From NCBI RefSeq assembly GCF_025210435.1, contig NZ_JAOART010000055.1, positions 1 through 33,909 on the forward strand: 33,909 nt of DNA, given 5' to 3'. Below, piece after piece: positions 1 to 33,909 of the stretch; the first letter of the stretch is position 1, and each line of letters opens with the position of its first letter. The stretch comes from Anaeromicrobium sp. GTDB lineage: Bacteria > Bacillota > Clostridia > Peptostreptococcales > Thermotaleaceae. Position numbers and translations under genes: made by a program. The notes beneath the pieces are model-generated. The model made no database searches. It saw only the letters and a list, made by a program, of their open reading frames with translations, and was not told the origin of the DNA.

Positions 1-139
1 ATTTTCCTTTTATATATTCATCTATAAATAACACCTTAAATTCATAAGTGTATGTAATTGCACGTTCGCTAACTTTTAAAACATTTTTATTATTATTAAG
101 TTTTTTAATATCTTTTTTAGTGAATAAAATTTTGCTCAT
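1..139 (-). CDS. Partial IS3-type transposase orfA (HTH protein), 5' end only
   Basis: The minus strand starts with ATG at 139, preceded by a GGAGG ribosome site at 146-150. It stays open for 46 codons to the window edge. The protein begins MSKILFTKKDIKKL and continues through a segment reading SERAITYTYEFKVLFIDEYIKGK in part. From memory this matches the N-terminus of the helix-turn-helix orfA protein of clostridial IS3-family elements, which typically has a 'VSxxxITYTxEFKxxFI' segment. The rest of the element, including any orfB integrase, would lie to the left of the window. The inverted repeat at 179-229 is placed where the element's end is expected. Whether the transposase is intact cannot be seen. 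Confidence 0.7.
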   Translation of the reverse strand, partial: MSKILFTKKDIKKLNNNKNVLKVSERAITYTYEFKVLFIDEYIKGK

Positions 140-178
140 TTGATAGCCTCCTATTCTTATATTATATTGTATAAAAAA

Positions 179-229
179 AGTACCCATAGTCTAAACACTT
201 TTTTTCAAAGTGTCCATTCTATAGGTACC
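179..229. repeat. Inverted repeat, probable terminal end of the IS element
   Basis: An imperfect palindrome has outer arms GTACCCATAG and CTATAGGTAC and inner arms ACACTTT and AAAGTGT around a T-rich loop. It lies between the orfA start at 139 and the neighbouring gene end at 252. This is where the upstream end of an IS element reading leftward should be. It could also fold in mRNA and reduce read-through into the transposase. The exact IS boundary and any target duplication cannot be fixed without the other end. Confidence 0.5.
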
Positions 230-251
230 ATTTTATTTTTAAGGTCTCTTT

Positions 252-647
252 TTAATATAGATTAAATTTTCCTAGAGTTTCCATTTGTTTAGTTTGTTTG
301 TTTATTATATCTGACATATCCATATTAAGTCCATTACAGATACCTACTAAGTAAAATAAGTGATTACCCATTTCCTCTTCTATTTTGTCCTTGCAAGCCT
401 CACATAAATTTCCTTTTATGTGAGTATCCATGAAATTATTTAGTTCACTAAAGGAAACATCAGAAGGTATTTGTTGCTTTTGTGCATCAATTGTGACACA
501 ACCGCAGATTGTTACAGCCTTTATAATAGCTCGATTGACTTTAGAACAGCTCTCCTGGTATTTCGTGAGTAAATCTAATATACTTTTATGCCTTATTAAC
601 AGTTCATCTACTTTCTTTTGAAATTCATAGCATCTATAGTCACTCAT
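252..647 (-). CDS. Conserved hypothetical protein, 131 aa, MazG-like C-terminal helix
   Basis: This is a soluble, mostly helical protein with no signal peptide or membrane segment. The start ATG at 645-647 has an AGAGGTG ribosome site at 653-659. A CGC motif sits near residue 50 and a CEACKDKIEEEMGNH segment near residues 82-96, so three to four cysteines could bind metal. The acidic helix (EEEMGNHLFYLVGICN) loosely resembles the all-alpha pyrophosphohydrolase (MazG) signature, but the full EExxE/ExxD pair is not clear. I recall similar proteins near carD in Clostridia but cannot assign a function. It is transcribed away from carD, and the IS end lies just beyond its 3' end. Confidence 0.75.
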   Translation of the reverse strand: MSDYRCYEFQKKVDELLIRHKSILDLLTKYQESCSKVNRAIIKAVTICGCVTIDAQKQQIPSDVSFSELNNFMDTHIKGNLCEACKDKIEEEMGNHLFYLVGICNGLNMDMSDIINKQTKQMETLGKFNLY

Positions 648-885
648 ATTTTCACCTCTGATAAAATTAATAATATTATGTTTAACCTTATTTTATAATA
701 CTATTCAGAAAAAATAAAGGGTATTTGGAAATCAAACAGAAAATTATGAAAATTAATTTTAAATACCTAATACTTAAGGGGGGGGTAAAATCTTCTAATG
801 AAAGAAATCCTTATAAATTCCCATTGTATACAAGAAAAAACTATTGACATGACTAGGTTGTGTATGATAAAATTATATATTTTTC
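648..885. other. Intergenic, divergent promoter region, no gene seen
   Basis: This AT-rich stretch separates the minus-strand hypothetical from carD and holds a run of eight G at 779-786. A TTGACA at 844-849 has a plausible TAAAAT at 868-873, giving a possible second carD promoter with an 18-base spacer. I see no open frame with a ribosome site and no RNA motif that I recognise. Confidence 0.5.
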
Positions 886-914
886 TTGACTAAATTGTCA
901 AAATATTATATACT
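886..914 (+). promoter_or_regulatory. Sigma-A-type promoter of carD
   Basis: TTGACT at 886-891 and TATACT at 909-914 are separated by 17 bases, close to consensus. The start of transcription would fall near 921, about 30 bases before the carD ATG. The -35 box is one arm of a TTGAC-N6-GTCAA palindrome (886-901), which could be a repressor site or chance. Confidence 0.7.
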
Positions 915-951
915 AATTTTAGGCAACGTAAAATGTGGGAGGTTTTGCTCT

Positions 952-1428
952 ATGTTTAATATAGGCGACAAAGTGGTATATCCTATGCACGGCGCAGGTA
1001 TAATTGAGGCTGTAGAAGAAAAAGAAATCTTAGGAAAAAAGAGAAAATACTATATTATGAGAATGCCCATTGGTAATATGAAGGTTATGATTCCTTTAAA
1101 AAATGTGGAAGACGCGGGTTTAAGGGACGTTATATCTACAGATGAGGTAGATCAGGTATTAGCTGTTTTAAGTGATGATATATCAAGAATGCCAAAGAAC
1201 TGGAACAGAAGATATAGAGCAAATATGGATAAAATCCGAAGTGGTGATATATACGAAGTGGCAATGGTGGTTAGAAACCTCATGCTTAGGGATAAGGAAA
1301 AGGGCTTATCTACAGGGGAGAGAAAAATGCTTGCCAATGCAAAGCAAATATTAATAAGTGAGTTTGTATTAGCAAAGGACTTAGAAGAGAAAACTGCAGA
1401 GGAGTTAATAGATAAAGCCATATTATAA
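952..1428 (+). CDS. carD: CarD family transcriptional regulator
   Basis: A 158-aa protein of the CarD/CdnL family, which binds the RNA polymerase beta subunit through an N-terminal Tudor-like domain and stabilises open promoter complexes. The family signature is visible at the start: FNIGDKVVYPMHGAGII, followed by KKRKYYIMRMP and KVMIPLKNVE. The helical C-terminal half, with the conserved tryptophan near residue 84 (MPKNWNRRY), is also present. The frame is open from 886, but that would put the promoter inside the gene. The start chosen is ATG 952, with GGGAGG at 937-942. The gene stands alone between its own promoter and a terminator. Confidence 0.93.
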   Translation: MFNIGDKVVYPMHGAGIIEAVEEKEILGKKRKYYIMRMPIGNMKVMIPLKNVEDAGLRDVISTDEVDQVLAVLSDDISRMPKNWNRRYRANMDKIRSGDIYEVAMVVRNLMLRDKEKGLSTGERKMLANAKQILISEFVLAKDLEEKTAEELIDKAIL

Positions 1429-1439
1429 AGTTTGATTAA

Positions 1440-1470
1440 GGACGCTTATTAATATTAGCGTCCTATTTTT
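1440..1470 (+). terminator. Rho-independent terminator after carD
   Basis: The stem arms are GGACGCT (1440-1446) and AGCGTCC (1457-1463). The loop is AT-rich and a T-rich tail follows. It lies 12 bases after the carD stop. Confidence 0.8.
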
Positions 1471-1542
1471 AAATATGTGGTTGTTTTGATTATAAAATTA
1501 TATTAATATGGATATAATTAATAGATAGGAGGTGAAGGGATA

Positions 1543-2664
1543 ATGTTTAATAAAATAATCAGGGGTGCCCTAACAGTAGCAGGTGCTTCGGCAGGGTATG
1601 CATTATCTGTACTATTTGTTGATGTATGGGAAAATCAACAACTTTTTAATATACCTGATTTGACTCCCATGACGGAATTGGCCATATGGTCGGCGGGAGC
1701 TTTAATAGGAGCTATAATATTATATTTCACAACACCTTGGTTAATGTCAAAGGGTTTAAACATAGCTAATTGGTTAGAAAGAGAATTACAAAAGATACCA
1801 ACTATGGATATTATCATTGGTTCATTCGGTCTTATATTAGGTTTATTTATTGCATACTTAATTGGAGGTTTTTTAACGAACATACCAATACCTATTCTAG
1901 GAATGGCATTATCATTTGTGGTTTACATATTATTAGGTTATCTAGGTGTGAGTATTGCAACAAAAAAGAAAGATGAACTTAGCAATATAGCATCTGTCAT
2001 AAAGAAAATTCCAAATGTAAAAGAAAAAGCTCAAGCTAAAAAAGTGGAAGGAGCTTTGCCTAAAGTATTAGATACAAGTGTTATTATAGATGGAAGAATA
2101 GCAGATATTACCCAAACGGGCTTTATAGAAGGGCCCTTAGTCATACCAGAATTTGTTTTAGAGGAATTAAGACATATAGCAGACTCATCGGATAGTTTAA
2201 AAAGGACAAGGGGTAGAAGAGGTCTTGATATATTGAATAAAATTCAAAAGGAAACAAAGGCTGAAGTAATTATAACGGATAAGGATTTTGAAGAGGTTTC
2301 TGAGGTAGACATTAAGCTACTTAGATTAGCTCAATTCATGTCTGGAAAAGTAGTTACTAACGATTATAACCTAAATAAGGTTGCAGAATTACAAGGAGTA
2401 CCTGTACTTAATATAAACGAATTGGCAAATGCTGTAAAACCAGTAGTCTTGCCAGGTGAAGAAATGGTAGTCCATGTGATTAAAGAAGGTAAGGAATCTG
2501 GTCAAGGGGTAGCTTATTTAGATGATGGTACTATGATAGTTGTGGAAGGTGGAAGAAAACACATTGGTCAAACTATGGGTGTACTAGTAACTAGTGTACT
2601 ACAGACAGCGGCAGGTAGAATGATCTTTGCTAAACCTAAAGGGATTGTAGATAAAACGGCATAA
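1543..2664 (+). CDS. Membrane-anchored PIN/TRAM domain protein, YacL-like
   Basis: The 373-aa protein has about four hydrophobic segments near residues 9-27, 46-64, 89-110 and 115-138. A cytoplasmic PIN nuclease-fold domain follows (about 174-290). Its expected acidic residues appear in [10 protein letters not shown] (D177), PEFVLEEL (E207/E208), the D256 region and VTNDYN (D274). A TRAM domain is at about 303-364. PIN domains are Mg-dependent ribonucleases; B. subtilis YacL has this architecture and lies just before ispD, as here. The ribosome site is AGGAGGTG before ATG 1543. A TATAAT at 1513-1518 is a likely -10 box, although its -35 is weak. The RNA target is unknown. Confidence 0.92.
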
Positions 2665-2675
2665 TATATAATACT

Positions 2676-2704
2676 AAAAACCTGGCATGTTGCCAGGTTT
2701 TTTC
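2676..2704 (+). terminator. Rho-independent terminator between the PIN/TRAM gene and ispD
   Basis: Stem arms CCTGGCA (2681-2687) and TGCCAGG (2691-2697) enclose a 3-base loop. A run of T follows and A's precede the stem. It separates the PIN/TRAM transcript from ispD, which has a TATAAT-like box at 2768-2773. Confidence 0.88.
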
Positions 2705-2792
2705 ACGTTATAGGAAATTATATGGACTTGAAAATATATATTAAAAATGTTATTTTAACCTATAGAGTATAATTTTTTAAAGGAGCAAGAAT

Positions 2793-3488
2793 ATGAATAC
2801 AGCAATTATTTTAGCGGCAGGAAAAGGGAGCAGGATGAAGGCTCAACTTAATAAACAATACTTGATATTAAAGGAAAAGCCTATTTTAGCCCATACCATA
2901 AGTGTTTTTGAAGAAAGTTCTCTAATAGATGAAATAATCCTTGTCATTGGTGAATTTGAACATGAACTTTGTAAAAATAAAATATTAGATAAATATAAAT
3001 TCAAGAAAGTAAAAAAAATAATAAGTGGTGGGAAAGAAAGACAGGATTCTGTACTAAACGGTATAAAGGCAGTGAATGAAAAGACAGATATAGTACTAAT
3101 ACATGATGGAGCAAGACCCCTTATTACTAGGAAGATAATAAAAAAGTGTGTTGATTCTGCTAAAAAACATGGAGCCGCATCGGCAGGAGTTCCCATAAAA
3201 GAAACCATAAAAATTATGGGAAAGGATAAGTTTGTAAAATACACCCCAAAGAGAGAAGATGTATGGGTAACTCAAACGCCACAGGCCTTTAGGATAGATG
3301 TTATTAAAAGGGCCCATGAATTTGCCATAGAACAAGAGGTACTAGGTACAGACGATGCCATGCTAGTGGAACATATGGGTGAACATGTTAAAATGGTAGA
3401 AGGAGATTATGAAAATATAAAGATAACTACTCCTGATGATTTAATAACGGCAGAAGCAATACTTGGACATAAGAGAAAAAGAAGATAA
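2793..3488 (+). CDS. ispD: 2-C-methyl-D-erythritol 4-phosphate cytidylyltransferase
   Basis: IspD transfers CMP from CTP to methylerythritol phosphate in the non-mevalonate isoprenoid pathway. The 231-aa length is typical. Visible motifs are the nucleotide-binding loop IILAAGKGSRM (residues 5-15), the conserved GGKERQDSV segment, VLIHDGARPLI, and the late TDDAMLVE motif. The start ATG 2793 has AAGGAG at 2779-2784. The partner gene ispF is not adjacent but lies 20 kb downstream at 24026, with a metabolic cluster between them. The gene ends exactly where a palindromic repeat begins. Confidence 0.95.
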   Translation: MNTAIILAAGKGSRMKAQLNKQYLILKEKPILAHTISVFEESSLIDEIILVIGEFEHELCKNKILDKYKFKKVKKIISGGKERQDSVLNGIKAVNEKTDIVLIHDGARPLITRKIIKKCVDSAKKHGAASAGVPIKETIKIMGKDKFVKYTPKREDVWVTQTPQAFRIDVIKRAHEFAIEQEVLGTDDAMLVEHMGEHVKMVEGDYENIKITTPDDLITAEAILGHKRKRR

Positions 3489-3644
3489 GGCATATGAAAG
3501 AAATAAACTAGTCAATTTCCTGAAGAATTTGGATTATTTTCGAGGCATGGTGAGTGAGCATATTGAACATATGTAAGCGATTCCATAACGAAGAAAATAA
3601 TTTAAATAACCAGTGAAATGACTAATTTATTTTTTGAATATGCC
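3489..3644. repeat. 156-bp imperfect palindromic repeat (MITE- or REP-like)
   Basis: The left arm (3489-3522) and right arm (3611-3644) are reverse complements over about 34 bases with some mismatches. Both outer ends read GGCATAT. A second, inner pair is GGATTATTTTCG against CGAAGAAAATAATT. The core holds CATATTGAACATATG. No open frame is present. The element begins directly after the ispD stop. A partial relative of the right arm appears at 29469-29497 (23 of 28 bases equal), which suggests a dispersed repeat family. A structured RNA is an alternative. Confidence 0.6.
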
Positions 3645-3653
3645 TAAATACGA

Positions 3654-3684
3654 AACTCCTAAGGATATCCTTAGGAGTTTTTTT
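3654..3684 (+). terminator. Rho-independent terminator after ispD
   Basis: A perfect palindrome, AACTCCTAAGGAT joined directly to its complement (3654-3679), is followed by T7. It closes the ispD transcript after the palindromic repeat. Confidence 0.88.
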
Positions 3685-3810
3685 ATACATAAAGGGTTTC
3701 ACAAGAATTTGGTAGAAAATGTACTAAATTAGAATTAATGGAATAAAATGTAAGATACAATTCATACCACTTAAAAGGGCATAGATACTGGGATTTATCT
3801 AATTCCATCT

Positions 3811-3827
3811 TGGCATAATCATTGCTA
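3811..3827 (+). promoter_or_regulatory. Sigma-54-type -24/-12 promoter before the LevR-like regulator
   Basis: TGGCATAATCATTGCTA matches the sigma-54 consensus TGGCAC-N5-TTGCA with the correct 12-base step between GG and GC. It lies 23 bases before the regulator ATG. A near-identical site lies at 15777-15793. A TAGATA-N8-TATCTA inverted repeat (3782-3801) just upstream may bind a helper or activator, but this is speculative. The regulator probably activates its own unit. Confidence 0.78.
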
Positions 3828-3850
3828 ATAATTTATGTAGGAGGTATTTT

Positions 3851-6724
3851 ATGAAAGAGAAACTGAAAAGTCTAATAGAAAATGAAAATAAGTTTGATCC
3901 CCTTACTGATTCTAAATTGGCAAAGGCTTTAAATACCAATCGGGAAAAGGTTACTAAAATAAGAAAAGAACTTAATATATTAGACTCTAGGCAAAGGAAG
4001 AAACCCTATATCATAAAAAGTATGGAAAATATACTACATAAAAATCCTAACATATCTGAGAGAGATTTAACGGATAGACTTAGAAATATTGGTTTTCAAG
4101 TTTCAAGACATTCCATAAGGGAGATAAAAAAAGAAGTGAAAAATCATGGTAAAGTTAAACCTAAGAGGATGGAGAGGCAAGTAGATGAATTTCAATCTCT
4201 AATAGGTTATAGGGGAAGTCTAAAGCCCTATATACAACAGGCTAAGGCTGCCATGTTATACCCTCCCCGTGGTCTTCACACTCTTATATTAGGCCCTACA
4301 GGGGTTGGAAAAAGTGAATTGGCAGATGGTATGTTTAGATTTGCAAAGAAATCTAAAATGATCCAAAAGGGTGACCAGATGGTTATATTTAATTGTGCCG
4401 ATTATGCAGATAATCCCCAATTATTAATGTCTCAACTATTTGGATATGCAAAGGGAGCTTTCACAGGAGCATTATCAGATAAGGAAGGTCTTGTTGAAAG
4501 GGCAGATGGGAGCATACTATTTTTAGATGAGGTCCATAGATTACCTCCAGAGGGGCAGGAATTATTATTTCATTTAATAGACAGGGGAAAATTTAGAAGA
4601 TTAGGTGAGAGCAACTATATGAGGAGTGCCCAAATAACCATAATAGCAGCCACTACAGAAAATGCAGATTCAATTTTATTATCTACCTTTAGGAGAAGAA
4701 TACCTATGGTCATAGAACTACCCCCTTTAAACAAGAGACCTATGAATGAAAGATTTCACATAATAAAGACCTTTTTTAGAAAAGAGGCAGACAGAATAAA
4801 TAATACTATAAGAATAAATAACAACGTCCTTAGGGCATTTCTATTATACGATTGTGTTGGAAATGTGGGTCAATTAAGAAGTGATATACAGGTAAGTTGT
4901 GCAAAAGGGTTCTTAAATTTTGTCACAAATAATTTGAAGATTCTCCAAATAACTGTTGATGATATACCACTATACACAAAAAAAGGCCTCCTTAAAAATA
5001 AAAATTATAGAAATGATATGGAAAAAATCATGGGCATTGAAGACTTCATAGCCTATCCGTCACAAGAAAAGAGAGAGCTCAAATCCTATGAGGATAACTA
5101 TATAATGCCTAGTGAAATCTATGGATATATAGAGAAGCGATATGAAGAATTAAAAAATAAATTTAAAGATCAAGATGTGATTAATTACATAATAGGTAAC
5201 GAGATGGAAAAGGAAGTGAATAAATTATTCAATAGATTCCATTCCCATGTAAAACCTATAGAAAAGAAAGACCTTATTAGTATTGTGGGAATAGAAATTA
5301 TAGATGTGGTGGAGAAAATACTAAAGATTGCAAAAAAGAACTTGATGATCAATACGGATTATTTGTACTATGTTTTAGCCATTCATCTAAATTCTACTAT
5401 AGAGAGAATAAGAGAGGGAAAAGAAACTAAAAATCCACGGTTAAAAAATATAAAGAATAAGTATTTAAAAGAATATATGGTAGCTAAAATGATGGTACAA
5501 GTGATCAACAGAGATTTGGCCATCAATTTATCAGAAGATGAAATAGGGTTTATAGCCATGTATTTAGGCACTATAACTAAAAAGGATGAGAATATATGTA
5601 AGGGAAGAGTGGGAGTATTAGTGGCTACCCATGGAGATGCATCCTATGCCATGATAGATGTGGCCAATAGATTGTTAGGTGTAAATTTTGCAAAGGCTGT
5701 AAATATGTCACTAGAGGAATCGCCAGAAAGGGCATTAGTTAGAACTACTGAAATGGTTAAGAAAATGGATGAAGGTAAGGGCGTGCTAATTTTAGTTGAT
5801 ATGGGTTCTCTAGTTACATTTGGAGAAATAATTACTAAAAAGACTAATATTAAAACTAGATCCATATCTAGGGTGGATACGGTCATGTTAATGGAGGCCA
5901 TAAGAAAGGCCATACTACCAGAATCTAATCTAGATGAAATAGCAGATTCCTTAGAAGAAGCTCCTAAATACCTATGCCGTTTAACTAAAGAACACCATTT
6001 AGGCAATGGAAAGGAGAAGGCCCTATTGGCCATGTGCATAACGGGAGAGGGAGCAGCCCTTAAGATAAAGGAACTATTAACTAACATAACATATAAATAT
6101 AATTTAAAAATAATTACCATGGGAGCCATGGAACCAAACATGGATGGTGCCATAGATGAAATAAGAAAAAAATATGATCTAATTGGTGTAGTAGGAACAA
6201 TAAATCCTAATATAGATCATATGGAGTATATATCTTTAGAAGAGATCATTAATAAAAAGGGATTAAAACGTTTAGAAATTCTCATACAAGAAAATAAAGA
6301 AACCAATTATCAAAGCCTAATAGATGAAAAATTAGTATTTAATAATTTAAATGTAAAATCTAAGGAAGAACTCATAGATATATTAGGTAGAGAATTGAAA
6401 AAAAATGATTATGTTAAAGATCATTATGTAAAAACCATATGGGACAGGGAGAATATAGGTACTACCTACTTTACCAATTTTATAGCCATACCCCATGGAG
6501 ACCCTAAGTATGTGAAAAAACCTGTCATATGTGTTGCTTCACTAAGTAATCCCATTAAGTGGGGAGATGACTCAGTAAAAATAGTATTTTTATTATGCTT
6601 AAAGGCTGAAAATATGAATGGAATCATAAATCTCCAAAGACTATGTGAAGATGAGGACAATATAAAAATTATTTTAAAAGGTAATAAAGAGGAGATGGTT
6701 AAATTCCTAGAGGTTAGATTATAG
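3851..6724 (+). CDS. LevR-like sigma-54 activator with PTS regulatory domains
   Basis: The 957-aa activator begins with a helix-turn-helix-like region (about 1-100). Next is a sigma-54 AAA+ domain (about 112-375) with Walker A GPTGVGKS (148-155), the sigma-54 contact loop GAFTGA (202-207) and Walker B ILFLDE (222-227). A PRD domain (about 425-580) has its phosphorylatable histidine in AIHLNSTIERI (H512). A mannose-type EIIA module has VATHGD (H594). An EIIB-like module has CITGEG (C729). A fructose-type EIIA module has IPHG (H882). LevR-family proteins activate PTS operons and are controlled by phosphorylation from HPr and EIIB. The last EIIA-Fru-like module, where LevR usually has PRD2, is notable. 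The start has AGGAGG at 3839-3844. Confidence 0.93.
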   Translation: MKEKLKSLIENENKFDPLTDSKLAKALNTNREKVTKIRKELNILDSRQRKKPYIIKSMENILHKNPNISERDLTDRLRNIGFQVSRHSIREIKKEVKNHGKVKPKRMERQVDEFQSLIGYRGSLKPYIQQAKAAMLYPPRGLHTLILGPTGVGKSELADGMFRFAKKSKMIQKGDQMVIFNCADYADNPQLLMSQLFGYAKGAFTGALSDKEGLVERADGSILFLDEVHRLPPEGQELLFHLIDRGKFRRLGESNYMRSAQITIIAATTENADSILLSTFRRRIPMVIELPPLNKRPMNERFHIIKTFFRKEADRINNTIRINNNVLRAFLLYDCVGNVGQLRSDIQVSCAKGFLNFVTNNLKILQITVDDIPLYTKKGLLKNKNYRNDMEKIMGIEDFIAYPSQEKRELKSYEDNYIMPSEIYGYIEKRYEELKNKFKDQDVINYIIGNEMEKEVNKLFNRFHSHVKPIEKKDLISIVGIEIIDVVEKILKIAKKNLMINTDYLYYVLAIHLNSTIERIREGKETKNPRLKNIKNKYLKEYMVAKMMVQVINRDLAINLSEDEIGFIAMYLGTITKKDENICKGRVGVLVATHGDASYAMIDVANRLLGVNFAKAVNMSLEESPERALVRTTEMVKKMDEGKGVLILVDMGSLVTFGEIITKKTNIKTRSISRVDTVMLMEAIRKAILPESNLDEIADSLEEAPKYLCRLTKEHHLGNGKEKALLAMCITGEGAALKIKELLTNITYKYNLKIITMGAMEPNMDGAIDEIRKKYDLIGVVGTINPNIDHMEYISLEEIINKKGLKRLEILIQENKETNYQSLIDEKLVFNNLNVKSKEELIDILGRELKKNDYVKDHYVKTIWDRENIGTTYFTNFIAIPHGDPKYVKKPVICVASLSNPIKWGDDSVKIVFLLCLKAENMNGIINLQRLCEDEDNIKIILKGNKEEMVKFLEVRL

Positions 6725-6798
6725 ATTTGTCATGGGAATAATAGCTTTATGTGGGCCTGATTCAGGAAAAGATATAAAAATTAAGAGGGGGAATTTAT

Positions 6799-7971
6799 AT
6801 GAAAAATTTTGATTTTTCTGTACCTACTAAGGTTTTATTTGGAGAAGGAAAATTAAATGAACTTAAAGATTATCTTGGGAATATGGGTAAAAAGGGATTA
6901 TTAGTTACAGGTAAAAGTAGTATGAGAAAAACTGGAGTTTTAGACAGGGTTATTAAATTAGGGAAAGAATCAGGAGTAGAGATAATAGTAAATGAAGGTG
7001 TAGAGCCAAATCCTACTAGTGATTATATTAATCACATGAGCAAATTAGTAAGGAAAGAAGGATGTGATTTTTTAATAGGTCTAGGTGGAGGAAGTCCTAT
7101 GGACGCAGCTAAAGCCATAAGTTTACTTGCTATTAATGATGGAGTCATAGAAGATTATCTACCAGGGGGAAAATATGAAGATATGGCAAATGTGCTAGGG
7201 GCCCTTCCTATAGTAGCAATTACTACTACAGCAGGAACAGGGTCAGAGGTGACTATGTTTTCTGTTATAACCAATAAGAAAACTAAAGAAAAGCCTGGAA
7301 TTGGTCACCAATGTTTATTCCCAGTTTTATCTATAATAGATCCAGAACTTATGGTTAGTGTACCTAAGCACATTACCTTATCTACGGGAGTAGATGTTTT
7401 ATTCCATGCCCTAGAAGCTTATATATGTACAGTTGCCACACCTCTTACAGATATGTATGCCCTAGAGGCTATTAAATTAGTTCTAGAAAACCTAGGAGAT
7501 GTCCTAGAGGATGGTTCTAATCTGGAGAAAAGAAGTAAGGTTGCATGGGCAAATACATTGGCAGGTATGGCCATTGTTCAAGCTAGTACTGTGGGAATCC
7601 ACGGTATGGGTCATCCTATAGGAGGACACACTAATTCACCCCATGGAATGACTATGGCAGCCCTTGGAAAAGCCTTTTTAGATAAAACTTATGATGGAGA
7701 TATAGACCGTTATAGTAATATTACTAAGATTTTAGGATATGACTGTGAAGGCCTTAGTAAAAAAGAGTGTGCAGCTAAATCTGGAGAAGCATTACAAAGG
7801 GTATTAGATAGATTTGGAGCCCATGTAACCATATCTGATTTAGGTGTGAAAGAGGATATGATAGAGACTTTAGCAAAGGATGCCTTTAAAACCATGGGTG
7901 GATGTATGGCCGTTAGTTTAAAGGAGTTAGATGTGGAAGATGCCATAAGTATTTATAAGAGTTCCTTATAG
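6799..7971 (+). CDS. Iron-containing alcohol dehydrogenase
   Basis: The 390-aa group III dehydrogenase oxidises an alcohol or reduces an aldehyde or ketone with NAD(P). It shows the dinucleotide motif GGGSPMDAAK (96-105), the TTTAGTGSEVT signature (142-152) and metal ligands in the family spacing: D199, H203, H268 and H282 (DVLFH, HGMGHPIGGH, PHGM). The ribosome site AGAGGGGG lies before ATG 6799. It sits 74 bases after the regulator, with no promoter or terminator seen between, so it is likely in the same sigma-54 unit. Its neighbours suggest a polyol or sugar-alcohol substrate, but the exact compound cannot be read from sequence. Confidence 0.92.
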   Translation: MKNFDFSVPTKVLFGEGKLNELKDYLGNMGKKGLLVTGKSSMRKTGVLDRVIKLGKESGVEIIVNEGVEPNPTSDYINHMSKLVRKEGCDFLIGLGGGSPMDAAKAISLLAINDGVIEDYLPGGKYEDMANVLGALPIVAITTTAGTGSEVTMFSVITNKKTKEKPGIGHQCLFPVLSIIDPELMVSVPKHITLSTGVDVLFHALEAYICTVATPLTDMYALEAIKLVLENLGDVLEDGSNLEKRSKVAWANTLAGMAIVQASTVGIHGMGHPIGGHTNSPHGMTMAALGKAFLDKTYDGDIDRYSNITKILGYDCEGLSKKECAAKSGEALQRVLDRFGAHVTISDLGVKEDMIETLAKDAFKTMGGCMAVSLKELDVEDAISIYKSSL

Positions 7972-7989
7972 ATAAAGTGGGGTGATAGG

Positions 7990-9504
7990 GTGAATAAATA
8001 TTTAATGGGTATTGATGTGGGAACTACAGGGGTTAAGGCTATGGTTGTTAATACTAAAGGAGAGATCATTAGTTCTTCATATAGGGAATATAATTGCTCT
8101 TATCCAAATCCTGGATGGGTGGAACAAAGTGCCGGTGAGATCATAAGAAATACCTTTCAAGCCTGTAGGGATACTTTAGAAAAATCTAGTGTAGATAATA
8201 TTGAAGCTGTTGGTTTTTCTGCTCAAAGGGCCACCTTTGCTCTTGTAGACGAGAAGAATGAGGTTATAGAAGATAGGCTTTACGTATGGCAGGATAATAG
8301 GGCTGCAACTGAGATGGAATATATAAAATCTAAAATGGACCCTTATGAAATGTATTGTATACAAGGTCAGCCCATAACTCCTACCTTTTCTTTAGAAAAG
8401 ATAGTTTGGGTAATGAGAAATGATAGGGAAGTATATGACAAGGCTAAGAAAATAGTCATGGTGCCAGACTATATTTTATATAAATTTGGTGTGGAAGAAT
8501 TCTTATGTGAAGTATCAAATGCAGGTTGTAGTAGTTTAGTAGACATTAAAAATGACAGATGGTCAGATGAAATTTTGGATAGGTTTAGTATAGATAAGGA
8601 TAAATTTCCTAGACTAATAGAGCCAGGAGTGGCAGTAGGAAAGGTTAGTAAAGGGGCATCCCTTTTATGCGGATTAAAGGAAGGAACCATAATATGCAGT
8701 GGGTCTGGGGATAATCAATGTGGGGCTTTAGGTGCAGGAGTATTAGAAGAGGGTCATGCTAGCATGTCTTTAGGAACTTCGGGAGTTTTAGTAGTAGGCT
8801 CAAAAAAACCTCTCTTATTAAAGGATATGGGACTTATGGTAGGTAGGGCATTAGCTCCTAATCTATATGAGTTAGAAGGAATCCAACTAGGTGCTGCAAG
8901 TAGTTATAGGTGGATGAGAGATGTATTTTGTAAGAATGAAATAGCCTTTGGAGAAGAGGTACATATGGATCCATACGATCTTATGGAATTATATGTAAAA
9001 AAAAGTCCCGTAGGTGCAAATGGAGTAATATTCATGCCATATTTAGTAGGGGCAGGGTATCCCCATTGGAATATGGATGCTAAAGGTTTATTTACGGGAA
9101 TAACCTTCTCTACTACAAAGAGTCATATGATAAGGGCAGTTATGGAAGGCATAACCCTAGAGAGTAAGGATATGTATGAAAATTTGAAGAGAAACGGTAT
9201 TAAGATAAGAAAGCTTAGCATCATAGGAGGGGCAACTAAGTCAAAGGCTTGGAGACAGATGATAGCAGATATGTTTAATGTGGAGGTGAAAAAACTTAAA
9301 GTATCTGATTCTACCATAATAGGAGCATGTATATTGGCTGGAGTTGGTGTGGGCATATTTAAGGATACGGCCCAAGGGGTAGAGTCTATGGTCAATTATG
9401 AAAGTGTAGTTAAACCCATAAAAGAGAATGTGAAAAAATATGATGAGGTTTATGAAAAATTTAAAAACATATATGAATCCATGAGTAAAAATAAATCATT
9501 TTAA
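7990..9504 (+). CDS. FGGY-family carbohydrate kinase, xylulokinase-like
   Basis: The 504-aa sugar kinase transfers the ATP phosphate to a sugar, ketose or polyol. The N-terminal ATPase motif GIDVGTTGVKAMVVN (about 8-22), the central GSGDNQCGALGAG with the probable catalytic aspartate, and the C-terminal GGATKSKAWRQMIADMFN nucleotide-binding signature are all present. The closest named relatives are xylulokinases, but glycerol, erythritol and ribulose kinases share the fold, so the substrate is open. Translation appears to start at GTG 7990, 18 bases after the dehydrogenase stop. A kinase beside a phosphorylating PTS implies that one substrate is taken up or produced unphosphorylated. Confidence 0.9.
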   Translation: MNKYLMGIDVGTTGVKAMVVNTKGEIISSSYREYNCSYPNPGWVEQSAGEIIRNTFQACRDTLEKSSVDNIEAVGFSAQRATFALVDEKNEVIEDRLYVWQDNRAATEMEYIKSKMDPYEMYCIQGQPITPTFSLEKIVWVMRNDREVYDKAKKIVMVPDYILYKFGVEEFLCEVSNAGCSSLVDIKNDRWSDEILDRFSIDKDKFPRLIEPGVAVGKVSKGASLLCGLKEGTIICSGSGDNQCGALGAGVLEEGHASMSLGTSGVLVVGSKKPLLLKDMGLMVGRALAPNLYELEGIQLGAASSYRWMRDVFCKNEIAFGEEVHMDPYDLMELYVKKSPVGANGVIFMPYLVGAGYPHWNMDAKGLFTGITFSTTKSHMIRAVMEGITLESKDMYENLKRNGIKIRKLSIIGGATKSKAWRQMIADMFNVEVKKLKVSDSTIIGACILAGVGVGIFKDTAQGVESMVNYESVVKPIKENVKKYDEVYEKFKNIYESMSKNKSF

Positions 9505-9527
9505 AAAATTAAGGGGGTTACAAGCTT

Positions 9528-9725
9528 ATGAAAGGAACAGTTAAACTTTATAGTTTAGTAAAGGGAGAAGGCATTATTATAGGAGAGGATTCAAAGGAGT
9601 ACAAAGTAAAAATGGCAGGAATTAAAGGAACAGGCATGAGAAAATTATCAGAAGGTCAAAGGGTTGAGTTTACAGTAAAAGAAAGCCATAAGGGACTAGG
9701 TGCAGTAGATGTGGAAATTATATAA
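9528..9725 (+). CDS. Small cold-shock-domain-like protein lacking RNA-binding aromatics
   Basis: The 65-aa protein aligns by eye along its whole length with bacterial cold-shock proteins: MKGTVK at the start, KGEGIII where CspB has KGFGFI, then GMRKLSEGQRVEF where CspB has GFKTLEEGQ.V.F. The usual nucleic-acid-binding aromatics are replaced: tryptophan/phenylalanine after MKGTVK by Leu-Tyr, RNP1 phenylalanines by Glu and Ile, and RNP2 VFVHF by YKVKM. The OB fold is probably kept but classical RNA binding is doubtful. It sits between the kinase and PTS IIA genes, with AAGGGGG before ATG 9528. No function is assigned. Confidence 0.75.
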   Translation: MKGTVKLYSLVKGEGIIIGEDSKEYKVKMAGIKGTGMRKLSEGQRVEFTVKESHKGLGAVDVEII

Positions 9726-9749
9726 CCTAAGATTATAGAGGTGAGTCAT

Positions 9750-10208
9750 ATGAGTAATAAATATTTAGATGAGAAAGTCATGTTAATTAATATTAAAGGG
9801 AATGATTGCTTTCATGCATTAGACATACTAGGAAAGAAGCTATACAAAGAAGGTTATGTAAAGGAAAGCTATATGGAAGCAATAAAAAAGAGGGAGGAAA
9901 AATTTGCAACGGGTCTTCCATCAGAAGGTGTAGGAGTGGCCATACCCCATGCTGATATAGAGCATGTAAATAAACCAATAATAGGGGTTGGTATACTTGA
10001 AAATCCTGTGAAATTCAGAATGATGGGAAATCATCATGAGACCATATCTGTGGAGATTATGTTCATGCTAGCTTTAAATGAGCATCATACCCAAATAGAA
10101 ATGTTACAAAATTTAATGGGATTAATACAAGATAAGGATTTATTAGTTCAAATAAAAGAATGTAAAACAATTAAAGAATTAATGAATCTATTAGAAGACA
10201 GAATTTAA
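9750..10208 (+). CDS. PTS sugar transporter subunit IIA, fructose/galactitol type
   Basis: The 152-aa IIA accepts phosphate from HPr and passes it to IIB. The active-site histidine is H67 in GVAIPHADIEHV, the hallmark of the fructose/mannitol/Ntr EIIA family. The downstream sequence (KPIIGVGILENPVKF, then MFMLALNEHHTQIEML) also fits. The frame opens at GTG 9741, but that codon is part of the ribosome site AGAGGTG (9737-9743), so ATG 9750 is preferred. It is the first of three consecutive PTS component genes, with only 14 bases before IIB. Confidence 0.93.
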   Translation: MSNKYLDEKVMLINIKGNDCFHALDILGKKLYKEGYVKESYMEAIKKREEKFATGLPSEGVGVAIPHADIEHVNKPIIGVGILENPVKFRMMGNHHETISVEIMFMLALNEHHTQIEMLQNLMGLIQDKDLLVQIKECKTIKELMNLLEDRI

Positions 10209-10222
10209 AGGGAGGTTTATCT

Positions 10223-10513
10223 ATGGCTAAAAAGAGAATATTAGTAGCTTGTGGAACAGGGATAGCCACTTCTGTGGCAGTGGCAAATAAGATTAAAAAT
10301 CTATTTGAAGATAAGGGTTATGGAGACAAGGTGGAATTTGGAACTTGTGCAGTTGCAGAACTCCATGCTAAGGCACACAAGTATGATCTAGTAGTAACTA
10401 CGGCTCACAATAGTAAAGAATTACCTGTTCCTGTAATTATGGGAGTGGCGTTTTTAATAGGTAGGGGAACTGAGCCTGTATTTAAACAGATTATGGATAC
10501 ATTAGGTTTATAA
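10223..10513 (+). CDS. PTS galactitol-type subunit IIB
   Basis: The 96-aa IIB shows the P-loop ILVACGTGIATS with active-site cysteine C10, typical of the galactitol (GatB) family. Next come AVAELHAKAHKYDLVVTT and a C-terminal IMGVAFLIGRGTE segment. It receives phosphate from IIA and phosphorylates the substrate carried by IIC. The ribosome site is GGGAGG before ATG 10223. Its sequence resembles the orphan IIB at 15408, so the two are probably paralogues. Confidence 0.95.
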   Translation: MAKKRILVACGTGIATSVAVANKIKNLFEDKGYGDKVEFGTCAVAELHAKAHKYDLVVTTAHNSKELPVPVIMGVAFLIGRGTEPVFKQIMDTLGL

Positions 10514-10537
10514 AATAATATTTAAGGAGGGACTTTT

Positions 10538-11905
10538 ATGGAAGCTTTGATGAAGGGATTAACATCAATAATTCAACCTCTTGTGGATTTAGGACCTACA
10601 GTTATGATGCCTATAGTATTGACCATATTTGGAGTAATACTTGGGGCGAAATTTGGTAAAGCTTTAAGAGCTGGCTTGACTGTTGGAGTTGCATTTATAG
10701 GACTTAATTTAGTTATTGGATTATTAGGAGGAAATTTAGGTCCAGCAGTACAACAAATGGTTACAAATTATGGACTTAGCCTAACAGTTATAGACGTAGG
10801 ATGGCCTGCAGCGGCGGCCATAGCCTTTGCTTCTAAAATAGGAGCCATAGTAATACCCCTATGTCTTGCCGTAAATATCCTAATGATAGTTACAAAGACT
10901 ACTCAAACTGTAAATATAGATGTTTGGAATTTCTGGCACTATGCATTTACAGGGGCAGTAGTGAGTTTTGCCACAGATAGCTTTGCCTTTGGAGCACTTG
11001 CAGCAGCACTTCAAGCAGCTATAACATTAGTATTAGCCGACTGGACTGCTAAGGGAGTAGAAGAATATTGCGGACTTCCAGGAGTATCCATCCCCCATGG
11101 ATTTACTGCATCTTTTGTTCCTATTGCCATAGTAGTAAACAAGGTATTAGATTATGTTCCAGGCCTTAATAAGATAAATTTAGATCCTGTTGCTATTCAA
11201 AAGAAGTTTGGTGTATTTGGAGAGCCCATATTAGTAGGTACTGTACTGGGTTCTATCATAGGTATCCTTGCAGGATACAATATTAAAGGATTTTTAACTT
11301 TAGGTATAACTATGGGTGGTGCCCTAGTTTTAATTCCTAAGATGTCAGGTCTTTTAATGGAAGGTCTAATTCCCATATCCGATGCAGCAGCTGAGTTTAT
11401 AGATAAACATTTTAAATCTAATATAAAGATGTATATAGGCCTAGATTCAGCCGTTGGAGTAGGTCACCCAACTACTTTAGCTGCATCATTAATATTAGTA
11501 CCATTAGCTATTGCCATAGCTGTCATATTACCAGGAAATCAATTCTTACCATTTGCTGATTTAGCCGTATTCCCCTTCGTATTTGTTCTTATAGTTCCAG
11601 TGACTCGTGGAGATTTAATAAGAACTTTAATAGTAGGTGTTGTAATTGTAGTATTAGGTCTTTGGATATCTACAGATTTGGCACCACTTCTTACAGAGGC
11701 AGCTATAGATGCAAACTTTGATATTCCACAAAATGCCACATTAATATCTAGTATTGCCGATGGAGCATGTCCAGCCAGCTGGTTATTTGTAAAGACTATG
11801 GAATTTAAAGTAGCAGGAGCAGGATTACTTTCTATAGTTACTGGAGTTATGGCTTTCATAAATAGAAAGAGAATATTAAAAGAAGCATCTAATGAAATAG
11901 CATAA
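10538..11905 (+). CDS. PTS galactitol-type permease subunit IIC
   Basis: The 455-aa integral membrane protein has about nine to ten hydrophobic segments, starting with PIVLTIFGVILGAKFGKALRAG and ending near LLSIVTGVMAFI. Features of the EIIC-Gat family include the NLVIGLLGGNLGPAVQQM segment, WPAAAAIAFASKIGA, the FTGAVVSFATDSFAFG stretch and the VGVGHPTTLAAS motif. It forms the translocation channel for a polyol or sugar phosphorylated during uptake. AGGAGGG precedes ATG 10538. The family includes galactitol and other polyol transporters, so the substrate is not fixed. No galactitol-specific enzymes occur in this window. Confidence 0.94.
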   Translation: MEALMKGLTSIIQPLVDLGPTVMMPIVLTIFGVILGAKFGKALRAGLTVGVAFIGLNLVIGLLGGNLGPAVQQMVTNYGLSLTVIDVGWPAAAAIAFASKIGAIVIPLCLAVNILMIVTKTTQTVNIDVWNFWHYAFTGAVVSFATDSFAFGALAAALQAAITLVLADWTAKGVEEYCGLPGVSIPHGFTASFVPIAIVVNKVLDYVPGLNKINLDPVAIQKKFGVFGEPILVGTVLGSIIGILAGYNIKGFLTLGITMGGALVLIPKMSGLLMEGLIPISDAAAEFIDKHFKSNIKMYIGLDSAVGVGHPTTLAASLILVPLAIAIAVILPGNQFLPFADLAVFPFVFVLIVPVTRGDLIRTLIVGVVIVVLGLWISTDLAPLLTEAAIDANFDIPQNATLISSIADGACPASWLFVKTMEFKVAGAGLLSIVTGVMAFINRKRILKEASNEIA

Positions 11906-11929
11906 TTAAAATGATTAGGAGGGATGAGT

Positions 11930-12403
11930 GTGGAGAGAATATATGATTATAATGAAAGAAAGTATCTATTTAAAATAGTTATTCCCGTAGGTTTAGCCAT
12001 TTTATTTAGTATAATTTCCTTATATAGATATTATTTTGTATCAAAGAGTGGCTTATATATGAGTGTATTTATCATATGTTTCTTAATAAGTACAGACCAT
12101 TTGATTGGATTATCCCATCCTAAGAAAATAGTAAATTCTAGTAAATCTATTGAGTTTTATTCCTTTGGAAGAAGGCATATGTATAGATGGAAGGATGTTA
12201 AGAATATTAATATAAGGGAGTTTCCATTTAGTAAAAAGGTCTATGTAAGGATGAATAATGCCAGTTTTTCTAAGGGAAGATATTGGGTTAGTTTAGATTA
12301 TATGGATGATAGTGAAGAATTAATTAAGGATTTAAAGATGGAAGAAGCTAGTAGACATAAATTACTTAAGAATTTTAATAAAAGGTCTACTAGGAGAAAA
12401 TAA
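11930..12403 (+). CDS. Small membrane protein of unknown function, possible PH-like domain
   Basis: The 157-aa protein has two N-terminal hydrophobic segments (about 14-31 and 41-57) followed by a basic, beta-rich cytoplasmic-type region (SIEFYSFGRRHMYRWKDVKNI, then KKVYVRM and RYWVSLDYM). Its layout resembles bacterial PH-like membrane proteins, where a WKDV-like strand is common, but I do not recognise the family. An in-frame ATG at 11924 abuts the AGGAGGG site. GTG 11930, seven bases after it, is better spaced and was chosen. It is the last gene of the first sigma-54 unit, right before a terminator, and may assist the PTS permease. Confidence 0.7.
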   Translation: MERIYDYNERKYLFKIVIPVGLAILFSIISLYRYYFVSKSGLYMSVFIICFLISTDHLIGLSHPKKIVNSSKSIEFYSFGRRHMYRWKDVKNINIREFPFSKKVYVRMNNASFSKGRYWVSLDYMDDSEELIKDLKMEEASRHKLLKNFNKRSTRRK

Positions 12404-12405
12404 AT

Positions 12406-12432
12406 GAGGAAGCCTACGGGCTTCCTTTATTG
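12406..12432 (+). terminator. Terminator closing the first PTS unit
   Basis: Stem arms AGGAAGCC (12407-12414) and GGCTTCCT (12419-12426) enclose a TACG loop, followed by TTATTGTT. The hairpin is strong but its T tail is interrupted by an A. It follows the 11930-12403 gene directly. Confidence 0.72.
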
Positions 12433-12443
12433 TTATGCATAAC

Positions 12444-12471
12444 TTCCAAAATCATACATATGTAGTATAAT
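12444..12471 (+). promoter_or_regulatory. Possible sigma-A promoter for the 12505-15689 block
   Basis: A perfect TATAAT lies at 12466-12471, with a weak TTCCAA at 12444-12449 and a 16-base spacer. It is the only promoter-like signal in the gap after the terminator at 12406-12432. The genes at 12505-15689 would then form a separate unit ending at the terminator at 15697. Confidence 0.4.
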
Positions 12472-12504
12472 TATAGATATTAGTAGGTTTAGGAGGATAA
12501 GAGT

Positions 12505-12807
12505 ATGAAAGCCTTTATATTTACGAATCTTTTTTGGATAGTGCTGTTTTTACCTATAGTATTATTTTTTGTAATAGTATTATCTTTCAAGTATTTAAAG
12601 AATGAACGTACGATTAAAATATTGAATTTAATTAATTTAATAGTGCTAGGAATAAATATTTTTATATTTCCAGGTTGTTTGATTGCCTTTTTTATGTGTG
12701 TTGAAAGGTTAGGATCTAAAACTTTTTTAATAAGCTTTGGATCTATAATTTGTTCTGTATTGAATTTTAATATTATAAAGTTCAAGTATAAGAAAAATTT
12801 AAAATAA
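12505..12807 (+). CDS. Small hydrophobic membrane protein, unknown
   Basis: The 100-aa protein has about three membrane-spanning segments: residues 5-28 (FTNLFWIVLFLPIVLFFVIV), about 40-62 (LINLIVLGINIFIFPG) and about 72-90. The tail is lysine-rich. AGGAGG stands before ATG 12505. It has no recognised domain. Two short genes for membrane or exported proteins follow closely, which suggests a shared surface role. The opposite-strand frame over the same interval has no ribosome site and is a shadow. Confidence 0.65.
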   Translation: MKAFIFTNLFWIVLFLPIVLFFVIVLSFKYLKNERTIKILNLINLIVLGINIFIFPGCLIAFFMCVERLGSKTFLISFGSIICSVLNFNIIKFKYKKNLK

Positions 12808-12825
12808 AATTAAAAGGAGTATGCC

Positions 12826-13341
12826 ATGTGGAAGTTAACTAATAATAGACTATATGTGATTTCTTTAGGATTAATTATCTTTATTTTACTTTTATATAAT
12901 CATAATACCCAAATGAAATTTAATAGATATGTTAATGAGGATATGAAATATATACAGAGGAATATAAACTACAACGTTAATTCTATGGCAGAGGAAATAA
13001 ATGAAATTGTATCAAAGAAAACAAAAGCTTATGTAGATTTACAAGGGATAAATTCCATCAAAGAATATAGTCGTAACTATGATAGAAAGCTCTTTGAGCT
13101 AAAAAGGAAATGTAGGTTAATAGGTGGAAAAACAGAAAATAGGTTCCAGCTCATATGGGATGATTTTAATTATAATGAAGATTTGGATCAAGATACTATA
13201 CAAGATTTTTATAGTAAACTTTCTAAAGAAGCTAAAGAAAAGGGTCAGGTAGAATTATCACAAGATCATATTAATACATTTAAGGATATACTTGAGTTTT
13301 ATAATAAAAAAACAAGAGAAATTTATAAACTTATGCATTGA
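12826..13341 (+). CDS. Single-pass membrane-anchored protein, unknown
   Basis: The 171-aa protein has an N-terminal hydrophobic segment (about residues 9-25, VISLGLIIFILLLY) with a positively charged lead. It therefore looks anchored with its helical, charged C-terminal part outside. Much of the remainder (about 40-90 and 130-170) is predicted helical by eye, with coiled-coil-like spacing. No domain is recognised. AAAAGGAG precedes ATG 12826. It sits 26 bases before the WG-repeat gene, itself an anchored extracytoplasmic protein, so the two may be co-produced. Confidence 0.7.
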   Translation: MWKLTNNRLYVISLGLIIFILLLYNHNTQMKFNRYVNEDMKYIQRNINYNVNSMAEEINEIVSKKTKAYVDLQGINSIKEYSRNYDRKLFELKRKCRLIGGKTENRFQLIWDDFNYNEDLDQDTIQDFYSKLSKEAKEKGQVELSQDHINTFKDILEFYNKKTREIYKLMH

Positions 13342-13367
13342 AATAAGTTTATGGAGGTGAAGGAGAT

Positions 13368-14780
13368 ATGAAGAAATATAAAAAATTAGTAATGTTTATT
13401 GTAATTATCTTATTTATAGTATCTATAATAATAGTTAAGGAAGAACAATACATATATGAAGATGCAGATAATTTTATGCGTGGTAAAGCTATAGTTAAAA
13501 TAGATGGCAAATATGGAATGATAGATTCAAAAGGAAATGTAATTTTAAAACCAAGGTATGATGAAATAGATTCTTATATAGGTGAATTTTTAAGGATAAA
13601 GTCAAATAGAAAATATGGCCTTATAGATTGGTCAGGAAATATAATAGTAAAACCTATATATGATGAAATTGTGGAGGTGTATGATTCTGAGTTATATAGA
13701 GTGAGAGTAGGAATTAAGTTTGGATACATAGACAGAAAAGGTAAAGAAGTTGTCCCTTTGATATATGATAAAGCAGATTTACATACAACAGGAGATTTTA
13801 TAGGAGTAAAGATAAAGAATAAATGGGGACTTATTGATAAAAATGGCAAAGTAATTAGTGGATGTAAATATGGAGACATATATAGTTTTAATAATGACAG
13901 AGTTGCTGTTAGAATTAATGATAAATGGGGATTTATTGATAAAAGGGGAAAAATTTTAATAGAGCCCATATACGATGAAGTAATGGGATTTCATGAAGGT
14001 TTATCTTCTGTGAAAATTAATAACAAATGGGGCTCCATTGATAAATATGGAAATATGATTATAAAACCTATGTATGATGGTCCTTTTGATTTTGAAGAAA
14101 ACCTTGCATATGTAATATCAGGGGGCAAATATGGATATATAGACAGAAAAGGGAATATGGTAATAGAGCCACAATTTTATAGAGCTAGAGATTTTAAAGA
14201 TGGTATTGCTAAAGTACGTTCTAAAAACTATAAGTGGGGATACATAGATAAAAGAGGAAAAATAATCATCGAGCTTAAGTATGATGAAATAGGCTATTTC
14301 TATAATGGATTAGCAAAAGTAAGGATAAATTGCAAATACGGATATATAAGTGAGAGGGGAGATTTAGTTATAGGGCCTAAGTATGATGAACTAGGATATT
14401 TTCACAAGGGAACAGCGGAAATAATGATAGATAATAAATGGGGAATAATTGATAAAAGTGAAAGAATAATAATAGAGCCCATATATGATGAGATAGATTT
14501 TGATGATGGAATATATGTAGTAAAATTAAATAATAAATATGGATTAATAAAAGAAAATGGAGAAATAATTGTGAAACCAAAATTTGAACAATTTGGATAT
14601 TTTTCAGAAAATCTAGCTAACGTAAAAATCAATAACAAGTGGGGATATATAAACAGAGAGGGTAAGTTTATAATAAAACCTAAATATGAAGATGCAAAAG
14701 GATTTAGGGAAAATCTTGCTCCTGTAAAAAAGAAGGGGAAATGGGCATATATAGATACAAAAGGGAAAAAAAGATTATAA
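13368..14780 (+). CDS. WG-repeat protein with N-terminal membrane anchor
   Basis: The 470-aa protein begins with a signal-anchor segment (about 7-23, KLVMFIVIILFIVSIIIV). It then consists almost entirely of about thirteen WG (beta-leaf) repeats of 33-34 residues. Each carries a core like KWGYIDKRGKIIIEPIYDE. The W/Y-G-x-I-D cores are visible as KYGMID, KYGLID, KFGYID, KWGLID, KWGFID, KWGSID and so on to KWAYID. WG-repeat proteins form beta-propeller-like or solenoid surfaces; their ligands are mostly unknown. No lipobox cysteine or cell-wall motif is present. GGAGGTGAAGGAG precedes ATG 13368. Confidence 0.9.
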   Translation: MKKYKKLVMFIVIILFIVSIIIVKEEQYIYEDADNFMRGKAIVKIDGKYGMIDSKGNVILKPRYDEIDSYIGEFLRIKSNRKYGLIDWSGNIIVKPIYDEIVEVYDSELYRVRVGIKFGYIDRKGKEVVPLIYDKADLHTTGDFIGVKIKNKWGLIDKNGKVISGCKYGDIYSFNNDRVAVRINDKWGFIDKRGKILIEPIYDEVMGFHEGLSSVKINNKWGSIDKYGNMIIKPMYDGPFDFEENLAYVISGGKYGYIDRKGNMVIEPQFYRARDFKDGIAKVRSKNYKWGYIDKRGKIIIELKYDEIGYFYNGLAKVRINCKYGYISERGDLVIGPKYDELGYFHKGTAEIMIDNKWGIIDKSERIIIEPIYDEIDFDDGIYVVKLNNKYGLIKENGEIIVKPKFEQFGYFSENLANVKINNKWGYINREGKFIIKPKYEDAKGFRENLAPVKKKGKWAYIDTKGKKRL

Positions 14781-14809
14781 AATAACTTTAAAATAAAGGG
14801 GGAAGTCCA

Positions 14810-15376
14810 ATGTATAAGGTTATTTATTTAGAAACAGATAGGCTGATCATAAGAGATCACAAGATTGCAGATTTAAAAACACATCATTTGCTATTATCTG
14901 ATGATACAGCTATGTATTATCTTCAAGATATCAAAACCAATTCTTTAGAAGATGCTAAAAAGAATTTAACTGAAGCAATAGAACAAATACCTTTAGAAAA
15001 AAGAGAAAAATATTTTTTTAGAATAGAATATAAAGTTACTAAAGAACATATTGGGGAAATCGGATATACAGTAGAAGAATTTTCACCAGTTGGAAAATTC
15101 ATTGAACTTGGATATTTTACATATAAAAAACATTGGAACAAAGGATATATGACAGAGGCGGTAAAAGAAGTAATGAGATTTGATTTTGAAGAAAATAATG
15201 TATTTCGAATATATACAGGATGCATTAAAGACAATATTGGATCAGAGCGAGTAATGCAAAAGTGTGGAATGATAAAGGAAGCAGATTTTAAAATGAAAAC
15301 TTGGCATTATGGAAAAACAAAGGATAGAGTGGCTTATCGGTTATTAAAAGATGAATGGATAAAAAATAAGTTTTAA
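14810..15376 (+). CDS. GNAT family N-acetyltransferase, RimJ/RimL-like
   Basis: The 188-aa protein starts with the typical LETDRLIIRDHKIADL strand and helix. It carries the acetyl-CoA segment KHWNKGYMTEAVKEVMRF and the late ENNVFRIYTGCIKDNIGSERVMQKCGM motif that ends the GNAT core. Such enzymes transfer acetyl from acetyl-CoA to the N-terminus of a protein or to a small amine; the substrate is not predictable here. AAGGGGGAAG precedes ATG 14810. It lies 29 bases after the WG gene and 31 before the orphan IIB, so it may be co-transcribed with them. Confidence 0.9.
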   Translation: MYKVIYLETDRLIIRDHKIADLKTHHLLLSDDTAMYYLQDIKTNSLEDAKKNLTEAIEQIPLEKREKYFFRIEYKVTKEHIGEIGYTVEEFSPVGKFIELGYFTYKKHWNKGYMTEAVKEVMRFDFEENNVFRIYTGCIKDNIGSERVMQKCGMIKEADFKMKTWHYGKTKDRVAYRLLKDEWIKNKF

Positions 15377-15407
15377 ATATATAATTAAAAACTAAGGAGG
15401 AAGTCTA

Positions 15408-15689
15408 ATGAAAAACATATTGGTCGTTTGTGGATTTGGGGTGGCCACATCTACTATGGCACTGAAAAAGATAGAAGAAGAACTAAAAAATAGAAATATG
15501 AGAAACGTAATAATAAAGCAGTGCAACATAGCAGAGCTAAAAGAAAAATACTACAAGTATGATTTGATAGTAGCCATGACCAATGTAAACCTAGAATTAA
15601 ATATTCCCATAGTAAGTGGTATCCCCTTCTTATTAGAAAAGGGGAAAAAAGAAGCCATAGAAAAAATAATAAATATAATTAAAAATTAA
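15408..15689 (+). CDS. Orphan PTS galactitol-type subunit IIB
   Basis: The 93-aa IIB has P-loop LVVCGFGVATSTMA with active-site cysteine C8, then CNIAELKEKYYKYDLIVAM and a C-terminal IVSGIPFLLEKGKKEA segment. It parallels the IIB at 10223 along its length, so it is a diverged paralogue. No IIA or IIC gene is next to it. It could serve the IIC at 10538, a transporter elsewhere, or a signalling role such as phosphate transfer to the LevR-like activator. AAGGAGG precedes ATG 15408, and a terminator follows at 15697. Confidence 0.9.
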   Translation: MKNILVVCGFGVATSTMALKKIEEELKNRNMRNVIIKQCNIAELKEKYYKYDLIVAMTNVNLELNIPIVSGIPFLLEKGKKEAIEKIINIIKN

Positions 15690-15696
15690 CATATCA

Positions 15697-15735
15697 CAAA
15701 ACCTACCATAAATAAAAGTGGTAGGTTTTGTTTTG
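15697..15735 (+). terminator. Rho-independent terminator after the orphan IIB
   Basis: Stem arms CAAAACCTACCA (15697-15708) and TGGTAGGTTTTG (15719-15730) pair perfectly over 12 bases, followed by TTTTG. It insulates the dehydrogenase unit from the genes before it. Confidence 0.85.
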
Positions 15736-15776
15736 TTATGAACCCATTGAAAAGACTAATAATTACAAAATTTACA

Positions 15777-15793
15777 TGGCATAAAAATTGCTA
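15777..15793 (+). promoter_or_regulatory. Sigma-54-type -24/-12 promoter of the dehydrogenase operon
   Basis: TGGCATAAAAATTGCTA has GG and GC twelve bases apart and differs from the site at 3811 only in the spacer. The expected start of transcription is near 15803, 33 bases before the E1 alpha GTG. A TATAAT at 15804-15809 has no matching -35 box at the right distance. Sigma-54 control is known for acetoin dehydrogenase operons in other bacteria (AcoR), which agrees with this placement. Confidence 0.8.
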
Positions 15794-15835
15794 AATTATA
15801 TACTATAATCCTATTAGTGTGGGGAGGAGAACTTA

Positions 15836-16795
15836 GTGGAAATAGGTAGAGATATATTAATAGAGATGTATAAAAGAATGAACCAAGCAAGAAGTTTTGA
15901 GCAAAAGGTTAGTTGGTTTTTCGCAAGAGGTATGGTCCATGGAACTACTCACCTATCTATCGGTCAAGAGGGGTGTGGAGTTGCTGCTTGTATGGCCATA
16001 AATAGGGATGATCTAGTGTATTTAACCCATAGGGGTCATAGTCAAATAATAGGTAATGGAATAAATATAAAGAAAATGATGGCTGAACTTCTAGGAAAGT
16101 ATGAGGGATATTGCAAAGGAAAGGGCGGGTCTATGCATATAGCAGACATAGAAAATGGAAACCTTGGGGCTAATGGTATAGTAGGTGGTCAGTTTAGTTT
16201 AGCAGCAGGGGCGGCTTTAACTCAGCAATATAAAAAGACTAATAAAATAGTACTTTGTTTCTTTGGTGATGGTGCGTCTAATGAGGGGAATTTTCATGAA
16301 TCATTAAATATGGCATCCCTTTGGAAATTACCTGTCATATATTTATGTGAAAATAATTTATATGGTATGTCTACTCATACTAGCAGACATATGAATATAG
16401 AAAATGTGGCAGATAGGGCATCTGCCTATGGAATACCTGGATATGTAATCGATGGGAACAATCCAATTGAAGTATATGAAAAGATAAAAGAAGTAAGTGA
16501 GTATGTGAGAAATGGTAATGGACCAGTTTTAATAGAGGCTAAAACCTATAGATGGTTAGGCCATTCAAAATCAGATGCTTGTGTATATAGAACTAAGGAA
16601 GAATTAGAAGGTTGGAAGGAAAAGTGTCCAATAAAATTCATGAAAAATTATTTAATAGAAAAAAATATTGCCACAATAGATGAATTAGAGAAAATAGAAA
16701 AGGATGCAAAGGCTCATATAGAAGAAGCTGTAGAATATGCAAATAGTTGTGAAAATCCACCACTTAGTACATTACTTGAAGATGTATATATTTAG
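15836..16795 (+). CDS. Acetoin/pyruvate-type dehydrogenase E1 component, alpha subunit
   Basis: The 319-aa thiamine-diphosphate enzyme subunit carries the TPP motif GDGASNEGNFHESLNMA, running to CENN (about 143-174), and the GHTSIGQEG-like segment THLSIGQEGCGVAA. The family decarboxylates a 2-oxoacid or cleaves acetoin and passes the acyl group to lipoyl-E2. The short length, without a branched-chain-type extension, fits acetoin dehydrogenase (AcoA) or the PDH-E1 alpha family; the substrate is not settled. It starts with GTG 15836 after GGGGAGGAG at 15821-15829. It is the first gene of the second sigma-54 unit, and the four subunit genes are 12 bases apart. Confidence 0.93.
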   Translation: MEIGRDILIEMYKRMNQARSFEQKVSWFFARGMVHGTTHLSIGQEGCGVAACMAINRDDLVYLTHRGHSQIIGNGINIKKMMAELLGKYEGYCKGKGGSMHIADIENGNLGANGIVGGQFSLAAGAALTQQYKKTNKIVLCFFGDGASNEGNFHESLNMASLWKLPVIYLCENNLYGMSTHTSRHMNIENVADRASAYGIPGYVIDGNNPIEVYEKIKEVSEYVRNGNGPVLIEAKTYRWLGHSKSDACVYRTKEELEGWKEKCPIKFMKNYLIEKNIATIDELEKIEKDAKAHIEEAVEYANSCENPPLSTLLEDVYI

Positions 16796-16807
16796 GGAGG
16801 GATTAGT

Positions 16808-17788
16808 GTGAGAGAGATTACTTATAAAGAGGCCATAAGAGAGGCCATGTGTGAAGAAATGAGAAGGGATGAAAATATCATATTTTTAGGTGAAGATATA
16901 GGAATATACGGTGGAGCATTTGGCGTATCCGTGGGTATGGTAGAAGAATTTGGTGAAGAAAGAGTGAAGGATACTCCCATATCGGAGGCTGCCATAGCTG
17001 GAGCAGGAGTAGGAGCCGCCCTTACAGGATTAAAACCTATAGTTGAACTAATGTTTATGGACTTTTCAACCATAGCAATGGATGCCATAGTAAATCAAGC
17101 GGCAAAGGTTAGATATATGTTTGGAGGTAAGGCAAAGGTACCTATGGTAATAAGAACTCCAGCAGGTTCTGGTACGGGAGCTGCTGCACAGCATTCTCAA
17201 TCATTAGAAGCATGGTTTTGTCATGTGCCTGGCCTAAAGGTAGTAACACCATCTACACCCTATGACGCTAAGGGGTTATTGAAGGCTGCCATAAGGGATG
17301 AAAATCCTGTAGTCTTTGTGGAACAAAAGCTCTTATACAAAATTAAGGGAGAAGTTCCAAAAAAAGAGTATGAAATTCCCCTTGGTAAGGCTCAAGTAAA
17401 AAAAGAAGGAAAGGATTTAACTATAGTTACATATGGAAGAATGTTATCTAGAGTCATGGAAGTTGTGGATGAAGTGGAAGGGGAAAATATAAGTGTGGAA
17501 GTTGTTGACCCTATGACCCTAAGGCCGTTAGATATAGATACTATTGTAGAATCTGTTATTAAGACAGGACATTTAATAGTAGTAAATGAAGCAGTGAAAA
17601 CAGGGGGAGTTGGTGGAGAAATAGCAGCACTTGTGGCTGAAAGTGAAGCCTTTGATTATCTAGATGGGCCTATACTTAGGCTGGCAGGAAAGGAAGTTCC
17701 TATTCCATATAATCCTGTATTAGAAGGAGCTGTAATTCCTAGTAATGATGAGATTAAAAATGCCATATACAAAGTGTTAAATAGATGA
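16808..17788 (+). CDS. Acetoin/pyruvate-type dehydrogenase E1 component, beta subunit
   Basis: The 326-aa subunit partners E1 alpha to form the heterotetrameric E1. Recognised segments are FLGEDIGIYGGAFGVS, DTPISEAAIAGAGVGAAL, RTPAGSGTGAAAQHSQSLEAWFCHVPGLKVV and the C-terminal VVNEAVKTGGVGGEIAA and PIPYNPVLE signatures, all typical of the transketolase-like beta subunit family. GTG 16808 follows the AGGGAGGG site directly downstream of the E1 alpha stop. The short gap suggests coupled translation. Confidence 0.94.
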   Translation: MREITYKEAIREAMCEEMRRDENIIFLGEDIGIYGGAFGVSVGMVEEFGEERVKDTPISEAAIAGAGVGAALTGLKPIVELMFMDFSTIAMDAIVNQAAKVRYMFGGKAKVPMVIRTPAGSGTGAAAQHSQSLEAWFCHVPGLKVVTPSTPYDAKGLLKAAIRDENPVVFVEQKLLYKIKGEVPKKEYEIPLGKAQVKKEGKDLTIVTYGRMLSRVMEVVDEVEGENISVEVVDPMTLRPLDIDTIVESVIKTGHLIVVNEAVKTGGVGGEIAALVAESEAFDYLDGPILRLAGKEVPIPYNPVLEGAVIPSNDEIKNAIYKVLNR

Positions 17789-17800
17789 GGGGGTGAGTAC

Positions 17801-19024
17801 ATGGCTACAGAAGTTATAATGCCTAAGGCTGGAATGGATATGCAAGAGGGTACTATTGTGAAATGGTTAAAAAAAGAAGGGGATAGTGTATCAGAAGGGG
17901 ACCCTATCCTTGAAATTATAACAGATAAAGTAAATATGGAAGTGGAAGCAGAGTGTGATGGAGTACTTATTAAGATTGTGGCAAAAGAGGGTGATGTGCT
18001 TCCTGTATTTACTCCTATTGCTTATATAGGAAATGTTGGAGAATCTATCGGTGAAGATAAAAAAAAGAATACAGAAACGGAAAAAATAAGAGCCACGCCA
18101 GCTGCCAGAAGTGAAGCTAGAAATAGTGGAATAAACTTAGAAGAAGTAGAAGGAACTGGACCTAAAAACAGAATTCAAAAGATAGATATAATAAATCATA
18201 AAGATAAAATAAAAATAACTCCCTTAGCTAAAAATATTGCAACTAGTGAAAAGATAGATATAAACACCATAAAGGGCAGTGGATTTGGTGGAAAGATAGT
18301 AAAAGAAGATGTGGTATCTAAAATAGAAGATAATAATGAAAATATAATTCCTCTTAGTCCTATGAGAAAGGTAATAAGTAGACGAATGAGCCAATCATTT
18401 TTCTCGGCTCCTACTTTCACAATAGATATGGAAGTAGATATGACTAACATTAAAATTTTAAGAGAAAAGGTCATGGATAAAATCATGGAAAGAACTAATT
18501 ACAAAGTAACCTATACAGACTTCATAGTATTAGCCACTATGAAGAATCTAAAGAAACATAAAATAATAAATAGTTCCTTAGTAGAAGAGGGAATTCTTAT
18601 CCATGATCATGTGAGTATTGCCCTAGCCGTTGGACTTGATGAAGGTTTGTTAGTACCTGTTATAAAAAATGTTCATCATATGGGATTAGAGGAAATCATA
18701 TTAAAATCTAGGGATTTGACTACTAGAGCATTAAATGGTGGATTAAAACCAGAAGAACAAGAGGGTAGTACTTTTACTATTAGTAATATGGGGATGTATG
18801 GAGTCAATAGATTTAATCCTATAATAAATCAGCCTAATAGTGCCATATTGGGAGTAAGTGCTATGGCAGATAAACCAATGGTTGTAGATGGTGGAATTAA
18901 AATAAGACCTATGATGAACATAAGTATGACCATAGACCATAGGGTCATAGATGGTACTCCAGGGGCCAAGTTCTTAAAAGACTTAAAAGATATGTTGGAA
19001 GACCCAACACTATTAATATTTTAA
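17801..19024 (+). CDS. Dihydrolipoamide acyltransferase (E2) of the dehydrogenase complex
   Basis: The 407-aa E2 has an N-terminal lipoyl domain (1-77) with lipoyl lysine K43 in ITDKVNME. It then has two successive peripheral-subunit-binding-type segments: about 97-130 (TPAARSEARNSGINLEEVEG) and about 140-178 (ITPLAKNIATSEKIDINTIKG). The C-terminal catalytic domain (about 185-407) ends with the active-site motif TIDHRVIDGTPGAKFL (His and Asp in DHRxxDG). It shuttles acyl groups from E1 to CoA. The tandem binding domains are unusual. ATG 17801 follows GAGGGGGTGAG. The lipoate needed could come from the ligase encoded at 20728. Confidence 0.93.
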   Translation: MATEVIMPKAGMDMQEGTIVKWLKKEGDSVSEGDPILEIITDKVNMEVEAECDGVLIKIVAKEGDVLPVFTPIAYIGNVGESIGEDKKKNTETEKIRATPAARSEARNSGINLEEVEGTGPKNRIQKIDIINHKDKIKITPLAKNIATSEKIDINTIKGSGFGGKIVKEDVVSKIEDNNENIIPLSPMRKVISRRMSQSFFSAPTFTIDMEVDMTNIKILREKVMDKIMERTNYKVTYTDFIVLATMKNLKKHKIINSSLVEEGILIHDHVSIALAVGLDEGLLVPVIKNVHHMGLEEIILKSRDLTTRALNGGLKPEEQEGSTFTISNMGMYGVNRFNPIINQPNSAILGVSAMADKPMVVDGGIKIRPMMNISMTIDHRVIDGTPGAKFLKDLKDMLEDPTLLIF

Positions 19025-19036
19025 GGGGGCTTAGCT

Positions 19037-20404
19037 ATGGAATATGATGTAATTGTAATAGGAGCAGGCCCTGCTGGATATGTGGCTGCAATTAAGGCTT
19101 CTCAATTAGGAGGTAAAGTTGCCCTAGTGGAGAAGAATAAAATTGGAGGAACCTGTTTAAATAGGGGATGTATTCCTACGAAAACATATATTAAAAATGT
19201 GGAAATAATAGAAAGTATAAAAAAAGCAAAATATAGGGGAATAAATTTATTGAATGAAACTTTTAATTTAGATATGAAAAAAATAGTAAAATACAAAAAT
19301 AATGTGGTATTTAATTTGACTAGTGGAGTTCACACCCTATTAAAAAGTTATAAGGTGGACATTTACACAGGAAAAGCCCTTATAAAATCACCTAGTGAAG
19401 TATTAGTTAAAAAACAAATATTAAAGGCAAAGGCCATAATCTATGGAGGTGGGTCTAAGGTTGCAAAAATTCCAATTAAAGGAATAGATTCACCCTTAGT
19501 ACTCACTAGTGATACCATATTAGATTTAGAAGAGATACCTAATAAATTATGCATAATAGGCGGAGGCGTAATTGGAGTTGAGATGGCAGAAATATTTAAT
19601 GCCTATGGAACAAAGGTAACCATAGTGGAAATGTGTGATAGGATACTACCTAATGGAGATTATGAAATAAGTGAATATATGAAAAATATTTTGTCCTTAA
19701 AGGGCATAAAAATCATAACGGGGACACAGGTGAAGAACATAGTTGAGGAAAATAATAAATTAAGACTAATTCTTCCTAAGGGGGAAGAATTAATATGTGA
19801 TAAAGCTTTATTATCTGTAGGACGTGTAAGTGACCTAGAGGGCATAGGAAATATAGGTATAAAAACTGAAAGGGGAAAAATATTAGTAGATGATTATATG
19901 GAGACTAATATTAAAAATATATATGCACCAGGAGATGTGAATGGAAAACTTATGCTTGCCCATAGTGCTTTTAAAATGGGAGAAGTGGCAGCTCAAAATG
20001 CCATGGGCCAAAGGGTTAAATTAGATTTGAAATATACACCAAGTAGCGTATATACTACTACGGAAGTGGCCTTTGTAGGCTTGAGGGAAGATGAAGCTAA
20101 AGAAGATTATCATATTTGTGTAGGTAAGTTTAAGTTTAATGGAAATGGAAGGGCCTTAGCTTCAGGCCACACAGAAGGCTTTGTAAAAGTAATTGGAGAT
20201 AAAAAATATAAAGAAATTTTAGGAATTCATATAATAGGACCTTGTGCATCTGAAATTATAAATGAAGGGGCTACACTCATGGCATCTGAAGTTACCCTAG
20301 AGGAGGTAGCTCATTATATCCATGGTCATCCATCTTACTCAGAAGCTCTTATGGAAGCCTGTGCAGATGCCCTTGGAAAATCTATTCATTTACCTAAAAA
20401 GTAA
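19037..20404 (+). CDS. Dihydrolipoamide dehydrogenase (E3)
   Basis: The 455-aa FAD-dependent disulfide oxidoreductase reoxidises lipoyl-E2 and makes NADH. The FAD loop is VIGAGPAGYVAA (7-18). The redox cysteines are C40 and C45 in GGTCLNRGCIPTK. The NAD-binding loop is IIGGGVIGVEMAE. The second FAD segment ends in YAPGDVNG, and the C-terminal catalytic HGHPSYSE supplies the His-Glu pair. No extra lipoyl domain is attached at the N-terminus. AAGGGGGC precedes ATG 19037. It completes the E1-E2-E3 set in one operon, next to HPr. Confidence 0.95.
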   Translation: MEYDVIVIGAGPAGYVAAIKASQLGGKVALVEKNKIGGTCLNRGCIPTKTYIKNVEIIESIKKAKYRGINLLNETFNLDMKKIVKYKNNVVFNLTSGVHTLLKSYKVDIYTGKALIKSPSEVLVKKQILKAKAIIYGGGSKVAKIPIKGIDSPLVLTSDTILDLEEIPNKLCIIGGGVIGVEMAEIFNAYGTKVTIVEMCDRILPNGDYEISEYMKNILSLKGIKIITGTQVKNIVEENNKLRLILPKGEELICDKALLSVGRVSDLEGIGNIGIKTERGKILVDDYMETNIKNIYAPGDVNGKLMLAHSAFKMGEVAAQNAMGQRVKLDLKYTPSSVYTTTEVAFVGLREDEAKEDYHICVGKFKFNGNGRALASGHTEGFVKVIGDKKYKEILGIHIIGPCASEIINEGATLMASEVTLEEVAHYIHGHPSYSEALMEACADALGKSIHLPKK

Positions 20405-20415
20405 AGGAGGATAAT

Positions 20416-20679
20416 ATGTATAAGAGAGAAGTAACTGTACAAAATGAAACTGGTTTACATGCTAGACCTGCATCTATATTTGTGAAGGAAGCTAACAAGT
20501 ATACTTCTAATATAAGTATATCTATTGGCCAGAAGATTTTTAATGCCAAGAGTATAATGGGAATACTATCAGCTGGTATTAAGAAGGGGACCAAGATTGA
20601 AATAAGTGCAGATGGAAAAGATTCTAAAGAAGCAGTAGATAATTTAGTTAGTTTAGTAGAAAGTAATTTTGGAGAATAG
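20416..20679 (+). CDS. ptsH: Phosphocarrier protein HPr
   Basis: The 87-aa HPr has the catalytic histidine H15 in NETGLHARPAS. Serine S46 in AKSIMGI is the site phosphorylated by HPr kinase in Firmicutes, so this copy looks fit for both transport and regulation. It takes phosphate from enzyme I and gives it to IIA components and to PRD or EIIA modules of regulators such as that at 3851. AAAGGAGG lies before ATG 20416, 12 bases after the E3 gene. Its place in a 2-oxoacid dehydrogenase operon instead of a ptsHI pair is unusual. Confidence 0.95.
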   Translation: MYKREVTVQNETGLHARPASIFVKEANKYTSNISISIGQKIFNAKSIMGILSAGIKKGTKIEISADGKDSKEAVDNLVSLVESNFGE

Positions 20680-20687
20680 ATAGTAAT

Positions 20688-20708
20688 GGTCATAGTTTTT
20701 CTATGACC
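20688..20708 (+). terminator. Hairpin between ptsH and lplA, possible attenuator
   Basis: Arms GGTCATAG and CTATGACC pair perfectly around T5, but the tail (TATTTCTTT) is a poor U run. It may act as partial terminator, processing site or RNA-stability element. It separates the E1-HPr genes from lplA and ptsI. Confidence 0.5.
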
Positions 20709-20727
20709 TATTTCTTTAGGAGGGTCT

Positions 20728-21708
20728 ATGATATACATTGAGAGTAACAGTATAAATCCATATTTTAATTTGGCTTTAGAAGAGTATGTTATGACAAAAA
20801 TGGATAAAGATCAGGAGTACTTCATATTATGGCAAAATGAACCTACCATAGTGGTGGGGAAGCATCAAAATACTATAGGTGAAATAAATTTAGATTATGT
20901 TAAAAATAATAAGATTCATGTGGTAAGAAGATTATCTGGAGGTGGTGCCGTATATCATGATTTAGGTAATTTGAATTTCACCTTTGTAGTTAATAAAAAG
21001 GAAAAAGCTGAATTTGATTTTAAAATTTTTACAAAACCCATAATAGATGTTCTGAAGAAAATGGGTGTTAAAGCAAATCCTACGGGAAGAAATGATCTAG
21101 TAATAAAAGATAAGAAATTTTCTGGCAATGCCCAATATATAAAGAAGGGTAGGATACTTCATCATGGAACATTATTATTTGATTCAGATATGAAAGAGTT
21201 GGTGAAGGCTTTAAATGTGTCAGATGTGAAAATAATATGTAAGGGCATAAAATCTATTAGAAGTAGAGTTACTAACATAAAAGAACATTTAAACAAGGAA
21301 TACACCTTGGAAGATTTTAAAAATAATATTTTAGCGTGTTTATATGGAAATAATATTAAAAAATATGATTTGACCAAGGATGATTATGACTCAATAGATA
21401 AAATAATGAATGAAAGGTATATGACTTGGGAATGGAATTATGGAATCTCACCTAAGTTTAATATAAAAAAAGAAAATAAGTTTCCAAGTGGAAAGATAGA
21501 AACCTATTTATATGTGGAAGATGGAATAATAAAATCTTGTAGAATATATGGAGATTTTTTTGGAAATAGAAATTTAGAATACATAGAAGATCTTTTATTG
21601 AATAAAAAGTATATAGAAGAGGAAATAAGGCATACCTTAAAGGATATGCATATTCATAAACACATTTCAGGTTTAAATCTAGAAAAGTTTATAACTTGTA
21701 TCATATAA
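20728..21708 (+). CDS. lplA: Lipoate-protein ligase A
   Basis: The 326-aa ligase activates free lipoate with ATP and attaches it to lipoyl-domain lysines such as K43 of the E2 at 17801. The conserved lipoate/ATP motif RRLSGGGAVYHDLGNLNFTFV, the substrate lysine region KFSGNAQYIKKGRILHHGTLLF and a C-terminal accessory domain are all visible, which marks a full-length LplA. AGGAGGG precedes ATG 20728. It lies between ptsH and ptsI, an uncommon order. Its ORF runs 13 bases into a longer upstream reading of the ptsI frame, which I do not accept as the ptsI start. Confidence 0.94.
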   Translation: MIYIESNSINPYFNLALEEYVMTKMDKDQEYFILWQNEPTIVVGKHQNTIGEINLDYVKNNKIHVVRRLSGGGAVYHDLGNLNFTFVVNKKEKAEFDFKIFTKPIIDVLKKMGVKANPTGRNDLVIKDKKFSGNAQYIKKGRILHHGTLLFDSDMKELVKALNVSDVKIICKGIKSIRSRVTNIKEHLNKEYTLEDFKNNILACLYGNNIKKYDLTKDDYDSIDKIMNERYMTWEWNYGISPKFNIKKENKFPSGKIETYLYVEDGIIKSCRIYGDFFGNRNLEYIEDLLLNKKYIEEEIRHTLKDMHIHKHISGLNLEKFITCII

Positions 21709-21740
21709 CCTTTAATCCTATGAAGAAAGGGAGGATAATT

Positions 21741-23456
21741 ATGTTAAAGGCCATGGGAGCATCTCCTGGAATTGCCATTGGTAAAGTTATGATAAAAAAG
21801 GAAGAAAAAATAGAAATATTAGAAGAACTTATTGAGGATGTTGAAGAGGAAATAAAGAAATTAGATGATGCAGTGGAACATAGTAAGGTTATTTTAAATG
21901 AATTATATGAACATACTTTAAAAAATATAGGTGAAGATGAAGCTGAAATATTTAAAGCCCATGAACTTATCTTATATGATCCAGAATTGTTTGGAAAAAC
22001 TAGGGAGTTAATAAAAGAGAAAAAAATCTGTGCACCTTATGCATTAAAAACAGTTACACAAGAATTTTTAAATATATTTGAAATGATGGATGATGAATAT
22101 TTAAGAGAGAGGGCATCAGATCTGAGAGATGTAACTACTAGGGTTATAAAAAAATTGCTCCATATGGAAGAGGTGGATTTATCAAATTTAGATGAGAAAG
22201 TCATAATAGTGGCCCATGACTTAACTACATCCCATACGGCTCAGATAGATAAGAGTATGGTTAAGGGATTTGCAACGGAAATAGGAGGTACCACATCCCA
22301 CTCAGCCATAATGGCCAGAACGTTAGAGATACCTGCCATTGTAGGTTGCAGTAATCTATTAGAAAATGTAAAGAATGGGGATATTATAGTCTTTGATGGA
22401 CATGAGGGACACGTATACATAAATCCAGACAAGTCTATCTTAAGGGAATTTGAAAGGAAAGAAATAGTTTACAGAGAATTAAAAGAGAAATTAAGTAAAC
22501 TCAAGGGAAAGGAAAGTGTATCTAAAGATGGAGTAAAGGTAGAATTAGGAGCTAATATAGGAACTCCAGATGATTTAGATGGGGTAATAAAAAATGATGG
22601 TGAGGGAGTAGGATTATTTAGAAGTGAATTTCTATATATGGATAGGGACACACTACCAAGTGAAGAAGAACAATTTAATGCTTACAAAAAAGTTGCAGAG
22701 GGTTTAAAAGACAAACCAATTGTCATAAGAACTTTAGATGTGGGAGGAGATAAGGAAATACCTTATTTAGATTTACCCAAAGAAATAAATCCATTCTTAG
22801 GATATAGGGCCATAAGGGTATGCTTAGACAAGAAAGATATATTTAAAACCCAATTAAGGGCATTACTTCGTGCTAGTCACTATGGAAATATTAAAATAAT
22901 GTTCCCCATGATATCTTCTATAGAGGAATTGAGAAGTTCAAAGGAAGTTGTATATGATTCCATGAATGAATTGAAAAGAGAAAATATTCCTTATGATGAA
23001 GAAATTCAATTGGGTATGATGATAGAGATTCCATCAGCTGCAATTATATCTGACTTATTAGCTAAGGAAGTAGATTTTTTTAGTATAGGAACTAATGATC
23101 TCATTCAATATACAACGGCAGTAGATAGGATGAATAATCAAATAAGCTACTTATATACTCCATATCACCCTGCATTACTTAGACTTATAAAGACTGTCAT
23201 AGATAATGGTCATAAGGAAAATATATGGGTTGCCATGTGTGGAGAAGTGGCAGGAAATCCTAAATTAATACCTATACTTTTAGGAATGGGTTTAGATGAA
23301 TTTAGTATGAGCCCCATATCCATATTAAAAGCTAGGCATATAATAAGAAATATATCTAAAAAAGAAATGGAGATTCACGTGGAAAATATATTAAAGCTAT
23401 CTTCAGCTAAGGATGTGGAAGAATACATAGATAGTAATATAAACATAAATTTTTAG
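21741..23456 (+). CDS. ptsI: Phosphoenolpyruvate-protein phosphotransferase (PTS enzyme I)
   Basis: The 571-aa enzyme I takes phosphate from phosphoenolpyruvate and gives it to HPr. The phosphohistidine is H187 in GGTTSHSAIMART. The PEP-binding domain shows GVGLFRSEFLYMDRDTLPSEEEQF, VIRTLDVGGDKEI, and the catalytic-cysteine segment WVAMCGEVAGNP near the C-terminus. The frame is open from 21696, but that start has no ribosome site. ATG 21741, after AAAGGGAGG at 21726-21734, gives the family's usual MLKAMGASPGIAIG start and length. Whether this is the only enzyme I of the genome cannot be told here. Confidence 0.95.
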   Translation: MLKAMGASPGIAIGKVMIKKEEKIEILEELIEDVEEEIKKLDDAVEHSKVILNELYEHTLKNIGEDEAEIFKAHELILYDPELFGKTRELIKEKKICAPYALKTVTQEFLNIFEMMDDEYLRERASDLRDVTTRVIKKLLHMEEVDLSNLDEKVIIVAHDLTTSHTAQIDKSMVKGFATEIGGTTSHSAIMARTLEIPAIVGCSNLLENVKNGDIIVFDGHEGHVYINPDKSILREFERKEIVYRELKEKLSKLKGKESVSKDGVKVELGANIGTPDDLDGVIKNDGEGVGLFRSEFLYMDRDTLPSEEEQFNAYKKVAEGLKDKPIVIRTLDVGGDKEIPYLDLPKEINPFLGYRAIRVCLDKKDIFKTQLRALLRASHYGNIKIMFPMISSIEELRSSKEVVYDSMNELKRENIPYDEEIQLGMMIEIPSAAIISDLLAKEVDFFSIGTNDLIQYTTAVDRMNNQISYLYTPYHPALLRLIKTVIDNGHKENIWVAMCGEVAGNPKLIPILLGMGLDEFSMSPISILKARHIIRNISKKEMEIHVENILKLSSAKDVEEYIDSNININF

Positions 23457-23534
23457 GAAAATTAATATACATGTTTATATAAAGGGCATATTGGTAAGTA
23501 TTATTAATAAAACTCATGTATATGGGGTGTTAAT

Positions 23535-23879
23535 ATGAAAACTACAAAGATGGAAGCAAATCTACACTGTGTAAATTGTGAAAAAGAAACCCTTCATGAA
23601 GTAATGTACATTGGAGAAAATATAGAGAGAATAACTTGTACAGAATGTAATGCATATGTGAAGATTGATGAAAAGATGGTTATATCTGCCATAGGAGCGG
23701 ATATAGTATCTAGAGTAACTAGTAAGCCTGAGAGGATGAGTAATGAGATAAAGGAAAATTTATCTAAATTCCTTAAATCCATGCCAAAGAGGGTAGTTAC
23801 TAAACCATATAGGATAATAAAAGAACTAAAAGACATAAAAGATAGAACTTGTGACAAAAACAGTAAAAACTCTTCCTAG
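23535..23879 (+). CDS. Small zinc-ribbon protein of unknown function
   Basis: The 114-aa protein has CVNC (12-15) and CTEC (35-38), a probable zinc ribbon, followed by a helical basic tail (KPYRIIKELKDIKD and beyond). It resembles the short proteins annotated as 'bh protein' in Bacillus and Clostridia; I recall the family but know no function. GGGGTG precedes ATG 23535. It ends at the terminator at 23864 and lies 78 bases after ptsI, so it may be the last gene of that unit. A 9-bp inverted repeat, ATATACATG and CATGTATAT, brackets the gap at 23466-23523. Confidence 0.75.
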   Translation: MKTTKMEANLHCVNCEKETLHEVMYIGENIERITCTECNAYVKIDEKMVISAIGADIVSRVTSKPERMSNEIKENLSKFLKSMPKRVVTKPYRIIKELKDIKDRTCDKNSKNSS

Positions 23880-23903
23880 ATTCAGGGAGAGTTTTTAGTT
23901 TTA
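23864..23903 (+). terminator. Rho-independent terminator after the zinc-ribbon gene
   Basis: Arms AAAAACTCTTCC and GGGAGAGTTTTT pair with one mismatch around a short loop, followed by AGTTTT. The left arm overlaps the last codons of the gene ending at 23879. Confidence 0.75.
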
Positions 23904-24025
23904 TACATGATTAAATTGATTATTAATTCTATATACACTAAAATACTTAAAAAGTTTCCTTGAATAAAGGATATTTATATACTAAATTATAATTATAGAT
24001 TTATCAATTAAGGAGGAAATTCATA

Positions 24026-24499
24026 ATGAGAGTTGGACTTGGTTATGATGTACATAAATTGGTGGAAGGAAGAGAATTAATAATAGGAGGAGTAAATATA
24101 GAATACCATCTAGGTTTACTTGGTCATTCAGATGCGGATGTGTTATTACATGCCATAAAGGATGCCCTATTAGGGGCAGCAGCCCTAGGGGATATAGGTA
24201 AACACTTTCCAGATACGGACCCCAAATATAAGGGGGCAAGTAGTGTAGAGTTGTTAAAAGAAGTTAATAGGATATTAAGGGACAAGGGGTATAAGGTAAA
24301 TAACATAGATTCTACCATAATAGCCCAAGCACCAAAGATGGCACCTCATATAGAAAAGATGAGAGAAAATATAGCTACTAGTTTAGATATAGACATAGAT
24401 TGTATAAATGTAAAGGCAACTACTACGGAAAAACTAGGTTTTACAGGAAGAAAAGAAGGTATAGCAGCAGAAGCTATTGCAAGCATTATAAGTATATAA
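24026..24499 (+). CDS. ispF: 2-C-methyl-D-erythritol 2,4-cyclodiphosphate synthase
   Basis: The 157-aa IspF forms the cyclodiphosphate in the MEP pathway. The zinc ligands D8, H10 and H42 lie in GYDVHKL and [10 protein letters not shown]. The [21 protein letters not shown] segment, and the [21 protein letters not shown] end, complete the signature. AAGGAGG lies before ATG 24026. A modest promoter-like pair, TTGAAT at 23960-23965 and TAAATT at 23983-23988 with 17 bases between, may drive it. In Bacillus it lies next to ispD; here it starts the resumed core block. Confidence 0.95.
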
Positions 24500-24510
24500 G
24501 TTTATATGCC

Positions 24511-24539
24511 TTGATTAAGCATATTATTTCAGATATAAT
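24511..24539 (+). promoter_or_regulatory. Sigma-A-type promoter of gltX
   Basis: TTGATT at 24511-24516 and TATAAT at 24534-24539 are separated by exactly 17 bases. The site lies in the 103-base gap between ispF and gltX, so gltX can be transcribed apart from ispF. Confidence 0.75.
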
Positions 24540-24602
24540 AAGGAAATGTAAATATAGATATAAATACAAAAATTTAAATAGATAACTTAAGGAGGAATTT
24601 GT

Positions 24603-26081
24603 ATGACTGTAAGAGTAAGGTTTGCTCCAAGTCCTACAGGATTTGTACATATTGGGAGTTTAAGAACGGCACTTTATAACTACCTTTTTGCAAAGAAGAT
24701 GGGTGGAAAATATATCTTAAGAATTGAAGATACGGACAGAACTAGATATGTGGAAGGTGCCATTGAAAACATGATAGAAGCTCTAAAGTGGGCAGGAGTT
24801 GAACATGATGAAGGTGCCATGCTTGTGGATGGAAAGATTGTGGAAAAGGGAGAATATGGTCCTTATACTCAATCTGAAAGACTAGATATATATACTAAAC
24901 ATATTGATGAGTTATTAGAAAAGGGACATGCTTATCCTTGTTTCTGTTCTAAAGAAAGATTAGACAAAGTAAGAGAAGAACAAAAGGAAACTGGTGAAAC
25001 ATCTGGTTATGATGGATTATGTAGAAATGTATCACCTGAAGAAGCTAAAAGACGTATTGAAGCTGGAGAAGAATATGTAATAAGACTTAAGCTTCCAGAA
25101 GATAAAAACATTACATTCCATGATGTGGTAAGGGGAAGTGTTACTGTTAATACTAAAGATTTAGATGATCAAGTATTAATAAAGACAGATGGATTCCCAA
25201 CATATCATTTTGCCGTAGTAGTAGATGATCATTTAATGGGAATTACCCATGTTATTCGTGGAGAAGAATGGATCATATCTACTCCAAAGCACGTATACTT
25301 ATATGAGGCCTTTGGATGGGAAGCACCAAAGTATGTTCACTTATCAAATATATTAAATAGTGAAAGAAAGAAATTAAGTAAGCGTCATGGAGATGTGGCT
25401 GCAAAGGACTTTAAAGCAAAAGGATACTTACCAGAAGGCTTAGTAAACTACCTGGCCCTAGTAGGTTGGTCTCCAGAGGATAATCAAGAATTATTCACTA
25501 TGGAAGAATTAATTGAAAAGTTCTCATTAGAGAGGGTTTCAAAAAGTGGTGGAGTTTTTGATAAGGATAAATTAAATTGGGTAAATAGTCATTATATAAA
25601 GGAATCTACTCCTGAGACAATTACTGATTTAGCTATTCCTTATTTAATAGAAGCAGGATTCATAACAGAAGAAGATGCTAAGGAGAAATATGATTGGTTA
25701 TGTGATATGGTTAAACTTCTTCAAGAGAAGATTGACTATGTGGCCCAGATTACAGATAAGGTAGATATTTTCTTTAAAACTGAAATAAAACCAGAGGATG
25801 AAAAGGCAGAAGAAATACTAAAATTAGAGCATTTACCTCACCTATTAGATGTATTTAAGGAAAAGGTAGAAGGGGCAGAAGTTATAGACGAAGCCTTTGG
25901 AAAGAAAGGTCTTAAGGAAATTCAAAAGGAGCATGGATATAAGGGCAAAAACCTATTTATGCCAATAAGAGTAGCCTTAACAGGAGCAGTTCATGGACCA
26001 GATTTAAACCTAATGTTAAAAGTTTTAGGTAAACAAAACATTATAAACCGCATAGAATATGTAAAGGAAAACTTATTATAG
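24603..26081 (+). CDS. gltX: Glutamyl-tRNA synthetase
   Basis: The 492-aa class I synthetase charges tRNA-Glu, and in many Firmicutes also tRNA-Gln for later amidation. The ATP-binding HIGH motif appears as VHIGS (residues 15-19) after FAPSPTGF. The second signature is KKLSKRHG in the middle. The [14 protein letters not shown] and [27 protein letters not shown] segments are typical. The C-terminal anticodon-binding region (about 330-492) is complete. AAGGAGG precedes ATG 24603. It is followed by the T-box leader of cysE-cysS. Confidence 0.96.
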
Positions 26082-26099
26082 ATTAAAAAAATAATACGG

Positions 26100-26345
26100 A
26101 TAAAGACTGTGAATAGGAAAAGTAAGTTTTAATATGCTTTTAGAGAATGACCATCATGGGCTGAAAGTGGTCTAAGATTATATTAAAACCCAAAATGCAC
26201 CTAGGAGTCGTGGCCTGAAACAATAGTAGGGTTTATGGGATGGCACCCTTATATGCCAACTAAGCTGAGAAGGAAACTTCTAAGCAGAGTGGAACCGCGA
26301 TAAATCTTCGTCTCTGTATTTTTATAGGGACGGAGATTTTTTTAG
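26100..26345 (+). promoter_or_regulatory. T-box leader, probable tRNA-Cys sensor, with terminator
   Basis: The T-box sequence AGAGTGGAACCGCG (26286-26299) is followed by a terminator whose arms AAATCTTCGTCTCT and AGGGACGGAGATTT end in T7. Stem I is visible: GTTTTAATAT (26126-26135) pairs with ATATTAAAAC (26180-26189), and an inner GACCA/TGGTC stem closes the apical loop. The AGTAAG before the left arm matches the specifier-loop motif. The opposing strand reads CAAAATGCACC, so TGC (26196-26198), a cysteine codon, is the likely specifier. Uncharged tRNA-Cys would favour the antiterminator and allow cysE and cysS transcription. Confidence 0.93.
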
Positions 26346-26370
26346 TTAAAATTTTCCATGGAGGTGGCCT

Positions 26371-27042
26371 ATGTTTAAATTATTGGGAGAAATAAATGAA
26401 GATATAGAAGCAGTATTAGAAAGAGACCCGGCGGCTAAATCAAAATTTGAGGTTATTGTATGTTATCCCTTTATTATCAGCATAGTAAGTCATAGGATAG
26501 CTCACGGCATGAATAAAAGAGGGTTTACTACCCTAGCTAGATTCATATCTCAAGTAAGTCGTTTTTTTACGGGAATAGAAATACATCCAGGTGCAACTAT
26601 AGGGAAGAGATTATTTATTGACCATGGTATGGGTGTGGTCATAGGAGAAACGGCAGAAGTTGGAGACGATGTTACCATTTATCAAGGGGTTACTTTAGGA
26701 GGAACAGGAAAAGATATAGGAAAAAGACATCCCACTATAGGAAACAATGTGGTAATTAGTAGTGGAGCCAAAATACTTGGGCCCTTTAAAGTTGGAGATA
26801 ATTCAAAGATTGGATCGGGTTCTGTAGTATTAAAGGAAGTACCACCTAATTGTACAGTGGTAGGGATACCTGGTAGAGTGGTCATTAAGGACCATGTAAA
26901 AATAAAAAAGAAGATAGATTTAGATCAAATTCACCTGCCAGACCCGATTATGCAAGAACTTGAATGCTTAAGGAAGAGAATAATAAAGTTAGAACAAGAA
27001 TTACAATATGAAAAGGGGAGTGGAAACAATGAAGATTTATAA
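26371..27042 (+). CDS. cysE: Serine O-acetyltransferase
   Basis: The 223-aa CysE makes O-acetylserine from serine and acetyl-CoA, the first step of cysteine synthesis. A helical N-terminal region (about 1-65) precedes the left-handed beta-helix of hexapeptide repeats ([25 protein letters not shown], then [15 protein letters not shown], and [24 protein letters not shown]). The catalytic histidine region IDHG is present, as is the GGTGK substrate loop. The start ATG 26371 has GGAGGTGG at 26360-26367. Its end overlaps the cysS start by 14 bases, so translation is probably coupled. Confidence 0.95.
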
Positions 27043-28429
27043 TACTCTAACAAGACAAAAGGAAGAATTTAAGCCATTAGATGAAAAGGAAATTAAGATC
27101 TATGCATGTGGACCTACTGTATATAATTATTTTCACATAGGAAATGCTAGACCTTTTGTAGTATTTGATACTTTAAGAAGATATTTACAATATAGAGGAC
27201 ATAATGTGAAATTTGTTCAGAACTTTACAGATGTGGATGACAAAATAATAAATAAAGCTAGAGAAGAAGGGATTAGCCCTAAAAAATTAAGTGAAAAGTA
27301 TATCAATGAGTATTTCCAAGATGCAGATGCCATAGGTGTAAAAAGGGCAGACATTCATCCAAAGGTAACAGAATGTATGGGAGATATTATAAAGTTTGTA
27401 AAATCATTAGTTGAAAAGGGATATGCCTATGTGGTAGATGGAGATGTATACTATGATACTTCAAAGTTTGAAGAGTATGGAAAACTGTCTAAGCAAAGTA
27501 TAGAGGATTTAGAAGCAGGTGCTAGGATTGAAGTAAATGATGTAAAGAAGAATCCAACGGACTTTGCCCTATGGAAAAAGCAAAAGACTGATGATGAAGT
27601 GGCTTGGGGTTCTCCTTGGGGTAAAGGAAGACCAGGATGGCATATTGAGTGTTCTGTAATGAGCACTAAATACTTAGGTGAAACTATAGATATTCATGGT
27701 GGTGGCCAGGATTTAATATTCCCCCATCATGAAAACGAAGTGGCCCAAAGTGAAGCTCACACAGGAAAGGCCTTCTCTAGATACTGGATGCATAATGGAT
27801 ATATAACTATAAACAATGAAAAAATGTCTAAATCTAAGGGAAATTTTTTCACAGTAAGGGATATATTAAAGGAGTTTGATGGAGAAGTCATAAGATTTTT
27901 CTTACTTTCAGCCCAATACAGAAATCCAATTAACTTTAGTAGAGAACTTATGGACCAATCTAAGAATGGATTAGAAAGATTGTATAATGCTAGGAATAAC
28001 TTAAATCACTTATTAAGAAATGCTCAAGATGGTAATATGAATGATGATGAAAAGGCTGTATATGAAAGACTATTAACTTATAAAGATAAGTTTATAGAAA
28101 ATATGGACGATGATTTAAATACGGCAGATGCCATAGCAGCCATATTTGAATTAGTTAAATATATTAATACTAATGTTAAAAATGAATCTTCTAAAGAATT
28201 GATGGAAAAATCATTAGAACTATATAATGAATTAACAGGTGTTTTAGGTATAGTTACTAAGGAAGAAGAAGAGGTAGATGAAGAAGTAGAAGCGTTAATC
28301 GCAGAAAGGCAAGAGGCTAGAAAAAATAAGGACTACAAGCGTTCCGATGAAATAAGGGATCAGCTGACAGAAATGGGTATAATATTAGAGGATACTCCTC
28401 AAGGACCAAAGTGGAGTAGAAAAAAATAA
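27029..28429 (+). CDS. cysS: Cysteinyl-tRNA synthetase
   Basis: The 466-aa class I synthetase charges tRNA-Cys. Signatures are [19 protein letters not shown] (zinc cysteine C27 and HIGN 36-39), the second zinc ligand region WHIECSVMS, then [14 protein letters not shown], and KMSKSKGN. The C-terminal helical tRNA-binding domain ends in a basic tail. The frame is open from 27008, but ATG 27029 gives the conserved MKIYNTL start and follows GGGGAG. It shares the T-box leader with cysE. In B. subtilis mrnC follows cysS; here a CstA-like gene does. Confidence 0.95.
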
Positions 28430-28431
28430 AT

Positions 28432-28459
28432 GATCAGGCGAAAGCCTGATTATTTTTTT
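28432..28459 (+). terminator. Rho-independent terminator after cysS
   Basis: Arms ATCAGGC and GCCTGAT around a GAAA tetraloop, followed by TATTTTTTT. This ends the cysE-cysS unit immediately after the cysS stop. Confidence 0.9.
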
Positions 28460-28538
28460 GCAATAATTTCTAAATCTATTGATGAATTTTGAATAATATG
28501 TCAATTTAGAAAAAAACAATTGTAAAAGGATGGAAAAC

Positions 28539-29303
28539 ATGGAAATATTACCACTAGTTATAGCTGCTTTTGTTAATATAGTTGCCAATACTTTTGTAAG
28601 TGTACCAGTAGCAGCTTCATCATCAGTAATGTTTATAATCCTTGCCATATTATTCGGTTTCTTTGTATATAGAAGGGGAATGCCCCTTGGTATTTCTAGT
28701 GTAATTGGTGTAGTACTTTTATTTGGATGTATAGTAATTGGAGTAAAGTTTCCATTAGTTTTATCTAAACAAGTATGGATATACATATTATTAGGATATA
28801 TATTTACTGCATCTGTAACTCCCGTTTGGATATTGTTACAACCAAGAGATTATTTGAACTCATTCTTATTATATACCATGCTTATAGGTGCCGTTTTAGG
28901 TATAGTAATATATAGACCAACTATACAATTACCAGCAGTTACATCTTTTAATGTGGGAGGAAAATTATTATTCCCTATGCTATTTGTAACTGTGGCCTGT
29001 GGAGCCATATCTGGATTCCTTTCATTAGTTGGATCAGCGAATCAATTACTAGCTGTACTGGCTTTAATAGCTGTTGCCGTATGGTTAAAGAAAAGTGGAA
29101 AGAACTATAAAATGTTCATAATTCCTATGATATTCATGTTAGCAGTAACTGTATTTGCACTAATATTACTTATTAAGCAAAATGTAGCCAGTGAAAATGC
29201 TGTAATAGTAATAGTACTGGTACTATTACTATTATTTGCATTAATATTAACTAAGGATGCCTATATGGTCTTTGCAAGTGATGATAAGGAGCATACAGTA
29301 TAA
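28539..29303 (+). CDS. Shortened CstA-like membrane protein, internally deleted
   Basis: The 254-aa protein has about seven membrane segments and carries recognisable pieces of the CstA peptide/pyruvate transporter family: WILLQPRDYLNSFLLYT, LFPMLFVTVACGAISGF, and SANQLLAVLALIAVAVWLKKSGK. Full CstA proteins are about 480-700 aa. Here the N-terminal third is absent, and the family's segment between ACGAISGF and the ANQLLA motif (including the usual HSLISSGT-like stretch) is missing, as if joined directly. The frame is nonetheless intact. ATG 28539 follows AAAAGGA at 28524-28530; ATG 28530 is too close to it. Transport function is doubtful. It may be a decayed relic or a diverged short form. 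Confidence 0.75.
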   Translation: MEILPLVIAAFVNIVANTFVSVPVAASSSVMFIILAILFGFFVYRRGMPLGISSVIGVVLLFGCIVIGVKFPLVLSKQVWIYILLGYIFTASVTPVWILLQPRDYLNSFLLYTMLIGAVLGIVIYRPTIQLPAVTSFNVGGKLLFPMLFVTVACGAISGFLSLVGSANQLLAVLALIAVAVWLKKSGKNYKMFIIPMIFMLAVTVFALILLIKQNVASENAVIVIVLVLLLLFALILTKDAYMVFASDDKEHTV

Positions 29304-29322
29304 AATTAAAAGGGTGTGGAAA
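29304..29322. repeat. Left direct repeat flanking the methyltransferase-MBL cassette
   Basis: AATTAAAAGGGTGTGGAAA lies directly after the CstA-like stop codon. It matches AATTGTAAGGGTGTGGAAA at 33631-33649 in 17 of 19 positions, with 13 identical bases in a row at its end. The right copy is the 5' arm of a terminator, so the left copy looks like half of the same terminator. Confidence 0.65.
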
Positions 29323-29699
29323 GAGCAGAAATGAGGTAAAAGCAGCTGACCATGATTTTTCATCAACCTATGTAACACCTTTTGGAATTTTAGATTTGAA
29401 TAATGATAATGTAGACATATTTAGCTATATATTTTAAGTCATTAACAATTGGTAATTCCTATTTTGTAAAATGACTTATTTATTTTGTTAACGTGCCTTA
29501 TATTGCGATAAAGATGGAATAATAGCACAAATTGTAGTGTAAGTTAATATGAAATATAAACAGCTATAGTCTCCACAATAAGTAAATGATGAGCAAGATT
29601 ATAATACTTGTTATACATAATATATGTACAAAAGGATAATAAATAAATTAACAATACGTTGTGAAAATAAAGGAAATCATAAAAAATACTAGTAAAGAC
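29323..29699. other. Intergenic, AT-rich, no gene seen
   Basis: No ORF with a ribosome site is found here. It holds an AAGTCATT / AATGACTT inverted pair at about 29435-29479 and the partial repeat at 29469-29497. It ends in the methyltransferase promoter. Confidence 0.6.
29469..29497. repeat. Partial copy of the palindromic repeat found after ispD
   Basis: The 28 bases ending in GTGCC equal 23 of 28 positions of the right arm at 3617-3644 (AATGACT-ATTTATTTT core). The left arm of the palindrome is not evident, so this looks like a half or decayed copy. Confidence 0.4.
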
Positions 29700-29728
29700 T
29701 TGACAAATGGTTTAATATATTATATATA
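29700..29728 (+). promoter_or_regulatory. Sigma-A-type promoter of the methyltransferase gene
   Basis: TTGACA (perfect consensus) at 29700-29705 and TATATA at 29723-29728 are separated by 17 bases. This gives the cassette its own constitutive-looking promoter inside the left direct repeat. Confidence 0.75.
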
Positions 29729-29760
29729 GGGAAATGATTCTAATTACAGGAGGTGATGAA

Positions 29761-32457
29761 ATGGCCAGTAATATACAATATTTAAATCAAATAAAAGATT
29801 GTTTGAATGAAGTTGGATACAATAATGAAAAAATTATAGACAATTATCCTGTTACAGTACAAGACAAAGTTATTTATTTTGATTTTGTTGCTTTTGGCCA
29901 CGACAAGGTTCAAGATACATCAACTTCGTGTATAGCAGTAAAATTTTGCAGTAACGAGCAGGAAGAAAATCAAGCAGTTGATGATACAAAATACAGTGCG
30001 GCACCTATACTTATAGTTCCTAAGAAAAGTGGAGTAAATATATGGAAGATAGATGTGGAAAAGAAATCAGATAATATATGGGAACTGCAGTATGATGAAT
30101 TAGGAGAATATTTTGCTCAAAATAGGGTGAAATTTAATTCTGATAAAATTGTATCATCTAAACAAGACTATGAACAGATGACTTTTTTTAATGCAGGTAA
30201 TCTTTTTAAATTTGCATCTAAAATTAATTGCAAGTTGTTAGGTGAAGAATTTAAAAATGCTATATATAATGCTAGAAAAAAGATAAATATAGATAATGAA
30301 GAGCAGGTTATGGATTTAACTAGTATAACAATGCACATAATTGCAGCAAAAATTCTTAATGATAAATTGTTGTTAGGTAAAAGATATGATGATATTCATG
30401 AAATTATAAATAGGTTATCAAATCAGTATAGTGATTATTTTAATAAGGAAAATTTATATAAGTATGGTATTGAATTAATAGATATCATATATAATAGTTT
30501 TAAGCAAAGTGTATCTTATAGAAGTATAGACAATAGAATTTTAGGTAGTTTTTATGAGAATACACTGTTTGAAAGTAATGAGGCAAAGAATAAAAAAATG
30601 AAAAGGGAGTTAGGCATATATTATACACCAACATCAATTGTGAATAATATGCTAAAAACAATGCCTATCGAATTTATAAATTATAAAGAGAGATTTGTAT
30701 TAGATGGTAGTTGTGGCTCGGGAAGTATGCTAATAGGTACATATAAAAGGTTAATAGAATTATTACCTAAGAAAATGAAAGATGAATTAAAACATAAATA
30801 TTTAACTGATATGATTTTGGGAATTGATATTGATAGGTTTGCATGTGAAGTTGCTAGATTAGAGATGCTATTAATAAGCATACCTTACGGTAATGGATGG
30901 AAAATAAAAAATAGTGATTTTACTGTAATTAATAATATGAAAGTTACTCCAAATATAATAATTGCAAATCCTCCATATCAGGAAAAAAGAAGTGGTAAGC
31001 AATTAGAGAAGGCAACGGGTTTTTTAGATAAGTATATTGATCTTTTATCTGATGATGGAATAATTGGTATAGTTATGCCTGAAGGTTTTCTTGAAAATAA
31101 TAGTGGAAGAGATACAAGATTAAAACTACTTACTAACATTGATATATATGAAATTTGGAGTTTACCAAAGGGGATATTTGATACTAATAACTGTGCAACG
31201 GTGGTTATTATCGGTAGAAAAGTAAAAAAAGGAAGTTTAATAGACACACCAATTAAGATTAGAATAGTAAATAAAAATTTAAGTTCAATTACTAAATTTA
31301 AAAGTCAGGGAATATTTGATTTTGATTTTGTTTATAGTTCACAGAAAGATTTAATCAGTAATAAAAATTATAAAATAATTTTTTCACCTGTAGATACTAT
31401 AATTAGAAAAATAGAGAGTAATAAAAAAATATGTGATTTTGTGGACTATACTCAAGGCATTCAAATACCCTTTAAATACGATTATCCTCTAGTATCGGAT
31501 GGTTATAAAGAAGGATATTCAAAATTTTTAAGAAATGCTAGATTAGGATTTGATAAATATAAGATTGAATGGTTAAAACAAGAACAATCTAAATATTTAA
31601 AATATGATCCTCATAATATTATTAATAGAGAGTTTAAAGGGTTAAGGCTCAGAGAAAGAAAAAGGAATTTACTTGAAGGAGTCAAAGTTATTTTTCATAT
31701 GAATTCAACGCCTGGTACGTTTTGGAGGACTAAAGCAGCAATAGATAGAGAAGGTATATATCCAAGTCATTCATTTTGGTGCTTTGTTCCTAAAGATAAT
31801 AGAATTTCTTTAGAAATAATAGTAGCATTAATGAACTCAAAAATTATAAACTTATATTTAGGAAACAAGAACAGGGCATTGAATATAAAAAGTGATAATT
31901 TTTTAAATGTACCAGTGCCTAATTTAGCAGAAACACAAAGATGTGAAATAGAGCAACTAGTTAGGAAAATAGAAAAAGAACAAGATAATGAGTCTAGTCT
32001 AAGAAGAATTGATGAATTATTTTATAGTGCTTTTAATTTGACTGATAGTGATATTGAATTAGTCAATGATTACTATTCTAAATTTACTGGTGAAAACAAT
32101 GTAAGAGATGTGTATATTAGGGAAGATACTATGGATACAATGGAGGTTACAGGAAAAACTATTGATGTGGATTTAGTTAATAACTATATAAAGGTAAAAT
32201 TTGTTGAATGTGAAGAATATAAATATATTAAGATTGATAACGAAATACCAGGATGGTTATTAAATAAAGATATTAAATTCGTAGGTAAATTAAAAGAAGA
32301 TGATTTCTACGAAGAAAATGTTTGTTTAAAAAATGTAAAGCCTCTTGATTTTACTTATCTTAACAATTCAGAATTTGATGATTTACTTTATAGTAATTTT
32401 AACGATTATAATATGACCAATTACAGTAATTGTGTATCCTTAGAAGGAGGTGCTTAA
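29761..32457 (+). CDS. Large N6-adenine DNA methyltransferase (Type IIG-like, TaqI-type target domain)
   Basis: The 898-aa SAM-dependent DNA adenine methyltransferase has YYTP (287-290), SAM motif I DGSCGSG (315-321), an acidic motif II region GIDIDRF, and catalytic motif IV NPPY (403-406). A putative TaqI-like target-recognition domain lies at about 540-720 (RLRERKRN, then HSFWCFVP). A further domain follows at about 740-898. The N-terminal 150 residues look like a helicase-free HsdR-N or PD-(D/E)xK-type fold (FDFVAFG, then SCIAVKF). The expected catalytic Glu or Asp before the Lys is an alanine-valine pair, so nuclease activity is doubtful. ATG 29761 follows AGGAGGTGAT. The next gene starts one base after the stop. 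Confidence 0.88.
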   Translation: MASNIQYLNQIKDCLNEVGYNNEKIIDNYPVTVQDKVIYFDFVAFGHDKVQDTSTSCIAVKFCSNEQEENQAVDDTKYSAAPILIVPKKSGVNIWKIDVEKKSDNIWELQYDELGEYFAQNRVKFNSDKIVSSKQDYEQMTFFNAGNLFKFASKINCKLLGEEFKNAIYNARKKINIDNEEQVMDLTSITMHIIAAKILNDKLLLGKRYDDIHEIINRLSNQYSDYFNKENLYKYGIELIDIIYNSFKQSVSYRSIDNRILGSFYENTLFESNEAKNKKMKRELGIYYTPTSIVNNMLKTMPIEFINYKERFVLDGSCGSGSMLIGTYKRLIELLPKKMKDELKHKYLTDMILGIDIDRFACEVARLEMLLISIPYGNGWKIKNSDFTVINNMKVTPNIIIANPPYQEKRSGKQLEKATGFLDKYIDLLSDDGIIGIVMPEGFLENNSGRDTRLKLLTNIDIYEIWSLPKGIFDTNNCATVVIIGRKVKKGSLIDTPIKIRIVNKNLSSITKFKSQGIFDFDFVYSSQKDLISNKNYKIIFSPVDTIIRKIESNKKICDFVDYTQGIQIPFKYDYPLVSDGYKEGYSKFLRNARLGFDKYKIEWLKQEQSKYLKYDPHNIINREFKGLRLRERKRNLLEGVKVIFHMNSTPGTFWRTKAAIDREGIYPSHSFWCFVPKDNRISLEIIVALMNSKIINLYLGNKNRALNIKSDNFLNVPVPNLAETQRCEIEQLVRKIEKEQDNESSLRRIDELFYSAFNLTDSDIELVNDYYSKFTGENNVRDVYIREDTMDTMEVTGKTIDVDLVNNYIKVKFVECEEYKYIKIDNEIPGWLLNKDIKFVGKLKEDDFYEENVCLKNVKPLDFTYLNNSEFDDLLYSNFNDYNMTNYSNCVSLEGGA

Positions 32458-32458
32458 T

Positions 32459-33496
32459 ATGGAAAAAGTATCTCCTTTAAGGATTGCATTTTTAGATGTT
32501 GGACATGGCGACTCTATTGTTATAACAATAACTGATAAAAAAGGAATAAACAGAGCAATTGTTGTTGATACACCAAATTCAATTAAAACTAAAAACTATA
32601 TTAAAAACAATAATGTAGATGTGATTGACTATATATTTATAACTCACTTTCATACAGATCACTACTCAGGAATAAATTCATTAGTAGAGTCGTTGGTAAG
32701 CGAAGGGATAGAAGTGAAAAATATTTGTTGGGAGAAGGACAAGGTTTTGAGAACAGAAGACGAGCAAACGAATTATGCGTTATTTACAACAAAGTTATTT
32801 CAAAATCATCTTAAATTAGGGATAGGGTGTATTTCTAAGAAGTTTGATAATAATGAATATAAAAACTTATATATGGATGATGTTGACGGAGTTAAAATTA
32901 GAATAATATATCCTAATACTCTTGCTTCAAATAGTGTTATTGGTAAAAATATAAATAATACATCTACCGTGTTGAAAATTGAATATAATGGAATTAAAGT
33001 AATATTACCAGGCGATTTGGAAGGGGAAGGATGGAATTTTCTTAAAAGTTATATTGAAGATAAAGAGTTGATTAAATGTGATGTTTTAAAAATGCCTCAC
33101 CATGGTGATTATTTTAACAAGAAAGTTAATTCTATAGATACAAAGGAAATAATTGATTTAACAGATCCAAGTTATGCAATAATTTCTACAGCAAACAATA
33201 AATTATATAATCATCCTGATAAGGATACTATAAAATATTTAAAGGATAAAGATATAAATATTTTTTGTACCCAGGTTACAGATGAATGTACAAGCGATAG
33301 ACTTGATAAGAGGAACAGTATCTTAGAAAAATTAAATGTAGAAACTAAAAAATATAATAAAAACTGGTGTCCTTGTATGGGAGATGTAGTAATAGAAATT
33401 GATCAAGAATTAAGACTAATTTCACATAAACCATGTATGATAGAAGAACTTAAAAAGGCGTTTAGTAACCCTTTGTGCATGAGCGGGAATTGTTAA
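32459..33496 (+). CDS. Cytoplasmic ComEC-like metallo-beta-lactamase fold hydrolase
   Basis: The 345-aa protein has no signal peptide or membrane segment. It begins PLRIAFLDVGHGDSIVI as in the ComEC/Rec2 MBL domain. The metal motif THFHTDH (H63, H65, D67, H68), PGD (D186), MPHHG (H214/H215) and the ISTANNKLYNHP motif (H252) are all intact, so hydrolase activity is plausible, most likely on nucleic acid or a nucleotide. The C-terminal 80 residues are rich in cysteine (FC, EC, CPC, PC, LC and a final C), a possible extra metal site. AAGGAGGTG at 32444-32452 precedes ATG 32459. It is tightly coupled to the methyltransferase and may be its partner nuclease. Confidence 0.88.
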   Translation: MEKVSPLRIAFLDVGHGDSIVITITDKKGINRAIVVDTPNSIKTKNYIKNNNVDVIDYIFITHFHTDHYSGINSLVESLVSEGIEVKNICWEKDKVLRTEDEQTNYALFTTKLFQNHLKLGIGCISKKFDNNEYKNLYMDDVDGVKIRIIYPNTLASNSVIGKNINNTSTVLKIEYNGIKVILPGDLEGEGWNFLKSYIEDKELIKCDVLKMPHHGDYFNKKVNSIDTKEIIDLTDPSYAIISTANNKLYNHPDKDTIKYLKDKDINIFCTQVTDECTSDRLDKRNSILEKLNVETKKYNKNWCPCMGDVVIEIDQELRLISHKPCMIEELKKAFSNPLCMSGNC

Positions 33497-33630
33497 GAAG
33501 TAAGAAGATTAATACTTTAGAAGTATTGTTAAATTTTCCTGTTATGATCCGAAACAACACGTAGATAAATTCTAAATTGATATTTGGATAGGTTATACTT
33601 AATTAGATAATAACTATTCGGACGTGATAG

Positions 33631-33649
33631 AATTGTAAGGGTGTGGAAA
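33631..33649. repeat. Right direct repeat flanking the methyltransferase-MBL cassette
   Basis: AATTGTAAGGGTGTGGAAA pairs in direct orientation with the copy at 29304-29322 (17 of 19). It forms the left arm of the terminator at 33637-33668. The two copies frame 4.3 kb that holds only the two cassette genes. Confidence 0.65.
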
Positions 33650-33668
33650 AAATCCACACCCTTTTATT
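33637..33668 (+). terminator. Rho-independent terminator after the MBL gene
   Basis: Arms AAGGGTGTGGA (33637-33647) and TCCACACCCTT enclose an A-rich loop, followed by TTATTTG. Because its left arm equals the sequence after the CstA-like stop, it may originally have been the terminator of that gene. Confidence 0.85.
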
Positions 33669-33909
33669 TGTATAGTTTTTTAAAAGTAAATATATAATAT
33701 TTGTAGATTTCTCATTTACAACTCATATTTCGTACAACATATATTTCCAAACTAGTATGTAGTCATATAATTGAATAATATTCTTATAATGGATTATTAT
33801 TCCAGTGATTGGCTGCATACTTATCCTGTTAAATTTATACCATATTTTTCAACTACTATCTTTTATCAAAGTTCTCTGGCAAATAGCTGTTCTTATAGTA
33901 TTTTCTCAG
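33669..33909. other. AT-rich end of window, no intact gene
   Basis: No frame with a ribosome site is open here. The minus strand has a short open frame at 33856-33909 that enters from the right edge and ends in TAG, and further fragments with stops. A gene decaying leftward is possible, but the signal is weak. The gap before it (33497-33630), between the MBL gene and the terminator, also holds no gene. Confidence 0.4.

Follow-up and report, generated by a model that had tools for sequence, protein, structure and literature searches.

An adenine methyltransferase gene and the MBL gene that directly follows it form a rare but recurrent unit, found at five loci: the window (the whole stretch of 33,909 nucleotides analysed here), a Clostridium MAG, another genome of the phylum, a Pseudanabaena plasmid and an IMG/VR contig. 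From the domains of the two proteins and the partners of their relatives, we favour, with a little less than even confidence, the view that the pair is a small mobile module, directed against foreign DNA or serving addiction, whose sequence-specific adenine methyltransferase would control a toxic effector. The features on which this view draws lie in the window as follows.

29300–29322, forward strand: left copy of a 23-nt imperfect direct repeat (87%, family D4), at the insertion border
29700–29728, forward strand: candidate −35/−10 pair TTGACA-17-TATATA (TTGACA at 29700, 17 nt, TATATA at 29723), picked by eye and not above chance
29761–32457, forward strand: N6-adenine DNA methyltransferase of type IIG-like layout, 898 aa (open reading frame, ribosome-binding site, Pfam, motifs)
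29803–30069, forward strand: N-terminal HSDR_N_2-like domain, weakly assigned (Pfam match below cut-off; motif IAVK by eye, with Ala for the nuclease Glu)
30535–31230, forward strand: N6_Mtase catalytic domain (Pfam)
31555–31872, forward strand: TaqI_C-like target recognition domain (Pfam, 30.5 bits against a cut-off of 26.5)
32116–32454, forward strand: C-terminal domain (CTD) of MBL-paired methyltransferases only, a proposed effector-docking domain (held-out HMMs, plasmid tblastn, genome search)
32459–33496, forward strand: soluble ComEC-type MBL-fold hydrolase, 345 aa (H63xH65xD67H68, N166, D186, H214-H215)
33627–33649, forward strand: right-hand counterpart of the repeat at 29300–29322 (family D4)
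33637–33663, forward strand: intrinsic terminator 3′ of the MBL gene, counterpart of the cstA terminator at the uninterrupted site of G001

The original prediction had described two adjacent genes one base apart, behind a single promoter and with no further partner. Both open reading frames are indeed present, with the methyltransferase stop codon at 32455–32457 and the MBL start codon at 32459, and no other recognisable defence gene adjoins the pair in the window, which reaches the contig end (33909). We prefer ATG 29761 to the start at 29734 in the ORF list because AGGAGG (29748–29753) sits 5′ of it; GGAGG likewise lies upstream of the MBL ATG. The promoter is another matter: the TTGACA-17-TATATA site is plausible by eye, but a scan counted 30 such sites where 38.0 were expected, and hence no excess. 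For the terminator, one was found against a shuffle mean of 0.5 (sd 0.5). The pair is carried on a low-GC insertion of about 4.3 kb that splits a terminator, and this terminator is intact in a genome of the same genus. Counting this insertion, the settings of the pair in mobile DNA include a transposon-rich plasmid and the IMG/VR contig.

The two proteins and the C-terminal domain

The methyltransferase has the catalytic motifs that had been read from its sequence, with Pfam matches over cut-off to N6_Mtase (80.8 bits), Eco57I (38.7), TaqI_C (30.5) and MmeI_Mtase (29.3) and with GSCGSGS and NPPY both visible. Its N-terminal nuclease-like region had been said to lack the usual acidic residue, and by eye this is so: the Asp is kept and Ala replaces the Glu of ExK, within a domain whose HSDR_N-like assignment is itself weak. 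Specifically, PF13588 (HSDR_N_2) matches the N-terminus below the Pfam cut-off throughout (E 0.002 in the window, 0.004 in L019, 8e-5 in L047), the unrelated Meth_synt_1 scores similarly on the same piece of the window protein (E 0.0019), and a Pfam scan gave no HSDR_N_2 match in the methyltransferases of L050, L038, L039, L040 and L041. Read by eye, the Glu position holds Ala, Ser or Gly in all seven methyltransferases with an alignable motif (Ala in the window, L047 and L050; Ser in L019), while the Lys is kept, among the MBL-paired methyltransferases, only in the window and L019, L038 not being alignable there. On such alignments, the methyltransferase's own nuclease-like domain looks eroded or dead.

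The MBL protein matches Lactamase_B over cut-off (30.6 bits) and the ComEC MBL domain with a profile–profile probability of 100 (E 1.6e-40). The concern that its homologues might be a metabolic enzyme did not materialise, as the protein aligns with ComEC-type MBL domains and not with metabolic MBLs, and the predicted absence of a membrane part, unlike in ComEC, holds over its 345 aa, in which there is no membrane-like stretch (top 19-residue Kyte-Doolittle mean 1.1). The claim that every expected metal motif is present is right in the ComEC sense only, motif III being an invariant asparagine (Asn166) and not His. Asn in place of His in this motif is a feature of ComEC, and a purified ComEC domain of the same fold has Mn-dependent nuclease activity (both in the available portion of PMC8579336); we regard the MBL protein as a putative DNase. 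An MBL search of 199 relatives, the window's genome included, gave matches at E≤1e-15 in 15; apart from the window's own, the 14 are 28–35% identical, and the length of their open frames marks them as ComEC or solo MBLs.

The CTD, of about 110 aa, is present in all five MBL-paired methyltransferases, in each case with the MBL gene directly 3′ of it. Held-out HMMs score it at 26–52 bits in these five proteins and in no other ORF of 67 records, and with filters off the full model's best outside match is 8.7 bits (E 0.31). When the CTD was searched by tblastn against 72,556 plasmid records, the Pseudanabaena methyltransferase ranked first, with weak E values of 0.7 and 0.2; in 398 genomes of the phylum its profile found the window's genome and G384, plus a 17-bit stretch in G506 (E 0.009). 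Neither the plasmid nor the genome searches gave a clear match outside these methyltransferases or a convincing stand-alone CTD protein. No Pfam family scores over cut-off on the CTD of any of the five, and the piece from the window matches none at all. Kinship with the OB domain of ComEC, in which an OB fold is present (available part of PMC12455585), was considered and rejected (hhalign probability 0.1).

Recurrence of the pair and its distant relatives

The expectation that the pair would be conserved in other genomes was borne out, in that an MBL gene adjoins all five CTD-bearing methyltransferases found, at spacings of 1, 2, 5 (or a 4-nt overlap with an earlier ATG), −4 and −4 nt. As to defence islands, the Clostridium MAG copy adjoins, by reading of the ORFs, a putative type I restriction-modification locus; in the window no such neighbour is recognisable. 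A search with methyltransferase profiles at a strict E value, which scored no more than two candidates per genome, picked out only the window's genome and G384 among 398 genomes, and only the window's genome among 391; the scan of genome contigs used short peptide patterns, which reach close relatives only. One further locus (L020) has the MBL without a methyltransferase, the MBL having lost its first residues, and its left side is unlike that of L019.

In an MBL tree of 44 rows, from which duplicates (L001, L003, L046, L059, L060, L061), the fragmentary L018 and one weak ORF, the second in L043, were left out, one clade (100/96) unites the window, L019, L020 and L047; the branches of L038 and L050 are long and unresolved. 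A single supported MBL clade for all pairs was rejected, since these last two fall outside the supported group. Held-out models were also used for scoring. Those for the MBL set the window, L019, L047 and L038 apart from ComEC and solo MBLs, but they do not separate L050, which scores below a ComEC (102.5 against 110.9 bits); those for the whole methyltransferase separate the window, L019, L047 and L050 (242 against 216 bits) from the PIN type described below but not L038, which scores below the PIN-type L039 (222.6 against 252.1 bits). In viral contigs, the methyltransferase alignment found nine loci, with an MBL match in L050 alone, and MBL alignments found no relatives in one scan and six in another, these being L050's own contig and five without a match to the methyltransferase model. 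With L050 as the query, the viral contigs returned L050 only.

Distant methyltransferases of the same layout appear, from their gene neighbours, to swap the effector slot. In relatives without the CTD, the position of the MBL gene is taken by a PIN gene (n=2) or a RES toxin gene (n=1); all three are plasmid loci of Rhizobiaceae, and their methyltransferases are about 20–25% identical to those of the window and L047. Used as queries, these proteins had no match in the viral contigs and none at E≤0.001 in a PDB profile search. The C-terminus of the RES-linked methyltransferase (L040) matches stand-alone Xre/MbcA/ParS antitoxins (28–37% identity among the matches listed, E down to 2e-17), and a RES gene lies next to such a stand-alone antitoxin in all three neighbourhoods opened. 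Judged by these matches, the last part of the L040 methyltransferase is the antitoxin domain usually found with RES; the tail of the PIN-type enzymes has no Pfam match.

Proposed mechanism and its rivals

In the module that we favour, the methyltransferase would, judging by its domains, recognise and methylate its own site. Because the fused nuclease-like domain looks dead, any damage to DNA would fall to the partner. The CTD may dock the ComEC-type MBL and keep it inactive for as long as the methyltransferase finds methylated host DNA, and foreign DNA that is unmethylated, or that blocks the methyltransferase, would release or activate the MBL nuclease; an MBL defence nuclease held inactive until triggered is described in the accessible text of PMC12799240. 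In the distant methyltransferases the slot would be filled by PIN, or by RES, in which case the methyltransferase itself carries the corresponding antitoxin domain as a fusion. It is possible, and we put this forward tentatively, that all of these belong to one family of toxins guarded by a methyltransferase. The methyltransferase would combine a dead nuclease-like domain with a swappable C-terminal antitoxin or docking domain that matches an equally swappable effector (MBL DNase, PIN RNase or NAD-attacking RES toxin), for which the methylation state of DNA or an attack on the methyltransferase would be the trigger. Such a family, if real, would be part restriction-modification and part toxin-antitoxin system, a hybrid linking two large classes of defence and addiction through a modification enzyme that is both antitoxin and sensor, and adenine methyltransferases would join the partners reported for ComEC-like MBL nucleases (Hachiman, AVAST, Lamassu and DRT, in the part of PMC12799240 available). 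If the effector is modular, its type would therefore be predictable from the C-terminal domain. With two genes, the system is small enough for quick laboratory study.

The main rival to a swappable effector is strict restriction, which we consider a serious contender, if a somewhat doubtful one. The pair would then be a two-subunit restriction-modification system, the methyltransferase supplying specificity and modification and the CTD-tethered MBL acting as the endonuclease against unmethylated DNA in place of the dead HSDR_N-like domain. The same five loci and the same lost Glu speak for this, as do the type IIG-like methyltransferase with TaqI_C, an MBL fold with known nuclease activity and the restriction locus beside the Clostridium copy; against it stand the sister methyltransferases paired with PIN or RES. 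PIN is an RNase fold, and to our knowledge neither PIN nor RES is known as a DNA endonuclease, nor is the known ComEC nuclease sequence-specific. The PIN and RES genes in this slot speak for toxin-antitoxin-like control no less than for restriction, and L040 lends the former indirect support.

It is improbable that the methyltransferase is an orphan regulatory enzyme like CamA and that the MBL has another role, for instance in DNA or nucleotide processing, with co-transfer as their only tie. Among the solved methyltransferases closest by profile are 8cxz and 7lni, aligned over the methyltransferase and recognition domains, which we take to be CamA. However, the pair occurs with its own CTD in two named phyla, plus two further genomes or contigs, its contexts are mobile, and the best PADLOC matches of the MBL are LmuA and RTasMBL. 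Very unlikely indeed is a decaying or neutral insertion within a damaged region, as the neighbouring cstA remnant (28530–29303, without its start and an internal part relative to a 536-aa homologue) might suggest, for neither gene of the pair is truncated when compared with its relatives, and both have the expected motifs and a ribosome-binding site.

Comparison with known systems

Just as little credence can be given to membership in a named system, although partial or sub-threshold matches exist to 6A-MBL, PDC-M48, Lamassu, AVAST, DRT-MBL, MADS and BREX. No NCBIfam model is over cut-off on any of ten proteins scanned, and the scores fall far below (Avs1a 31.6 against 420 bits, MAD2 39.9 against 720). 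PADLOC, which gives no cut-offs, matches generic methyltransferases, LmuA (62.9 bits on the MBL, best stretch 7–102), RTasMBL and PDC-M48B (42.8 bits on the window MBL) in part. Lamassu and AVAST type 1 combine the MBL family with partners, and no further gene stands beside our pair.

Like the window MBL, 6A-MBL (NF058524) is an MBL-fold protein, one named anti-phage. Its model, with a cut-off of 220 bits, scores 25.3 in the window, 28.5 in L047, 44.2 in L050 and 36.2 in L019, with no match in L038 at E≤1e-5. It is over cut-off in one of 299 genomes, and because Prok-E2_A, ThiF and Prok-JAB, as well as patatin, are encoded beside the MBL in G384, we take it to be a different system, in which the MBL of this locus is partnered by an E2-E1-JAB protein and not by an adenine methyltransferase. 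That this neighbour defines 6A-MBL we infer from the one G384 locus; a reading of the name as N6-adenine methyltransferase plus MBL was rejected on the same neighbours, and "6A" presumably derives from ubiquitin-like classification. PDC-M48 as a methyltransferase–MBL pair was likewise unsupported by its two matches in 119 genomes: in L089 the MBL has beside it a 215-aa protein with apparent hydrophobic stretches, a partner absent from the window, and in L090, which is cut by a contig edge, the stretch immediately 5′ of the MBL holds no ORF of 100 aa.

Among the titles and abstract openings listed by a literature search on the pair and its parts, with subscription papers and bioRxiv outside its scope, none describes the pair, and to that extent the novelty proposed for it survives; MBL nucleases, however, are already known as defence effectors in Hachiman, AVAST, Lamassu and DRT (PMC12799240, in the text available). 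HamM-type MBL nucleases with a trypsin-like protease (same portion of PMC12799240) share with the window a soluble ComEC-type MBL as defence effector, but here the sole adjoining gene is the methyltransferase, with no protease in its Pfam scan. As in type IIG restriction-modification, a nuclease-type N-terminus (a weak match), an N6-adenine methyltransferase with SAM and NPPY motifs and a TaqI_C-like recognition domain share one chain; in contrast, an active PD-(D/E)xK nuclease is missing by eye, the nuclease Glu being lost, and the window adds a CTD to the chain and has an MBL encoded by a gene of its own. The MBL belongs to the same subfamily as that of ComEC/Rec2, with Asn in motif III, and differs from it in having no membrane channel part, three additional conserved Cys (C270, C277, C306) and HxHxDH, where L047 and L050 have the ComEC form HxDxDH. 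Lastly, a Pfam scan of the window CTD gives no match to Xre/MbcA/ParS, and the partner here is an MBL, but the distant relative L040 resembles Xre-RES toxin-antitoxin systems in its antitoxin-type C-terminal domain with RES next door.

The gene pair and its setting

As originally predicted, the two genes are one base apart.

Genes of the pair in the window
29761-32457: N6-adenine methyltransferase (MTase) gene, 898 aa, strong ribosome-binding site
32459-33496: gene for a ComEC-type metallo-beta-lactamase-fold protein (MBL), 345 aa, strong ribosome-binding site

A terminator lies 3′ of the MBL gene, 246 bases short of the contig end. The MTase begins with an HSDR_N_2-like domain (weak, below the Pfam cut-off), continues with an N6-adenine MTase domain and a TaqI_C-like target recognition domain, both above cut-off, and ends in ~110 amino acids without a match in a Pfam scan. 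The MBL exceeds the Lactamase_B cut-off and is soluble by hydropathy, consistent with the claim that it has no membrane part.

The original prediction turned on conservation of the pair in other genomes; it recurs, but is rare. A pattern-based search with the window MBL, run over 84,980 species genomes, found 19 relatives, the two closest being those of L019, a Clostridium MAG (54%), and L020 (53%). L019 has a full 894-aa MTase, 56% identical to that of the window and two bases upstream of the MBL, and L020 has an MBL without its first residues and no MTase; the right-hand neighbours of these two loci match, and the left side differs. Their common right side is read as a type I RM locus, and at L020 3079-5133 the MBL adjoins genes reading like drug resistance. 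A Pseudanabaena galeata plasmid (L038) carries both genes, overlapping by 4 nt; the MTase profile found one further genome, G384, among 398 of the phylum, with the MBL directly downstream (L047); and the fifth pair is on an IMG/VR contig (L050). No more pairs came from the class-wide MTase search, where the window's genome alone matched (1 of 391), or from the class of G384, where the one match among ten genomes was G384 itself; the searches of the 398 phylum and 391 class genomes scored at most two candidates per genome. Upstream of the pair, L019 (947-4188) has an adenylosuccinate-synthetase-like gene (Pfam PF00709) and two further genes, one of them with no Pfam match; directly upstream are a small MerR-type regulator gene in L038 (5709-6182) and, in L047 (4658-5089), the gene for a 143-aa protein without a Pfam match that is ribbon-helix-helix-like by eye.

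Sequence comparison places the pair in an insertion, a call made against one relative, the same-genus genome G001, on a contig that stops soon 3′ of the pair. In G001 an uninterrupted terminator hairpin comes immediately after the cstA stop codon, ahead of a gene read as MerR-type; in the window the same terminator is split, its first part following a cstA remnant, with ~4.3 kb including the pair and then a full terminator copy. Both borders carry a 23-nt imperfect direct repeat, and similarity extends ~40 bases further downstream. GC is 26.8% in the inserted stretch versus 32.7% for window 1-28429, and GC3, which averages 23.8 (sd 2.4) over 16 other ORFs, is 17.2 for the MTase and 20.8 for the MBL. 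The remnant of the cstA-like permease (28530-29303) lacks the start and an internal part of its 536-aa G001 homologue, and the window also lacks a 169-aa gene that G001 has between cysS and cstA (both gene names are by reading).

Terminal domains of the methyltransferases

Held-out whole-protein scores do not set MBL-paired and PIN-paired MTases cleanly apart, that of L038 falling below that of the PIN-paired L039. The C-terminal domain (CTD) of ~110 amino acids does separate them. Models from which the tested member was left out (window and L019 together when either was tested) recovered the CTD in all five MBL-paired MTases, with scores of 26 to 52 bits, and matched none of the other ORFs in the 67 records searched; the best outside match of the full model, run without filters, reached 8.7 bits (E 0.31). 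By tblastn against all plasmid records, the L047 CTD matched the Pseudanabaena MTase alone (E 0.7), and the L050 CTD matched it first (E 0.2), followed by four weaker matches (E 2 to 5). Across the 398 phylum genomes, the CTD profile matched G384 and the genome of the window, and gave a single 17-bit match in G506. A Hymenobacter plasmid (L043 2877-8011) encodes an N-6 MTase, a protein with two HATPase matches, a 227-aa protein and an MBL; the CTD model found no match beyond chance in this cluster.

The N-terminal domain is likely, although not proven, to be HSDR_N-like, because Pfam matches this domain in three of eight pieces (window, L019, L047), all below cut-off, and an unrelated family scores equally in the window piece. 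Reading an eight-way MTase alignment by eye shows the motif Asp aligned in 5/5 MBL-paired MTases. At the Glu position of ExK, where L038 is not alignable, L019 has Ser and the window, L047 and L050 have Ala, and the Lys is kept in the window and L019 only; in the three PIN/RES-type MTases the Asp is lost and the Glu position is Ala, Gly and Ala. The prediction that the nuclease-like region lacks its usual acidic residue agrees with this reading by eye of a domain whose identity is likely and which looks eroded.

Partner genes and a candidate mechanism

Distant relatives of the MTase, ~20-25% identical and without the CTD, have other genes in the MBL slot: a PIN-domain gene on Agrobacterium and Sinorhizobium plasmids, and a RES-domain gene on a Rhizobium plasmid.

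Distant relatives with other partners
L039 6992-9987: PIN-paired sister MTase
L041 6773-9775: PIN-paired sister MTase
L040 6989-10407: RES-paired Rhizobium plasmid MTase, RES gene overlapping by 4 bases

At its C-terminus the L040 MTase is extended by a part that matches Xre/MbcA/ParS antitoxin domains in Pfam below threshold. This MTase appears to have acquired an antitoxin domain next to its toxin, because the part matches stand-alone antitoxins (28-37% identity, E to 2e-17, among the 25 listed of 184 records matched by tblastn) and RES is the next gene in all three of the antitoxin neighbourhoods opened. The PIN-type MTase tail resembles a short antitoxin tail by eye only and matches no Pfam family, and in the plasmid collection the L039 PIN matches nothing but itself and the L041 PIN. 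A gene annotated as having a Shedu SduA domain lies near the L039 MTase.

Among solved structures, the ComEC MBL domains in 9ic4 and 30bt are the nearest to the window MBL by profile, and the window MBL aligns with the ComEC MBL domains of relatives at probability 100. Motif III is Asn, and motif II is HxHxDH in the window, L019 and L038 and HxDxDH in L047 and L050; PMC8579336 describes the Asn for ComEC, gives HxDxDH as the ComEC form and reports the purified domain to be a Mn-dependent nuclease. Cysteines 270, 277 and 306, near the C-terminus, are common to all five MBLs. We infer that the pair MBL is a DNase.

We tentatively favour an MTase-guarded toxin, in which the CTD would hold the MBL in check and foreign DNA that is unmethylated or inhibits the MTase would set it free. 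Strict restriction, the model of the original prediction, in which the MBL is the restriction nuclease beside a self-contained MTase, is possible but less probable; like the guarded toxin, it depends on the MBL being a DNase. Against it, the distant relatives pair with RES, with an apparent antitoxin domain fused to the MTase, or with PIN, effectors that are not known to cut DNA. The guarded toxin is preferred for this reason, an argument drawn from a small sample of MTases, all from one bacterial family and remotely related to the window MTase.

Relation to known systems

Comparison with already described systems returned no full match within its scope: across the five pairs, none of the ten proteins scores above the cut-off of an NCBIfam model, and a literature search, with most subscription papers and bioRxiv preprints beyond its reach, found no description of an MTase–MBL pair among the papers listed. 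PADLOC gave partial matches, without cut-offs, on the pair proteins, those of the MBL being to LmuA, RTasMBL and PDC-M48B. '6A-MBL' is a different system. A locus of the 6A-MBL type is present in G384 (L048 1-4328 and L049 8834-9275), with MBL parts at two contig ends, one of which adjoins E2/ThiF/JAB and patatin genes.

We file the pair with MBL-effector defence or restriction-like modules. According to PMC12799240, Hachiman, AVAST, Lamassu and DRT systems have taken up ComEC-like MBL nucleases, one of which, HamM, stays inactive until a fused protease cleaves it; the window pair has no adjoining protease gene.
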